DNA of 64,000 nucleotides, from contig JAJZUW010000006.1 of assembly GCA_021845925.1 (NCBI GenBank), forward strand, positions 62,001 through 126,000, given 5' to 3'. Under the pieces are notes generated by a model. That model had not been told where the DNA came from and did not search any database. It was given only the letters and a program-made list of their open reading frames with translations. Of the stretch, positions 1-64,000 are shown in pieces; within the stretch, counting starts at the first letter, position 1; each line of letters opens with the position of its first letter. This stretch comes from Pseudomonadota bacterium (GTDB lineage Bacteria > Pseudomonadota > Gammaproteobacteria > Burkholderiales > Sulfuriferulaceae). The position numbers were made by a program, and so were the translations under genes.

Positions 1-91
1 CCGGATGATGGGGTGGAAAGCCGCGCCGGATGACGGGGTGGAAAGCCGCGCCGGATGACGGGGTGGAAAGCCGCGCCGGATGATGGGGTGG
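1..91. repeat. 25-bp tandem repeat, cut by window edge
   Basis: A 25-bp unit beginning CCGGATGAYGGGGTGG and ending AAAGCCGCG is repeated head to tail at 1-25, 26-50 and 51-75. The first 16 bases of a fourth copy follow at 76-91. The copies differ only by C/T at unit position 9. The array probably continues to the left of the window. No spacers separate the units, so it is a plain intergenic tandem array and not a CRISPR. Its function is unknown; copy number could vary between strains. Confidence 0.9.
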
Positions 92-118
92 CAGCATGAC
101 AACCACCATCTCAGCGTC

Positions 119-140
119 ATTCCGCGCGTAGTCGCGGAAT
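119..140. repeat. short intergenic palindrome (dRS3-like)
   Basis: ATTCCGCG at 119-126 and CGCGGAAT at 133-140 form a perfect 8-bp inverted repeat around a 6-base loop, followed by CCAC. The outline (ATTCC-arm-loop-arm-GGAAT-CC) resembles the dispersed intergenic palindromes of Neisseriales genomes, such as the dRS3 class in Neisseria. That family link is an inference from shape. It lies directly after the tandem array and before the rnf promoter. Confidence 0.55.
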
Positions 141-193
141 CCACAACACCGGCACACGCTACCCTCCCAAACGATCGCGCACTGTCAGCATGG

Positions 194-222
194 TTGAAAA
201 TACCGACAATGGGGCGGATAAT
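194..222 (+). promoter_or_regulatory. sigma-70 promoter of the rnf operon
   Basis: TTGAAA at 194-199 and GATAAT at 217-222 are separated by exactly 17 bases. Each box matches the sigma-70 consensus at 5 of 6 positions. The predicted transcript would begin near 229, about 23 bases before the rnfA ATG. No second good promoter is visible inside the tightly overlapping operon. Confidence 0.7.
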
Positions 223-251
223 TTCACATCCGCATATCGGAACATTCTGAA

Positions 252-836
252 ATGGACATCAAAGGCTATCTGCTGATTCTGGTCGGCACGGTGCTGGTCA
301 ACAATATCGTCCTGGCCAAGATCCTGGGCATGTGCCCCTTTTTTGGCGTGTCGAAAAAACTGGAAACCGCTGTCGGCATGGGGGCTGCCACCACGTTTGT
401 CCTGACGCTGGGCTCCGGCACGAGCTATCTGATCGACCATTATCTGCTGGGAACGCATCTGGCTTATCTGCGTACAATTTCATTCATCGTGGTGATTGCC
501 GGCATTGTCAACTTCACCGAAATGTTCGTGCGCTGGGCCAGTCCGGTACTGTTTCGCGTGCTCGGCATCTATCTGCCACTGATCACCTCGAATTGCGCGG
601 TACTGGGCATTCCGCTGCTCAACGTACAGGGGCAACATGATTTCATCCAGTCGCTGCTGTTCGGTTTTGGCGGTTCGGTGGGCTTTTCGCTGGCGCTGGT
701 CCTGTTTGCCGGGCTGCGTGAACGCCTCGAAGGCGCGGACATGCCGGTCATTTTCCGTGGCACCAGCATTGCCATGATCACCGCTGGCATCATGAGCCTG
801 GCTTTCATGGGGTTCGCGGGGATGGTCAAACCGTGA
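252..836 (+). CDS. rnfA: Ion-translocating electron transport complex subunit RnfA
   Basis: Integral membrane subunit of the Rnf (RSX) complex, which couples electron transfer between ferredoxin and NAD to ion movement across the inner membrane. The 194-residue length is the family norm. The protein is almost wholly hydrophobic with about six membrane segments, and the N-terminal segment contains [19 protein letters not shown], which is characteristic of RnfA/NqrE and mirrored in RnfE. It is the first gene of a six-gene operon and overlaps rnfB by 4 bases (GTGA). The ATG at 252 has only a weak ribosome site. Identification is secure; whether this complex serves NAD reduction, nitrogenase or SoxR reduction cannot be told from the sequence. 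Confidence 0.96.
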
Positions 837-1387
837 TTGCGGCAATTCTGGTCATGGCATTGCTTGGCGTGCTGCTGGGCAGCATTCTGGGCTATTCGGC
901 TGTCCGCTTCCATGTCGAGGATGACCCGATCGTGGAACAGATCGACGCCATCCTGCCCCAGACACAATGCGGCCAGTGTGGTTTTCCGGGCTGTCGTCCA
1001 TATGCCGAAGCCATTGCATCGGGAGCCGCCGACATCAACCGCTGCCCGCCCGGTGGCGAGGCCGGCATTCACAAGCTGGCAGAATTGCTGGGTGTCGAGT
1101 TCAAACCGTTTGGCGACGATGCGGCACCCGCCAAGCCGAAATCGGTTGCCCGGATTGACGAAAACACCTGCATCGGGTGTACGCTCTGCCTGCAGGCCTG
1201 CCCGGTCGATGCAATTCTGGGCGCGGCCAAGCAGATGCACACCGTCATCGATGCCGAATGTACCGGTTGCGAATTATGTATTGCGCCTTGCCCGGTTGAC
1301 TGCATCACCATGGTGCCGGTGGCAGAGACCGTGAGCAACTGGCGCTGGAAATACCCTGTGACCCCGCTGGTGCAAGTTCATCACTGA
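833..1387 (+). CDS. rnfB: Electron transport complex iron-sulfur subunit RnfB
   Basis: Membrane-anchored ferredoxin-like subunit that receives electrons for the Rnf complex. It has an N-terminal membrane helix (about residues 2-24). A four-cysteine Fe-S domain follows ([16 protein letters not shown], about residues 47-62, with a further Cys near 80). Two classic 4Fe-4S motifs come next: [16 protein letters not shown] (about 115-130) and [16 protein letters not shown] (about 145-160). It starts at GTG 833, overlapping the rnfA stop (GTGA). The length of 184 aa is normal, and no cluster-ligating cysteine appears to be missing. Confidence 0.96.
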
Positions 1388-1394
1388 GCCCGAC

Positions 1395-2912
1395 ATGAAA
1401 CGACAACTGTCTCATTTTCACGGCGGCGTGCATCCGGCTGACCACAAGAGCGAGTCTTCCGGCCGTGCGATTGCCATCGCCCCCATCCCGCCCCAGTTGA
1501 TCGTGCCTGTCCGTCAGCACATGGGCGAGCCCGCCCGGCCGTGCGTACAACCCGGCGACCGGGTGCTGAAAGGCCAGATCATTGCCCATGCCGAAGGTTA
1601 TGTCTCGGTCGCGGTGCATGCTCCGACGTCCGGCACTGTGACCGCCATTGAAGACCGCCCGGTGGCACATCCATCCGGCCTTAACGATACCAGCATCGTG
1701 ATCGAACCTGACGGCCAGGACCTGTGGACCACACGCACGCCAACCGACTGGCGCAACATGCCGCCCAGTTCGCTGCGCAACATCCTGCGCGACATGGGTA
1801 TCGCCGGCCTGGGCGGTGCCGTGTTTCCAACCTGGATCAAGCTCAATCCCGGACGACGGGAAAAGATACCCTTGCTGCTCCTCAATGGCGGCGAATGCGA
1901 ACCCTGGATCACCTGCGATGACCTGCTCATGCGCGAGCGCGCTGACGGGATCCTGCAAGGCGCTGCCATCATGCAGTACCTGCTGGGTGCAGATGAAATC
2001 ATTGTCGGCATCGAGGACAACAAACCCGAGGCCATTGCTGCCATGCAGACTGCGGCCAGCAAATGTCGCCATCCGGTGGATGTCGTCGGCATTCCGACCC
2101 TGTATCCGAGCGGCGGCGCCAAACAGCTGATCAAGGTGATCACCGGTCGCGAAGTTCCGAGCGGTGGCCGCTCCACCGATGTCGGCGTCGCCACGTTCAA
2201 CGTCGGTACGGCCTTTGCAGTACATCGTGCCATCAACCATGGTGAACCGATGATCTCGCGCGTGGTCACTGTGACCGGCAACGTTGCGGTGCCGCAAAAC
2301 CACGAAGTCCTGCTGGGTACGCCGATGCAGGAACTGGTCCGGCTGGCCGGCGACACTGCAGAACCGGTCAGCGGCTATATCATGGGTGGCCCGATGATGG
2401 GTTTCGACATTCCAGATATCAGCGCACCAGTGGTCAAGGCCACCAACTGCGTGCTGGTCAAGTCCGTCAGCCTGTTTCCACCGCCTCCGCCGGCGCAGGA
2501 ATGCATTCGTTGCACCCGCTGCGCCGATGCCTGTCCGGCTGAACTGCAGCCACAGGAACTGTACTGGTTTTCGCGCAGCCAGCATTTTGACAAAGCAGTG
2601 GCCTACAGCCTGTTCGACTGTATCGAGTGCGGCTGTTGCAGCCATGTCTGCCCCAGCCATATTCCTCTGGTACACTACTACCGTTACGCAAAAAGCGAAA
2701 TATCGGCCACCAGACAGGCCGAAAAGGCTGCCAACCATGCGCGCGAACGGCACGAAAGCCGGCTGGCCCGCCTGGAACGCGACGAGCAGGAACGTGCAGC
2801 CCGCCTTGCGCAGCGATCGGGAGCCAAAACGTCCGGCGACGACGCACGGCAATCTGCCATCCAGGCCGCCATGGAACGGGCACGAGCCAACCAAGCAGAA
2901 TCGACAGAGTAA
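1395..2912 (+). CDS. rnfC: Electron transport complex subunit RnfC
   Basis: Peripheral subunit with the NADH/FMN-binding fold of NqrF/NuoF-like proteins. It carries the glycine-rich GLGGAVFPTWIKL (about residues 137-149) and LLLNGGECEPW (about 158-168). Two 4Fe-4S motifs follow in the C-terminal half: CIRCTRCADACPAEL (about 371-385) and CIECGCCSHVCPSHIPL (about 410-426). Residues after about 440 form a charged Ala/Arg/Glu-rich tail, shorter than the long repetitive tail of E. coli RsxC. The ATG at 1395 lies 7 bases after the rnfB stop. Confidence 0.95.
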   Translation: MKRQLSHFHGGVHPADHKSESSGRAIAIAPIPPQLIVPVRQHMGEPARPCVQPGDRVLKGQIIAHAEGYVSVAVHAPTSGTVTAIEDRPVAHPSGLNDTSIVIEPDGQDLWTTRTPTDWRNMPPSSLRNILRDMGIAGLGGAVFPTWIKLNPGRREKIPLLLLNGGECEPWITCDDLLMRERADGILQGAAIMQYLLGADEIIVGIEDNKPEAIAAMQTAASKCRHPVDVVGIPTLYPSGGAKQLIKVITGREVPSGGRSTDVGVATFNVGTAFAVHRAINHGEPMISRVVTVTGNVAVPQNHEVLLGTPMQELVRLAGDTAEPVSGYIMGGPMMGFDIPDISAPVVKATNCVLVKSVSLFPPPPPAQECIRCTRCADACPAELQPQELYWFSRSQHFDKAVAYSLFDCIECGCCSHVCPSHIPLVHYYRYAKSEISATRQAEKAANHARERHESRLARLERDEQERAARLAQRSGAKTSGDDARQSAIQAAMERARANQAESTE

Positions 2913-2915
2913 AAC

Positions 2916-3944
2916 ATGCAGTCTTCACCTTACGTCCTCGGCCGCACCCATCTTCCGATCATCATGCTCAAGGTGCTGCTGGCACTGGTGCCCGCCATCG
3001 TCGTCGATGTCTGGCTGTTTGGTCCGGCCATTCTGGTCAGCCTGGCTCTGGCCAGTGCCGGCGCACTGACGTTTGAAGCCATCGCGCTCGCGTTGCGCGG
3101 GCGTTCCGTGGTGGGTGGCCTGATGGACGGCAGTGCACTGGTCACGGCCTGGCTGCTTGCTCTGTCGATCCCGAGTATCGCGCCCTGGTGGCTGACTCTG
3201 GTCGGGGTGTTTTTTGCCATTGTGGTTGCAAAACACCTGTATGGCGGCCTGGGCAACAACATTTTCAATCCGGCCATGGTCGGCTATGCCGTGCTGATCG
3301 TGTCGTTTCCGGTTCCGATGACCCACTGGGCCGCCCCGCTGTCACTGGCGGGCCAGTCTCTCGATCTGCACGATGCCATCCTGTGGATTTTCGGCAACCA
3401 CCTGCCAGACAACCAGACGCTGGATGCCATCAGCAGTGCAACCCCGCTGGATACCCTGCGCACCCAGCTGAAACTGCACCACACGGTTGAGGCCATTCGC
3501 ACCATGCCGGGATTCGGCCATTTTGGCGGGACTGGCAGCGAATATGTCGCGCTGGCCTATCTGGCTGGCGGTCTGTACCTGCTGGCCGACCGCATTATCA
3601 CCTGGCAGATTCCGCTGGCCCTGATCGGTTCGCTGGCTGCCATGTCGGCGATATTCTGGCTGATTGATCCGTCTGCCTGGGCCTCGCCCATGTTTCATCT
3701 GGCAGCGGGCGGCACCATGCTGGGTGCATTCTTCATCGCAACCGATCCGGTCACTGCCGCCACCACGCCACGCGGCAAACTGCTGTATGGTGCCTGTATC
3801 GGTCTGCTGATCTGGCTGATCCGCGAATTTGGCGCCTATCCGGATGGTGTGGCGTTTGGTGTCCTGCTGATGAACATCGCGGTTCCGCTCATCGACAGCT
3901 GGACCCAGCCACCACCTTACGGACACAAGGGAACACCGGCATGA
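2916..3944 (+). CDS. rnfD: Electron transport complex subunit RnfD
   Basis: Integral membrane flavoprotein of the Rnf complex, homologous to NqrB. It has about nine or ten hydrophobic segments in 342 residues. The motif SATPLD around residue 176 matches the site where FMN is covalently attached through a threonine phosphoester in RnfD/NqrB; Thr176 is the candidate here. The gene follows rnfC by 3 bases and overlaps rnfG by 4, so translation is coupled. No anomalies are visible. Confidence 0.95.
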   Translation: MQSSPYVLGRTHLPIIMLKVLLALVPAIVVDVWLFGPAILVSLALASAGALTFEAIALALRGRSVVGGLMDGSALVTAWLLALSIPSIAPWWLTLVGVFFAIVVAKHLYGGLGNNIFNPAMVGYAVLIVSFPVPMTHWAAPLSLAGQSLDLHDAILWIFGNHLPDNQTLDAISSATPLDTLRTQLKLHHTVEAIRTMPGFGHFGGTGSEYVALAYLAGGLYLLADRIITWQIPLALIGSLAAMSAIFWLIDPSAWASPMFHLAAGGTMLGAFFIATDPVTAATTPRGKLLYGACIGLLIWLIREFGAYPDGVAFGVLLMNIAVPLIDSWTQPPPYGHKGTPA

Positions 3945-4582
3945 AAGCGATGTTTCGTTCTGCCGCCCGGTCGGCCGGATTGCTGCTCGCCTATACGGTG
4001 GTCGGCGGGGCTGTGCTGGCTGCGGTATATGCCGTGACGCACAACACGATCCAGAAAAATGAAGATGACGCGCGCCGCAAGCTGGTGGCAGAAACCCTGA
4101 CGCCCGGCAGTTACAACAATGACCTGCTGCAAGGCCAGTTCACCCTGCCGCATGATCCGCTACTTGGCAACGGCGACACAGGTAGCCTGGCCTGGCAGGC
4201 CCGCGAGCAAGGCATTCCTGTCGCTGTGGTACTGGAAGCCACCGCACCCGATGGCTACGGTGGCGAGATCAGTCTGCTGGTCGGCGTGACCCGTCAAGGG
4301 AACATTTCTGGCGTCCGCGTCGTCGAACAGCATGAAACGCCAGGCCTGGGCGACTATATCGAACTGGCCAAAAGCAGGTGGATTCATGTCTTTGACGGCA
4401 GATCACTCAGCAACACGACGGATACTGGCTGGCAAGTCAAAAAGGATGGTGGCCAGTTCGACTATGTCACCGGCGCCACCGTCACACCTCGCGCCGTGGT
4501 CAAGGCCGTGCATCACGCATTGCAATACGTCGCTGCGCATCAGAAAATTCTGTTTTCCAGCCACCCAGGAGACCACTCATGA
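3941..4582 (+). CDS. rnfG: Electron transport complex subunit RnfG
   Basis: Periplasm-facing FMN protein of the Rnf complex, related to NqrC. One membrane helix (about residues 11-32) anchors it. The FMN-binding domain carries GLGDYIELAKSRW (about 135-147) and the covalent-FMN motif TGAT at 177-180, with Thr180 the expected attachment site. The length of 213 aa is normal. It overlaps rnfD and rnfE by 4 bases each. Covalent flavinylation needs an ApbE-type transferase, which is not encoded in this window. Confidence 0.95.
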   Translation: MKAMFRSAARSAGLLLAYTVVGGAVLAAVYAVTHNTIQKNEDDARRKLVAETLTPGSYNNDLLQGQFTLPHDPLLGNGDTGSLAWQAREQGIPVAVVLEATAPDGYGGEISLLVGVTRQGNISGVRVVEQHETPGLGDYIELAKSRWIHVFDGRSLSNTTDTGWQVKKDGGQFDYVTGATVTPRAVVKAVHHALQYVAAHQKILFSSHPGDHS

Positions 4583-5271
4583 ATCCGTACCGCGAAATCA
4601 TCTTGAACGGCGTCTGGAAGCAGAATCCCAGCATGGTGCAGGTTCTCGGCATGTGTCCCGTTCTGGCGATCAGCACCAACATTACCAATGCGCTTGGTCT
4701 GGGGCTGGCCACTGCACTGGTAATGGCGTTCAGCAATGCCGGTGTCTCGCTGGTGCGTAACCATGTGACTCCGGACACGCGCATTCCGGTGTTCATCCTG
4801 ATCATTGCCTCGATGGTCACCATTATCGACATGACCATGAACGCGTTTGTCCATCCCCTGTACCTGGTGCTGGGCATTTTCATCCCGCTGATCGTGACCA
4901 ACTGCATCGTGCTGGCACGCACCGAGGTGTTTGCATCGAAGAATACCCTGCTGCCATCCATGCTGGATGGGTTCATGATGGGCATCGGAGTGACGCTGGT
5001 GCTGGTGATCCTGGGTGCGATCCGGGAACTGGCCGGCAAGGGCACCCTGCTGTCCGGCATTGACCTGGCGCTGGGTCCGGTTGCCCGACACTGGGTGATT
5101 CACGTGATTCCGGATTACCCGGGGTTTCTGCTGTCCATCCTGCCACCCGGTGCCTTCTTCGGGCTGGGTCTGATCATCGCCGCGCGCAACTGGATCGACC
5201 AGCGCCACAAGGCAGCGGCCAGAACACCGACCAGCACAGCCCCAGTGCTGGCAGAAAGCCAGCAGGCCTGA
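4579..5271 (+). CDS. rnfE: Electron transport complex subunit RnfE
   Basis: Integral membrane subunit paralogous to RnfA. NPSMVQVLGMCPVLAIST near residues 15-32 is the inverted-topology counterpart of the RnfA motif. It has about six membrane helices; the C-terminal 25 residues are hydrophilic. It overlaps rnfG by 4 bases and is the last gene of the operon. It ends 5 bases before the converging pgl gene, with no terminator-like hairpin between them. No rnfH or nth gene follows, unlike in many gammaproteobacteria. Confidence 0.95.
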   Translation: MNPYREIILNGVWKQNPSMVQVLGMCPVLAISTNITNALGLGLATALVMAFSNAGVSLVRNHVTPDTRIPVFILIIASMVTIIDMTMNAFVHPLYLVLGIFIPLIVTNCIVLARTEVFASKNTLLPSMLDGFMMGIGVTLVLVILGAIRELAGKGTLLSGIDLALGPVARHWVIHVIPDYPGFLLSILPPGAFFGLGLIIAARNWIDQRHKAAARTPTSTAPVLAESQQA

Positions 5272-5276
5272 GACAC

Positions 5277-5939
5277 TCAGTCCAGGTTGAACAGCACATC
5301 CACGCCGCCGGCCGGCCGGATGGCTGCCGCAGGAATATCCTGCCCCTCCCGCCAGGCAGTCATGGCGTTGCGCTTGCCGGCTCCGGCAACCAGAAACAGC
5401 ACCTGCCGGGCATCTGACAAGCGACTGGCGCTGAGGCTCACCCGATCTGCAGGCGGCTTTGGCGCACCAGAAACAGCCAGGACGGGCTCGGAAGCCACAT
5501 CCATGGCATGTCCTGGAAACAGGCTGGCGGTATGACCATCCTCACCCAGTCCCAACAACACCAGATCAAAGCTGCCCACGCCGGCAAGCTGCCCGGCATA
5601 TTCGACTACTGCAGCCTGTGCGCCCAGTTCGGCTCGCATGGGATGCCAATGACCGGCCGGTAGTCCGGCAACCGCCGGCCAGGCGTCCAGAATCATCCGG
5701 CTATTGCGTTGGGGATCGGATTCCGGCAGGCAACGTTCATCGCCCAGCCAGACATGCCACCCGGTCATGTCGGGCTGCAGCGCGGCTAGTTGCCGATACA
5801 GTTCGCGCGGCGTGCTGCCGCCTGCCAGAACGATATCGAACCGGCCACGTGCTGCCAGTGCATCCGCCGCCGCGCTCAACACAACGGGCAACGCCTCGGC
5901 CGCCACATCGGCCACCTCATGCCAGCGAACGTTGTTCAT
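5277..5939 (-). CDS. pgl: 6-phosphogluconolactonase
   Basis: Hydrolyses 6-phosphogluconolactone in the oxidative pentose phosphate or Entner-Doudoroff pathway. The DevB/SOL-type fold (related to glucosamine-6-phosphate isomerase) is recognisable from VLAGGSTPRELYRQLA (about residues 38-53), WHVWLGDERCLPESDPQRNS (about 81-100) and LLGLGEDGHTASLFPG (about 149-164). The length of 220 aa is normal. zwf and edd are not adjacent; the downstream neighbour is rnfE in convergent orientation. The ATG at 5939 is 2 bases after the stop of the upstream membrane-protein gene, suggesting co-transcription. Confidence 0.9.
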   Translation of the reverse strand: MNNVRWHEVADVAAEALPVVLSAAADALAARGRFDIVLAGGSTPRELYRQLAALQPDMTGWHVWLGDERCLPESDPQRNSRMILDAWPAVAGLPAGHWHPMRAELGAQAAVVEYAGQLAGVGSFDLVLLGLGEDGHTASLFPGHAMDVASEPVLAVSGAPKPPADRVSLSASRLSDARQVLFLVAGAGKRNAMTAWREGQDIPAAAIRPAGGVDVLFNLD

Positions 5940-5941
5940 GT

Positions 5942-6742
5942 CTACCAGGCCATGTGCGGGAACATGTCGCGAATCATGCTGACCAGTTGACGGCCACCCG
6001 GAATGCGCATCAACAGGTCAGGGAACAGGATCAGTTGCAGCAGACTGATCACCAGCACCAGCAGAAAGAGGTTCATCAGCATGCCTTCCGGACGCAGCGC
6101 GCCCCAGTAACGCATGGCCAGAAACATGGCGTCTTTGCGGTGTTCGGCCATGCTGCGCCAGCGCAGCATCAACCTGACCAGCAGATAGACCGCATATCCG
6201 CCGGTCAATGATCCCAGCACGATGCGGAACAGCACGAACAGCTCCATCCGGCCATGTGCCACATGCTGGTAGAACCAGGACACGATGCCAACCGAAATGG
6301 TGGTCAGCACCGCAATGATCACATTCCACCACAGGCGCTGGCGTTCGCGCGCCAGATCCTTTTGCCGCTGGATGAAGAAACTGTCGACCTCCTGCTTGAA
6401 ATATTCGACCTTTTCCTGCACCAGTTCGGAAATTTCATTGCGCGCCACGGCCATGCGCTGATCCAGCACGCCGGACAGACGTTCTGCTGCGTAATCAACC
6501 AGTTCACGCACATCGTCCTTGGTAAACTGGCGCTGGTTGTGCAGTTCGGCCGAAATCTTGTCCAGCTTGACATCCATTTCGCGGCTGGCGGTTTCCACCA
6601 CCTCGCGCAATTCGGCGCCAACCTGACCTGCCCCTTCGCGTACCACTTCACCCAGACGATCGCCCGCCATGGCAATCGATTCGCGCGATGCCTCGGTCAG
6701 CTGTTCGCGCGCATAGTTCATTTCTTTTTCAAACCAGGCCAT
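5942..6742 (-). CDS. Uncharacterised coiled-coil inner-membrane protein
   Basis: No family recognised with confidence. The 266-residue protein starts with a long charged, helical region (about residues 1-135). It is rich in Glu, Arg and Gln with heptad-like spacing and is predicted to be coiled coil or apolipoprotein-like. Three hydrophobic segments follow (about 140-162, 170-192 and 222-243) and a short C-terminal tail. It overlaps nothing, but pgl begins 2 bases downstream, so the two are probably one transcript. It may be a membrane-organising or stress protein, but nothing in the sequence fixes a function. Confidence 0.7.
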   Translation of the reverse strand: MAWFEKEMNYAREQLTEASRESIAMAGDRLGEVVREGAGQVGAELREVVETASREMDVKLDKISAELHNQRQFTKDDVRELVDYAAERLSGVLDQRMAVARNEISELVQEKVEYFKQEVDSFFIQRQKDLARERQRLWWNVIIAVLTTISVGIVSWFYQHVAHGRMELFVLFRIVLGSLTGGYAVYLLVRLMLRWRSMAEHRKDAMFLAMRYWGALRPEGMLMNLFLLVLVISLLQLILFPDLLMRIPGGRQLVSMIRDMFPHMAW

Positions 6743-6835
6743 CGTTATGCTCTTCCACGCCGGTGGATACGTCGAATGCCATCATGACACGAACATGACC
6801 GCACCAGCAATCCAGCTTGCCAGGACAGGGCGGCA

Positions 6836-7423
6836 TCATCGGCTGACGAAACCACCTTCTTCTCCCGCCAGCAGCCGACGGATGTTGGCGCGATGCCTCC
6901 AGGCAATCAGCAAGGCCAGCCCCAGCAGGGCCAGCGCCAGTCGAGGGCCCAGCAGCCACCAGCCGAGTAGCGGTGCGGCGGCAGCGGCGCTCAGTGCGGC
7001 CAGTGACGAAATCCGCCCCAGCCGGAACACCAGCAACCAGATTCCTGCACAGGCGGCACCGAGCATCGGTGATATGGCCAACAGCACGCCCAGTGCGGTA
7101 GCCACGCCCTTGCCACCACGAAAACCAAAAAAAACCGGATACATGTGGCCCAGCAGCACAGCCACCGCCGCCAGGCCAACCGACCACGCCGGAGCCAGGC
7201 CATGCGACACCGCGAGCATGACCAGCCAGACCGCCAGCCAGCCCTTGGCCAGATCACCCAGCAAGGTTAACAGCGCGGCACTTTTGCGACCGGTGCGCAG
7301 CATGTTGGTCGCACCAGGATTCCCTGAGCCATGTGTACGCGGATCCGGCAGACCAAATGCGCGACTGACCAGCACGGCGAACGACAACGACCCCAACAAA
7401 TAGGCAAACAGAACAGCCAGCAT
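6836..7423 (-). CDS. plsY: Glycerol-3-phosphate acyltransferase PlsY
   Basis: Membrane enzyme that transfers acyl groups from acyl-phosphate to glycerol-3-phosphate, the first step of phospholipid synthesis. The PlsY signatures are present: GSGNPGATNMLRTG (about residues 32-45), GHMYPVFFGFRGGKGVATA (about 91-109) and a C-terminal WRHRANIRRLLAGEE. Five hydrophobic segments fit the family. I chose ATG 7423, giving 195 aa, because the protein then begins MLAVLFAYLLGSL as in homologues and is preceded by a GGGAAG ribosome site. A longer reading frame upstream has no homology-like sequence. Confidence 0.94.
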   Translation of the reverse strand: MLAVLFAYLLGSLSFAVLVSRAFGLPDPRTHGSGNPGATNMLRTGRKSAALLTLLGDLAKGWLAVWLVMLAVSHGLAPAWSVGLAAVAVLLGHMYPVFFGFRGGKGVATALGVLLAISPMLGAACAGIWLLVFRLGRISSLAALSAAAAAPLLGWWLLGPRLALALLGLALLIAWRHRANIRRLLAGEEGGFVSR

Positions 7424-7660
7424 GCAAACTTCCCGCAACCAAAGCCTGCATTGTAGCCGATTTGCTCCGCATGCCGCAGATTCGTCATCGCGAACCGTGC
7501 CGCCAGCATCATGCCACCACCAGGTGACGCAATTCGTCACTTTTGGCCATTCCCTGTCATTAATAATCTGGAAAACCAACCGAGAGCCAAGGCAAACAAC
7601 ACGGCCCAAATAAACAAAATCCATTTGTAAACATGGCATTGGAAACAAGCCAGCAAAACC

Positions 7661-7675
7661 TGGCACACGAATTGC
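7661..7675 (+). promoter_or_regulatory. Sigma-54 (RpoN) -24/-12 promoter of the pilin gene
   Basis: TGGCAC at 7661-7666 and TTGC at 7672-7675 are separated by 5 bases, exactly matching the core sigma-54 consensus with GG and GC in the correct register. The predicted start is near 7687, about 45 bases before the pilin ATG. RpoN control with the PilS/PilR pair is established for type IV major pilin genes in Pseudomonas. No pilSR pair or enhancer site can be identified here. Confidence 0.85.
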
Positions 7676-7731
7676 CTTTACCCGGACAGGCAACTGTCAC
7701 CTGCCTTGACCTCTTACCGAAGGAGAACACC

Positions 7732-8181
7732 ATGAAACAACAAGGTTTTACCCTGATCGAACTGATGATCGTTGTCGCCATTATCGGCATTCTGGCTGCG
7801 ATTGCCATCCCGCAATACAACAACTACGTCATGCGCGCTCACTGGTCTGACGCACTCAGCTCTGCCGCATCGGTACAGACGGCTGCTGCAGAATGCTACC
7901 AGGAAACCAATGACTTCACCCAGTGCACCACTGCCGGCAGCAATGGCATGCCAGCAACGATGCCTTCATCCATGGGTAGCGCAAATGGCACCGGCGCAAC
8001 ATTCGGCCTTTCGGGAACCTCTACTTCCACGTTCAAGATGACGTTTGACGGCTCCCAAAATTCGGCCCTGGGCAACTGCACGGTTATCGAAACCGGCACG
8101 CCAAATGCCAGCGGCACCGCCCTGCAATGGTCGTTCGACGATGGCTCCTGCTCCAAGGCACAAACCGGCGTTGGCACCTGA
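7732..8181 (+). CDS. Type IV pilin (PilA/PilE-like major pilin)
   Basis: Structural subunit of a type IVa pilus. The N-terminus MKQQG^[10 protein letters not shown] is a class III prepilin signal with a short positively charged leader. The prepilin peptidase would cut after Gly5, leaving an N-methylated Phe1, and Glu5 of the mature protein is conserved. The hydrophobic helix runs to about residue 30. The globular domain has four cysteines (in ECYQ, QCTT, GNCT and GSCS), giving possible disulfides, with the C-terminal pair forming a D-loop-like region. At 149 aa the size is typical. ATG 7732 is preceded by AAGGAG at 7720-7725; the frame is open further upstream but without pilin sequence. A sigma-54 promoter precedes it and a strong terminator follows. 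Confidence 0.93.
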
Positions 8182-8186
8182 TTGAC

Positions 8187-9644
8187 TTGACAGCCGATAG
8201 ATTGCATTTCACATCTTCCGCCCGCTCATTTCTGAGCCGGGCGGTTTTTTTTGCCTGGCTGATCTGGCTGGTGGGCAGCGTCAACAGCTCTATCACACCG
8301 TTGATGGCCTATGATGAACAGCGGTTAGGTGAATTTATCGTGCTGGCCATGACACTACTGCTGCCTGCTGCAGGCCCACGCATCCCCGTGATTATCCATC
8401 GGACATTAATTATATTGATTGGCCTGGGGCTATTGTCCAGCCTACTATCCACACATATACGGCCGGCTGTGGCTGAATGGAGCCTGCTGGCTGCCTGCTT
8501 GCTGAGCGCGCCAGCATTGGCTGGGCATCTGGAACGTTGCGGCTTGCGTTGGCGTTTCTGGATCTTCGCCGCAGTTATCATCACCTGTATCGCGTATCTG
8601 GTTGGCGCCATGGCGTCCTGGCTGGCCGGACTGCTAGCACATGCCAGCTGGCAACCCGCTTTGATGCTGCATCATTTCGACAACCCACGGTTTTTTGCCC
8701 AGTGGGCTTTGTTGGTGCTGCCTCTGTTGTACTGCTTGGAACCCACAACAACATTTCGTCGCCGGGGATTATCCCTGTTGCGAGCAGGCCTGCTGATGCT
8801 AATGCTGGCCAGTGGGTCACGCGGGGCATTGCTGGCACTGTTGCTAGCCGCTGGATGGTTGCTGGTCATACTCACTCGTCGCACAGCACTGCCAGCCGCC
8901 TCTGCTACCCCAGCTGCCATCCTTGTTAAACAACTTTCCCGTCGGTTTGTTACCGATGCCATTCTCGGCATGTTATTGTATATTTTTTTGTTTTATATTG
9001 CGCCGTGGTTGACCACAGCCGGAAATCCTGCTCAAGGATCAGCTTCATTGCTGCGCAATAGCACCAGTGGCCGCTTGCTGTTGTGGCATCACGCTTGGCT
9101 GATGATCGCGCAACATCCTTGGCTGGGCAGCGGGCCGGGTAGTTTTGCCGGTTGGACAAACCCTTTTGGTGCACACCCGCATGATTTTATTTTACAGATT
9201 GCCGCCGAATGGGGCTTACCCGCCTGCTTCGCCTTTATGTCATTCCTGGGAATCTCTCTTTATCATTGGTTAACCAAACTGCGTTATACACAGCCTGAAT
9301 CCATCCTGCTGGCCTGGAGCTTGCTGGCTGGCCTGTTGCTGGGGTTAGTAGACGGCATGCTGGTAACCCCCGTTAGCCAAACTATGCTGGTGTTAGTTAC
9401 CGCCTGGGCACTGGCAAGTCATTCCGCAAACAAACCACAATCTCCGACCCACCAATCCAGCCCGCAGTCTCAGTTATGGTTATTGCATCCGGCCTCACGC
9501 GTGCTATTAGTTTGCGTGCTGATCGCCAGCAATGCACCCGGATTGTTTTACACCTGGCAGAGCGAAACCTCCAGTCATGCCAAACGCCCAGTGATGGAAC
9601 ACCCCAGAATTTGGACTGACGGAACGTCAGTGCACCTCAACTAA
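8187..9644 (+). CDS. Wzy_C-family O-antigen ligase / PglL-type pilin oligosaccharyltransferase
   Basis: Polytopic membrane protein of the O-antigen ligase/polymerase superfamily, with about ten to twelve hydrophobic segments. The periplasmic-loop signatures of Wzy_C proteins are present: SGRLLLWHHAWLMIAQHP, LGSGPGSFAGW and, a little further on, HPHDFILQIAAEWGLPA. Position directly after a pilin gene matches the arrangement of pilin glycosyl-ligases (PilO/TfpO, PglL), so transfer of a glycan to the pilin is the likely role; this is inference. The start is uncertain. The frame is open from 8127 and TTG codons at 8187 and 8202 follow the pilin stop, while the first internal ATG (8304) would lose a membrane helix. 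No convincing ribosome site is seen for any of them, and the pilin terminator overlaps the first codons. The segment is somewhat less GC-rich than its surroundings. Confidence 0.78.
   Translation: MTADRLHFTSSARSFLSRAVFFAWLIWLVGSVNSSITPLMAYDEQRLGEFIVLAMTLLLPAAGPRIPVIIHRTLIILIGLGLLSSLLSTHIRPAVAEWSLLAACLLSAPALAGHLERCGLRWRFWIFAAVIITCIAYLVGAMASWLAGLLAHASWQPALMLHHFDNPRFFAQWALLVLPLLYCLEPTTTFRRRGLSLLRAGLLMLMLASGSRGALLALLLAAGWLLVILTRRTALPAASATPAAILVKQLSRRFVTDAILGMLLYIFLFYIAPWLTTAGNPAQGSASLLRNSTSGRLLLWHHAWLMIAQHPWLGSGPGSFAGWTNPFGAHPHDFILQIAAEWGLPACFAFMSFLGISLYHWLTKLRYTQPESILLAWSLLAGLLLGLVDGMLVTPVSQTMLVLVTAWALASHSANKPQSPTHQSSPQSQLWLLHPASRVLLVCVLIASNAPGLFYTWQSETSSHAKRPVMEHPRIWTDGTSVHLN
8218..8252 (+). 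terminator. Rho-independent terminator after the pilin gene
   Basis: CCGCCCG-CTCA (8218-8228) pairs with TGAG-CCGGGCGG (8233-8244) around the loop TTTC with a single bulged G, and is followed by eight T residues (8245-8252). This is a textbook intrinsic terminator 37 bases after the pilin stop. It lies inside the open reading frame of the downstream ligase, so either the ligase starts further in or the terminator attenuates a pilin-ligase transcript. Confidence 0.88.
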
Positions 9645-10155
9645 CCTGCTGCATTGGCCAATGAACGCGTTGCTCCTTGCTCAGAAACAAGCCTATCAAT
9701 CGGATAGGCTCAGATCCTGCGCGCGGCGCACTTTGCTCTTGTTCGACACGAGACGGTTTTCGAGATGACTATCTCTCAATGGCGGCAACAAGGTGTTGAT
9801 ACTTCCTGAATCCATATTTTTCATGGCTCAAAATTCTTGATAACATGTACAACGCGAAACTCAACTCAAAAACCTAAGCCGATCACCAAATTGAATTATA
9901 GCCTGTTCGATATTAATCAAAATGGCAAATTGGACCTGGCCTCCGGTTCATGGCTGGCACTGATTGGCCAGTGTTGCCAGGCGGACACCATGGTGGATCT
10001 GAAATTAACTGTATCCCATGGCAAACGCACTTTGGATATCGTCCAATCCATAGACTGAATCGATACAGCGCTGCGTTTCAGGAACTGATGGATCGCGATC
10101 TCCACGACCCGACAATCACCATAATCGTCAGAACCAACCAGTGAGATTGCCCACC
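9645..10155 (+). other. Gene-poor stretch with a short, doubtful reading frame
   Basis: About 510 bases without a convincing gene. A 73-codon frame at 9837-10058 (containing FDINQNGKLD) has no clear ribosome site. The reading appears to continue in other frames up to 10140 (ending DPTITIIVRTNQ), so it may be a decayed gene fragment. Two weak palindromic patches near 9700 do not form a terminator. No RNA gene or repeat is recognised. The promoter for the downstream glycosyltransferase is presumably here but not obvious. Confidence 0.4.
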
Positions 10156-11934
10156 ATGAACCCCGTGACATCCCGCATCGTAGCCATTACCGGCTGGCTG
10201 ATTGTTGCCGGCAGCGTCATTGCCACTTACTGGCCGACGCTGCATTTCGCCTGGATATGGGATGACATGCAAACGGTGGGAAGGTATCCGCAATACTCCC
10301 ATCTGGACTGGTGGCATCTGCTGGGTTCTTCATTGCCATTTTCGAAGGATTACTACCGCCCCCTGGTTGTTCTGTCGTTTCTGGTGGAAAACAGCATCAG
10401 TCAGCAGCCCGGACTGGGCCATGCCATCAATATTGCCATTCAGGCCATGAATGCCATCCTGGTGGGCCTGCTTGCGGCCAGTTTCTGGCAAGGCAGGCAG
10501 ATGAACCGGCTTGCCATGCTGGCCGCTGCTTTGCTGTATGGACTGCACCCCGCACTGGTCGAGGGCGTGGCCTGGGTATCGGGCCGGTTCGATCTTCTGT
10601 TCACCCTGTTCATCCTGCTGGGTTTGCTGGCCGACACCAAACTGACACCCGGATTGCGCAGAACCATCACCGTATCCCTGTTGTTCATGGCAGCGCTGCT
10701 CAGCAAGGAAACAGCGGTCGTTTTTCCGCTACTGCTGATTCTGTGGCGGGCTGGCCGCGGAATACGTCCATTTTCTGCCGGAAACAGGGCTGAATTCATC
10801 GGAATCGCATTGGTCATCGCTGCCGATCTGGCCATTCGCTATGCTTTGTTTGGCTTTCTGTTTGTCCGGGACACCGGCATTGACGACATTCCGCTCGGCT
10901 CACCATTACAGCGCTGGCTGCTGCCCGGCGGTGCTTTTTATGGCTATGTCAAGCTGACGCTTCTGCCATTTGGCACGGCCGGCACCCTGCACTGGGTGGA
11001 TCTGCCGTATGCGGTCAACAACTGGAAGGCCTGGGCTGGCTGGCTATTGCTGCTAGGTGGTAGCGCACTGGCTTTCGTGTTGACCCGGCGACGCTCGATC
11101 ACGGTTCGGGCACACGGCTACTTGCTGGCGGCATTCATCATCTGTCTGCTACCCGTCATCCATTTTGTCCTGACGCCATTTCTGATGGGCAATACCCTGT
11201 TTGCTGACCGGCTGCTGCAGTTGCCACTGGTGTTTGCCTGCGTGAGTCTGTATGGCGCAATGACAACATCAGATTTTTCGACGCGCAACCCCTTGCCGAC
11301 CACTGCGCTGATCATCGCTGTTGCAATGATATTCGCTGCCTGGAGCCGGCTGTTGCTGCCTGTCTGGTCGAATGATCTGGTGCTCTGGTCGAATATGGTT
11401 CACGACCATCCGGACTGCAGTTATTGCAAGATGAATCTGGCCATCAGCACGAGTTTTATCGATCCGGACAAATCGATGCAGATGGCCATCCAGTCGCGTG
11501 ACGAAGCGCAGCAATCGTGGCAGCGAATCCAGTCAGACCGGGTTGTTGCATCCAACCTGACCCGACAGAAGCGTTATCAGGAGGCCATCAGCTACATTGA
11601 TGATGCGATCAGGGTATCCCGACACAAGCGCGAAACAGCCTTGCTGTATTGCCAGAAAGCGTCGCTGTATATGGATCTCAACCAGATGGACCTGGCCATT
11701 GACGCCATTCACCGGTCAGCGGTAGCGTACAACCACCTCAGCAAGTATTTTCTGGTGGTCAATCTGCAGCTGGCGATACGCACGCATAGCCAGGTTGCAG
11801 CCTTGCGGTTATACCACATGTTCATGCCCATTCTGACCGACGAGGAACAACTGATCTGGCGCACACGGATGATCAGGGCATTTCCAAAACTGGGACTGGA
11901 CCAGCTGAAAGTCACCGCCGACCAGATACATTAG
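10156..11934 (+). CDS. GT-C fold membrane glycosyltransferase-like protein (TMTC/DUF1736-like) with C-terminal repeats
   Basis: 592-residue polytopic membrane protein. The first luminal loop carries the acidic pair WIWDD (about residues 34-38) and DYYRPL, followed by LYGLHPALVEGVAWVSGRFD and SKETAVVFP. This pattern belongs to TMTC/DUF1736-type GT-C transferases. About ten membrane segments fill residues 10-400. The C-terminal 190 residues are soluble and helical with TPR-like units (YQEAISYIDDAIRVS, QMDLAIDAIHRSA). The position after pilin and ligase suggests a role in pilus glycan transfer or assembly; this is inference. ATG 10156 is preferred over the GTG at 10141. It overlaps the end of tatC by 4 bases in convergent orientation. 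Confidence 0.68.
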   Translation: MNPVTSRIVAITGWLIVAGSVIATYWPTLHFAWIWDDMQTVGRYPQYSHLDWWHLLGSSLPFSKDYYRPLVVLSFLVENSISQQPGLGHAINIAIQAMNAILVGLLAASFWQGRQMNRLAMLAAALLYGLHPALVEGVAWVSGRFDLLFTLFILLGLLADTKLTPGLRRTITVSLLFMAALLSKETAVVFPLLLILWRAGRGIRPFSAGNRAEFIGIALVIAADLAIRYALFGFLFVRDTGIDDIPLGSPLQRWLLPGGAFYGYVKLTLLPFGTAGTLHWVDLPYAVNNWKAWAGWLLLLGGSALAFVLTRRRSITVRAHGYLLAAFIICLLPVIHFVLTPFLMGNTLFADRLLQLPLVFACVSLYGAMTTSDFSTRNPLPTTALIIAVAMIFAAWSRLLLPVWSNDLVLWSNMVHDHPDCSYCKMNLAISTSFIDPDKSMQMAIQSRDEAQQSWQRIQSDRVVASNLTRQKRYQEAISYIDDAIRVSRHKRETALLYCQKASLYMDLNQMDLAIDAIHRSAVAYNHLSKYFLVVNLQLAIRTHSQVAALRLYHMFMPILTDEEQLIWRTRMIRAFPKLGLDQLKVTADQIH

Positions 11935-12680
11935 CTGGTGGCGGATGACTCTGAAGAAGAAGTGGCTGATTTTTCCATCATGCCGGCAGCGATGATGCCG
12001 GCCTCATACAACAGCCAAAGCGGAACAGCCAGCATGGTCTGTGACAGAACATCAGGTGGCGTGAAGATCGCGCCGATTACAAATGCGGTCACGATCATGT
12101 AAGGACGGATTTCACGCAGTTTGGCCACACTGACCACGCCTACGCGCACCAGCAGCACCACCAGCACAGGCACTTCGAAGGTGACGCCGAACGCGAGAAA
12201 CATGCTCATGACAAAATCAAGGTATTTGCCAATGTCGGTCATCATGGCCACGCCGACCGGCGTTACGCCACTGATAAAGCCGAATACCACCGGAAACACA
12301 ATGAAATAGGCAAACGACATCCCGCAAAAGAACAGCAGTACGCTGGCCACCAGCAATGGCAGAGCCAGCCGTTTTTCATGGGCGTAAAGCCCCGGCGCAA
12401 CAAACGACCAGATCTGGTACAGCACGTAAGGCAGCGCAATCAGAAAGGCTGCCAGCATGGTCACTTTCATCGGCACAAAAAATGGCGCGGTGACTTCGGT
12501 GGCGATCAGCTGCCCGCCCTTCGGCAGGGTGCGCAGCAGGGGGCGAGCCAGCAGGCTGTAAATGTGGTTGGACCAGTGAAACAGACCAAGAAACACCAGA
12601 ACAATCGCCATCAGGGCGCGCATGAGGCGCTGGCGAAGTTCGATCAGGTGGGTAATCAGGGATTCCTGTGTGTCTTCCAT
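11931..12680 (-). CDS. tatC: Sec-independent protein translocase TatC
   Basis: Core receptor of the twin-arginine translocase, which binds RR signal peptides in the inner membrane. There are six predicted membrane helices in 249 aa. N-terminal SLITHLIELRQRLMRAL and central PLLRTLPKGGQLIATEVTAP-type loops are conserved. The last about 15 residues are a Ser/Glu-rich tail. It is the last gene of a tatABC run following the his genes. It overlaps by 4 bases with the convergent glycosyltransferase gene, leaving no room for a terminator. Confidence 0.95.
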   Translation of the reverse strand: MEDTQESLITHLIELRQRLMRALMAIVLVFLGLFHWSNHIYSLLARPLLRTLPKGGQLIATEVTAPFFVPMKVTMLAAFLIALPYVLYQIWSFVAPGLYAHEKRLALPLLVASVLLFFCGMSFAYFIVFPVVFGFISGVTPVGVAMMTDIGKYLDFVMSMFLAFGVTFEVPVLVVLLVRVGVVSVAKLREIRPYMIVTAFVIGAIFTPPDVLSQTMLAVPLWLLYEAGIIAAGMMEKSATSSSESSATS

Positions 12681-12686
12681 TGCAGA

Positions 12687-13259
12687 TTATTTGACAGCCT
12701 GTTGGTGCACAGCTTCATGCGGTCTGTTGACAGTAGCGGGTTGCAGATCGAGACTGGTCTGCAGACTCTGGGAAAGCGCTGCACCGGAAGGCTCCAGTCT
12801 GGTGGATGCCTCCAGTGTTGGCTGACTTGCCGGAGCAGGCGTGGCATCGACAGCGCTGGTTGATGTGGCTTCGGCATGCAGGACATTGGCCGGGACTGCG
12901 TTGCCGGCAACCGGGCTGACAGTCGTGCTGACGGCGGAAACCTCCTGTGCCGGGTTGCTGCCGGCAGCGGCAGCTGGCGTGGTGGCGCTCTGCCGGACAT
13001 CATTGCTGGCCTGGCGGAAAGATTCGGCAGCTGTTTGCGCGCCAGCTTCCATGCTGGCACGCAAGGCTTCGCTGGCCCGCTGGACTTCTTCCAGCTGAAG
13101 TTCGCGGTTGATTTCTTCACGGACACCGGAAACATACCGTTGCATCCGCCCAAACAGCAATCCGGCTGTGCGGGCGACCTTGGGTAGCCGTTCGGGGCCA
13201 ATCACCACCAGCGCGACGACACCAATCAGGAGGATTTCGGAGAAGCCGATATCAAACAT
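12687..13259 (-). CDS. tatB: Sec-independent protein translocase TatB
   Basis: Membrane-anchored partner of TatC in signal-peptide recognition. MFDIGFSEILLIGVVALVVIGPERLP at the N-terminus is the TatB hallmark, with the membrane helix followed by the GPERLP hinge and an amphipathic helix (about residues 22-60). Residues after about 85 form a long low-complexity Ala/Ser/Thr/Pro-rich tail, longer than in E. coli TatB, which is common in this lineage. It lies 3 bases after tatA and 6 bases before tatC. Confidence 0.93.
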   Translation of the reverse strand: MFDIGFSEILLIGVVALVVIGPERLPKVARTAGLLFGRMQRYVSGVREEINRELQLEEVQRASEALRASMEAGAQTAAESFRQASNDVRQSATTPAAAAGSNPAQEVSAVSTTVSPVAGNAVPANVLHAEATSTSAVDATPAPASQPTLEASTRLEPSGAALSQSLQTSLDLQPATVNRPHEAVHQQAVK

Positions 13260-13262
13260 GAC

Positions 13263-13481
13263 TTACTGATGGGATTTTTCCCGCGTGTCCACGTTGACCG
13301 GCTGTCCATTGTGGCTCTGGTCTTCCACACGTTTCTGCGGCTCATCTTCACGCATGGCATTCTTGAAACTCTTGACCGCACCACCAAGATCACTGCCAAT
13401 GTTGCCGAGCTTTTTGGTTCCGAAAATGACGACGACGATGGCCAGGATAATCAGCCAGTGCCAAATACTCAATGCGCCCAT
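13263..13481 (-). CDS. tatA: Sec-independent protein translocase TatA
   Basis: Pore-forming component of the Tat pathway. It has a short N-terminal membrane helix [19 protein letters not shown], the FGTKKL hinge and an amphipathic helix ([18 protein letters not shown]), followed by a charged tail. I chose ATG 13481 (72 aa) because homologues begin MGxxSIWHW and a GGAG site lies 9 bases upstream. Codons further upstream (TTG 13499, ATG 13487) are less likely. Confidence 0.93.
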
Positions 13482-13582
13482 GTTCATGTTCTCCAGCAAA
13501 CAGATCCGACCCCATGCCGAATCTGGTCATTCTACACCTGTGGACGCCAGCTGGCTGAAAAAATTCCGGCCCAGCCGGAAAA

Positions 13583-13900
13583 TCAGCCACCAATCACATG
13601 AATGTGCAGGTGAAACACCACCTGTCCACCGGCGACTCCGGTATGGATGGCGGTCTTGAATCCATCTTTCAGGCCCATGTCCTGCGCCAGACGCGGAGCA
13701 AGCAGCAGCATCTTTCCCAGCAACGCCTGGTGACTTGCATCGCAATGTGCCAACGAATCGACATGCTGGCGCGGAATGATCAGCAGGTGAACAGGTGCCG
13801 CCGGGTGGATATCATGAAACGCCAGGATCTCGTCATCCTCATACACCTTGCGGCTGGGCAGTTCGCCGGCAGCAATCCGGCAGAAAATACAATCGGTCAT
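13583..13900 (-). CDS. HIT family protein (HinT-type purine nucleoside phosphoramidase)
   Basis: Small cytosolic nucleotide hydrolase of the histidine triad family. It begins with [13 protein letters not shown] (Zn-type CxxC) and ends with the catalytic triad motif [12 protein letters not shown] (His-x-His-x-His). The 105-aa length fits HinT. It starts at ATG 13900, overlapping the hisE stop by 4 bases, so it belongs to the his transcript. A HIT gene between hisE and tatA is a common betaproteobacterial arrangement. Confidence 0.92.
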
Positions 13901-14235
13901 GACTGCCCCCCCTGTCGGGACTGTTTTTCGACATGGCCGGAAACGCCTTCCCGGCGCACCAGCTCGTTCAACACATCCTGCGGACCGCGACCAGCATGGG
14001 CCAGCAGGATCAGGCTGTGAAACCAGAGATCGGCGACTTCGTACACCAGTTTGTCGGCATCGCCATCCTTGGCCGCCATCAGCGTTTCGGCAGATTCTTC
14101 GGCAACTTTTTTCAGGATGCTGTCCAGCCCTTTGGCATACAGGCTGGCCACATACGACGAACCGGGCGCTGCCTGCTTGCGTTCTTCCAGCGTGGCGGCC
14201 AGACGGTCGAGGACATTGTTCGTGCTGTCAGCCAT
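13897..14235 (-). CDS. hisE: Phosphoribosyl-ATP pyrophosphatase HisE
   Basis: Second step of histidine synthesis, removing pyrophosphate from PR-ATP. MazG-like all-helical fold with [18 protein letters not shown] (about residues 36-53) and [17 protein letters not shown] (about 55-71), which supply the metal-binding acidic residues. I chose ATG 14235 (112 aa), where homology begins ([13 protein letters not shown]). It is a separate gene from hisI, overlapping it by 8 bases, unlike the HisIE fusion of enterobacteria. Confidence 0.95.
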
Positions 14236-14626
14236 GATAAATCTCGCTGGGGTTCTTGAGCACCGGTTCGACTTCATGCCACTGCCGGTCCTCCAGTTTA
14301 AGGAAAAAACAGTCGCGCCGGCCGGTATGACACGCTATGCCGCCGATCTGTTCCACCTTGAGCAGGATGGCATCGCCATCGCAATCCAGACGGATTTCGC
14401 GCACTTTCTGGGTATGACCGGACTGCTCGCCCTTGTGCCAGAGCTTTTTGCGCGAACGCGACCAGTAAACAGCCTCTCCGGTTTCCAGGGTGCGCAACAG
14501 CGCGTCACGGTTCATCCACGCCATCATGAGTACGACACCGCTGTCGGCATCCTGCGCGATAACGGCAACCAGTCCGCTGTCCGACCAGTTGATCCTGTTA
14601 AGCCAATGATTGTCGGCAATTGTCAT
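14228..14626 (-). CDS. hisI: Phosphoribosyl-AMP cyclohydrolase HisI
   Basis: Third step of histidine synthesis; opens the purine ring of PR-AMP using zinc. [14 protein letters not shown] (about residues 26-39), [16 protein letters not shown] (about 56-71), [11 protein letters not shown] and CHTGRRDCF (about 100-108) supply the zinc and magnesium ligands. The length of 132 aa is normal. It overlaps hisF by 4 bases and hisE by 8. Confidence 0.95.
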
Positions 14627-15387
14627 GTGAGCCTCACTTCGATGCCTTGCTGCCTGAGATGCGCCTTGGCCTGCTGCACACTGTATTCGCCAAAATGAAA
14701 GATGCTGGCTGCCAGCACGGCATCTGCATGCCCGTGCAGAATGCCATCCGCCAGATGTTGCAGGTTACCCACGCCGCCACTGGCAATCACCGGGATGCCG
14801 ACGGCATCGGAGATGGCCCGCGTCAGCGGCAGATTGAATCCGTTACGCGTACCGTCACGATCGATACTGGTAAGCAGAATCTCGCCTGCACCCATCTTCT
14901 GCATGTGTTCGGCCCAGGCCACAGCATCCAGCCCCGTCGCCTTGCGGCCGCCATGGGTGTACACTTCCCAACCACCCTGACCATTGTCCTTCGCATCGAT
15001 GGCTACCACGATGCACTGGGAACCGAAACGTTCTGCCGCTTCGGCAACCACGCGCGGATTCAGCACTGCCGTGGTATTGATACTGACCTTGTCGGCGCCG
15101 GCATTCAGCAGACGACGCACGTCACCGGCTTCCTTGACGCCGCCCCCCACAGTGAGGGGAATGAACACCTGCGCCGCTACCGCCTCGATGATAGGCAGGA
15201 TGAGATCCCGCTCCTCGACGCTGGCGGTAATATCCAGAAATGTGAGTTCGTCGGCGCCTTCGCTGTCATAACGGCGCGCGATCTCGACCGGATCGCCGGC
15301 ATCACGCAACCCGACGAAACTGACACCCTTCACCACGCGGCCAGCGCGGACATCCAGACACGGAATGATGCGTTTGGCCAGTCCCAT
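14623..15387 (-). CDS. hisF: Imidazole glycerol phosphate synthase cyclase subunit HisF
   Basis: TIM-barrel cyclase that joins HisH to form imidazole glycerol phosphate and [18 protein letters not shown] with the catalytic Asp at about residue 11, EITFLDI-type strand [15 protein letters not shown] and the phosphate-binding IASGGVG are all present. I chose ATG 15387 (254 aa), which matches family length. This start overlaps the hisA stop by one base (TAATG). The longer upstream frame lies inside hisA and is not used. Confidence 0.96.
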
Positions 15388-16124
15388 TATGTCAGCTCGT
15401 CGGCCAGCGCCTGGGCCGCTTCGAATTCCAGCGTGCCTTCGTAGATCGCACGACCGGTAATCACGCCGCCGATACCTTCCTGGCTGACGGCACACAGGTT
15501 GCGGACATCATCCAGGTTGGTCACGCCACCACTCGCAATGATGGGAACATTGACCGAGCGGGCCAGCTTGACAGTGGCTTCGATGTTGACGCCGGTCAGC
15601 ATGCCATCGCGTCCGATATCGGTGTAGATGATGGCTTCGACACCATAGTGTTCAAATTTCTGTGCCAGATCGATCACGTCGTGGTGGGTCAGCTTGGACC
15701 AGCCATCGACGGCCACCTTGCCGTCCCGCGCGTCCAGCCCGACAATGATGTGGCCCGGAAACGCGTTGCAGGCGTCATGCAGGAAACCAGGTGTCTTGAC
15801 CGCTGCGGTACCGATGATGACGTAATGCACGCCAATATCCAGGTAACGCGCAATAGTGTCCAGATCGCGGATACCGCCACCCAGTTGGACCGGAACCTCA
15901 CCGCCAACCGCATCGACAATGTCGCGAATTGCCGGTTCGTTGACCGGCTTGCCGGCAAAGGCGCCGTTCAGGTCGACCAGATGCAGGCGTCGGACTCCCT
16001 TGCTGAGCCAGTGGCGAGCCATTTCGGCAGGGTTTTCGGAAAACAGGGTGGACTCTTCCATCAACCCTTGCCGCAAACGGACGCAGTGGCCGTCCTTCAG
16101 ATCAATAGCGGGAATTATCAGCAT
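15387..16124 (-). CDS. hisA: ProFAR isomerase HisA
   Basis: Fourth step of histidine synthesis, isomerising ProFAR to PRFAR. TIM barrel of 245 aa with [17 protein letters not shown] (catalytic Asp8), VQLGGGIR (about residues 77-84), [14 protein letters not shown] and [12 protein letters not shown] (second catalytic Asp). Two-fold internal similarity to hisF is evident. It lies 90 bases after hisH; the intervening stretch shows no gene or hairpin. Confidence 0.96.
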
Positions 16125-16214
16125 GATTTTTAACCAGTATCACAGCCCGAAAGCAAATCTTTCAAAACAGGCAACCGGATTGCTGCGCCAGCCGCAACAA
16201 TCTGACGGCTGCCG

Positions 16215-16874
16215 TCACGTCATCTTACCATTCCAGGAAACAAAATTGCCAAGCAGGGCCAGCCCTGCCTGTTGGCTTTTTTCCGGATGAAACTGCACGG
16301 CAAACAGATTGTCCCGCGCCACCGCGCTGGCAAATGCAAACGGATAAGCGGTGCTGCCGGCCATCAACCTGACGTCATCCGGCTGCACATAATAACTGTG
16401 GACAAAATAAAAGCGCGACTGGTCGGCAATGCCGGCCCACAAGGGATGCGGCGTCACCATGCCGACTTCGTTCCAGCCCATGTGCGGCACCTTGAGCCGA
16501 CCGCCGACAGCCTCGGTCTGCAGGGATTCGGGAAAACGGCGCACCCGGCCGGGCAGTATGCCAAGGCCACTGACATCGCCTTCTTCGCTGTGGGAAAACA
16601 GAGCCTGCATGCCAAGACAGATGCCCAGAAACGGCTTTTCCTGCGCTGCATTCGTGACGGTTTCGCGCAGGCCTTGTGCATCCAGCGCGCGCATGCAGTC
16701 GCGCATGGCGCCAACACCCGGAAAGACAACCTTGTCCGCATCACGGATCTGCTGCGCATCTCCGGTGACGAGAACTTCAGCCTGTGCACCGGCAACGTGC
16801 CGCAAGGCCTGGGCCACCGAACGCAGGTTACCCATGCCATAATCGATCACCGCAATCCGGCTGGCGGGTTTCAT
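16215..16874 (-). CDS. hisH: Imidazole glycerol phosphate synthase glutaminase subunit HisH
   Basis: Class I glutamine amidotransferase that delivers ammonia to HisF. IAVIDYGMGNLRSV near the N-terminus, the nucleophile in PFLGICLGMQALF, and the His-Glu pair in AVQFHPEKSQ make a complete triad. I chose ATG 16874 (219 aa), where homology begins, one base after the hisB stop. The longer upstream frame is antisense-free but overlaps hisB. Confidence 0.95.
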   Translation of the reverse strand: MKPASRIAVIDYGMGNLRSVAQALRHVAGAQAEVLVTGDAQQIRDADKVVFPGVGAMRDCMRALDAQGLRETVTNAAQEKPFLGICLGMQALFSHSEEGDVSGLGILPGRVRRFPESLQTEAVGGRLKVPHMGWNEVGMVTPHPLWAGIADQSRFYFVHSYYVQPDDVRLMAGSTAYPFAFASAVARDNLFAVQFHPEKSQQAGLALLGNFVSWNGKMT

Positions 16875-16875
16875 G

Positions 16876-17466
16876 TCACAGACTACCCTTGGTCGATGGC
16901 ATGGCATTGCCAGCCAGACGCGGATCATGTTCCGAAGCCATGCGCAGCGCACGGCCGAACGCCTTGAACAGGGTTTCGGCCTGGTGATGCGAATTGGCAC
17001 CGCGCAGATTGTCCACATGTAGCGTGATTGCAGCATGGTTGACGAATCCCTGGAAAAACTCGCGCACCAGTTCGACATCAAATCCGCCGATCTTGTCGCG
17101 GGTAAAGTTCACATCGAACACCAGCATCGGCCTGCCGGACAGATCCACCACCACGCGTGACAGGGCTTCATCCAGTGGAACATAGGCGTGTCCATAACGG
17201 CGCACGCCCTTTTTGTCGCCAATGGCGCGGGCAAATGCCTGACCCAGGGTAATGCCGATGTCTTCCACCGTGTGATGGGCGTCGATATGAAGATCGCCAT
17301 GCGCGACGATGCGGATATCCATCGCACCATGACGGGCAATCTGGTCGATCATGTGATCCAGAAATGGCACTCCGGTATCGAATTCGCCGCGCCCTTCACC
17401 ATCCAGGTTCAGGGTCACACTGACCTGCGTTTCCAGGGTATTGCGGGTTACTTCTGCCTTGCGCAT
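16876..17466 (-). CDS. hisB: Imidazoleglycerol-phosphate dehydratase HisB
   Basis: Dehydrates imidazole glycerol phosphate. Two manganese-binding repeats are seen: [16 protein letters not shown] with [14 protein letters not shown], and [24 protein letters not shown]. It is the monofunctional 196-aa form without the N-terminal phosphatase of enterobacteria. Histidinol-phosphate phosphatase must therefore come from elsewhere. It follows hisC by 13 bases. Confidence 0.96.
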
Positions 17467-17479
17467 GGACAGCTTCCTG

Positions 17480-18550
17480 TTATTGTCTGATTTCCGGTAG
17501 TCGGGATAACACCTCGACCAGCGTATCGCACTGGATTTCAGTGCCTATTGTAATGCGATTGAAGTCCGAAATACGCTCTGGCCGGCGGAAATGACGCACC
17601 AATATGTTGTTTTCTCGCAACAATGCAGCCAGACGCTCGCCAGCAATCGCCGGATGCCGGACAAAAATGAAATTGGTGCTCGACGGCAGTACTTCAAACC
17701 CCATTTCGCGCAAACGCAGGCTAAGCTCTTCGCGCGAATGGATGATGCGGTTGCGCGTTTCCAGAAACCAGTCGTGATCTTCCAGCGCTGCCTGTGCACC
17801 AGCCTGCGCCAGTCGGCCCAGCGGGTAGGAATTGAAACTGTCCTTCACCCGGGTCAGACCTTCGATCAGTGCAGGATCGCCCACGGCATAACCAACGCGC
17901 AGACCGGCCAGACCATGTGATTTTGACAGTGTGCGCACCACCAGCAACTGCGGGAACCGTGTCACCAGTTCAATACTGGAACGGGTGCCAAAATCGGCAT
18001 AGGCCTCATCCACCAGGACAACGCTATCCGGGTTGGCCTGCAGCAGCTGAACAATCGCTTCCGGTTCCAGGGCAATGCCAGTCGGCGCATTCGGATTGGC
18101 AAACACGATGCCACCATTTGGTCGATGATAATCGGTCAACCGGATGGCAAACTGCTCGTCCAGTGGCACCTGCTGGTAGCTGATGTCATACAGGTCGCAA
18201 TACACCGGATAAAAACTGTAGGTCACATCCGGAAACAGCACCGGCAGATCGTGGCGCAGCAAGGCATTGAACGCATGAGCCAGCACCTCGTCGGAGCCGT
18301 TGCCGACAAACACATGCTCGCGCGTCACGCCATGCAGGCTGGCAATGGCATCGCGCAGCGCATCACTGGCCGGATCGGGATACAGGCGCAGGTTGTCACC
18401 ATTGGCCGCCTGGATCGCAGCCAGCGCACGCGGACTCGGGCCATAGGGGTTTTCGTTGGTGTTCAGTTTGATCAACCCGGTTTGACGGGGCTGCTCACCC
18501 GGCACATAGGGCACCAGGTGACGGGTGGCTTCACTCCAGAAACGGCTCAC
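17480..18550 (-). CDS. hisC: Histidinol-phosphate aminotransferase HisC
   Basis: PLP enzyme converting imidazole acetol-phosphate to histidinol-phosphate. Class I/II aminotransferase fold with [12 protein letters not shown] (about residues 29-40), [23 protein letters not shown] and the PLP lysine in [19 protein letters not shown] (about residues 209-227). The length of 356 aa is normal. It lies 39 bases downstream of hisD. Confidence 0.95.
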
Positions 18551-18589
18551 GGTGTCTTGTCTTTCAGATGAACATCAGATGAACAGGAT

Positions 18590-19894
18590 TCAGGCGGCAT
18601 CCATGCGAAATGCAGCCGAACGCGCATGTGCCTGCAGGCCCTCGCCTTCGGCCAGCTCGACGGCAATCCGGCCCAGTGTCTGCGCGCCCTGACGGGATAC
18701 CCGGATCAGGCTGGTGCGTTTCTGGAAATCATACACGCCAAGTGGGCTGGAAAACCGTGCAGTGCGCGAGGTGGGCAGCACATGGTTGGGACCCGCACAA
18801 TAGTCGCCCAGCGCTTCACAGGTATGATGACCCATGAAAATCGCACCGGCATGCCGGATGCGAGACACCCAGGCATCCGGATCGGCCACTGACAGCTCGA
18901 GATGTTCCGGCGCGACATGGTTGGCGATCTCAACCGCTTCTTCCAGATCGCGCACCAGAATCAGGGCAGCCCGGTCACGCAACGAGGCTTCGATCACCAG
19001 TCGACGCGGCATTTCCGGCAACAGCCGGGCGATGCTTTGCTTGACTCGCTCCAGGTAAGCGGCATCCGGACAAAGCAGGATCGACTGCGCGAGTTCGTCG
19101 TGTTCGGCCTGCGAAAACAGGTCCATGGCCACCCAGTCCGGATCGGTCTGACCATCGCTGATCACCAGGATTTCGGACGGCCCGGCCACCATGTCGATAC
19201 CCACCGTGCCAAACACCCTGCGCTTGGCAGACGCCACATAGGCATTGCCTGGACCCACGATCTTGTCCACCTGGGGAATGGTGGCCGTGCCATAGGCCAG
19301 TGCTGCCACCGCCTGGGCGCCTCCCACCGTAAATACCCTTGTCACCCCGGCCACGGCAGCCGCTGCCAGCACCAGTTCGTTCTGCACACCATCCGGTGTT
19401 GGCACCACCATGATCAGCTCGCCGACACCAGCGACATGAGCGGGAATGGCATTCATCAGCACAGACGAGGGATAAGCGGCCTTGCCACCGGGCACATACA
19501 GACCGACCCGGTCCAGCGCGGTCACCTGCTGGCCCAGCATGGTTCCATCGGGTTCGACATACTGCCACGACGTCAGCAGTTGTCGCTCGTGGTAGGACCG
19601 GATGCGCTGCGCGGCCTGTTCCAGGGCGTGGCGACGTTCTGGCGCCAGTCCGTCCAGTGCCTGCTGCAGACGCGACAGGGGCAGCTCGAGTTCAGCCATG
19701 CTGGTGGCCTGCAGCCGGTCAAAGCGACGGGTGAATTCCAGCACGGCGGCATCGCCTTCGAGGCGGACACGCTGCAGGATTTCGGTCACCGCGTTTTCAA
19801 TGGAGGCATCCTGTCCGGCATCCAGCGCAAGCCGGGCAGCCAGCGCCTGGCGAAAATCCGCCGCACGGGAATCCAGGGTAAGCACATTCAGCAT
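18590..19894 (-). CDS. hisD: Histidinol dehydrogenase HisD
   Basis: Zinc enzyme performing the last two oxidations to histidine. Signatures include [44 protein letters not shown], the catalytic region [14 protein letters not shown] and PEHLELSV. I chose ATG 19894 (434 aa), which fits homologue length; an upstream in-frame extension reaches 19918, where transcription itself is predicted to begin. hisD is the first his gene here: hisG is absent, although hisZ lies at 27.2 kb. No strong ribosome site is seen. Confidence 0.95.
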
Positions 19895-19924
19895 GACAGT
19901 CCGATGACAATGTAACAAAACGTC

Positions 19925-19930
19925 ATTATA
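19925..19930 (-). promoter_or_regulatory. -10 box of the his operon promoter
   Basis: On the minus strand a perfect TATAAT occupies 19930-19925. The best -35 candidates 16-18 bases upstream (CCTGTC/TGCCTG around 19947-19954) are poor, so an activator or extended contacts may be needed. The transcript would start near 19918, about 24 bases before the hisD ATG. It diverges from the selO promoter with about 60 bases between the -10 boxes' outer edges. Confidence 0.5.
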
Positions 19931-19991
19931 CCCGCATTTTTCTGACGACAGGCATGATCCATTGCAGACCTTGACGGACCAAGCCTAATAG

Positions 19992-20021
19992 TTGACAAAA
20001 TAACTCGGAAAAGGCTAGTAT
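19992..20021 (+). promoter_or_regulatory. Sigma-70 promoter of selO, abutting the start codon
   Basis: A perfect TTGACA (19992-19997) and TAGTAT (20016-20021, 5 of 6) are separated by 18 bases. The expected start point, about 7 bases beyond the -10 box, falls on or next to the A of the selO ATG at 20028. There is no room for a ribosome binding site, so the message may be leaderless. Confidence 0.65.
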
Positions 20022-20027
20022 CTGGTC

Positions 20028-21488
20028 ATGAAAAACAGTTTTCCGCCCTCTCTTGGCAACCGGTTGACCAGCCTGCCGGACAGCCTTTACCGCGAAGTCT
20101 GGCCCGATCCGTTGCCCTATCCACGCCTGCTGCACTGGAACCAGACTGCTGCCGCCCTGGCCGGCATCGATGCTGGCGGCGTTCCGCCCGACGATCTGGC
20201 AGCGTGGCTGGCCGGCAACCGGCCGTGGCCAGGCAGCCGTCCGCTGGCATCGGTGTATGCTGGCCACCAGTTTGGCTATTTCGTGCCGCAACTGGGCGAT
20301 GGCCGCGCCATCCTGCTTGGCGAGACCAGTCATCAGGGACAGACATGGGAATTGCAGCTCAAGGGCAGCGGCCGCACACCCTGGTCACGTGCCGGCGATG
20401 GCCGTGCCGTGCTGCGTTCCAGCCTGCGCGAGTACCTGTGTTCGGAAGCCATGGCCGGCCTGGGTGTGCCGACCACGCGAGCACTGTCACTGGTCGACAG
20501 CCCGCTGCCGGTTTGGCGTGAAACCGAAGAAACCGCCGCCATTGTCGTGCGCATGAGCCCGAGCTTCATCCGTTTTGGCCATTTCGAATGGTTTTATCAC
20601 CGCAATGAAACCGGACATCTTGCCCAACTGGCTGATTTTGTCATTGAGCATCACTTTCCGGACTGGCAAGGGCAAGCCGACCGCCATCTGCGACTGTTCG
20701 CCGAAATCACCCGCCTGACTGCACGCCTGATGGCCCACTGGCAATCAGTCGGATTTACCCATGGCGTGATGAATACCGACAATATGTCGATTCTCGGCCT
20801 GACACTGGATTATGGCCCGTTTGGCTTCATCGACACCTATGAACCTGGATTCGTCTGCAACCATACCGACAGTCAGGGTCGCTACGCTTTCGACCAGCAA
20901 CCAGATGTCGGTCTGTGGAACCTGACCCGGCTGGCGCAGGCCATGTCGCCACTGGTTGCAACCGAAGAACTGAAAACAGTGCTGGAAAGCTACCCGGCGC
21001 AGTTTGCCAGCCATTATCTCGATCTGATGAGCGCGCGGCTGGGGCTGCCGCCAGGACGCAAGCACGTTGGTGTCATTCTGGGGCTGCTGGAGCTGATGCA
21101 GGCCAACCAGCTGGATTACCACCGCTTTCTGCGCGATCTGTGCCTGTTTGACGCCGCACCGGACGCCAGCAACCACGCACTGCGCGACCAATGCATTGAC
21201 CGCGCCGCCTTTGACCAATGGGCCAGCGGCTGGCGCACGGCACTGGCCGAACAGGCAGTGCCCGAAGCCGATCGGCAAAAACGCATGCTGGCCAGCAATC
21301 CCAAATACATCCTGCGCAACCATCTGGCGGAAGAAATCATTGCGGCGGTACGCGATGCCGGCGACATTGGCGTACTCGACGACATCATGCGCGCGCTGCA
21401 ACACCCGTACGACGAACATCCGGATCTGGAGCGCTGGTCGGAGCCACCGCCACCCGGCACCCGCATCGAGCTGAGCTGCTCGTCCTGA
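20028..21488 (+). CDS. selO: Protein adenylyltransferase SelO (YdiU family)
   Basis: Pseudokinase-fold enzyme that transfers AMP to Ser, Thr or Tyr residues of proteins and is linked to redox stress. Conserved blocks are VYAGHQFGYFVPQLGDGRA (about residues 76-94), LKGSGRTPWSRAGDGRAVLR (about 111-130) and the metal-binding GVMNTDNMSILGL. The C-terminus is S-C-S-S with Cys484 third from the end, where eukaryotic SelO has selenocysteine. At 486 aa it is a normal bacterial length. It has its own promoter and converges on pgi. Confidence 0.93.
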   Translation: MKNSFPPSLGNRLTSLPDSLYREVWPDPLPYPRLLHWNQTAAALAGIDAGGVPPDDLAAWLAGNRPWPGSRPLASVYAGHQFGYFVPQLGDGRAILLGETSHQGQTWELQLKGSGRTPWSRAGDGRAVLRSSLREYLCSEAMAGLGVPTTRALSLVDSPLPVWRETEETAAIVVRMSPSFIRFGHFEWFYHRNETGHLAQLADFVIEHHFPDWQGQADRHLRLFAEITRLTARLMAHWQSVGFTHGVMNTDNMSILGLTLDYGPFGFIDTYEPGFVCNHTDSQGRYAFDQQPDVGLWNLTRLAQAMSPLVATEELKTVLESYPAQFASHYLDLMSARLGLPPGRKHVGVILGLLELMQANQLDYHRFLRDLCLFDAAPDASNHALRDQCIDRAAFDQWASGWRTALAEQAVPEADRQKRMLASNPKYILRNHLAEEIIAAVRDAGDIGVLDDIMRALQHPYDEHPDLERWSEPPPPGTRIELSCSS

Positions 21489-21591
21489 ACTGCCATCTTT
21501 GCCGACTGGTGCGCCTGTCACACAGCACCCGGCATGCCATGATCGCGATTCGATCGGCAATGCGGTTCGTACAGCGGATAGCCTTGCGGTT

Positions 21592-23256
21592 CTAGTCCTG
21601 ATCGTCGGTCAGTTCGCGCCGCAGGGCATGAATGGTGTCGATCAGGCCATTGGTGGATGCATCATGTTCCTGGATCCGGCAATCGCCGGCAAGATCGCGC
21701 TGCAAAGCGGTTGCCAGCTGCTTGCCGAGTTCGACGCCCCACTGGTCGAACGAATTGATGTTCCAGACGACGCCCTGCACGAAAACCTTGTGTTCGTACA
21801 AGGCAATCAGCGAGCCGAGCGTGAATGGGTCCAGTTCGCGATACAGCAGCGTGCTGGACGGACGGTTGCCGGCAAACACCTTGTGCGGAGCCAGTGCTTC
21901 CGCTGCTTCGCGGCCCATGCCAGCAGCCAGCAACTCGGCCAGCGCCTCATCATGGGTCTTGCCGCGCATCAGCGCCTGCCCCTGGGCGATGCCGTTGGCC
22001 AGCAGTGTTTCATGCTGATCCCCCAACGGCCGCTGCGAGCACGCTGCCATCAGGAAATCGCAGGGAATGATGCGTGTCCCCTGATGAATCAGCTGGTAGA
22101 ACGCGTGTTGGCCATTGGTTCCCGGTTCGCCCCAGACAATCGGTCCGGTCGCGCTGGCAACCGGTTTGCCATCCCGGGTCACCGATTTGCCATTGCTTTC
22201 CATGTCCAGTTGTTGCAGGTAGGCCGGAAAACGGCTCAGGTACTGGTCATACGGCAGCACGGCGTGCGTTTCAGCGCCCCAGAAATCGTTGTACCAGATG
22301 CCCAGCACTGCCATGATCACCGGCATGCTGGATTCAAATTCGGCCAGCCGGAAATGCTCGTCCATGGCGCAGCCGCCATCCAGAAACTGCTCGAACAGAT
22401 CCATGCCGATCATCAGCGCCACCGGCAAACCCACTGCCGACCAGACCGAATAACGTCCGCCAACCCAATCCCAGAACCCGAACATGTTGTCGGGATGGAT
22501 GCCAAACGCAGCCACCCGTTCTGCATTGGTCGATACGGCGACGAAGTGACGCGCCACAGCGGACTCATCGCTGGCCTGATCCAGAAGCCAGTTGCGTGCG
22601 GCATGCGCGTTCATCATGGTTTCTGCAGTCGTGAAGGTCTTGGAAGCCACCACGAACAACGTCGTTTCGGCATCCAGTCCGGCCAGGGTTTCAAGCAGAT
22701 GGGATGGATCGACATTGGATACAAAATGAGCACGCATGCCGGGCTGCCACCAGGGCTTCAGCGCCTGAGAAACCATCACCGGACCGAGATCGGAACCGCC
22801 AATACCGATATTGACTACATCGGTCATGCGCCTGCCGGTATAACCTTTCCATTCACCGGAATGCACCTTGCCGACAAAGGAGCGCATGCGCAGCAGCACC
22901 GATTCCACCAGCGGCGCCACAGGCTGGCCATCCAGACGGACATCGCGGCCACAACGATTGCGCAACGCGGTATGCAGAACGGCACGGTTTTCAGTCGGGT
23001 TGATCCGCTCGCCACGGAACATGGCATCAATTCGCTCGCGCAGGCCACAGGCGCGCACCAGATCGAACAGCAGAGCCATGGTTTCCCGCGTCACGCGATG
23101 GCGGGAATAGTCAAACAGAATTCCGGCGGCCGCCAATGAAAAAACAGAGAACCGCTCCGGATCTTCGGCAAACAGCCTGCGCATGTCGATTTCGGCCACA
23201 CGTGCCCGGTGCGCTTCGAGCTGGCTCCACGCATCCTGCACATTCCTTCGCGTCAT
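21592..23256 (-). CDS. pgi: Glucose-6-phosphate isomerase
   Basis: Interconverts glucose-6-phosphate and fructose-6-phosphate. The two PGI signatures are clear: [21 protein letters not shown] (near residue 145), [24 protein letters not shown] (catalytic Glu) and [15 protein letters not shown] near the C-terminus. I chose ATG 23256 (554 aa), where homology starts ([10 protein letters not shown]) and a GGAG site lies 6 bases upstream; the frame extends 11 codons further without support. A complete antisense reading frame on the other strand is a coding shadow. Confidence 0.95.
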
Positions 23257-23426
23257 TTTGTTCTCCACATCCGGCCACAGCCGCAGCAATGGTTACAATC
23301 GTGACACAAAACACGTCACCGCTCAAACAGGTCGCAAAACCGGCTGCCGATCCGGCACATCTGCCGAACATCCGCCCACACGCGGGAACCAGATGACAAA
23401 TTACCTGTCAACCAGATAGTCTGCCC

Positions 23427-23455
23427 TTGCTAAGCTGACGTCAGCAAGGTATATA
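23427..23455 (+). promoter_or_regulatory. Promoter upstream of hfq with a palindromic spacer
   Basis: TTGCTA (23427-23432) and TATATA (23450-23455) are 17 bases apart, each matching the consensus at 4 of 6 positions. The spacer contains the perfect 12-bp palindrome GCTGACGTCAGC (23434-23445). The wider arms CCTTGCT and AGCAAGG also pair across it. This could be a repressor operator inside the promoter or simply a cruciform; no known regulator is identified. The transcript would start near 23462, about 39 bases before hfq. Confidence 0.5.
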
Positions 23456-23500
23456 TACAGTCAGGGCCGCACAAAATTATCACGATTGGATTACGTCAAC

Positions 23501-23755
23501 ATGACTGCTATCAAGCAAAACAAGAACAAAGGCTTGCTCCTTCAGGATCCCTTCCTCAACAGCCTGCGCAAGGAAAACGTGCCGGTTTCCATCTATCTGG
23601 TCAATGGCATCAAGCTGCAGGGCCAGATCGAATCCTACGATCAGTACGTGGTTCTTCTGAAGAACATGGTCACCCAGATGGTCTACAAGCACGCCATTTC
23701 CACCATTGTGCCGTCGCGCCCGGTGCCCTTGCACCAGGAACAGGCCGGCAACTGA
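23501..23755 (+). CDS. hfq: RNA chaperone Hfq
   Basis: Sm-like hexameric protein that pairs small RNAs with mRNAs. Sm1 ([20 protein letters not shown]) and Sm2 ([16 protein letters not shown]) are conserved, including Gln/Asp/Phe of the proximal RNA face and YKH of the uridine pocket. I chose ATG 23501 (84 aa) rather than the TTG 15 bases upstream. The extra KQNKNK near the N-terminus makes it slightly longer there than E. coli Hfq. First gene of hfq-hflX-hflK-hflC. Confidence 0.97.
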
Positions 23756-23773
23756 CCGGACTGCCCACACTTC

Positions 23774-24928
23774 ATGTTTGATCGCCATCAGGGTGGTGAC
23801 CGCGTCGTTCTCGCCAGCATCGATACCGGAGATCCCGATTACGCCGAAAGCCTGTCCGAACTGCGCCTGCTTGCCACCAGTGCAGGACTCGACATCACTG
23901 GCGTCGTGGAAGGCCGGCGCGACCGTCCCGACCCGGCTCTGTTCGCCGGCAGCGGCAAGGTCGAGGAAATCGGCAGCGTGGTCCGTGCCACCGACGCCGA
24001 ACTGGTCATTTTCAATCATGCCCTGTCGCCGGCACAGGAGCGCAACCTCGAACGCGCGCTGCAGTGCAGGGTGATTGACCGCACCACCCTGATCCTCGAC
24101 ATTTTCGCCCGCCGTGCCAAAAGCGCCGAAGGCATTCTTCAGGTGGAACTGGCGCAGCTTGCACATCTGTCCACCCGCCTGGTGCGCGGCTGGACCCACC
24201 TTGAGCGACAGAAAGGTGGTATCGGTCTGCGCGGACCGGGCGAAACCCAGCTGGAAACCGACCGCCGGCTGATCGGCAACCGGGTCAAGCTGCTCAAGGA
24301 GCGTCTCGTGCGTGCACAACGCCAGCGCACCATCCAGCGCAGGGCACGCAGCCGGCGTCATGTCATGTCCATTTCGCTGGTAGGCTACACCAATGCCGGC
24401 AAATCCACCCTGTTCAACCTGCTGGCACATGAACAGACTTATGTCGCGAACCAGCTGTTTGCCACCCTGGACACCACCACCCGCCAGGTCTGGCTGCCGG
24501 GAGCGGGCCAGGTGGTGCTGTCGGACACAGTCGGTTTCATCACCGGACTGCCACACACCCTGGTGGAAAGCTTTCGTGCGACACTGGAAGAAACCCGGCA
24601 GGCCGATTTGCTGCTGCACGTGGTCGACAACGCCAGTCCGTCCCGAGACCGCCACATTGCCGAAGTCAACCGTGTGTTGCATGAAATCGGCGCCGATCAT
24701 GTCCGCCAGATCCTGATTTACAACAAAATGGACCTTTGCGCGGGCGATCCCGGTGTCGAACACGACGAGTATGGTAGAATCACCGCCATCCGGCTCAGCG
24801 CCCGAACTGGCGCAGGTCTTCCGGCCCTGCGCGAGACGCTGGCAGAACTGGCTAACGAATTCATGCAGAATGCGAGAATCGGGCCGGCAGATGACAACGC
24901 CACGACCAGCCATCCGGCAGGCCGTTGA
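23774..24928 (+). CDS. hflX: Ribosome-associated GTPase HflX
   Basis: GTPase that splits stalled or stressed ribosomes. The N-terminal HflX domain includes LFAGSGKVEEIG and the glycine-rich GGIGLRGPGETQLETDRR (about residues 146-163). The G domain follows with G1 GYTNAGKSTLF (about 203-213), G3 DTVGF and G4 NKMD. The 384-aa length is in the usual range. It starts 18 bases after hfq and shares its transcript. Confidence 0.95.
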   Translation: MFDRHQGGDRVVLASIDTGDPDYAESLSELRLLATSAGLDITGVVEGRRDRPDPALFAGSGKVEEIGSVVRATDAELVIFNHALSPAQERNLERALQCRVIDRTTLILDIFARRAKSAEGILQVELAQLAHLSTRLVRGWTHLERQKGGIGLRGPGETQLETDRRLIGNRVKLLKERLVRAQRQRTIQRRARSRRHVMSISLVGYTNAGKSTLFNLLAHEQTYVANQLFATLDTTTRQVWLPGAGQVVLSDTVGFITGLPHTLVESFRATLEETRQADLLLHVVDNASPSRDRHIAEVNRVLHEIGADHVRQILIYNKMDLCAGDPGVEHDEYGRITAIRLSARTGAGLPALRETLAELANEFMQNARIGPADDNATTSHPAGR

Positions 24929-24986
24929 AGGATGACGTGCCCGATCACACCGGACTGAACCTATCTGAACTGCAACTGGATTACGC

Positions 24987-26249
24987 ATGGCATGGAATGA
25001 CCCTCAATGGGGCAAAAAGAACGACGGTCCGCCAGACCTTGACGAAATCTGGCGCAAGTTCAATTCCCGTCTGAACCGGATGCTCGGCAACAAGCCGGAC
25101 CCCGTGCGCTCGATCACGCCCGGCACCATCACCATCGTTCTTGCCCTGCTGATCGCGATCTGGCTCGGTTCCGGATTTTATGTCGTCGATACCGGCCAGC
25201 GTGGCGTGGTGCTGCGCTTCGGCGAGTATATCGAAACGGTTCAGCCCGGCCCCGGCTGGCATATCCCCTGGCCGGTTGAATCGGTTGAACTGGTCAACAT
25301 GCAGCAGATGCGTACGGTTGAAATCGGGTATCGCGACAACGCACACAACCGGGTGCCGAAAGAATCCCTGATGCTCACCGCGGATGCCAACATTGTCGAT
25401 CTGCAGTTTGCCGTGCAGTACAGCATCAGGAATCCGGAAAATTACCTGTTTGCCAACCGGTCACCCGACGAGGCAGTACGTCAGGTCGCCGAAAGTGTCA
25501 TGAACGCGATCGTGGGCCGCAACAAGATGGACTACGTGCTCTACCAGGGCCGCAGCGACATGGCCGACCAGGCCGCCAAACGCATCCAGCAGATTCTGGA
25601 CCAGTACCATGCCGGCATCGGCATCAGCCAGGTTACCCTGCAGAACGTGCAGCCCCCTCAGGAAGTCCAGTCGGCGTTCGATGACGCGGTACGCGCCGGC
25701 CAGGATCGCGAACGGCTCAAAAACGAAGCCCAGGCCTACGCCAATGATGTCATTCCAAAAGCGCGGGGTGTCGCCGCACGACTACAGGAAGAAGCCGCCG
25801 GGTACAAACAGACTGTCATCGCCGACGCCCAGGGCGAAGCCGACCGTTTCAGCCAGATACTGGCCCAATACAGCAAGGCTCCTGCAGTTACCCGCGAGCG
25901 AATGTACATCGACATGATGCAGCAGGTACTTTCCAGCAGCACGAAAGTGCTCGAAGACGGCCGCAAGGGAAGCAGCCAGACCATTTACCTGCCTCTGGAC
26001 AAGCTGATGCAGCCAGGAACTTCCGCCCCGGTTGCCGCGCCGGCTAGCGCCGCACCAGCCATTCCGGCGGCCCCGGCTCCCGCGCCGGCCGCCGCCCCGC
26101 AGCCTCCCGCAGCGCCCGACACAACTGCGCAGGCCTCTCCTGTGCCTCAGGCTGTCACGGTCAAACCCGATGACGCTGCGCAACCACCCGATGATTCAAC
26201 CCGCAGTCGCGATTTCATGCGCAACCGGAACCGGGAGGAGCGGCCATGA
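24987..26249 (+). CDS. hflK: FtsH protease modulator HflK
   Basis: Band-7/SPFH protein that forms with HflC the large inner-membrane cage around the FtsH protease. A Gly/Asn/Asp-rich cytosolic start (MAWNDPQWGKKNDGPPDLDE) is followed by one membrane helix (about residues 46-65) and the periplasmic SPFH domain. Residues after about 350 are a long Ala/Pro-rich low-complexity tail. It overlaps hflC by 4 bases. The 420-aa length is normal. Confidence 0.95.
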   Translation: MAWNDPQWGKKNDGPPDLDEIWRKFNSRLNRMLGNKPDPVRSITPGTITIVLALLIAIWLGSGFYVVDTGQRGVVLRFGEYIETVQPGPGWHIPWPVESVELVNMQQMRTVEIGYRDNAHNRVPKESLMLTADANIVDLQFAVQYSIRNPENYLFANRSPDEAVRQVAESVMNAIVGRNKMDYVLYQGRSDMADQAAKRIQQILDQYHAGIGISQVTLQNVQPPQEVQSAFDDAVRAGQDRERLKNEAQAYANDVIPKARGVAARLQEEAAGYKQTVIADAQGEADRFSQILAQYSKAPAVTRERMYIDMMQQVLSSSTKVLEDGRKGSSQTIYLPLDKLMQPGTSAPVAAPASAAPAIPAAPAPAPAAAPQPPAAPDTTAQASPVPQAVTVKPDDAAQPPDDSTRSRDFMRNRNREERP

Positions 26250-27130
26250 TCCAGCGTTACATGAGCATTATCGCCGTTCTTGCTGCCCTGCTGTTCCTGG
26301 CCAGCCTGTCGGTCTATTCGGTTGACCAGCGTGAAAACGCGCTGGTTCTGCAACTGGGCAAGGTGGTTGCCGTGCAGCGCACGCCCGGCCTGCACTTCAA
26401 GTGGCCCGTGCTGCAAACCGTCCGTTATTTTGACACCCGCATCCTCACGCTGAATCCGCCGGACCCGGACCGTTTCATCACTGCAGAACAGAAAACCATC
26501 CTGATCGGCTACGATGTGAAATGGCGGATCATCAACCCGAAACAGTTCGATGTCAGCATCGGCAGCGATGAAACCCGGGCAGACAACAGGCTCCAGCAAA
26601 GTCTGAACGACGGGCTGCGCGCCCAGATCGGCAAACGCACCATCCAGGAAATCGTGACTGGCAACCGGGACAACATGCTGGCAGCATTGCGGCCGCAACT
26701 GGACCAGGAGGCAACCCGTCTTGGCATCCAGATCATCGATGCCCGCATCATGCAGGTTGCCCTGCCCGCCGAAGTGACTGATGCCATTTACCGCCGCATG
26801 CAGGCAGAACGCAAGAGCACGGCCAGCGCACTGCGTTCGACGGGCGCCGCCGAAGCCGAACAGATCCGCGCCGACGCCGACCGGCAGCGAGAAGTCATCA
26901 TTGCCAATGCCTGGCGCGATGCCCAGCGGGTCAAGGGTGAAGGCGATGCTTCGGCCAGCGCGATCTATGCCGCAGCGTATTCGCAGAATCCAGAATTCTA
27001 CAATTTCTACCGCAGCCTGAATGCTTACCGCAGCAGTTTTGCCGGCCACAAGGATGTATTGATACTCGACCCGCATTCACCATTTTTCCGTTACATGAAT
27101 TCGCCGGATGGCAAGGCTGGCAAACCCTGA
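26246..27130 (+). CDS. hflC: FtsH protease modulator HflC
   Basis: Partner of HflK. It has an N-terminal membrane helix (about residues 7-24), then SVDQRENALVLQLGKVV and the SPFH domain, ending with the helical ERKSTASALRSTGAAEAEQIRADADRQ-type region and the conserved LDPHSPFFRYM near the C-terminus. The length of 294 aa fits. It starts at ATG 26246, overlapping the hflK stop. Confidence 0.95.
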   Translation: MIQRYMSIIAVLAALLFLASLSVYSVDQRENALVLQLGKVVAVQRTPGLHFKWPVLQTVRYFDTRILTLNPPDPDRFITAEQKTILIGYDVKWRIINPKQFDVSIGSDETRADNRLQQSLNDGLRAQIGKRTIQEIVTGNRDNMLAALRPQLDQEATRLGIQIIDARIMQVALPAEVTDAIYRRMQAERKSTASALRSTGAAEAEQIRADADRQREVIIANAWRDAQRVKGEGDASASAIYAAAYSQNPEFYNFYRSLNAYRSSFAGHKDVLILDPHSPFFRYMNSPDGKAGKP

Positions 27131-27176
27131 GCAGACCGGACCGGAATCCTGTTCCTGACATCGTGGAAGACTGAAC

Positions 27177-28355
27177 ATGCACAACTGGCTGCTGCCCGAA
27201 TACATTGAAGACCTGCTGCCCCCGCAAGCCGCACGGATGGAATACCTGCGGCAGGGTTTGCTGAACCTGTTTCGTGTTCATGGTTATGAACTGGTTTCCC
27301 CGCCGCTCATCGAATATCTCGATTCGTTGCTGACTGGCGCTGGCAGCGATCTGGACACCAGAACATTCAAGCTGGTTGACCAGTTGTCCGGACGCAGCAT
27401 GGGCCTGCGTGCCGACATCACGCCGCAGACTGCCCGCATCGATGCGCACATTCTCAACCGTCAGGGCGTTGCCCGGTTGTGTTATGCCGGTTCAGTCATC
27501 CACACTCTGCCAGACCGGGCCAACCGCTCGCGCGAGCTGATGCAGCTGGGTGCCGAACTGTACGGCCATGAGGGATTCGACGCGGATCTCGAAATCATCC
27601 GCCTGATGCTGCAAGGTCTGAAATGGGCAGGTATTGGCAATCTGCATCTCGATATCGGACATGTCGGCATATTCCGTTGCCTGCTGAACCACGCCGGCAT
27701 CAGCGACGCCACGGAAATCCGCAATCTGTTTGCTGCGCTTCAGGCAAAAAACATCAGCGAGATCAAGAAGCTGACCAGCCATCTGGACAACATCAGCCAG
27801 GCTGCGTTTGCCATTCTCCCGCAGTTGTATGGTGACGAAACCATGCTGGACAACGCATTCCGCCAATTGCCTTCCCATCTGGAGATCACCCGCGCTCTGG
27901 ATGAGCTGCGTGCCATTGTCAGCGACCTGCGTGGACTGGCAACGATCAACATCGATCTGGGTGAACTGCGTGGCTACCACTACCACAGTGGTGTCGTGTT
28001 TGCCGCCTACACCGCCAACCATCCCCAGCCCCTGGCTGCCGGCGGACGCTACGATGAAGTCGGCAAGACATTTGGCCGCGCGCGACCGGCCACCGGCTTC
28101 AGCCTGGATCTGCGCGACCTGGCGCGACTGACGGCACAGGAGCTGCCAGAAACCGCCATTCTGGCGCCCGGCATCCGCAATGCAAAACTGGCGGCACGAA
28201 TTGCCGAACTGCGCGGACAGGGTGAAGTTGTCATTGTTGACCTGCCGGGTCACGAAGCCTGGCGCAACGAATACCGATATAATCGCCGACTCGAACAGAC
28301 CGCCGATGGCGAATGGGTCATCGCACCACGCAGCGAGCCTGGACTGGCAAGCTGA
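27177..28355 (+). CDS. hisZ: ATP phosphoribosyltransferase regulatory subunit HisZ
   Basis: HisRS-like protein that activates the short form of HisG, the first enzyme of histidine synthesis. It has class II synthetase motifs without tRNA-binding capacity: LPEYIEDLLPPQAARME at the start, GLRADITPQTARIDAH (about residues 82-97) and GGRYDEVGKTFGRARPATGF (about 285-304). The 392-aa length is normal. It sits in the hflC-hisZ-purA run typical of Betaproteobacteria, 8 kb from the other his genes; hisG is not in this window. Confidence 0.93.
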   Translation: MHNWLLPEYIEDLLPPQAARMEYLRQGLLNLFRVHGYELVSPPLIEYLDSLLTGAGSDLDTRTFKLVDQLSGRSMGLRADITPQTARIDAHILNRQGVARLCYAGSVIHTLPDRANRSRELMQLGAELYGHEGFDADLEIIRLMLQGLKWAGIGNLHLDIGHVGIFRCLLNHAGISDATEIRNLFAALQAKNISEIKKLTSHLDNISQAAFAILPQLYGDETMLDNAFRQLPSHLEITRALDELRAIVSDLRGLATINIDLGELRGYHYHSGVVFAAYTANHPQPLAAGGRYDEVGKTFGRARPATGFSLDLRDLARLTAQELPETAILAPGIRNAKLAARIAELRGQGEVVIVDLPGHEAWRNEYRYNRRLEQTADGEWVIAPRSEPGLAS

Positions 28356-28364
28356 CCTCCGTAA

Positions 28365-29675
<1,311 letters not shown>

Positions 29676-29722
29676 CCCACACAGCAGGACCCTGTTGCAG
29701 TCGCATCTGCGCCGGTTCTGCT

Positions 29723-29740
29723 TTAACAGGCTGTTGAAAA
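29723..29740 (+). repeat. Left terminal inverted repeat
   Basis: TTAACAGGCTGTTGAAAA, matching the reverse complement of 32918-32935 at 16 of 18 positions. It lies 47 bases after the purA stop codon. Confidence 0.7.
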
Positions 29741-29875
29741 AGTGCTATTTGCATTCTGAGGTTTAAATCTGCATGGCTCTTGCCGACTTAGAGCCGTCGC
29801 ACCCGTCATCAGAGGCTGAACGGCAGGTAAACAAAGTGCAGTAGACATTTCAAGGAACCGCTGGCTGACAGGTCA

Positions 29876-29962
29876 TCGGCCAGAGCCTTCCTTGAGCTGG
29901 AAAAGCGAGATGGCTGGTTTACTCGGCTAAACTGACTTTAGTTCGAATTCGAAACGGCCCGC
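29876..29962 (+). repeat. Left subterminal inverted repeat (87 bp)
   Basis: Runs from TCGGCCAGAG to CGGCCCGC. It aligns without gaps to the reverse complement of 32583-32669 with 15 mismatches, most of them transitions. The best-conserved core is CTGACTTTAG. The remaining left arm (29755-29875) shares only short anchors with the right arm, such as GCTGAACG and GGAACC in the same order. With the segment 29676-30046 around it, this accounts for the gene-free stretch after purA. Confidence 0.8.
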
Positions 29963-30046
29963 CGATTAGGACGAACTGGGCATTGGCGATTGATTGATTC
30001 CCCGTCATATTGGGTTGAACGGGCAAAGTAAAATAGCCGCACCCGG

Positions 30047-30799
30047 TCAAAATATCGCGTCAATCTCTATACCGCGCATCGATAAGAAATCCACAATATC
30101 AGAAAAAACCTCAGAGGCAGACTTGCCTCCTGATGTTCTGTAAATTAGATGATCAACCGAGAATTTGTAATGAATAGACTTTCTTGGATTAAAAAACCCC
30201 GCATGAAGCCATCTACGTGTTCCAGTGGAATGCTGCAATGCCAGATACAAGATGAGTTGCTTAATGTCTTTACCTGCAATATTCCTCGAAACAGTTTTGA
30301 TCTCATAGAGTGTGTCATCCACAGACAAATCTGCGTAGCACGCACCTAAATAGCCAGCACCAGCTATTGTGGGTGAAAATTCTACATTTTCAGCCTTGAC
30401 GTATGGAAAGAAGTGCTCGTATTGCATCGCGATTGCGAAAGCCTCTGATATTTCGTCAGGATTCAATATAACCATTTCGTCTTCGCTTGCGTACTTCTTC
30501 AAAAATGCAACCGAGTTGTGATAGGCATCCTTGAAGTCCTTAGTTTCACCATTGAAGGAATTAACAGGGATGTTGCGCTCAACCGAAAGCTTTGCCAACT
30601 GAAATGATAGCTCTGCAACAAGGTCATGCTTTTCAATGTTGCGGCCGATGGGAATTTGATTGAATTTGCTTTGAGGATAATCTGTTAGGTCATCGCTATT
30701 TACAGCATTAAATAACCGAACAAATTGTGGCGTAAGCAGGGGAAGTACATCGTCCCATAGCCCGCTAAACTCCTTTGCAATTTCCTTTTCGGAGATCAT
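30047..30799 (-). CDS. Putative PD-(D/E)XK nuclease, partner of the reverse transcriptase
   Basis: 250-residue soluble protein with no family recognised by name. Residues 147-190 fit the PD-(D/E)XK nuclease core: Asp157 in ACYADLSV, then Glu166-Ile-Lys168 in DDTLYEIKTV, and Gln181 in KDIKQLILYLAL. These correspond to motifs II, III and IV. The N-terminal 130 residues are mostly helical and may bind the partner or nucleic acid. I chose ATG 30799 because it overlaps the reverse-transcriptase stop as ATGA, indicating coupled translation; the frame is open 14 codons further upstream. AT-rich composition matches the reverse transcriptase, so both arrived together. A nuclease role is inferred from motifs only. 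Confidence 0.68.
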   Translation of the reverse strand: MISEKEIAKEFSGLWDDVLPLLTPQFVRLFNAVNSDDLTDYPQSKFNQIPIGRNIEKHDLVAELSFQLAKLSVERNIPVNSFNGETKDFKDAYHNSVAFLKKYASEDEMVILNPDEISEAFAIAMQYEHFFPYVKAENVEFSPTIAGAGYLGACYADLSVDDTLYEIKTVSRNIAGKDIKQLILYLALQHSTGTRRWLHAGFFNPRKSIHYKFSVDHLIYRTSGGKSASEVFSDIVDFLSMRGIEIDAIF

Positions 30800-32397
30800 A
30801 TGGGAACACTCTTGTTTGTCTGAAATCGTTTGGTATACCAATCTCTGACAAGGATTTCTCGGCTATTCCAGGTATCCCTCAAATAATTACGCCAATGCTT
30901 TCCCTCATCTCCAAGCTTGTATGAGGCGATAATAAACGCTCGTTTTTCCCATTCTGTTAAGCCGCCATATTTATTCTTTATGTCTGTTAGCCAGTAATGG
31001 CAATCCCAACTTGCCATAATCAAAATAATCAGTCTTCTAATAAGAGGGGTGGACCAATTATCAAATATCTTTATAAGCAACTCCTCCTTTTCCATTGTTC
31101 TTCTAATGGATAAAGCTTGTACGAAGTAGCTAACATTTAATTCGACGCTGAGCAAATGAGATTTTGATTCATATAGGTCGATTAGAGCTTTATCAACAAA
31201 ATCTTTTCCTCCATCAGGCAAATCGTTATATAGGCCTTTTACAGCTCTCATAACCGTGACGTATACAGGCAAAAGCACCACGAGATTGTCTTTATCAAGA
31301 AGGGTAGTAATAGCGCCAAATTTGGCAGCGTTATCCAATGCGTAAATGGCCTTAATCGCTTGTTTGGAGACAATCGTATCAATTGCGGTTTTAGCTACTT
31401 CTCGACCGAGGATTCCCAAAATATCAACGTCTTTTACTGCCGATTTTAATGTTTCATAATCTTCATCAGCCGTTTCCGAATACGGGTCGTATCTCAATGA
31501 AATATTAAGTAGCTTTTGCTCTTCGCTTGCTAAAGGATTTGCCTGGTCGGCGGGATCCAATAAGTTGTTAACTTCACGATATTCCTCAGTGGTAATGATT
31601 TTTGTCTTTTTCTTTTGAAGAACCAAGCCCTCGTTATGTAGCTTTTCGGAAAGCATTACCAAAACCTTATAAGCTTCCGACTTGTCGTTGCAAAAAATGC
31701 AATAGTCATCCGCGTATCTGCAAAACTTGATTTTTCTTCTCGAGAGATGCGTATCCGTTGAAACAAGTGCGAGTTCAGCAAGCATTCGAGAAGCTGGACC
31801 GCCGACAGGTATCCCATATGAAACGTTGACAGAGAAAGTGCCGAGTAACTTTATGATCCGCCTTGGAGCATCCCCTACTTGGGGTAGTCGCTGCAAAGCG
31901 TTTTCAACTCGATGATGATATATGCGGGGGTAAAAATCTGCGATGTCGGTTACAACGACGTATTCAAATTCTTGACTCAAAGCCATTCCGCGCTTCCGAT
32001 AATCACCCCAAGAGCTATCGCGAAATAGTTTTGCACTATCTTCGTCCCATTGATAACGATATGAGAAGACAGATTCTTCCTCTAGTTGCGGCCTGACACT
32101 TTCAATTTGTTCAGCAATTGAGATTACGAGAGCTAAGTAGTAAGCATTCCAAAATGGTTCAATTTGGGTTGCCCATCTGAAACCTGTATATCCGACCTGA
32201 GTAAGAGTTTCTAGATTTGAGGGTGTTTGTTGAGCGAGGTATTGTTCGAAGTTGTTATGCATGTCGAGCAGAATAGTTTTACATTCCTTCAGATTATCCA
32301 AAAAAATGTGTGTCTCGAATGGGAATGGGAAAATGTCAGTATCACCGTGCTTGGCAATATTCTTAAGCGCCCGCTCGATTGCTTCTTCTATTTCCAT
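30796..32397 (-). CDS. Reverse transcriptase, UG/Abi-like (candidate defence reverse transcriptase)
   Basis: 533-residue protein with a full set of polymerase motifs: motif A VVVTDIADFYPRIY (147-160, catalytic Asp151), motif B YGIPVGGPASRMLAELAL (194-211), motif C FCRYADDYCIF (225-235, Asp230 and Asp231) and motif D GLVLQKKKTKI (257-267). The N-terminal about 110 residues and the C-terminal about 240 residues are non-polymerase and predicted helical; the latter could be a HEAT-like repeat domain as in Abi/UG reverse transcriptases. There is no maturase or endonuclease domain, which argues against a group II intron. It is AT-rich relative to the chromosome. ATG 32397 has a GAAAGG ribosome site. 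It is coupled to the nuclease gene. The group within the UG/DRT classes is unresolved. Confidence 0.85.
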   Translation of the reverse strand: MEIEEAIERALKNIAKHGDTDIFPFPFETHIFLDNLKECKTILLDMHNNFEQYLAQQTPSNLETLTQVGYTGFRWATQIEPFWNAYYLALVISIAEQIESVRPQLEEESVFSYRYQWDEDSAKLFRDSSWGDYRKRGMALSQEFEYVVVTDIADFYPRIYHHRVENALQRLPQVGDAPRRIIKLLGTFSVNVSYGIPVGGPASRMLAELALVSTDTHLSRRKIKFCRYADDYCIFCNDKSEAYKVLVMLSEKLHNEGLVLQKKKTKIITTEEYREVNNLLDPADQANPLASEEQKLLNISLRYDPYSETADEDYETLKSAVKDVDILGILGREVAKTAIDTIVSKQAIKAIYALDNAAKFGAITTLLDKDNLVVLLPVYVTVMRAVKGLYNDLPDGGKDFVDKALIDLYESKSHLLSVELNVSYFVQALSIRRTMEKEELLIKIFDNWSTPLIRRLIILIMASWDCHYWLTDIKNKYGGLTEWEKRAFIIASYKLGDEGKHWRNYLRDTWNSREILVRDWYTKRFQTNKSVPI

Positions 32398-32582
32398 TTA
32401 GTTAAACCTTTCGATATTTACTGCTTTTATTGCCCCCGTGCAAGTAACACGGGAGACTACGAAAAAATCGCTAGCAATCTAGCACCAAATTTCATTTCCA
32501 ACCATATGTCCAATTGCATGGTTGCTTCAGCGGAGCTCAATACGACATTCCTTTAAGACAAACGGCACCTAGGAAAAGTGGC
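32398..32582 (-). other. Structured non-coding leader upstream of the reverse transcriptase
   Basis: 185 bases between the right inverted repeat and the reverse-transcriptase ATG, with no gene. It contains a perfect 6-bp hairpin CCCGTG/CACGGG with a 7-base loop (32435-32453) and a second hairpin AACCAT/ATGGTT (32500-32523). Reverse transcriptases of defence systems often have a non-coding RNA in this position, so it may encode a template or regulatory RNA, or just hold the promoter. TTGCAC and TAAATA are 17 bases apart on the minus strand, a weak promoter candidate. Confidence 0.4.
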
Positions 32583-32669
32583 GCAGGCCGCTACGGATTC
32601 GAGCTAAAGTCAGCTTAGCCAAGCAATCCGGCCATCTCGATATTCCAGCTTAAGGACAGCTCTGGCCGA
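32583..32669 (-). repeat. Right subterminal inverted repeat (87 bp)
   Basis: Inverted mate of 29876-29962 (72 of 87 identical, no gaps). The right arm as a whole (32583-32935, 353 bases) is about 110 bases longer than the left arm. It holds an extra perfect hairpin TTCCCGG-TAGG-CCGGGAA at 32853-32870. Short open frames inside this arm lack ribosome sites and are not called. Confidence 0.8.
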
Positions 32670-32917
32670 GTAGTGTGAATTGCCCTTCCGACTGGTTCCG
32701 AAAGTCCAGCGCGCGTTCAGCGGGCTGCTTTCCAGAATAACCGAACTGTGGCTCCAAGCCGGTTTGAAACATTCGCAGCCTATCTGGTTTTGCACACAAC
32801 GAGGCGTTTCCCTGGGTCGGAATCCAACCGTGTTTTGCACGAAACAGATAATTTCCCGGTAGGCCGGGAAGTCCAACTCCCAACCATAGATGCAAATAGC
32901 CGAAAAGTCATGCATGC

Positions 32918-32935
32918 TTTTCAACGGCCTGTCAA
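32918..32935 (-). repeat. Right terminal inverted repeat
   Basis: On the minus strand TTGACAGGCCGTTGAAAA. Its TGA (32934-32932) is the stop codon of the neighbouring response-regulator gene, so the element border coincides with the end of that gene. Confidence 0.7.
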
Positions 32936-33480
32936 ATGTCGTCAAAAATCACCGATCCATCTTCGGCCCAGTGCACTTTGGCCAGGGTTGGATTTTCTTC
33001 CGCCAGCCGTTTAAGCGCCAGTTCCTGCCGGCTCAGTCGGCCTTCCTGCGCACGAACCTGGTCGGCCAGGCGCTGATTTTCAAGCAACAGATTCCGGTAT
33101 GCCAGTGTCTGTCCGATAGCCAGCAACAGCTCGTCATCATGCCAGGGTTTGCTCAGAAATCGGTGAATGCCAGCATCGTTGATCGCCCGGATCAGTCCGG
33201 CCAGATCGGCATAACCGCTCAGGATGATACGCGCGGTGTCAGGATGCCGTTCACGCATGGTCTGCAGAAACTTCACCCCGTCCATGCCGGGCATGCGATA
33301 GTCGGAAATCACCAGATCCACGGGCATTTCATCCGCCCGTTGCAGCGCCGCCTCGGGAGAAAGACAGATTTCGAGCCAGCGCTCACCCGTCTGGCCGGCA
33401 GCCAGGGATGAATGCTGCAACAGACGACGCAGTGCATTCAGCACATTGATCTCATCGTCAACCAACAGAATGCGTGGCAC
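32932..33480 (-). CDS. Response regulator with REC domain and C-terminal coiled coil
   Basis: 182 residues. REC domain (about residues 1-125) with acidic pocket VDDE near residue 8, phospho-acceptor Asp in LVISDYRMPGMDG, and Lys in FLSKPW. A helical tail follows (NQRLADQVRAQEGRLSRQE), then a short motif ENPTLAKVHWAEDGS. There is no output domain. GTG start at 33480 with AAAGGGGA upstream. Last gene of a five-gene signalling cluster. Its stop codon lies inside the terminal repeat of the reverse-transcriptase element, so its last residues may have been altered by the insertion. Confidence 0.85.
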   Translation of the reverse strand: MPRILLVDDEINVLNALRRLLQHSSLAAGQTGERWLEICLSPEAALQRADEMPVDLVISDYRMPGMDGVKFLQTMRERHPDTARIILSGYADLAGLIRAINDAGIHRFLSKPWHDDELLLAIGQTLAYRNLLLENQRLADQVRAQEGRLSRQELALKRLAEENPTLAKVHWAEDGSVIFDDI

Positions 33481-33481
33481 T

Positions 33482-34801
33482 TCAATCCCCTTTCTGCGCC
33501 TTCACAAAAAGCACGTAATGATCATTCTCCATTTTTTCAAAATTGCGGATCTGTGCAATCAGGTCCAGGGTAATCGCATGATCCCGCGCAAGCAGCAATC
33601 CGCCACTGCGCATGAACAGATCGCGTGACAGCACCATGCCCGGGCGCACGTTCGCAGTGTCCACGCTGAGTTCGCGCGTACCCGGTCCCCGTTGCTGATC
33701 CTGTTCGATCCAGTGCATGAAAGCATCCACCACGGTTGGGTCATAACGCGACCCTCGTCCGTCACGAATCCATTGCACGGCCTGTTCCCGGGTCAGGCGC
33801 GCATGCAGGATGGTGCCCAGCTGCGCCGCATCAAAATCATTGGCCAGCGCCAGAATGCGCGCCCCCAGCGGAATCGCAAGACCGGCTATGTGATCCGGGT
33901 AGCCTTGTCCATCGAAACGTTCGTGATGGTGCCGGATCAACCGGGCGGCTCCGCGCAGGGATTCCAGCGCCATCAGGGCCATTTCCCCTTTGATGGGATG
34001 CTTGGCAACTTCCGTGCGCTCCTGACTGGTCATGTCGGCAAAGGGCTTTTCCAGCAGATAATCCGGATAGCCCATTTTGCCGATGTCATGCAGCAGGGCA
34101 GCCAGAAACACATCCTGCAGCTGACCTTCCACCAGTCCAAGCTGTTTAGCCAGTGCATTGGCCAGTTCTGCCACCCGCCTGGCGTGACCTGCCTGCTGGT
34201 CATCATGAGCGCGCATTTCCATCAGTCCGGCAAACACCCTGACCGAGGTGACAAACGTTTCCTTCAACCGCGCATTGGCTTTTTCCAGAAAACCCATGGC
34301 CTGCCGCAATTCTTCGGTACGCGCCCTGACACGGTCTTCGAGACTGGCATTCAGCTGCTTCAGTTCTTCATTCTGCTGCTGCGTCAGTTGTTCCAGTCTG
34401 GCCTTGTCGTATTGCAGCTGGCGGTGTTCCAGCGCCTGGCGCACAATCAGGCAAAACTCCTGATCCTCCCAGGGTTTTGTGACATAACGGTAAATCTGTC
34501 CCTTGTTGATGGCATCGATGGTATGGCCAATTTCAGCGTAACCGGTCAACAGGATACGGATCACGTCCGGCCAGCCTTCGCGCACCAGTTCAAGAAATCT
34601 CGCGCCATTCATGACGGGCATGCGCATATCTGACACCACCAGATCCACGGATTCGTTGCGCAGCAGCTCGAGCCCCTGTTCGGCGCTTTCTGCCGTCAGC
34701 ACACGATAGCCAAGCGGGCGGAACAAACGCCGCAGGGAGGCAAGGATATTGGCCTCGTCGTCAACAAACAGCAACGTCTGTGTCGTGGCGGGCTGGTTCA
34801 C
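33482..34801 (-). CDS. Response regulator with HD-GYP cyclic-di-GMP phosphodiesterase domain (RpfG type)
   Basis: 439 residues. N-terminal REC domain with FVDDEANILASL, phospho-Asp in VVSDMRMPVMNG and Lys in YVTKPWED. A coiled-coil linker covers about residues 125-185. The HD-GYP domain has HARRVAEL, ALLHDIGKMG, and HHERFDGQGYPD, all metal and substrate residues intact, so hydrolysis of cyclic-di-GMP is expected. The C-terminal about 100 residues contain another short folded region. It overlaps the kinase gene by 4 bases (ATGA). Confidence 0.9.
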   Translation of the reverse strand: MNQPATTQTLLFVDDEANILASLRRLFRPLGYRVLTAESAEQGLELLRNESVDLVVSDMRMPVMNGARFLELVREGWPDVIRILLTGYAEIGHTIDAINKGQIYRYVTKPWEDQEFCLIVRQALEHRQLQYDKARLEQLTQQQNEELKQLNASLEDRVRARTEELRQAMGFLEKANARLKETFVTSVRVFAGLMEMRAHDDQQAGHARRVAELANALAKQLGLVEGQLQDVFLAALLHDIGKMGYPDYLLEKPFADMTSQERTEVAKHPIKGEMALMALESLRGAARLIRHHHERFDGQGYPDHIAGLAIPLGARILALANDFDAAQLGTILHARLTREQAVQWIRDGRGSRYDPTVVDAFMHWIEQDQQRGPGTRELSVDTANVRPGMVLSRDLFMRSGGLLLARDHAITLDLIAQIRNFEKMENDHYVLFVKAQKGD

Positions 34802-36372
34802 TCGATTTCCCCGGCATCGGCGGGCTGGTGGACCGGTAGGTAGATGCGGAATGTGGTGCCCAGACCCGGGGCACTGTCCACTTCGATGCGCCCGTGGTGT
34901 TTCTGGATGATGCCATAAGCCAGCGACAGGCCAAGTCCCGTGCCCTTGCCGATGGGCTTGGTGGTAAAAAACGGATCAAAAATCCGCGACATGTTTTCTG
35001 CCGGGATTCCCATTCCACTATCGGCAATTTCAATACAGACTTCTTCCTCGCCGCTGTTGCGCATCCGCACATGAATCGCGCCCTGGTCCTCGATGGCGTG
35101 TGCCGAATTGACCAGCAGATTCATGAACACCTGGTTGAGCTGTGAAATGATGCATTCAACCGGCGGAATATCCTGATACTCGCGAATCACCTCCGCCTTG
35201 TATTTGATCTCGTTGTTCACGATATTGAGCGTGCTTTCCATGCCCGCACGCAAATCCGCAGACAGCCAGGCATCCTCGCGATCCATATGCGAGAAATCCT
35301 TCAGATCCTGCACGATTTTCTTGACCCGGATAATGCCTTCCCTGGATTCGGCAATCAGATCATGCAGGTCCTGGCGCAGGTAATCCAGATCGATTTCCTG
35401 CCTGAGTGCGGCAACGCGTTCCTTTCGCGAGCCGGAATCACCGGCATCGTCTATCGCACAGGCATCCAGCAGACGCAACACATCACCAACGTATTTGTCC
35501 AGCGTATTCAGATTGGAATACACATAACCAATCGGGTTATTGATCTCGTGCGCCACACCGGCTGCCAGCTGGCCCACCGAGGCCATTTTTTCGGATTGCA
35601 ACAATTTTGCCTGGGCCGATTCAAGTTCAGCAATCAGGGCGGCCTGTTTCGCCTGGGCATCACATAAATTCTGATTGGTAATGGTCAGCGCGCTGACGAA
35701 TTCAAGCCGCTCCAGCACATGCAGGATCACCGGAACCACATATTCCAGCATGGATTCTTCGTCACGGTTGAATACCGGCGCATCCGCATCGCGCATCAGC
35801 AGGACAACACCATAAGAATGACTGTCAACCCACAGTGGCATTGCCAGAATCTTGTCGCACAGTCCGGGAAGGCCAATGTCAACCAGGTGATGGTTGCGGA
35901 TTGCATTCTGTTGCCCGATATCCGCGACAAGAGCGCGAAACCCTGGCGAATCGTACAACGACTGACGCTCTTCGTCAGCCATGCCACGGGACAGCAGGCC
36001 GGTCAGTTTTCCCTGGTCATCCATGCTCCAGTAAAGGGCCGCCCTGGCATTCAGCACTTCCAGCAGTTCGATCAGAACTTCCCGCATGAACAACGGCAGC
36101 TCCTTGGGCGAACGCACCAGCTTGTCCATCCGGCTCAATCTGTCGCGCAGGTCGAACAGCAACACCATACGGACGCTGGCCGCGGCCAGGCTATCGGAGG
36201 CTTCATCGCTGGTCATGAAATGGTGCCTCAGCCGCTCGACCATCTGGTTCACCGATTCTGCCAGTTGCTGCATTTCCCGGGCGCCGTTGCCCGGGCAGGT
36301 GACTACCGCACCATAATCGTTGATGGCATCGATCTGGGCGAGCAATTCCTGGTAACCCGACATCACTGACAT
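34798..36372 (-). CDS. Soluble hybrid-free histidine kinase with GAF-like sensor
   Basis: About 524 residues. An N-terminal helical region is followed by a GAF-like domain (about residues 100-230). HisKA has the phospho-His in [20 protein letters not shown]. The HATPase domain has N-box [16 protein letters not shown]1 DSGMGIP, F-box FDPFFTTKP and G2 [12 protein letters not shown]. No membrane segment is evident, so the signal is intracellular. Start taken at ATG 36372, with GAGGTG upstream; a GTG at 36384 overlaps the preceding stop. It presumably phosphorylates one or more of the three REC proteins beside it. Confidence 0.88.
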
Positions 36373-36380
36373 CGCACACC

Positions 36381-37208
36381 TCACAACAACCAGGTTAATT
36401 CTTTGTCCGCACTGCCTGCAATATCCAGCGCCGATTCAATCAGATCCGGCGAAAACCGTTCGTACAGCGCCACGGGAAGACCGGTCGCAATGGCTGCTGC
36501 GGTCTCGTTGTGTTTCATGCGGTTTTCCAGCCAGTCAGCCAGACAAACCACCGTGGCCAGTGGCTGGCGAACCGCCAGATCAATTTCGTGATGCCAGGCA
36601 ATGGCCTGCTGAATCTCTGGTGGAAAATTCCAGCGTATGGCCAGTGCTTCGCCCATTGCGGCATGATCAAACCCGAAAGCCTCAGCTTCATGGGCAACCA
36701 GATCATCGCCATCCAGAGCGCCCCCCAGCATGGCCGGATAAATCTCCGGCTTTTCATTGACCAGCACCAGCTGACCAATGTCGTGCAGCAATCCGGCAGT
36801 AAATCCCATATCGGGATTCTGGTCAGTCTGGAAAGCCAGGTATCTGGCCATCTGCGCCACACGAAAATTCGTTTTCCAGTAATCCCCGCTGTCAAACAGA
36901 CCGGCGGTCAAGCCACTCCAGCCCTGAATAACCCCGACAGCGACCAGCAGCGTACGGACACTCGACACACCAAGAATGATGATGGCCTCATTCAGTGAAC
37001 CAATCTTGCGGGAAAGACCATAAAACGGAGAATTGGCAATTTGCAGCAACCTGGCCGCCAGCACCGGGTCCTGACCGATTTTCTGGGCCAGATGTTCGGT
37101 CTGCAGTTCCTCATTGCCCAGTTCCACGATCAGTTCCAGCACAACGGCAGGAATGGCTGGCAACCGGTGCAGATTGGACAGAATCTGGTTCAGTTCGGCA
37201 TGTTGCAT
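36381..37208 (-). CDS. HDOD domain protein
   Basis: 275 residues almost wholly filled by an HDOD domain, the HD-related output domain found in signalling proteins. LPAIPAVVLELIVEL, KIGQDPVLAARLLQIANSPFYG and the GLLHDIGQLVL helix are conserved. HDOD proteins usually lack phosphodiesterase activity and act as scaffolds, although HDIG is present here. ATG 37208 is preceded by AAGGAG. It lies between a response regulator and the kinase in the same direction. Confidence 0.88.
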   Translation of the reverse strand: MQHAELNQILSNLHRLPAIPAVVLELIVELGNEELQTEHLAQKIGQDPVLAARLLQIANSPFYGLSRKIGSLNEAIIILGVSSVRTLLVAVGVIQGWSGLTAGLFDSGDYWKTNFRVAQMARYLAFQTDQNPDMGFTAGLLHDIGQLVLVNEKPEIYPAMLGGALDGDDLVAHEAEAFGFDHAAMGEALAIRWNFPPEIQQAIAWHHEIDLAVRQPLATVVCLADWLENRMKHNETAAAIATGLPVALYERFSPDLIESALDIAGSADKELTWLL

Positions 37209-37232
37209 TTCGACTCCTTCGGAACAACTACC

Positions 37233-38060
37233 TTATGGATAACCAGGCACCGCGACCAGCAACCATCCCCGGGCAAACGACCTCAAACCCATGCGCAATT
37301 TCCAGCAATTGACCTGTCTGCCGCTGGCAAGCTTGCACAGTCGCGGCAACTTGTTCCGGGCCTGGTCCTCAGGCACCAGCGACAACAGGCAGGCAGGCAA
37401 TTTTGCAGAAGCGTCTTCGCCAAGCAGGTTTTCGCCGCTGGCGTACATCTCGCACGCGACCTGATTGGCAAACACAATGATTTCGGAATCATCCACGCCA
37501 ATCACGGCAACCGGCAAGGTCTGCAGGATTTCCTGCGAAACCTGCAACACCTCGATCTGGCGGGCGAGTTCCTTGGTTTTGTCTTCGACAGTGCGTTCGA
37601 GATGGCTGTTCATGCGTTGCAAGGCATGATTTGCCTGCTGCAACTCATCATTCAACCTGTTGTTTTCACGCGACATTTCGTGCCGACGAAACGCCTCTTC
37701 GACATTGGCCAGCAACAGGTCGTCTTCCCAGGGCTTGGTGAGAAACTTGTAGACAGCGCCACGGTTGATCGCATCCGTGACGGATTCCAGTTCGGTATAT
37801 CCCGACAACACCAGTCTGACGGTGTCCGGATACAGTTCCTTGACGCGGGCCAGAAAAGTCACACCCAGCATGCCCGGCATGCGCTGGTCGGAAAGGATCA
37901 CACCGACTTCCGGATGGCTGGCAAGTATTTCAAGCCCTTCTTCGCCGCTTTGCGCACGCAGGATCTGCCAGCCTTGACGACGGAACAGCCTGGTCAGTGC
38001 AGACAGGATGTTCTGTTCATCGTCGACCAGCAACAAGGTTCGGTCCATGTCTGCCCCCAT
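37233..38060 (-). CDS. Response regulator with REC and PAS-like domains
   Basis: 275 residues. REC domain (about residues 5-130) with LVDDEQNILSAL, phospho-Asp in VILSDQRMPGML and Lys in FLTKPWED. It is followed by a coiled coil (REN-NRLNDELQQANHALQRM, about 135-175) and a PAS-like fold (ILQTLPVAVIGVDDSEII, about 185-260). First gene of the signalling cluster. ATG 38060 or 38048 could be used; neither has a strong ribosome site. The 198 bases upstream to sucB should hold the cluster's promoter; none is obvious. Confidence 0.83.
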   Translation of the reverse strand: MGADMDRTLLLVDDEQNILSALTRLFRRQGWQILRAQSGEEGLEILASHPEVGVILSDQRMPGMLGVTFLARVKELYPDTVRLVLSGYTELESVTDAINRGAVYKFLTKPWEDDLLLANVEEAFRRHEMSRENNRLNDELQQANHALQRMNSHLERTVEDKTKELARQIEVLQVSQEILQTLPVAVIGVDDSEIIVFANQVACEMYASGENLLGEDASAKLPACLLSLVPEDQARNKLPRLCKLASGRQVNCWKLRMGLRSFARGWLLVAVPGYP

Positions 38061-38258
38061 ACCGGGTGGTCAGCCGTCTGTCCACGCTCGTACGACCAGT
38101 CTAGAACAAATCAGCGCAAGTTGATAGCTGCTCATTTTGGCAGGGTTCCTGGGAGCGCAGGGATTCAATCATCAAGACAGGAAGCGCGGTTTTCATGGCA
38201 TTGCAGGCAGCCTGCCATCGCCAGCAAGGTTGGGGGGCGCGCGTCAGCCGTTGCGCGA

Positions 38259-39395
38259 TTACACCCCGAGCAGCAACCGTTCTGGTTCTTCCAGGCTGTC
38301 CTTGACCGCCTTCAGGAAAGCAACCGCATCGCGGCCGTCGATCAGCCGATGGTCGTAGCTCAGGGCAACATACATCATGGGCCGGATCACCACCTGCCCC
38401 TGTTCGGCCACCGGTCGCTCCAGGATGGCATGCATGCCCAGAATGGCCGACTGGGGCGGATTGACAATCGGGGTGGACAACATGGAACCAAACACCCCGC
38501 CATTGCTGATGGTAAATGTGCCACCAGCCAGTTCGGCGAGTGCCAGCTCCAGTTTTTCGGCACGCGCAGCGAAGTCGGCAATCTGGTGTTCGATGGTGGC
38601 AAAATCCATCTGGTCGGCATGTCGCAATACGGGCACCACCAGACCACGACTGGTCGAAACAGCCACACCAATATGCGCATCGTCATGCCAGACGATGTCA
38701 GTGCCATCGATCGCAGCGTGTATCACCGGGTACTGACGCAATGCCTGCACCACCGCCTTGACAAAAAACGACATGAAGCCAAGCTTGATGCCATGCTCGC
38801 GCTGGAAGGCTTCCTGATACCGCTGGCGCAATGCCTTGACCGGCGCCATGTTGATTTCGTTGAATGTGGTCAGCAAGGCCGCATGGTGCTGGGCTGCCAG
38901 CAAGCGTTCCGCAATCCGCTGGCGCAGTCGGCTCATGGGTTCACGGCGTCCGCCCGATCCGACGTCGGCTGCGCTGACGGCGGCTTTATGCGATGCAGGC
39001 GCCGGCGCCATTGTGGCCAGAACAGGCTGATCCGGAAAGGTTGCAATGGTGGCCGGCACGATCGTGGCAGACACCACAGCTTCGGCACCCGTTTGCCCTG
39101 GCTGGACGCTGTTCGAATCCGGTGAGGTGGGAGTCGGCGGTTCTGGCGCATCGACCAGCGCTGTCTCGATCCACGCAATCACTTCACCCGCCTTGACCAC
39201 TGCACCATCCGGCTGCAACAGTTCCATCAGCACACCACTGACTGGCGCACTGATTTCCAGAATCACCTTGTCGGTTTCCAGATCAACCAGCACCGCATCA
39301 CGGCTGACCAGATCACCAGGCTTGTGGTGCCAGACCAGCAATGTCCCTTCACTGACCGATTCCGACATCTCAGGTGTTCTGACTTCGACTCTCAT
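38259..39395 (-). CDS. sucB: 2-oxoglutarate dehydrogenase E2 (dihydrolipoyllysine succinyltransferase)
   Basis: Core of the 2-oxoglutarate dehydrogenase complex. One lipoyl domain (residues 1-78, lipoyl-Lys in [10 protein letters not shown]). An Ala/Pro/Thr-rich linker covers about 79-150. The catalytic acyltransferase domain starts at [17 protein letters not shown] and ends with the active-site motif [13 protein letters not shown]. The peripheral subunit-binding domain that normally sits between linker and catalytic domain and docks E3 is not recognisable, which makes the protein shorter (378 aa) than usual (about 400). It overlaps sucA by 4 bases. No lpd gene follows. Confidence 0.92.
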
Positions 39396-42079
39396 TGCAG
39401 TGCCTCGTCAATCAATTGTTGTCGCTGCAGGCGATACACGTGCGGATAACCGGCAGCCGGAACCGCAGATGCCGGTCGGCTGATGACCTGCAAGGCCTGT
39501 GCCGGAGCAAGGTTTGCCTGCACCGCCGCTGCAATGCCGTGCCATGCGCCCTGGTTTTGCGGTTCTTCTTGCACCCAGAATACGGGCACTTGTGGATAAC
39601 GCGCCAGAACAGAACGCAACTCGGCATCCGGAAACGGGTACAGCTGTTCCAGCCGGACCAGCGCAACATCGGTCATATTCCGCTGTTCGCAGGCTTCCCG
39701 CAGATCGTAATACACTTTTCCACTCATGAGCAGAATGCGGCGCACCCGCGCGGCCGGTTGCGGGTCGATCAGCTGCGGATCGTCCAGCACGGGCGCAAAG
39801 CTGCCTTCGGTCAGTCCGGCCAGGGGAACACCCGCCTGTCGGGCACGCAACAGACTTTTGGGTGTCAGCACCACCAGCGGCTTGCGGTAGAGCCGCAACA
39901 TCTGCCGACGCAGCAAATGGAACATCTGCCCGGCATGGCTGGGTTGACAGACCTGCATGTTGTCATTGGCGCACAACTGCAGAAAACGTTCGGGACGCGC
40001 CGAGGAATGTTCCGGCCCCTGTCCTTCCTGGCCGTGTGGCAAAAACAGCACCAGTCCGCACATGCGTCCCCATTTGCTTTCGCCGCCCGCAATGAACTGG
40101 TCGATCACCACCTGCGCACCATTGGCAAAATCGCCAAACTGCGCCTCCCAGATCACCAGTTCATCCGGCTCGGCACTGGCATAGCCATATTCGAAGGCCA
40201 GCACTGCCAGCTCGGACAATACCGAATCCACCACCAGAAAATGCGGCTGGTTGGGGTAGACATGCTGCAAGGGAACGTACTCGCCCGCATCCCATCGTTC
40301 GCGGGCCTGGTCATGCCACACGGCATGACGATGAAAAAAGGTACCGCGGCCGCTGTCCTGTCCGGACAGACGAACCGGGTAGCCGTCACGCAGCAGACTG
40401 GCATAGGCCAGATTTTCAGCCATTCCCCAGTCCACCAGCTGCTGGCCGGCCAGCATGGCGCGACGGTCCGCCAGCACTCTGGCCACCCGCTCATGCAGGA
40501 CAAAGCCGTCCGGCACCCGGCACAAGACTTCGCCCAGTTCCTGCAAACGGCCAGGGTTGACTGCTGTCTCCACCGGCTGTCGCCAGTCGGTACGCCGGTA
40601 AGCCTGCCAGCGAGCCGAAAACGCCCGCGAAAACAAAGACTCGGCAGCCTGAACGACAGGTTCCTCTGCATCCAGCCGGGCAAAGTACACCTCGCGCATC
40701 TGCGCGGCCTGACCTGCACGGGCCACGCCATCCTGTTCCAGTCGGCCGGCATACAGGGCTGGCGTTCCGGGATGACGGGCAATGCTCTGGTACATCAGCG
40801 GCTGGGTCACTGCAGGCTCATCCTGCTCGTTGTGTCCGTGACGACGGAAACACACCAGATCGATGATCACGTTCTGGCGAAACTGCTTGCGGTATTCGAA
40901 CGCCACTTGCACGGCCAGCAGACAGGCTTCCGGATCATCGCCATTGACATGCAGAACCGGCGCTTCGATCATTTTGGCGACATCGGTGCAGTACAGGGAT
41001 GAGCGCGCATCACGCGGATCGGAAGTGGTAAAACCGATCTGGTTGTTGATCACGATGTGAATGGCGCCACCCACACGATAACCACGGGTTTCGGACATGT
41101 TGAGGCTTTCCATGACCACACCCTGGCCGGAAAATGCCGCATCGCCATGAATCAGTACCGGCATGACTTCCTCGCCGGTATGGTCGCCACGGCGGTGCTG
41201 GCGGGCGCGTACCGAACCACGCACCACAGGATGGACAATTTCCAGGTGTGACGGATTGAAAGCCAGTGCCAGATGCAGTTTCCCGTGTTCTGTCGGCAGG
41301 TTGGCCGAAAAGCCCTGATGGTAACGCACATCTCCGCTCGCAGCGCGGGAAGTCCCGTCGTCGTCACTGCCGAACAGATGGCGTAACGGTTTGCCCAGCA
41401 GGTTCACCAGCACATTGATCCGCCCGCGATGGGCCATGCCAAGCACGATTTCTTCCACCCCTCCGGCAGAGGCCCCTTCCACCAGCCAGCGAAGCATTGG
41501 CATCAGCGATTCGCCACCTTCCAGCGAAAACCGCTTCTGACCCACATAACGGGTCTGCAGAAAATGCTCCATGGTTTCTGCTTCCACCAGCTGGCGCAGC
41601 ACGGCCAGCCGCTGGTCATGACTCAGGACAAGCCTGGCATCGCAGCCCTCAATGCGCTCGCGCAGCCATTGCTTGCGGGTAGCGTCGGAAATATGCATGT
41701 ATTCGGCGCTGAAGGTCCCGCAATAGATCCGTTCCATGCGAGACACCATGTCGGCCAGAGACGCACGTTGCGGCCCCGGCAATGAACCGGTGTCAAAAAC
41801 GGCGTGAAGGTCTTCAGCCAGCAATCCATAATGGGCCGGGTCCAGCTCAACCGGACGGCTGTGCAATGACCGGCCCAATGGGTCGAGGTTCGCACCACGC
41901 ACGCCCAGGTAGCGGTAGGCGTTGAGCAGGCGCAACACCCCGACCTGGCGTGCATCGGCTTCTGCCTCGCGCTTTTCCCCGCCAGCTGGCTCGGTGCTGG
42001 CCACCGGCGCCACAGCCAGCGGCTGACCAAAGGCGGCAAGCCAGGCCGGATCTGCCGCCAGAAGGATTGCGTCATCCAT
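39392..42079 (-). CDS. sucA: 2-oxoglutarate dehydrogenase E1
   Basis: Thiamine-dependent decarboxylase of the 2-oxoglutarate dehydrogenase complex. Conserved regions include [63 protein letters not shown] and [13 protein letters not shown]. At 895 aa it is about 40 residues shorter than typical E1o. The missing part is the N-terminal segment (normally ending in an FxxDPxSV-W type motif) that helps E1 bind E2; the frame has no upstream start because gltA ends 8 bases before. It overlaps sucB by 4 bases. Confidence 0.94.
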
Positions 42080-42087
42080 GCCGGCGC

Positions 42088-43386
42088 TCAGCCGCGGCGT
42101 TCCACCGGCACATAGTCACGACGCTGGTCGCCGGTATACTGCTGGCGCGGACGACCAATGCGATGCCCGGCATCGGCCAGCATCTCGTTCCATTGCGCCA
42201 TCCAGCCCACTGTCCGTGCCAGCGCAAAAATCGCAGTGAACATGGACACCGGAATGCCGAGCGCCCGGAACACGATGCCGGAATAGAAATCCACATTGGG
42301 GTACAGTTTCCTGGCAATGAAGTATTCGTCCTGCAAAGCGATGCGTTCCAGTTCCAGAGCGATGCGGAACATCGGATCATCATTCAGATCCAGTTCGTTC
42401 AGCACGTCATGGCAGGTTTGCCGCATCACGGCGGCACGCGGGTCCATGTTCTTGTACACACGGTGCCCGAACCCCATCAGCCGGAACGGATTGGATTTGT
42501 CCTTGGCACGCGCAATGAACTCCGGAATGCGGGATACATCACCGATTTCGGCCAGCATTTTCAGCACTGCCTCATTGGCACCACCATGCAGGGGCCCCCA
42601 CAACGATGCCATGCCGGCAGCGATGCATGCAAACGGGTTGGCGCCTGACGAGCCGGCCAGCCGGACGGTCGAAGTCGATGCATTCTGTTCGTGGTCGGCG
42701 TGCAGGATCAGGATCCGGTCCAGCGCACGGGCAAGCACCGGATTGACTTCATATGGTTCGCACGGCGAAGAAAACATCATGTTCAGAAAGTTTTCCGTAT
42801 AGCCCATCCGGTACTGCGGGTAAACAAACGGTTCACCCATGTTGTACTTGTAGGACATCGCCGCGATGGTCGGCACCTTGCCGATCAGGCGGAAAGCCGA
42901 CAGCTCGCGGCTTTCTGCATCGAAGACATTGATCGAATCGTGGTAGAACGCCGACAGCGCACCCGTCACGCCGATCATCACTGCCATCGGGTGGGCATCG
43001 CGCCGGAATCCGCGAAACACGGTGTTGACCTGATCGTGCAGCATGGCGTGGGTGCGCACCGATTTGTCAAAATGCGCCTTCTGTGCCGCATCCGGCAATT
43101 CGCCATGCAACAGCAGGTAGGAGACTTCCATGAAATCGGAATGCTCAGCCAGCTGTTCGATCGGATAACCGCGATAATACAACAGACCCGCATCGCCATC
43201 GATGTAGGTGATGCGTGACGAACAGCTGGCCGTCGACAGAAAGCCAGGGTCGTAGGTCAGCACGCCGTGCTGGCTGAGCGAGCGGATATCGATCACATCC
43301 GGTCCGATGGACGACGGCATGACGGGCAATTCAATCGGCGGCGCACCGTTGTCGAAAGTCAGGGTTACCTTGGTCGGTTGTGTCAT
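42088..43386 (-). CDS. gltA: Citrate synthase (type II)
   Basis: Condenses acetyl-CoA with oxaloacetate. Hexameric NADH-sensitive type. The N-terminal small domain (residues 1-60) is followed by [19 protein letters not shown] (catalytic His), [15 protein letters not shown] and [15 protein letters not shown] (second His), with the catalytic Asp further on. I chose ATG 43386 (432 aa), where homology begins. It lies between sdhB and sucA in the same direction. Confidence 0.96.
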
Positions 43387-43441
43387 GAATCGTTTTCCTT
43401 GCCAGATCATCCGGATACAGCTCCGGAATCGGTTCAATTAC

Positions 43442-45701
<2,260 letters not shown>

Positions 45702-45702
<1 letters not shown>

Positions 45703-47063
45703 TGATCATGCGCATTCCAGAACTGCTGGCGCCTGCTGGCACACTCGACAAGATGCGTACGGCGTTCCGCTTCGGTGCGGACGCAGTCTATGCCGGCCAG
45801 CCACGCTATTCGCTGCGCGCACGCAACAATGAATTCCGTCTGGAAGAGCTGGCCACCGGCATTGCCGAGGCCCGCCAGCTGGGCAAGAAGTTTTTTGTGG
45901 CCAGCAACCTGATGCCACACAATGCCAAGGTCGATACCTACCTTGCCGACATGGAGCCAGTCATTGCCATGCAGCCGGACGCGCTCATCATGGCCGATCC
46001 GGGACTGATCATGATGGTCCGCGAACGCTGGCCCGACATGCCGGTCCACCTGTCGGTGCAGGCAAACACGGTCAATTACGCCAGCGTACGCTTCTGGCAG
46101 GCACTAGGCCTCACGCGCATCATTCTGTCACGCGAGCTGTCGCTGGATGAAATTGCCGACATCCGCCAGCGCTGCCCGGACATCGAACTGGAAGTTTTCG
46201 TGCATGGCGCCTTGTGCATCGCTTATTCCGGTCGCTGCCTGCTGTCCGGTTATTTCAACCACCGCGATTCGAACCAGGGCACCTGCACCAATTCCTGCCG
46301 CTGGGATTACAAGGTGCATGACGCCGAAAACAACGATGCCGGCGACTGGCAGACCATCCAGTTCGATGCCCGGGCCGCCATGAATGCGCCGGTCGACCTG
46401 GCCAGTTGCGGCCAGCAGCAACGCCATCCGCTGGCCGACCAGGTCTATCTGATCGAGGAGTCCGAACGTCCGGGTGAACTGATGCCGGTCATGGAAGACG
46501 AACACGGCACCTATATCATGAACTCGCGCGACCTGCGAGCGGTCGAGCACGTCGAACGACTGGCTGCCATGGGCATTGATTCGCTCAAGATCGAAGGTCG
46601 TACCAAATCTGCTTACTACGTTGCACGCAGTGTACAAAGTTACCGACAGGCCATCGATGATGCCGTTGCCGGACGTCCGTTCAACCCGGCATTGCTGGCC
46701 GATCTGGAAGGCCTCGCCAACCGTGGCTATACCGACGGATTTTACCAGCGCCATCACACGCACGAGTATCAGAATTACCTGCGCGGCCATTCGGAAAGCA
46801 AACGCAGCCAGTATGTCGGCGATCTGGTGGGATATCTGGGAGACTGGGCAGAAATCAATGTGCGCAACCACTTTGCCGTGGGCGATCAACTGGAAATCGT
46901 CCACCCGTCGGGCAACCAGACCATTGCTCTGACCAGCATGCGCAATCTGGATGACCTGCCGGTCAGCGTGGCTCCCGGCAGCGGGCATCGTGTCAGAATC
47001 CAGTTGCCGGGCGGACTGGAGGGTGCGCTGGTTACCCGTTTACTGGCTGGGGGCCAGGCCTAG
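45702..47063 (+). CDS. trhP: Peptidase U32-family tRNA hydroxylation protein TrhP (YegQ)
   Basis: Required for 5-hydroxyuridine formation at tRNA position 34 in the prephenate-dependent pathway. PELLAPAGTLDKMRTAFRFG opens the U32 domain. The U32 signature EVFVHGALCIAYSGRCLLS (about residues 166-184) and the cysteine set CTNSCRWDY follow, with an additional C-terminal domain. The 453-aa length is exactly that of E. coli YegQ. UbiU and UbiV in this window are paralogues of the same family but far shorter. It starts within the purB stop codon (TGATG). Confidence 0.92.
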
Positions 47064-47070
47064 CAGGCTG

Positions 47071-47961
47071 CTAGACGCCGGCCTGCTGCAGCAACATCTC
47101 GGTCACAACCCGATCGCCCTTGCGGGCAGCCCGCAGGGTGTTCTCCATCAGGATCGCCACGGTCATCGGTCCGACACCGCCAGGCACTGGCGTGATCCAG
47201 GCGGCGCGTTCTCTGGCCACCTCGTAATCCACGTCCCCGCACAAGCGTCCATCCGGCAAACGGTTGATGCCGACATCAATCACCGTGGCGCCGGGCTTGA
47301 TCCACTCGCCTTTCACCAGCCCCGGCTTGCCCACTGCCACCACGACAATGTCGGCAGCCGCCACCTGGCTGGCCAGATCCCTGGTAAACCGGTGACAGGT
47401 GGTGACCGTGCAACCCGCCAGCAACAACTCCAGGCCCATAGGTCGGCCGACATGGTTGGATGCGCCCACCACCACGGCATGCATGCCTTTGAGATCGTCA
47501 TGCGCCAGCGCCAGCAAACGCATCACCCCGTATGGGGTACAGGAACGTAGATCCGGCATGCGAACCGCCAGACGGCCAATGTTGCACGGATGGAAACCAT
47601 CCACATCCTTGTGAGGCTCGATGCGTTCAATTACGGATTCCGGATCAATGTGCGCCGGCAATGGCAACTGGACCAGAATGCCATGTACATCAATGTTATG
47701 GTTCAGTTCTCCGATCAAGGCCAGCAGTTCGGCCTGGGTCACCGTATCCGGCAAGGTATGCATCACTGAACGGATACCGATCTGCTCGCATGCATTTCGC
47801 TTGTTGCGCACATAAACTTGCGACGCCGGATCGCCTCCGACCAGAATCACCGCCAGCGTTGGCACAGCCAGACCATCCTGTTCGCGTGCGACCACTTCTG
47901 CACGCAAACCGGAAATGATGTCGGCAGAAAGTTTTTTTCCATCCAGAATGGCAGCAGGCAT
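47071..47961 (-). CDS. folD: Methylenetetrahydrofolate dehydrogenase/cyclohydrolase FolD
   Basis: Bifunctional enzyme that interconverts methylene-, methenyl- and formyl-tetrahydrofolate. [19 protein letters not shown]-like [13 protein letters not shown] holds the catalytic Lys, and [26 protein letters not shown] and CHRFTRD mark the NADP domain; C-terminal [18 protein letters not shown] is the second signature. The length of 296 aa is slightly longer than the usual 285. It converges on trhP with a 7-base gap. Confidence 0.95.
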
Positions 47962-48117
47962 GGGTAGAACGCCAAAAAATGATAATCCGGTATCTTCTCA
48001 TTGAAAGGGCACCTATTTCAATCCCCGACACACGATCAGCAGCCGGATTTGCAGCCGTTCTGACCACCGCCCCGAACTGTCATTCAGGGCAATGACACGA
48101 AATGTCAGCAGACCGAC

Positions 48118-48146
48118 TTGACATCCTGCGCCACATCCGTTAAAGT
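48118..48146 (+). promoter_or_regulatory. Sigma-70 promoter of the tRNA cluster
   Basis: A perfect TTGACA (48118-48123) and TAAAGT (48141-48146) are separated by 17 bases. The predicted start near 48153 is only a few bases before tRNA-Pro. It should drive all three tRNA genes. Confidence 0.75.
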
Positions 48147-48156
48147 TTCGGCCTTT

Positions 48157-48233
48157 CGGGGCGTAGCGTAGTCTGGTAGCGCGCCTGGTTTGGGACCAGG
48201 ATGTCGGGAGTTCGAATCTCTCCGCCCCGACCA
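48157..48233 (+). tRNA. tRNA-Pro (anticodon TGG)
   Basis: 77 bases. The acceptor stem CGGGGCG pairs with CGCCCCG, with discriminator A and encoded CCA. The anticodon stem CCTGG/CCAGG encloses the loop TTTGGGA, giving anticodon TGG. The T loop TTCGAAT is standard. First of a three-tRNA cluster. Confidence 0.96.
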
Positions 48234-48278
48234 GTACATCGGCACTGTCCGGGCAGCCATGGCACAAGCTCCATTTAT

Positions 48279-48355
48279 CTGCCCGTAGCTCAACCGGATA
48301 GAGCACCAGCCTTCTAAGCTGGGGGTTACAGGTTCGATTCCTGTCGGGCAGGCCA
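48279..48355 (+). tRNA. tRNA-Arg (anticodon TCT)
   Basis: 77 bases. The acceptor stem CTGCCCG pairs with CGGGCAG, with discriminator G and encoded CCA. The anticodon stem CCAGC/GCTGG holds the loop CTTCTAA, giving anticodon TCT, which reads the rare AGA/AGG codons. T loop TTCGATT. Confidence 0.96.
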
Positions 48356-48390
48356 ATCAGCCGGCCTGTCGTAGCAAGCAAGTCTTCCGT

Positions 48391-48467
48391 GGTGGATGTA
48401 GCTCAGTTGGTAGAGTCCCGGATTGTGATTCCGGTCGTCGTGGGTTCGAGTCCCATCATCCACCCCA
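48391..48467 (+). tRNA. tRNA-His (anticodon GTG)
   Basis: 77 bases including the G(-1) that marks tRNA-His, paired with discriminator C464. The acceptor stem GTGGATG pairs with CATCCAC, and CCA is encoded. The anticodon stem CCGGA/TCCGG has the loop TTGTGAT, giving GTG. No terminator with a T-run is visible in the 109 bases to nrdG. Confidence 0.96.
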
Positions 48468-48576
48468 ATCCATGCAGCTTCCCGGCCTCAGCATGAACCT
48501 CCAGGGCGCAAGCCCACGGCACAGGGCCCACGTTCCGTTCCATGCAACGGGCGTCCCGGACCCAGCCAAGCTCTCC

Positions 48577-49260
48577 TTATTCGCGCACCTCAAACCGCTC
48601 AAACCGGTCTTCCAGGATGGCTACTCCGCTATTGCGCAGATAACCGGCAGGAACTGCCGGCAGTGAGCAGGCATTACCGGCTGGCCGACAGGCCTGCAAC
48701 ACATAATGCCGCGCGCCCTGGCTCGACAGCCAGTCAGCCATTTCCGTCAGATCAGCCTGATTCAGCAAGGAAGGATGCACCGTGGTGCGAAACTCGCAGG
48801 CCACCCCGCTGGCAAGCAGCATCCGCGCACTGGCTTCGGCTTTGGCCGCACTGCCGGGGATACCGGTCAATGCGTCGTATTTCCGCCAGGGCGCCTTGAT
48901 GTCCAGCCCTACCCAGTCCACCAGCGGCAGCAAGCGACGCAGGCGATCCGGACTGCTGCCGGCAGTGTGCAAGCCAACGAGGAAACCCATGTCGCGCACT
49001 TCCTGTGCCGCCTGCACCACCCCTGCCTGCAGCAGTGGTTCGCCGCCACTGAACACCACGGCATCCAGCAAGCCGCGCCGGCGCGCCAGCGCGTCCCTGA
49101 CTTCCTGCCAGCCCATCTCGGCCGGGAATGCTGCCGACCGCAAATGGGCGTTCTGACAATAGTCACAATTCCACGCGCAGCCGCGACAGAACACCACTGC
49201 AGCCAGCTTGTCCGGATAATCGACGCTGGAACAGGGTACGTAGCCGCCTAAGCGCAGCAT
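48577..49260 (-). CDS. nrdG: Anaerobic ribonucleotide reductase activating protein NrdG
   Basis: Radical SAM enzyme that generates the glycyl radical in class III ribonucleotide reductase. The cluster motif CAWNCDYC (CX3CX2C, about residues 29-36) is followed by FSGGEPLLQ (about residues 70-78) for SAM binding. At 227 aa it is longer than E. coli NrdG (about 154) but matches the pflA-like NrdG type of this lineage. It overlaps the small glycyl-radical gene upstream by 13 bases. Confidence 0.9.
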   Translation of the reverse strand: MLRLGGYVPCSSVDYPDKLAAVVFCRGCAWNCDYCQNAHLRSAAFPAEMGWQEVRDALARRRGLLDAVVFSGGEPLLQAGVVQAAQEVRDMGFLVGLHTAGSSPDRLRRLLPLVDWVGLDIKAPWRKYDALTGIPGSAAKAEASARMLLASGVACEFRTTVHPSLLNQADLTEMADWLSSQGARHYVLQACRPAGNACSLPAVPAGYLRNSGVAILEDRFERFEVRE

Positions 49261-49460
49261 GCTTCTGCCACCACCGGCTCGTGCCCCACCCCTTCTGCCA
49301 CCTCATGAAACAGCTTGCGCTCGGCATGTTCGCTCTGCTTGCCGGCGTTGAACGATGTGACCGGCCGGTGATAGCCCATCACACGCGTCCAGACTTCGCA
49401 ACGCTGGCGTTCATGTTCATCCAGAAGAATCACATTGCTGTTGAAACCAGTCATGTCCAT
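49248..49460 (-). CDS. Separate glycyl-radical C-terminal segment of class III ribonucleotide reductase
   Basis: 70 residues. CEVWTRVMGYHRPVTSFNAG (21-40) followed by KQSEHAERKLF corresponds to the C-terminal glycyl-radical loop of full-length NrdD (E. coli has RVCGYL then FNAGKQEE), so Gly29 is the likely radical site. It has its own ribosome site, AAGGAG at 49469-49474. It is out of frame with nrdD, whose stop lies 43 bases upstream. Similar small proteins exist in related bacteria to my knowledge, so this is probably a real gene and not a sequencing frameshift. It sits between nrdD and nrdG. Confidence 0.8.
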   Translation of the reverse strand: MDMTGFNSNVILLDEHERQRCEVWTRVMGYHRPVTSFNAGKQSEHAERKLFHEVAEGVGHEPVVAEACCA

Positions 49461-49503
49461 GATGCTTGCTCCTTCGTATCAGACCCAAAAAATCAATCCC
49501 TTG

Positions 49504-51528
49504 TCAGGATTGCACCACACGCTGCTTTTTGGCCAGCAGCTCGGCATCACACAATGGGCAGAATTCGTACTCTCCTGCCAGATAACCATGTGTCGGACAG
49601 ATGGAAAATACCGGCGTGACGGTCAGATATGGCAGGGAAAACCGTTCCAGGGAACGTCTGACCAATGTTTTGCACGCCTCGGCCGATGAAATTCGCTCGC
49701 GCATGTACAGATGCAGAACGGTTCCTCCAGTATATTTTCGTTGCAGCGATTCCTGCCTTTCGAGGGCATCAAACGGATCATCGGTAAATCCCACTGGCAA
49801 CTGGGAAGAATTGGTGTAATACGGATGTTCCGGGGTACCGGCCTGCCGGATGCCAGGAAACCGTTTGCGGTCTTCACGGGCAAAGCGGTAGGTTGCACCT
49901 TCCGCCGGCGTGGCTTCCAGGTTGTACATGTGGCCAGTCTCTTCCTGGAATGCCAGCAGCCTGTCACGCACATGGTCCAGCAGACGCAGGGCAAAGTCAT
50001 GCCCCCATGGCGTCGCGATGTTTTCCCGGTCGTCCGTAAAGTTACGGATCAGTTCGTTGATGCCATTGACGCCAAGCGTCGAAAAATGATTCCGGTAACT
50101 GCCCAGGTATCGTTTCGTGTAAGGAAACAGACCGCCGTCCAGATGGCGTTGCAGCTCCTTGCGCTTGATTTCGAGACTGGTTTTTCCCAGTTCCAGCAAT
50201 TCGTCTAGCCGACGCAGCAAGCCAGCCTCGTCATCGCGCCACAGATAACCCAGCCGGGCGCAGTTGATGGTGACCACCCCGATCGATCCGGTCTGTTCCG
50301 CGCTGCCAAACAGCCCGTTGCCCCGTTTGAGCAGTTCGCGCAGATCCAGCTGCAACCGGCAGCACATCGAACGCACCATGTTGGGCTTGAGTTCCGAATT
50401 GATGAAATTCTGGAAGTAAGGCAAACCATATTTGGCTGTCATGGCGAACAACCGGGCGGCATTATCGCTTTCCCAGGGAAAATCCGGCGTGATGTTGTAA
50501 GTCGGAATCGGAAAGGTAAACACGCGGCCTTTCGCATCGCCTTCCGTCATCACTTCGATGTAGGCGCGGTTGATCATGTCCATTTCGAGCTGCAGATCAC
50601 CATAACGGAATGGCATTTCCTCTCCGGCGATGACGGGAACCTGCGCCTTCAGATCGTCCGGACAGGTCCAGTCGAAAGTCAGGTTGGTAAATGGTGTCTG
50701 GGTGCCCCAGCGGGACGGCACATTCAGGTTGTATACCAGCTCCTGGATTGCCTGGCGCACTTCGGCGAACGTGAGCTGATCTTTGCGTATGAACGGTGCC
50801 AGACAGGTATCGAACGAACTGAATGCCTGCGCCCCTGCCCATTCGTTCTGCAGGGTTCCCAGAAAATTGACCATCTGGCCGACTGCGCTGGACAGATGAC
50901 GCGGTGGTCCGGCTTCAACCCGTCCGGGCACGCCGTTCAGCCCCTCGGCCAGGAATGTACGCAACGACCAGCCGGCACAGTAGCCACTCAACATGTCCAG
51001 ATCATGCACGTGCAGGTCGCCATTGCGGTGCGCTTCACCCACTGCCGGCGGATAAACGTGATTCAGCCAGTAATTGGCCACCATTTTGCCGGACACATTG
51101 AGAATCAGCCCACCCAGGCTATAGCCCTGGTTTGCATTGGCATGCACCCGCCAGTCCTGCTGGTCGAGATATTCATTGATCGAACCGGCCACATCGACCA
51201 GTGTTCGTTTGTCCTGACGCAATTTGCGGTGCTGCTCACGATACACGATATAAGCCCGCGCGGTTTGCAGGTGATTGGCGGCAATCAGTGACTGCTCGAC
51301 GACATCCTGGATCTGTTCGATTCCGGGCGATGCCTGGCGATACTTGTAATCCAGCACTTTCAGCACTTCGCCGGTCAGGCGATCCGTTTCGTCGTCGCCA
51401 TATTCGCCGGACGACTGCCCGGCACGTGCAATCGCCGAGCGGATCCTGCCCCCATCGAACATCGTGCGCAATCCATCACGCCTGGTGACTGTCTGCGGCC
51501 CCTGAACTGCTTCAAACAACGCCTGCAT
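49504..51528 (-). CDS. nrdD: Anaerobic ribonucleoside-triphosphate reductase NrdD (lacking the glycyl-radical loop)
   Basis: Catalytic subunit of class III ribonucleotide reductase, 674 aa. It has an N-terminal ATP-cone (about residues 14-105) and the ten-stranded barrel with the active-site cysteine in VRSMCCRLQLDL. The C-terminal zinc-type site is FSICPTHGYLAGEYEFCPLCD. The protein ends right after this, without the usual RVxGY glycyl-radical segment, which is on the small gene downstream. ATG 51528 has AAAGGAGA upstream. A NrdR box lies about 70 bases before the start. Confidence 0.93.
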   Translation of the reverse strand: MQALFEAVQGPQTVTRRDGLRTMFDGGRIRSAIARAGQSSGEYGDDETDRLTGEVLKVLDYKYRQASPGIEQIQDVVEQSLIAANHLQTARAYIVYREQHRKLRQDKRTLVDVAGSINEYLDQQDWRVHANANQGYSLGGLILNVSGKMVANYWLNHVYPPAVGEAHRNGDLHVHDLDMLSGYCAGWSLRTFLAEGLNGVPGRVEAGPPRHLSSAVGQMVNFLGTLQNEWAGAQAFSSFDTCLAPFIRKDQLTFAEVRQAIQELVYNLNVPSRWGTQTPFTNLTFDWTCPDDLKAQVPVIAGEEMPFRYGDLQLEMDMINRAYIEVMTEGDAKGRVFTFPIPTYNITPDFPWESDNAARLFAMTAKYGLPYFQNFINSELKPNMVRSMCCRLQLDLRELLKRGNGLFGSAEQTGSIGVVTINCARLGYLWRDDEAGLLRRLDELLELGKTSLEIKRKELQRHLDGGLFPYTKRYLGSYRNHFSTLGVNGINELIRNFTDDRENIATPWGHDFALRLLDHVRDRLLAFQEETGHMYNLEATPAEGATYRFAREDRKRFPGIRQAGTPEHPYYTNSSQLPVGFTDDPFDALERQESLQRKYTGGTVLHLYMRERISSAEACKTLVRRSLERFSLPYLTVTPVFSICPTHGYLAGEYEFCPLCDAELLAKKQRVVQS

Positions 51529-51597
51529 GTCCTGTCTCCTTTCGATTTTCTGTCACGATTGCCCGCGTCAAACGAATCTGGCGCAAAACCACATCAA

Positions 51598-51611
51598 ACT
51601 AGATATTGTGG
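51598..51611 (-). promoter_or_regulatory. NrdR box upstream of nrdD
   Basis: On the minus strand CCACAATATCTAGT matches the NrdR consensus ACACWATATMTWGT at 13 of 14 positions. NrdR is the ATP/dATP-sensing repressor of ribonucleotide reductase genes and usually binds two such boxes. A second, weak candidate (8 of 14) overlaps 51621-51634 at an unusual spacing. The surrounding gap (51529-51741) is strikingly AT-rich and also serves pdxS. Confidence 0.65.
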
Positions 51612-51741
51612 AACTTATTCGTTCAATATACTCCATCTTGTAGTGGCGTCAATAGTATTTACGGATATTTTTATCATTTGTTCAATAATAAAATAAAAGA
51701 ATCGTGTTATCATCTTTTCCAGCCATAGCGGAGGAACATGC

Positions 51742-52644
51742 ATGACCGAACAAACACCACTGAAACTGAAAACCGGACTGGCCGGCATGCTGCGCGGCGG
51801 CGTCATCATGGACGTGACCGATGCCAGACAGGCTGTGATTGCCGAACAGGCCGGCGCTGTCGCCGTGATGGCGCTGGAACGGGTACCGGCGCAGATCCGG
51901 GCCGAAGGCGGTGTGGCCCGCATGGCCTCGCCCGCCAGAATACGCGAAATCATGGCCGCGGTATCAATCCCCGTGATGGCCAAATGCCGCATCGGTCACT
52001 TTGCCGAAGCCCAGATCCTGCAGGAACTGGGAGTGGATTTCATCGACGAATCCGAAGTGCTGACGCCTGCCGACGAACTGCACCATGTCAACAAGCACGA
52101 TTTTGCCATCCCGTTTGTTTGCGGGGCCCGCAATCTGGGTGAAGCATTGCGCCGGATTGCGGAAGGTGCAGCCATGATCCGCACCAAAGGTGAAGCAGGC
52201 ACCGGGGACATCTTGCATGCCGTTACCCATTTGCGCGCGATTCGCAGCGAAATCCGTCAGTTGACCCTGCTTGACGAAGCCGAACTGTACAACCGCGCCA
52301 AGGAATTGCAGGCACCTTTCGAGCTGGTGCGTCTGGTGGCAGAAACCGGCAACCTGCCGGTGCCCGGTTTTTCTGCCGGGGGCATTGCCACGCCTGCAGA
52401 TGCTGCCATGCTACGCCAGCTGGGCGCGGAAGCGGTGTTCGTCGGATCCGGCATTTTCATGCAGGATGCCTGTCAGCCCTGCCCTGAAGAAGAAGCCTCC
52501 CGTCGCGCACGCGCCATTGTCCGTGCAACCACACACTTCAACGACCCGGCAATCCTGCTGGAAGTGGCGGCTGAATTGACCGGCGCCATCAAGGGGCTGG
52601 CCGCCAGCGTCCTGACCGGACAGTTACAGCATCGTGGCGGATGA
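51742..52644 (+). CDS. pdxS: Pyridoxal 5'-phosphate synthase subunit PdxS
   Basis: TIM-barrel synthase that makes PLP from ribose-5-phosphate, glyceraldehyde-3-phosphate and ammonia. [20 protein letters not shown] at the start carries the family start with catalytic Asp; the first Lys site is in [16 protein letters not shown], and a later phosphate loop is [13 protein letters not shown]. 300 aa, normal. GGAGG at 51730-51734 precedes ATG 51742. It overlaps pdxT by 11 bases. DXP-independent PLP synthesis is less common in Betaproteobacteria, which mostly use PdxA/PdxJ. Confidence 0.96.
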
Positions 52645-53239
52645 TTGTCTGCATATCGGGATTCTGGCGTTGCAGGGCAACGTGATTGCGCACGCCAGCC
52701 ACCTGCAGGCACTGGGTGCCCGTGTGCATGAAATCCGCCGGCCTGGCCAGCTCAACGATCTGGATGGGTTGATCCTGCCCGGAGGCGAATCGACCACCAT
52801 GCTGCACTTTTTGCAGCAGGATGGGTTCTGGGCGGAATTACAGCATTTCGCCAGCCACAAACCCTGTTTTGGCACCTGTGCAGGCGCGATTCTGCTGGCC
52901 CGGGAAGTGCAAAATCCTGCCCAGATCTCGCTCGGCGCGCTGGACATTACCATCGAACGCAATGCCTGGGGTAGCCAGCGTGAGAGCCGGATCCGCTCCA
53001 TTGCGCTGGCAGACGACATTCACACGCTGGAAGCAGTGTATATCCGCGCGCCACGGATCATTCGCACAGGCTCTGCAGTGGAAATCATGGCCATGGACCA
53101 GAACGACCCGATCTGGGTACGACAAGGCCTCAGCATGGCCACCACCTTCCACCCCGAATTGACCGCCGACCTGCAGGTGCATGCCGAGTTCCTGCGCGGC
53201 ATCCGTTCGCAGATGTCCAGCCCGCCGGGGCATCCGTGA
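52634..53239 (+). CDS. pdxT: Pyridoxal 5'-phosphate synthase glutaminase subunit PdxT
   Basis: Class I glutaminase that feeds ammonia to Pdx[21 protein letters not shown] at the start, LPGGESTTM, the nucleophile in [12 protein letters not shown] and the His-Glu pair in [10 protein letters not shown] are complete. 201 aa. GTG start at 52634, overlapping the pdxS stop by 11 bases. It converges on ubiT. Confidence 0.95.
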
Positions 53240-53245
53240 CACGGA

Positions 53246-53629
53246 TCAGCAGCTGGCCAGTACGTTCTTGATCAGCAATGCCGCTTCGGTATTGCCTTCC
53301 ATGACCAGTCGCCGCCGGAAAAACAGCGTATCCGGATCCTCCTCGCGTTGCAGGAGCCGCCAGAAATCACCTGCCGAAGCAGCGATCGTGACATCCGGCG
53401 TGGCAGTCCATCGGCGTGGCCGAAACTGGCCCTGATCCACTGACAGCCAGAACGCCAGCCGGGTATCGCTGACACGGATGCACACCGTCATGCCGGCCAC
53501 CGGTTGCAGACTGCCCATGTCCAGCAGCGGTTTCAGTACCCGATTCAGCACGCCTGCCAGCAACACCGTGTGTGGAGTCGGCGGCAGCCAGGGATGGACA
53601 AGATCAGGTATCGGATTGGCAAGAAACAT
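53246..53629 (-). CDS. ubiT: Anaerobic ubiquinone biosynthesis accessory factor UbiT
   Basis: SCP2-domain lipid carrier needed for oxygen-independent ubiquinone synthesis. 127 aa with the SCP2 core CIRVSDTRLAFWLSVDQG followed by DVTIAASAGDFWRLLQREEDPDTLFF and LVMEGNTEAALLIKNVL, a strong match in pattern to UbiT/YhbT. Last gene of ubiU-ubiV-(lipoate ligase fusion)-ubiT; overlaps the fusion gene by 26 bases. Confidence 0.88.
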   Translation of the reverse strand: MFLANPIPDLVHPWLPPTPHTVLLAGVLNRVLKPLLDMGSLQPVAGMTVCIRVSDTRLAFWLSVDQGQFRPRRWTATPDVTIAASAGDFWRLLQREEDPDTLFFRRRLVMEGNTEAALLIKNVLASC

Positions 53630-55223
53630 GCGGTTGACTCCGGTGGTTGATGGGAACGATGCGGATTACTCGTTGCAATGCATCCAGGTCCAGTTGTGCC
53701 TCGGCGCGAAACTGCCCGGCATAAGCCAGGTTCTCCTGCTGCAATTCGTAGCAGTTGGCGCCACTGATATCCATCAGCACGGCGGACATGCCGGCATTCC
53801 GGAATGCGCGCTGGCGCTTGATGAAAAAGCTGTTGCAACACATCCCCACGTAGGATTCGACGCCGGTGTTGCGCATATCGGTCAGCGTGTGTTCCAGATG
53901 CTCATAGTTCACGATGCTGGTCACCCGCATGTTGCGTTCTCGGGCCAGCCGGTATGCTTCACCCACCGCACACAATCCGCATTCCGGGCAACCATCGCGC
54001 TGACGCCATTTGCACCAGACCGGCTTGGCGCAATACGGCACCAGCATGACTGTTGCCTTGCGCAGGATTTCCTGCCCGCCCTCACCCTCCGGATCAAACA
54101 GCATCAGGGCATTACCCTGGCTGACATCCAGTCCGGTGGTTGCCCGCAAAATGGCCTTGTCAGCCAGGATTGCCAGCAAACGGTGCCAGTCGGTCGCACT
54201 GACACCAGGCATGTCAACCCGATGTTCGGCGCAGAATCCGGCCGTGAGATGAGCGGCTTCGGGCAACGAAACTCCGTTTAGCATCTGTTGCAGACGTTCT
54301 GGCCAGTCCGACGGATCCGCATGCCAGTCACCGGCCAGTGCGCACTGCCCGATCTCTCCATTGGTCAGCATCGCACGCACCCGCAGGGTTGCACCATCAC
54401 ATTTCCACAGTGCTTCCATGCATGAAGCATCGTTGTCCGTGTGCCACAACGGAGCATCCACAGCCAGCATTCCCGTACTGTCCGGCACTGCGACAGGACA
54501 GTCTGCGAGCGCGGATGGATCTTCCATCGGCAGGTCCAGCCAGTCAGCCAGTCCGGCGCATACCGCAGCGCGTACGGTCTGTACCGGCACGTCCTCGCCC
54601 AGGCATTCACGCAGGGTCACCAGGCGGTCGCGAGCGGCAGCCAGGCCATCGCGCGACAGCTTTTCCGTGGGTGCGCGCAGGACTTTGAGCATGGTTTCCA
54701 CATCGGCATCCAGCAACAGCACGCCCTGCAGCAGAACAGAACACCCAGCAGTGGCGACAAAGACCGAACCGGGCTTGCGCCCGTCGATGTCCAGGTCATT
54801 GAAAGCCTTGAATGAGGCCGGCACACCGATTGTGCGCAATCCGGACGCCACGGCACCGGCGAATCCGGCCAGAATCTCCGCCAGCCCGGCACTGGCGCCA
54901 AGCACGCTTCGATCCACAAGCAGGGACCAGCACAGCTGGTCTGGCGACAGATACAACGCTCCGCCACCTGTCACCCGCCTGATCACGGCAATCTGTCTGT
55001 CATGGCAGTAATCCGACCGGATTTCGTGCCGGCAAACCTGGTATCTGCCAATCGATGCGGTCGGCTGATTGCGGTAAAAACGAAGCTGGTCTGCCAGGTC
55101 ACCAGCGGCATGGCTGGCCAGCGCAACCTGATCCAGATACGCATTGTCAGCGCCGCGCATCACTCCGCTGTCCATGATCTGCAACATCGGTGTCGAAGAC
55201 AACCAGCGATTCGCCATCTGCAT
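53604..55223 (-). CDS. Lipoate-protein ligase domain fused to a DUF116 cysteine-rich domain
   Basis: 539 residues. The N-terminal half (about 1-250) is a lipoate-protein ligase A-like domain: DSGVMRGADNAYLDQVALA, RRVTGGGALYLSPDQLCW and AFNDLDIDGRKPGSVF. A middle region (about 250-390) is less conserved. The C-terminal part (about 400-515) matches DUF116: CAKPVWCKWRQRDGCPECG, VNYEHLEHTLTDM, YVGMCCNSFFIKRQRAF and DISGANCYELQ, giving seven or more cysteines that could bind an Fe-S cluster. Start ATG 55223 follows AGGAGG at 5 bases and overlaps the ubiV stop by one base. Its place inside the UbiUVT operon suggests a role in anaerobic metabolism; the substrate is unknown. Confidence 0.8.
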   Translation of the reverse strand: MQMANRWLSSTPMLQIMDSGVMRGADNAYLDQVALASHAAGDLADQLRFYRNQPTASIGRYQVCRHEIRSDYCHDRQIAVIRRVTGGGALYLSPDQLCWSLLVDRSVLGASAGLAEILAGFAGAVASGLRTIGVPASFKAFNDLDIDGRKPGSVFVATAGCSVLLQGVLLLDADVETMLKVLRAPTEKLSRDGLAAARDRLVTLRECLGEDVPVQTVRAAVCAGLADWLDLPMEDPSALADCPVAVPDSTGMLAVDAPLWHTDNDASCMEALWKCDGATLRVRAMLTNGEIGQCALAGDWHADPSDWPERLQQMLNGVSLPEAAHLTAGFCAEHRVDMPGVSATDWHRLLAILADKAILRATTGLDVSQGNALMLFDPEGEGGQEILRKATVMLVPYCAKPVWCKWRQRDGCPECGLCAVGEAYRLARERNMRVTSIVNYEHLEHTLTDMRNTGVESYVGMCCNSFFIKRQRAFRNAGMSAVLMDISGANCYELQQENLAYAGQFRAEAQLDLDALQRVIRIVPINHRSQPHVSCQSDT

Positions 55224-56125
55224 CAAAGTCCTCCTGCCGCCGGCAAGTGCACCATTCCTGGCCTGGCATGCCAGTAACCGTTACAGGTAGGTGACGGCGC
55301 CAGCGCCGCCAGCCTTCGCTCTGCCTCATGAAACGGCATCAGACCATCGCATGCTGCTCGAAACAGCGCCACGATGCTGTCCGTCGCCTGGCTTTGCGGG
55401 CTGATGCGCAAAATGCCCACACCCATCTCCTGCATCGCCGGAAGCGAAGACAACAGACTGACCGTGCGCCAGGATTGGGTCTGAGTGCCATTGAAGATCA
55501 GAAAATCCTCGCCTTCGCGGGTTTGCATGGTCAGTCCGTCCGGATAGTCCAGACAGCTGAACCGGCAATCATCTCGCGGCAGATCATGTGCCCGTGCGGT
55601 CATGCAACGTGCCGAAAACGCCAGTGGCTGACGACCATACGCAAACACTTCTGCTTCCAGACCAGCAGGCGAACCGGCAATCAGCGCGCCAACCAGTTCT
55701 GCCGAGGCCTCCATCACCGCCACCCAGCGTTGTGCGCCGGCTTGCGCCAGGCTGGACAGGGTATGCCGGTTAAACACATTCAGATAAGGACCAGCCACGA
55801 ATCCGGCCTTGCCGGCAAGCAACCCCACTGCCGCCATGTCGTTGGCCTCGATGCGGAACCGGCCATTGTCGATCAGCGTACGCAAGGTTTTCAGTTCGGC
55901 TTCCGATTCGATCAGCACCTGGCTGGACAAAACCACTTCCTTGCCAGTCGCAGCCAGCATATCGGCCGTGTCCAGCCAGTCGGCCAGCCGGAATTCGTGC
56001 CGGCGCGAGCAAACAGTTTCGCCCAGATACACGATATCAACCGGCATGCCAGCGACCGACCGGTAAAAATCACTGATCATCTGACGCGGCCAGTAGTACT
56101 GCAACGGTCCCAGAGCCAGTTTCAT
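55223..56125 (-). CDS. ubiV: Ubiquinone biosynthesis protein UbiV
   Basis: U32-family Fe-S protein that with UbiU hydroxylates ubiquinone precursors without oxygen. MKLALGPLQYYWPRQMISDF opens it. The cluster cysteines are in ETVCSRRHEFR (about residue 39) and ARCMTARAHDLPRDDCRFSC (about 175-195), the pattern of a 4Fe-4S site. I chose ATG 56125 (300 aa), where homology starts. It lies 4 bases after ubiU. Confidence 0.92.
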   Translation of the reverse strand: MKLALGPLQYYWPRQMISDFYRSVAGMPVDIVYLGETVCSRRHEFRLADWLDTADMLAATGKEVVLSSQVLIESEAELKTLRTLIDNGRFRIEANDMAAVGLLAGKAGFVAGPYLNVFNRHTLSSLAQAGAQRWVAVMEASAELVGALIAGSPAGLEAEVFAYGRQPLAFSARCMTARAHDLPRDDCRFSCLDYPDGLTMQTREGEDFLIFNGTQTQSWRTVSLLSSLPAMQEMGVGILRISPQSQATDSIVALFRAACDGLMPFHEAERRLAALAPSPTCNGYWHARPGMVHLPAAGGL

Positions 56126-56129
56126 GCGC

Positions 56130-57125
56130 TTATTTCCATGATCGATGATACGCACCTAGGGTATGCTGCTGTCCCTCAGCCACCTTGTCGAGCTGGTGCA
56201 ACCAGTTTGTCTGCACCGCAAATCCGTCCGGTGCGTCATGCCAGGCATCCAGGGCCTGACGCCACACCCGCGTGACCTGCGCAACATAAGCAGGGCTGCG
56301 CTGGCGTCCTTCGATCTTGATGGCTGTCACACCAGCCCGCGCCAGCTCGGGCAGAATTTTCAGCGTGTTGAGACTGGTCGGTTCTTCGATGGCATAACCG
56401 GTTTCTCCGGCGACTGTAAACCGGCCCTTGCACAAGGTTGGATAGCCCGCATTTTCGTCGTCCGCGTAACAGTCAATCAGCACGCCATTCAAACGTGATT
56501 CCATGCCGCGCGGCGTTTTGCGCCATTGCACCGCACGCGCCGGTGAACAGACACCGGCAGTATTCGGCGAATCACCCGTCACATAGGATGACAGTGCACA
56601 GCGTCCCTCCACCATGACGCAAAGACTGCCAAAACCGAATACTTCGATGTCGACCGGCGCATTCGCACAAACCCGCTCCACCTGAGCCAGCGACAGCACT
56701 CTGGGCAGAACCGCACGCCGGATGCCAAACGTGCGCTGATACCAGGCCAATGCTTCTTCGTTGGTCGCTGAGCCCTGTACGGAAAGATGTCTCGCCAGAT
56801 CCGGGTACCGCTCTGCGGCATAGGCCAGCAAACCTGGATCAGCCAAAATAATGCCATCCACCCCCAGATCAGCCGCGCGGTCGACTGCGACGGTGGCCGT
56901 GTGCCAGGTGTCATCACGCGGATAGGTATTAAGCGCCACCAGCACCTTCACGCCAGCGGCATGGGCATATCGCACACCGTCACGGGCACTGGTCTGATCA
57001 AAATTGAGCCCGCCAAAACTGCGCGCATTGGTGCCGTCCTGGAATCCGACATACACACTGTCCGCGCCATGATCCACGGCAGCCTTGAGTGCCGCGAGTC
57101 CTCCAGCCGGACAGACCAGCTCCAT
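56130..57125 (-). CDS. ubiU: Ubiquinone biosynthesis protein UbiU
   Basis: Partner of UbiV. U32 fold with MELVCPAGGLAALKAAVDHG, SVYVGFQDGTNARSFGGLNF and the U32 signature VFGFGSLCVMVEGRCALSSY (Cys near 169 and 176), then AGVCSPAR and PTLCKGRF providing the remaining two cluster cysteines. I chose ATG 57125 (331 aa). First gene of the operon; a 7-bp AT-rich inverted repeat lies about 50 bases upstream. Confidence 0.93.
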   Translation of the reverse strand: MELVCPAGGLAALKAAVDHGADSVYVGFQDGTNARSFGGLNFDQTSARDGVRYAHAAGVKVLVALNTYPRDDTWHTATVAVDRAADLGVDGIILADPGLLAYAAERYPDLARHLSVQGSATNEEALAWYQRTFGIRRAVLPRVLSLAQVERVCANAPVDIEVFGFGSLCVMVEGRCALSSYVTGDSPNTAGVCSPARAVQWRKTPRGMESRLNGVLIDCYADDENAGYPTLCKGRFTVAGETGYAIEEPTSLNTLKILPELARAGVTAIKIEGRQRSPAYVAQVTRVWRQALDAWHDAPDGFAVQTNWLHQLDKVAEGQQHTLGAYHRSWK

Positions 57126-57172
57126 GCTGCGTCGATCATTGTGGTCACCACGCACGGCAATGCTCCCGCAAG

Positions 57173-57192
57173 AAAAGATTTAAACATCTTTT
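57173..57192. repeat. AT-rich inverted repeat upstream of ubiU
   Basis: AAAAGAT at 57173-57179 and ATCTTTT at 57186-57192 are perfect inverted arms around TTAAAC, ending in a T-run. It could be a weak terminator for sdhA read in the plus direction, but sdhA runs the other way. It may be an operator or promoter element for ubiU, given its position 48-67 bases upstream of the start. No FNR box could be confirmed in the 228-base gap. Confidence 0.4.
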
Positions 57193-57353
57193 TAACTTAT
57201 ATTGGCGTTGGCGACAACCACAACATTCCGGTCAGGCAAACCGGTTCTGCTGATTAAGGCCTCCTGATCAGTCCATTTTCAAGATCCAGTCACGCAGAAT
57301 ACGCAGCAACGATGCGCCGCGCAGACAGAAAGTCCGCAGAACAGAATCCGGCT

Positions 57354-59102
57354 TCAGTAGGTCCGGGAAACAGGCTGAATGGCAGCAGTGTCAACCGGTT
57401 GCAGATTGACCGGCTTGTAGTCCGGCATGGATTGGCCGAGGCGGTACAGACTGTGCTTGAGCCAGACACGGTCATCACGATCGGGATAGTCTTCGCGGGT
57501 GTGGGCGCCGCGGCTTTCGGTGCGCGCGAGCGCGCAAACGAGCGTGGCTCGCGCCAGCAGGAACAGGTTATCCAGCTCCAGTGCTTCCATGCGTTCCAGA
57601 TTGAATACCCGGCTGTGATCCTGAAGTCCGATCCGGCGTTGCTCTTCTTCAAGTTGCGTCAAGACATGCAACCCTTCCGCCAGCCAGTCGGCGGTACGGA
57701 ACACCCCGCAGTGTTTCTGGACGGTTTGCTGGAGACGCTGGCGCAAATCTGCCAGATTGCCCTCGCCGGGCTCCTGCCAGACCTCCAGGCGCTCGGTGAC
57801 TGCCGCCAGCGAATCGGCCGACGGTCTGGCCACCGCCGAAGTGTGCTGCGCTGCTTCCACCAGACGCTGGCCGGTGGCCCGGCCAAATACCACCAGATCG
57901 AGCAGGGAATTGCCACCCAGGCGGTTTGCGCCATGCACCGACACACAGGCGCATTCGCCCACGGCATACAGGCCGGCAACCGGATGCGGCGCCAGCACTT
58001 CCCCGCACAGACTGACCGGAATGCCACCCATCATGTAATGCGCTGTGGGTACCACAGGTACCGGATCGCGCGCCGGATCGACGCCGGCAAAACGGATGGC
58101 CAGATCGCGAATACCAGGCAGGCGCTCGCGAATCAGCCTGTCGCCCAGATGATCCAGCTTGAGATGCACATAATCGGCATGTGGGCCGAGGCCACGGCCG
58201 GCATGAATTTCCAGGGCAATGGCCCGCGCCACCACATCGCGGCTGGCCAGGTCGCCGGCATGCGGTGCGTAACGCTGCATGAAGCGTTCACCATTTGCGT
58301 TGACCAGATATCCGCCTTCGCCGCGCACCGCCTCGGAAATCAGACTGCCCGAACCGGGCAGTCCGGTCGGATGAAACTGCCAGAACTCCATGTCCTGCAC
58401 CGGCAGGCCGGCACGCAACACCATGCCAAGCCCATCGCCGGTGTTGATATGCGCATTGGTCGAATGACGAAACAGACGCCCGCCACCTCCGGTGGCCAGA
58501 ACCGTCTGACCGGCAGCAAATGCATGCCGACGCCCTGTTGCCAGTTCGAGTGCGGCTATGCCGCACACCTGGCCATCGACTGTGGTGAGCAGGTCCAGGG
58601 CAAAATATTCATCGAAAAATGCGGTGCCAGCGCGCAGATTTTGCTGGTACAGCGTATGCAGCAGTGCATGTCCGGTACGGTCGGCGGCCGCACAGGTACG
58701 GGCTGCCTGTTCGCCGCCGAAATGCCGGGTCTGGCCACCAAACTGACGCTGGTAGATACGTCCGTCCGGCAAGCGCGAAAACAGCAGCCCCATGTGTTCG
58801 AGTTCATACACGGCATCTGCGGCATGCCGGCACATGAATTCAATCGCGTCCTGATCGCCCAGCCAGTCCGATCCCTTGACCGTATCGTACATGTGCCAGC
58901 GCCAGTCATCATCGCCATTGTTGGCCATCGCAGCAGTGATGCCGCCCTGGGCAGACACGGTGTGCGAACGCAATGGATGCACCTTGGACACCACGGCTAC
59001 CCGCAAGCCGGCCTGGGCTACCGCCAGAGAAGCACGCAATCCGGCACCACCACCGCCGATCACCACCACATCAAATTCGTGTTGCTGCCAGGAGTCAGTC
59101 AT
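57354..59102 (-). CDS. sdhA: Succinate dehydrogenase flavoprotein subunit
   Basis: FAD subunit that oxidises succinate. The dinucleotide fold VVVIGGGGAGLRASLAV (about residues 10-26), FAD-linking His in LRSHTVSAQGG (His48 region), ATGGGGRLF and substrate-binding QFHPTGLPGSG plus HYMMGGIPV and GANRLGGNSLLDLVVFG are present. I chose ATG 59102 (582 aa). It sits directly after sdhD. sdhB does not follow but lies 13 kb away. Confidence 0.96.
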   Translation of the reverse strand: MTDSWQQHEFDVVVIGGGGAGLRASLAVAQAGLRVAVVSKVHPLRSHTVSAQGGITAAMANNGDDDWRWHMYDTVKGSDWLGDQDAIEFMCRHAADAVYELEHMGLLFSRLPDGRIYQRQFGGQTRHFGGEQAARTCAAADRTGHALLHTLYQQNLRAGTAFFDEYFALDLLTTVDGQVCGIAALELATGRRHAFAAGQTVLATGGGGRLFRHSTNAHINTGDGLGMVLRAGLPVQDMEFWQFHPTGLPGSGSLISEAVRGEGGYLVNANGERFMQRYAPHAGDLASRDVVARAIALEIHAGRGLGPHADYVHLKLDHLGDRLIRERLPGIRDLAIRFAGVDPARDPVPVVPTAHYMMGGIPVSLCGEVLAPHPVAGLYAVGECACVSVHGANRLGGNSLLDLVVFGRATGQRLVEAAQHTSAVARPSADSLAAVTERLEVWQEPGEGNLADLRQRLQQTVQKHCGVFRTADWLAEGLHVLTQLEEEQRRIGLQDHSRVFNLERMEALELDNLFLLARATLVCALARTESRGAHTREDYPDRDDRVWLKHSLYRLGQSMPDYKPVNLQPVDTAAIQPVSRTY

Positions 59103-59106
59103 GCAG

Positions 59107-59409
59107 TCACCAGCCAATCACCTGCAACAGCCAGACCAGACTGGTAGTCAACCAGACGGCCCAGAACAGGAGGAATGCACGTCGCCAGAACGGATGGCGC
59201 AGATAATCGGCTGACACATCCAGCAATCCGGTCCAGGCATGCACCAGCCATGCGATGGCTGTCGCCACCACCAGCAATCGGGCAGGCAAAGAACGCAAGG
59301 CCGTCTGCCAGCCAGACAGCCCGCCACTGGCCAGCGCCAGTGCAACCAGAGCCAGCAGTCCGCCGAACAGAATCAGCGCAGAAACCCGCTGCCAATACCA
59401 GCGCCGCAT
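59107..59409 (-). CDS. sdhD: Succinate dehydrogenase membrane anchor SdhD
   Basis: Small cytochrome-b556-type membrane anchor, 100 aa with three hydrophobic helices (about residues 10-30, 43-65 and 77-98). The heme-ligand region is around HAWTGLLDVSADYL; His and Asp-Tyr of the SdhD pattern H-x(n)-G-x-x-D-x-x-x-D-Y are visible. It is in the same operon between sdhC and sdhA. SdhD sequences diverge strongly, so position helps the call. Confidence 0.88.
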   Translation of the reverse strand: MRRWYWQRVSALILFGGLLALVALALASGGLSGWQTALRSLPARLLVVATAIAWLVHAWTGLLDVSADYLRHPFWRRAFLLFWAVWLTTSLVWLLQVIGW

Positions 59410-59410
59410 G

Positions 59411-59809
59411 TCAGAAACCCACCGCCAGCGTCACCATTCCTGCCAGTCCGGCAACGCCAAGAATGAAACCAGACAGCCAGCGCGCCTGGCCCAGACTGGT
59501 CGCAACGCCTTTTTCCAGCAGCAGGAAACGCAGCCCGCCGAGCGCATGCTGCACCAGCAGCCAGACCAGTGCAGCCGACAACAGCCGCCCCTGTAACGTA
59601 CGCAACCAGACAAGAAAATGGCTGTCTTGCGACGTCAGCAGCGACACCCGCAACAGCCAGACCAGTACCGGAAACAGCAACGCCAGCAACACGCCACTGC
59701 CGCGCTGCAGAATCGACAGCCAACCGGGCAATGGCAGCCAGACTGCCAGTGGATTGAGCCAGACCGGACGTCGGTCTGGTATCACGTCAGGACGCGCGGC
59801 TGGCGGCAT
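59411..59809 (-). CDS. sdhC: Succinate dehydrogenase cytochrome b556 subunit SdhC
   Basis: 132-aa membrane anchor with RPVWLNPLAVWLPLPGWLSI at the start, the RGSG motif (substrate/quinone side, about residues 36-39), three hydrophobic helices and the heme-binding HALGGLRFLLLE. I chose ATG 59809, which gives the family length; the frame extends upstream only into the malic enzyme gene. It starts 14 bases after the malic enzyme stop, so the two may be cotranscribed. The ribosome site is weak. Confidence 0.88.
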   Translation of the reverse strand: MPPAARPDVIPDRRPVWLNPLAVWLPLPGWLSILQRGSGVLLALLFPVLVWLLRVSLLTSQDSHFLVWLRTLQGRLLSAALVWLLVQHALGGLRFLLLEKGVATSLGQARWLSGFILGVAGLAGMVTLAVGF

Positions 59810-59822
59810 GGCCACAGGTTGT

Positions 59823-61037
59823 TCAGTCTGCTTCCGCACGAGCAGCGGCAGCCACGGCACCAGCCACCCGCTCGCGCAGGCGCGGATCAAACGGTTTTGG
59901 CAGAATGTATTCGCGACCAAACGCGAGCGAGGACAAACCATACGCTGCCAGCACCTCGACGGGCACAGGTTCACGCGCCAGCCCGGCCAGCGCATGTACC
60001 GCAGCCAGCTGCATCGCTGGTGTCACCCGCCTGGCGCGTGCATCGAGCGCACCGCGGAATATGAACGGAAAACCGAGCACGTTGTTGACCTGGTTGGGAT
60101 AGTCCGACCGCCCGGTTGCCATGACCACATCATCACGCGCACCATGCGCCACTTCCGGCAGGATTTCGGGTTCCGGATTGGCCAGCGCAAACACCACCGG
60201 CCGCTCCGCCATCGAGCGGATCATGTCAGCCGTGACCAGTCTGGCGGCAGAAACGCCGATAAAGGCATCTGCGCCCACCATGGCATCCGCCAGCGTACGG
60301 GCATCGGTGTGTGCGGCAAACGCCTGATGATGCGGCGGCAGGTCAGGCATGCCCTGATACAGCACCCCAGCCTTGTCGACCACCAGCACCTTGCTCCGGT
60401 CGGCACCCATTGCCAGCAGCAGGTTCAGCGAAGCCGTGCCGGCGGCACCAGCTCCCAACAGCACGATCCGGGCATCTTCCAGTCGCTTGCCCTGCACATG
60501 CAGGGCATTGATCAACCCGGCACAGATGATGACCGCCGTGCCATGCTGGTCATCATGAAACACCGGAATATCCAGCCGTTCGCGCAAGGCCTTTTCGATG
60601 ACGAAACAGTGCGGAGCGGCAATGTCTTCCAGATTGATGCCACCGAAGGTTGGCGCAATATTGACCACCGTCTCGATAAAGGATTCGACGCTGGGCGCAT
60701 TGATTTCGATATCGAACACATCAATGCCGGCAAACCGTTTGAACAGCACGGCCTTGCCTTCCATGACCGGTTTGGCCGCCAGCGGCCCCAGGTTGCCAAG
60801 GCCCAGAATGGCGGTGCCGTCGGTAATCACCGCAACCAGATTGCCCCGGTTGGTAAACCGCCAGGCATTGTCCGGATTATCGGCAATCGCCAGTACCGGT
60901 TCGGCCACACCCGGACTGTAGGCCAGGGCCAGTTCGGCTGCGGTGTCACAAGGTTTCGACGACGAAACCGACAGTTTTCCCGGCACGGGAAATTCATGAT
61001 AATCAAGTGCCTGTTGCTTGAAATCCATATCAGTCAT
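59823..61037 (-). CDS. Malic enzyme (NADP type, short form without phosphotransacetylase domain)
   Basis: Oxidatively decarboxylates malate to pyruvate. YSPGVAEPVLAI, VITDGTAILGLGNLGPLAA (Tyr/Lys active site and metal region) and FHDDQHGTAVIICAGLINAL (Asp metal ligands), then the dinucleotide fold VLLGAGAAGTASLNLLL, are intact. At 404 aa it corresponds to the N-terminal catalytic part of MaeB and lacks the C-terminal phosphotransacetylase-like domain of the 760-aa enzyme. It overlaps the hemerythrin gene by 8 bases and precedes sdhC. Confidence 0.92.
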   Translation of the reverse strand: MTDMDFKQQALDYHEFPVPGKLSVSSSKPCDTAAELALAYSPGVAEPVLAIADNPDNAWRFTNRGNLVAVITDGTAILGLGNLGPLAAKPVMEGKAVLFKRFAGIDVFDIEINAPSVESFIETVVNIAPTFGGINLEDIAAPHCFVIEKALRERLDIPVFHDDQHGTAVIICAGLINALHVQGKRLEDARIVLLGAGAAGTASLNLLLAMGADRSKVLVVDKAGVLYQGMPDLPPHHQAFAAHTDARTLADAMVGADAFIGVSAARLVTADMIRSMAERPVVFALANPEPEILPEVAHGARDDVVMATGRSDYPNQVNNVLGFPFIFRGALDARARRVTPAMQLAAVHALAGLAREPVPVEVLAAYGLSSLAFGREYILPKPFDPRLRERVAGAVAAAARAEAD

Positions 61038-61725
61038 TCATGTCCAGTTGAATCAGCACCCGCTCGAACAGGCTGGCAACAGCCTCTGCGGGTGCGTGGG
61101 CCAGCGCACGCTGCCAGATGGGCAACAGCGTCAGTTCTTCGCGCATTTCGTGTTTGGAAAGGTAGCCGGCGAGAATGGCCAGCAAGGGCGAAACCGATGC
61201 CGTGCTGGCATCCGGTTCGGCGAACGCCGCCTCAATCATCGCTGACTGAGTGAGAATTTCATTGTGTTCCGCCACCATCGCCTGACTGGGGTCCACGCCG
61301 GCTGCATTGGGCTGCGTGCGGATTGCCCTGACCAGCATGTCGTGCTCGACTGCCATGTGGCGACGCAGGCCACTGACAAACGCTGCCATGTCATGACTGG
61401 CAGCCTGCAGTTCACCCCGGTCGGTCAGATGAATGACGCGGGAAAACAAGGCATCCAGGCGTTTGTGATCGCGTTTCAGCGCATCGTTGACATCCACCGG
61501 CGGCACATCTTCTGCCCGATGCACGGTTGCCAGCCAGTTGCCATCCGGATTTTGCTGCAGTTGCCATGACAAGTTGTTGCGCAGCCGCAGATTGAGGCTT
61601 TGCAAGGTCATGTCCGGCTGCGCGGCAAACAGCAACTGCATGAATTCGCCCCGTTTCAGATTGCGGATTGGCTCAAAGGCAGCCGTTTGCAACTGGCTGG
61701 CAGAGGTGCTGGTCAGGTCCAACAT
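61030..61725 (-). CDS. DUF2249-like and hemerythrin (HHE) domain protein
   Basis: 231 aa. The N-terminal about 75 residues resemble DUF2249 (EPIRNLKRGEFMQLLFAAQPD, NLSWQLQQNPDGNWLATV). The C-terminal about 150 residues are a hemerythrin-type four-helix bundle with ligands in LKRDHKRLDALF, HMAVEHDMLVRA, MVAEHNEIL and LSKHEMREELTLLP. Such proteins bind a di-iron centre and sense or protect against oxygen or nitric oxide. It probably shares a transcript with the malic enzyme gene. Confidence 0.85.
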   Translation of the reverse strand: MLDLTSTSASQLQTAAFEPIRNLKRGEFMQLLFAAQPDMTLQSLNLRLRNNLSWQLQQNPDGNWLATVHRAEDVPPVDVNDALKRDHKRLDALFSRVIHLTDRGELQAASHDMAAFVSGLRRHMAVEHDMLVRAIRTQPNAAGVDPSQAMVAEHNEILTQSAMIEAAFAEPDASTASVSPLLAILAGYLSKHEMREELTLLPIWQRALAHAPAEAVASLFERVLIQLDMND

Positions 61726-61811
61726 GACGGCTCAAATCGTGATTGACAGCCTGTCATCTTCGCTCAAACCGGCCGCCATGTCGAGGGGGGACCATGACGG
61801 CCGCCAGGAAA

Positions 61812-62060
61812 TCAGTCGCGGTGACGCGATTCGATCGCCTCGTGCAGCTCATGCTCGGCCTGCTGCAGCAACTGTTCGGCACGCCCGGCATGACCGCCCA
61901 TATCGTACTGGTTGGCTGCCTGCGCGCGGTGCAGGCTCTCCAGCGCATGCTCGATCTGCTCGTGCGCTGCCCGCAGATCCGGCCAGTCGCGCACCGGATC
62001 GGCGCTGGCAACACCAGCACCCACAACAGCAGCAAACAGCATCAGGACAACAGTTTTCAT
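61812..62060 (-). CDS. Small secreted helical protein of unknown function
   Basis: 82 aa. The first about 20 residues (MKTVVLMLFAAVVGAGVASA) are a clear Sec signal peptide with a cut after ASA, and the rest is a highly charged, Ala/Glu/His-rich amphipathic helix (IEHALESLHRAQAANQYD, EQLLQQAEHELHEAIES). ATG 62060 is chosen for the signal peptide; there is a GGATTGTCG stretch but no good ribosome site. No family recognised. Possibly periplasmic metal or membrane binding given the His content; that is a guess. Confidence 0.65.
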   Translation of the reverse strand: MKTVVLMLFAAVVGAGVASADPVRDWPDLRAAHEQIEHALESLHRAQAANQYDMGGHAGRAEQLLQQAEHELHEAIESRHRD

Positions 62061-62209
62061 CGACAATCCTTTCTCGCTCGGTTGGACATATCCTGACCGA
62101 TTGCAGGCGAATCTGTCTTTTCGCTTGCAACCATCAGCGTGAGCAATCATATCAAAAGGGGTTCGATTTCATATTTCAGAGTGTAACAAGGTGTCCGGAA
62201 TGCCGGACG

Positions 62210-62794
62210 TCAGTGCAGCTCATGCCCCAGCATGCGTTCGATCCGGCGATCCGGCACCAGCCACAGCAAGGCCACCAGCACGTACAGGGCATCTGCGAGG
62301 CCATGGCGGATAAAGGAAGCCGGGATGGCCAACAGGTAAAGCAGCGGTGACAGCTTGCCTTTCCAGTCATTGCCAATGGCCGCTTTCAATCGCGATTCAG
62401 CGCCCTGCGAGACAATGATGGCCTGTTGCAGCAGCCAGTAAGCCAGCGCCGCCATGAACAGTACCACTCCGTACAATGCCGTGGGCAGGCTGGCAAAATG
62501 GTTTTCACCCATCCAGCCTGTGGCAAACGGAAACAGCGACAGCCAGAACAGCAGATGCAGATTGGCCCAAAGAATGCCACCCGTTACCCGATTGCAGGTA
62601 TGCAGCATGTGGTGATGGTTGTTCCAGTAAATGGCGATGTAAACAAAACTCAGCACATAGGCCATGAACACCGGCAGCAGAGGCAGCAGGACCGCAGCAT
62701 CGGTCCCGGATGGCACTTTCAGTTCCAGCACCATGATGGTAATGATGATGGCCAGCACACCATCACTGAATGCTTCAAGCCTTGATTTGCCCAC
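62210..62794 (-). CDS. TMEM175/DUF1211-family ion channel-like membrane protein
   Basis: 194 aa with about six hydrophobic helices. RLEAFSDGVLAIIITIMVLE at the N-terminus is the signature of bacterial TMEM175 (DUF1211) potassium channels, including the FSDG gate motif. GTG start at 62794 follows GGAGG at 5 bases. Stands alone; no obvious functional partner. Confidence 0.88.
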   Translation of the reverse strand: MGKSRLEAFSDGVLAIIITIMVLELKVPSGTDAAVLLPLLPVFMAYVLSFVYIAIYWNNHHHMLHTCNRVTGGILWANLHLLFWLSLFPFATGWMGENHFASLPTALYGVVLFMAALAYWLLQQAIIVSQGAESRLKAAIGNDWKGKLSPLLYLLAIPASFIRHGLADALYVLVALLWLVPDRRIERMLGHELH

Positions 62795-62852
62795 CAGGCC
62801 TCCGGAAAATCTGTCACATCATCATCGGTGCCATCCGCATTCCGCCACCGCA

Positions 62853-64000
62853 TCAGAAACCAAACATGTGGTCCATGCAGAAAGAGGTTTCGCCATGCAC
62901 TGTGCCATGATACCCGAACAGACGGCAGGTCAGATCACGGATCATGATGTAGGCTGCCTCACCAGCGCGCTGGCGGGTGGCCGCATCAAACAGCTCGCTG
63001 TAGTACCAGTGACGTGAACCGCCACAGGGAATGCGGAGCGAGGTTCTGGCCACTTCGTTCCCCATCCGGTCAAACAGGATCAGCATGGTATCGGATTCGG
63101 CATGCCATGGCGTCGAAGCCGGATAGATGAGATGACAGAACGTATCCAGATGCGCATCTCCCAGTCGCAGGAACAGCCGGGTGCTCAATCCTGGCGCCAC
63201 ATTGATGTAGGATTGAGGCTCATTGCGATACGTCAGCACGGTATTGTAGACATGGGCACCAAAGCTGGTTTCGGCCTTGTGACCGCTGGCCAGCTGGGTG
63301 TAACGGAACAGGCCGTGAATCCAGCCATCACCAACGCCACCCGAGCTGAAGTCGTACACCAGTTCGACGTGACCACTGCCGCTGGGCAACCGGACTGCCT
63401 GTTCGTCGAGGATCGCATTGATGTCAACTGCCACGCTGGCATCACGCGGCAGGCAACCAAAGTGATGCTGCCCCACTTCAACGCCAGTGGCATCGTAGAA
63501 GATGGCCTTGTATGGCAGATTGATCTGGGCGGTGGACATCGGATTGGGCTGCATGACGCTGTTCCAGCGGTCGACTGGCAGAATCGGCGCCGGCAGGATG
63601 TAGCTCTTGCCCAGCAGTTGGGTCAGCTCGGGAATCTTCGGGTCGGCCACCAGATCATTGCGCTCGACATTCACGTGCGCCATCCGGTCACGTCCGCCCT
63701 TGACAAACACTTCGTAACGCGGACGAACGAAATGTCGGCCGGCCTGCACTTCAAACTGTTGCGGCCAGCGGGCTTCGGGGAAAAACTGGCCGACATCCAT
63801 ACCGTAAATACCGTATGGCGGAATTTCCACCGGCACCTTGCGCACTTCGGAATGCCCCATCAGGTTGATACCGATGGTATCGGGCGGAATCGGCACCGGA
63901 TGGCTGTTCTGAATCCACATGATGACGGTTTCATCGTTATCGGGCGCCGGCAATCCGGCAAACAGGTCGGAAGGCCAGGCATTGGCATCATGGCTGCAGG
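62853..64000 (-). CDS. Unrecognised conserved-looking protein, 5' end beyond the window
   Basis: 382 codons are visible and the frame is still open at the right edge, so the true start lies outside. An internal TTG at 63953 is not a credible start. The protein is soluble with many beta-prone segments (for example FEVQAGRHFVRPRYEVFVKGG, YINVAPGLSTRLFLRLGDAH). It has no signal sequence in the visible part and no motif I can name. Cys residues are few. It is on the same strand as the TMEM175-like gene, separated by 58 bases. Confidence 0.6.
   Translation of the reverse strand, partial: CSHDANAWPSDLFAGLPAPDNDETVIMWIQNSHPVPIPPDTIGINLMGHSEVRKVPVEIPPYGIYGMDVGQFFPEARWPQQFEVQAGRHFVRPRYEVFVKGGRDRMAHVNVERNDLVADPKIPELTQLLGKSYILPAPILPVDRWNSVMQPNPMSTAQINLPYKAIFYDATGVEVGQHHFGCLPRDASVAVDINAILDEQAVRLPSGSGHVELVYDFSSGGVGDGWIHGLFRYTQLASGHKAETSFGAHVYNTVLTYRNEPQSYINVAPGLSTRLFLRLGDAHLDTFCHLIYPASTPWHAESDTMLILFDRMGNEVARTSLRIPCGGSRHWYYSELFDAATRQRAGEAAYIMIRDLTCRLFGYHGTVHGETSFCMDHMFGF

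Follow-up and report, generated by a model that had tools for sequence, protein, structure and literature searches.

The window, a 64,000-nucleotide stretch of DNA from a member of the Sulfuriferulaceae, encodes between ubiV and ubiT a protein in which a lipoate ligase-like region is joined to a cysteine-rich DUF116 domain. We propose, with our confidence close to evenly balanced, that this fusion is a second, specialized lipoate/octanoate:protein ligase of the sHdr-LbpA branch of sulfur oxidation, deployed without oxygen. On sequence comparisons, its best-supported context appears to be lipoylation in sHdr-LbpA sulfur oxidation rather than ubiquinone chemistry. If so, ubiUVT, nrdDG, and a likely sulfur-oxidation factor would be packed in one anaerobic gene island of sulfur-oxidizing Proteobacteria.

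The ubiU, ubiV, and ubiT genes each score above the cut-offs of their NCBIfam equivalogs (Table 1). The extent and length that the first-pass annotation gave for the fusion gene were reproduced, as was its placement between ubiV and ubiT with overlaps of 1 and 26 bases; the gene lies on the minus strand, which had been omitted, and the plus-strand reading contains stops. In the sequence TGATG, the TGA stop of ubiV and the ATG of the fusion have one base in common, and AGGAGG lies six bases upstream of this ATG. The 26-base overlap holds provided that ubiT starts at the ATG at position 53629. Upstream of ubiU, a search for an FNR box (TTGATNNNNATCAA, at most one mismatch) came up empty; the motif matches four times elsewhere in the window, a number close to that expected by chance. 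Just past ubiT, at 48577-53239, are nrdG and nrdD (anaerobic ribonucleotide reductase) together with pdxS and pdxT, which makes the region a compact cluster of enzymes that are anaerobic or independent of oxygen. An nrdD or nrdG gene is often near the fusion in relatives, too. Neither lipS1/lipT/lipS2 nor shdr genes adjoin the fusion in the window; sLpl and the lip/shdr genes are on another contig of the source genome.

Table 1. Features of the ubiUVT locus and of the fusion gene, in window coordinates
Feature	Position	Strand	Basis or remark
ubiU	56130..57155	-	NF047963, 547.1 bits vs 440
ubiV	55223..56155	-	NF047965, 376.8 bits vs 275
Shine-Dalgarno-like AGGAGG within the 3' end of ubiV	55230..55235	-	Read from the sequence
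LplA-LplB-DUF116 fusion gene	53604..55223	-	ATG start, 539 aa
LplA catalytic domain, residues 25-225	54549..55151	-	Pfam PF21948; RR82-83, G86-88, N142-D143, K150
LplB-like accessory domain, residues 279-345	54189..54389	-	Weak NCBIfam NF053749 match and profile match to 3r07_C
DUF116 domain, residues 386-493	53745..54068	-	Pfam PF01976
ubiT	53246..53629	-	NF047962, 120.8 bits vs 46.9

The arrangement is not a matter of chance, since 20 of 100 related genomes carry the fusion, counting the source genome and one truncated remnant. Identity to the window protein is 41 to 55% in the 18 aligned relatives, and in most of the neighborhoods read, ubiV, the fusion, and ubiT are consecutive on the same strand. 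A scan of genome contigs returned 161 relatives, and 80 of these were kept as named loci. Their sources are Betaproteobacteria, Ectothiorhodospira, Thioalkalivibrio, Acidithiobacillus, several Alphaproteobacteria, and, in a few cases, contigs filed as archaeal. In a sample of the phylum, the fusion is rare (3 of 398 genomes). Judging from these relatives, the fusion is an old, conserved protein. Proteins outside the window were predicted with our own open-reading-frame script rather than taken from annotation; the protein sets exclude three loci with no full-length protein (L194, L204, and L206), and alignment A2 is composed of 50 of the remaining 77 named-locus proteins plus the window protein.

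Genomic settings vary among the named loci, only 65 of which have 1,500 bases on both sides: ubiU/V genes are present at 45 of the 80 (within 300 bp at 39), ubiT only at 2 more, lip/shdr genes within the fetched flanks at 13 (one of them also with ubiUV), and none of these at 21. Away from ubiUV, the fusion often adjoins lipS1, slpl, or LbpA genes. At L167, at L169, and in Thioalkalivibrio, it adjoins lipS1/slpl in divergent orientation, and at L167 the divergent row was labeled lipS1, lipT, lipS2, slpl, lipX, and shdr genes, the LipS2 of this row matching its family model below the NCBIfam cut-off (183.8 of 270 bits); the same is true of LipS1 in the source genome (199.2 of 230 bits). Several rearranged loci were also observed. 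In the single-contig genome G001 (L051, G001:C1:1917000-1936500, positions 9504-11053), a deletion has removed ubiV and the ligase domain, so that ubiU, up to about residue 294, runs directly into the C-terminal half of the fusion; ubiT is kept. A gene for a hemolysin III/TrhA-type membrane protein, matched by Pfam and NCBIfam models at L037 (6465-7154), lies between ubiV and the fusion at L037, L036, and L151. Contig L209 is filed as archaeal, carries ubiUV, and looks like a misfiled bacterial contig.

The joining of the two domains, as first annotated, is borne out by Pfam matches to both LplA-B_cat (E = 2.8e-34, 119.3 bits against a cut-off of 27) and DUF116 (E = 4.4e-07, 29.9 bits against a gathering cut-off of 25), and both domains are present in 51 of 51 members scanned, each at E = 0.01 or better. 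The match to LplB is weak in NCBIfam (E = 0.008), and the accessory domain matches the profile of 3r07_C with an E value of 7e-10. The catalytic domain matches the profile of the LplA structure 1vqz with an E value of 1.6e-35, and its VIA Z score is about 30. An AlphaFold2 model of the fusion (mean pLDDT 90.4, pTM 0.89) was compared with solved lipoate ligases, to which residues 12-355 align with VIA Z scores of about 25 to 31. With the NCBIfam lipoate ligase model, the fusion scores 107.6 bits, under the 280-bit cut-off. LipB enzymes have a conserved cysteine as part of their motif. A LipB-like octanoyltransferase reading, suggested by the fold (2qhs, TMt 0.85), was dropped, as the conserved cysteine is absent from the region read.

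Eight DUF116 cysteines (C398, C404, C412, C415, C418, C462, C463, and C491) are kept in 50 or 51 of the 51 members, C462 being replaced in the three proteins of family f171. These cysteines suggest that DUF116 binds an Fe-S cluster, and the first-pass proposal that it does so thus gains support as probable. Foldseek and VIA searches returned no confident PDB fold for the domain. The candidates set aside, all below the warning level of the tool, were precorrin-8X methylmutase (best Foldseek E = 0.005), a designed Rossmann protein (best VIA Z = 7.7), and the N-terminal part of methanogen HdrA (Z = 4.7 to 5.5).

Across the 100 related genomes, presence of the fusion follows the logical AND of UbiU and sHdr/sLpl, the latter scored from LbpA or from a plain ligase of the sLpl type (about 350 amino acids) rather than from every shdr gene. 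All 20 genomes with both have the fusion, and none of the others do: 18 have only UbiU, 12 only sHdr/sLpl, and 50 neither. Two of the 20 were assigned on the strength of contig-end fragments (in G003 a fragment of UbiU, and in G006 LbpA genes that end where sLpl would come); when these are not credited, the counts become 18/18 with both, 1/13 with sHdr/sLpl only (G003), and 1/19 with UbiU only (G006). A partial ligase match in G026 (60 bits) was left out of the sLpl count. The 18 of 38 UbiU-bearing relatives that lack the fusion are exactly those without an sHdr/sLpl locus, and among sHdr-bearing members of the same genus, the fusion is present in 10 of 10 genomes with UbiU versus 0 of 7 without. 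A similar contrast appears in the class sample, in which 33 of 369 genomes were tested for UbiU: among sLpl-bearing genomes except G000, the fusion is found in 9 of 11 with UbiU and 0 of 16 without (Fisher P = 1.2e-5 with kinship ignored, a value that is too small because the tallied genomes are kin). Of 43 fusion genomes, 22 have an NrdD that scores above its cut-off, versus 0 of 37 non-fusion genomes bearing the ligase and LbpA, one of which has a sub-cut-off fragment. Finally, 47 fusion genomes from the 80 named loci, chosen with the aim of representing all contexts, were put through whole-genome tests; LipS1 is present in 41, LbpA in 40, and at least one of the two in 42. At least two of the 47 duplicate class-sample genomes (identical matches, G506/G365 and G508/G254). 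Together with the loci bearing lip/shdr genes, these distributions argue for a ligase of the sulfur-oxidation branch.

The first-pass annotation had placed the fusion inside the anaerobic ubiquinone operon and had asked how often the two co-occur. Independence from ubiUVT in most genomes, which it had named as a refutation, is not what we found: UbiU is present in 12 of 12 fusion genomes of the class sample, in 19 of 20 related ones (20 of 20 with one contig-end fragment), and in 38 of the 47 named ones. These counts could be explained if the fusion took a direct part in the oxygen-independent pathway, either by acylating or maturing UbiU, UbiV, or UbiT or by supplying Fe-S clusters to UbiUV. 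Such a role would also account for the frequent placement beside ubiUV and for the loss of the fusion, within one genus, whenever UbiU is lost while sHdr remains. It would suit f171 (G220, G431, and G335) as well, where the fusion and UbiU are present with no LipS1 or sLpl match and no clear LbpA; there the fusion is located elsewhere, adjoining a gene taken by eye for mgtE. Nevertheless, we consider a direct role in ubiquinone synthesis unlikely. The 18 UbiU-bearing relatives without the fusion argue against it, as do its frequent position beside lipS1, slpl, or LbpA and the 7 of the 47 named genomes that have LipS1 or LbpA without UbiU. Of the other 40, 35 have UbiU with LipS1 or LbpA, 3 have UbiU alone, and 2 have none of these. 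Moreover, of the DUF116-ligases whose operon partners are known, the closest occupies the slpl slot of a lipoyl-assembly operon (see below), and the E. coli pathway account, in its available text, names only ubiT, ubiU, and ubiV (PMC6747719). Membership of the fusion in anaerobic ubiquinone synthesis per se is not supported.

Other genomes count against the sulfur-oxidation ligase that we favor. Besides f171, these are G134, in which UbiU, LbpA, LipS1, and sLpl are all present and the fusion is absent; G383 (72% complete), with UbiU, sLpl, and LbpA and no fusion; and the Thioalkalivibrio metagenome-assembled genomes. NrdD is found in none of the seven named fusion genomes with LipS1 or LbpA and without UbiU, so a role in anoxia is not demonstrated for those seven. 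That most class II genomes already have a plain sLpl beside the loop-changed ligase also weighs against it, as a second ligase then has no evident use. It is because of f171, G134, and these seven genomes that our confidence stays where we have placed it.

Comparison of active sites and trees divides the fusions into two classes. Ligase residues are kept in nearly all of the 78 fusions compared (R83 in 78, G87 in 78, N142 in 76, D143 in 75, and K150 in 75), as expected for a ligase. The loop after the catalytic lysine reads KISGTGG in plain sLpl, K-[IL]-[AG]-S-x-F in class II, and KPGSVF in the window protein, which thus lacks KISGTGG. We defined the KISGTGG criterion from 36 rows labeled sLpl, 34 of which have G-T-G-G at positions 153-156; two rows, L177_sLpl and L180_sLpl, are copies of fusions that had been mislabeled in an earlier tree. 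Class I (L249, L218, and L219) retains KISGTGG, and the G513 fusion has the sLpl-like loop GRKISGTGG. In a midpoint-rooted tree whose bootstrap had not converged, support is 97/95 for the grouping of the G513, L218, and L219 proteins with sLpl and 100/99 for a single clade of all 34 class II proteins. By this placement, the window protein is a member of the class II clade, with the ligase lysine kept and the substrate loop changed. Unlike the window protein, other members of class II are linked to lip or shdr genes. The operon of G513 reads HdrC-like, HdrB-like, two GcvH-like carriers, LipS1, LplA-DUF116 (548 amino acids), LipT, and LipS2, so that the LplA-DUF116 protein takes the slpl slot in lipS1-x-lipT-lipS2, beside shdr and LbpA. 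LipS1 and both fusion domains of this row were matched by family models, and its other labels come from tblastn with source-genome and L167 genes. DUF116 therefore accompanies ligases of both classes, and those of class I within a lipoyl-assembly operon. Three related observations concern ligase copies. Two contigs from metagenome-assembled genomes classed as archaeal, L218 and L219, carry an sLpl-type ligase-DUF116 fusion that overlaps, on its upstream side, a gene for a class I glutamine amidotransferase (matched by Pfam in L218). G305 has two class II fusions (L223 and L263), one after ubiUV and the other elsewhere, and the genome of L003 (G000:C6:63308-66676) encodes, in addition to sLpl and the fusion, a third LplA-fold ligase, whose 360-aa open frame contains GRKLAGSGAA.

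Because the class II loop differs from that of sLpl, activity on lipoate is not assured. The first-pass annotation offered two options, lipoylation of an anaerobic partner or a ligase fold with another acyl substrate; the former is supported by the data above, and the altered pocket loop keeps the latter alive. A ligase acting on a different acyl group or on a carrier other than LbpA would explain the replaced loop, the monophyly of class II, and the f171 genomes with no clear LbpA. Such a specificity seems improbable to us, to about the same degree as a direct ubiquinone role, given that LbpA or LipS1 accompanies the fusion in most named genomes and that, in the loci read, we sought and did not find a dedicated carrier gene recurring beside the fusion. 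The sulfur-oxidation ligase that we favor is itself weakened in that no carrier paralogue tracks the fusion: LbpX, a third GcvH-like protein, is present in 11 of 20 fusion genomes versus 6 of 12 sHdr-only relatives. LbpX itself (L090 7598-8041; G000:C12:114097-114537) is a GcvH-like carrier with ESGKWAGG, and 18 of the 100 related genomes have it at an identity of at least 63%. Its gene belongs to a conserved row whose other genes were labeled by eye as a Crp/Fnr-like regulator, a small membrane protein, and a thioredoxin-like gene.

We also considered whether the fusion is a sensor or regulator, with acyl-AMP or lipoyl status as the signal for the ligase half and oxygen or sulfane sulfur as that for the Fe-S domain, thereby tuning sulfur oxidation or the anaerobic switch. 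Its presence tracks an anaerobic and sulfur-oxidizing lifestyle, and 3 of the 78 proteins lack K150; in the two of these that were checked, L211 and L213, all eight cysteines are intact. On the other hand, the catalytic lysine is present in the remaining 75, and domain scans of the fusion protein detected no DNA-binding or signaling domain. We judge a sensory function to be less probable than either a ubiquinone role or an altered specificity.

How might a ligase of the sHdr-LbpA branch carrying a DUF116 domain act? In the mechanism that we favor, the N-terminal half would use ATP to activate an acyl group (octanoate, lipoate, or a partly sulfurated octanoyl group), which would then be attached to a lysine of an LbpA-type carrier. 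More tentatively, DUF116 might bind one or two Fe-S clusters and might serve the next step, sulfur insertion by LipS1/LipS2, for example by renewing a cluster spent as sulfur donor. This idea of a helper stems from the G513 row, in which the other lipoyl enzymes are the sulfur-inserting pair and LipT, and from reconstitution in E. coli, which according to the available text of PMC10332631 stopped mostly after one sulfur. Since the second sulfur insertion was inefficient with lipS1-slpl-lipT-lipS2 alone, there is room for a missing helper. Its location in ubiUVT would reflect the fact that cells in one anoxic, sulfur-oxidizing state need both, and the fusion would have no part in making ubiquinone. 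According to the text available for PMC12423496, sulfane-sulfur regulators of sulfur oxidation in Hyphomicrobium also affect denitrification and oxygen-independent ubiquinone genes, which fits a shared regulon. A more elaborate scheme, which we regard as a long shot, would couple lipoyl chemistry to anaerobic ubiquinone synthesis, with the DUF116 ligase charging or rebuilding an LbpA-type carrier that feeds electrons or sulfur-derived reducing power to the UbiUV hydroxylases. If true, this coupling would amount to a lipoate-dependent branch of oxygen-independent ubiquinone synthesis where sHdr and UbiUVT coexist.

We found no published description of the fusion in a search outside of which most subscription papers and bioRxiv preprints lie, and no literature linking "DUF116" with "lipoate"; among the matches listed for DUF116, no title hints at a lipoate enzyme. 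The available text of PMC6747719, PMC11707229, PMC10332631, PMC12423496, and PMC6067878 likewise contains no mention of DUF116 or of such a fusion.

The flanking ubiU, ubiV, and ubiT belong to the UbiUVT pathway, which is described without a lipoate ligase or DUF116 in the available text of PMC6747719 and PMC11707229, and the fusion does not occur throughout UbiUVT genomes as a component of that pathway might. With canonical LplA (E. coli 1x2g, Listeria 8cri, and Thermoplasma acidophilum 3r07), the fusion shares its fold and the RR, GGG, ND, and K residues; it differs in falling under the lipoate ligase cut-off, in the extra DUF116, and in the altered loop. DUF116 is a family without known function, and its fusion to a ligase of the LipS1/LipS2 pathway would give it a concrete, testable place. 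A close known system is sLpl(AB) of the sHdr-LbpA system, which has the same LplA plus LplB architecture in the available text of PMC10332631 and PMC6067878 and whose counterpart in the source genome, in the shdr/lip cluster, is a 30% identical match to the fusion. Relative to sLpl(AB), the window protein adds DUF116, has another loop after the lysine, falls in its own clade, and is located in ubiUVT.
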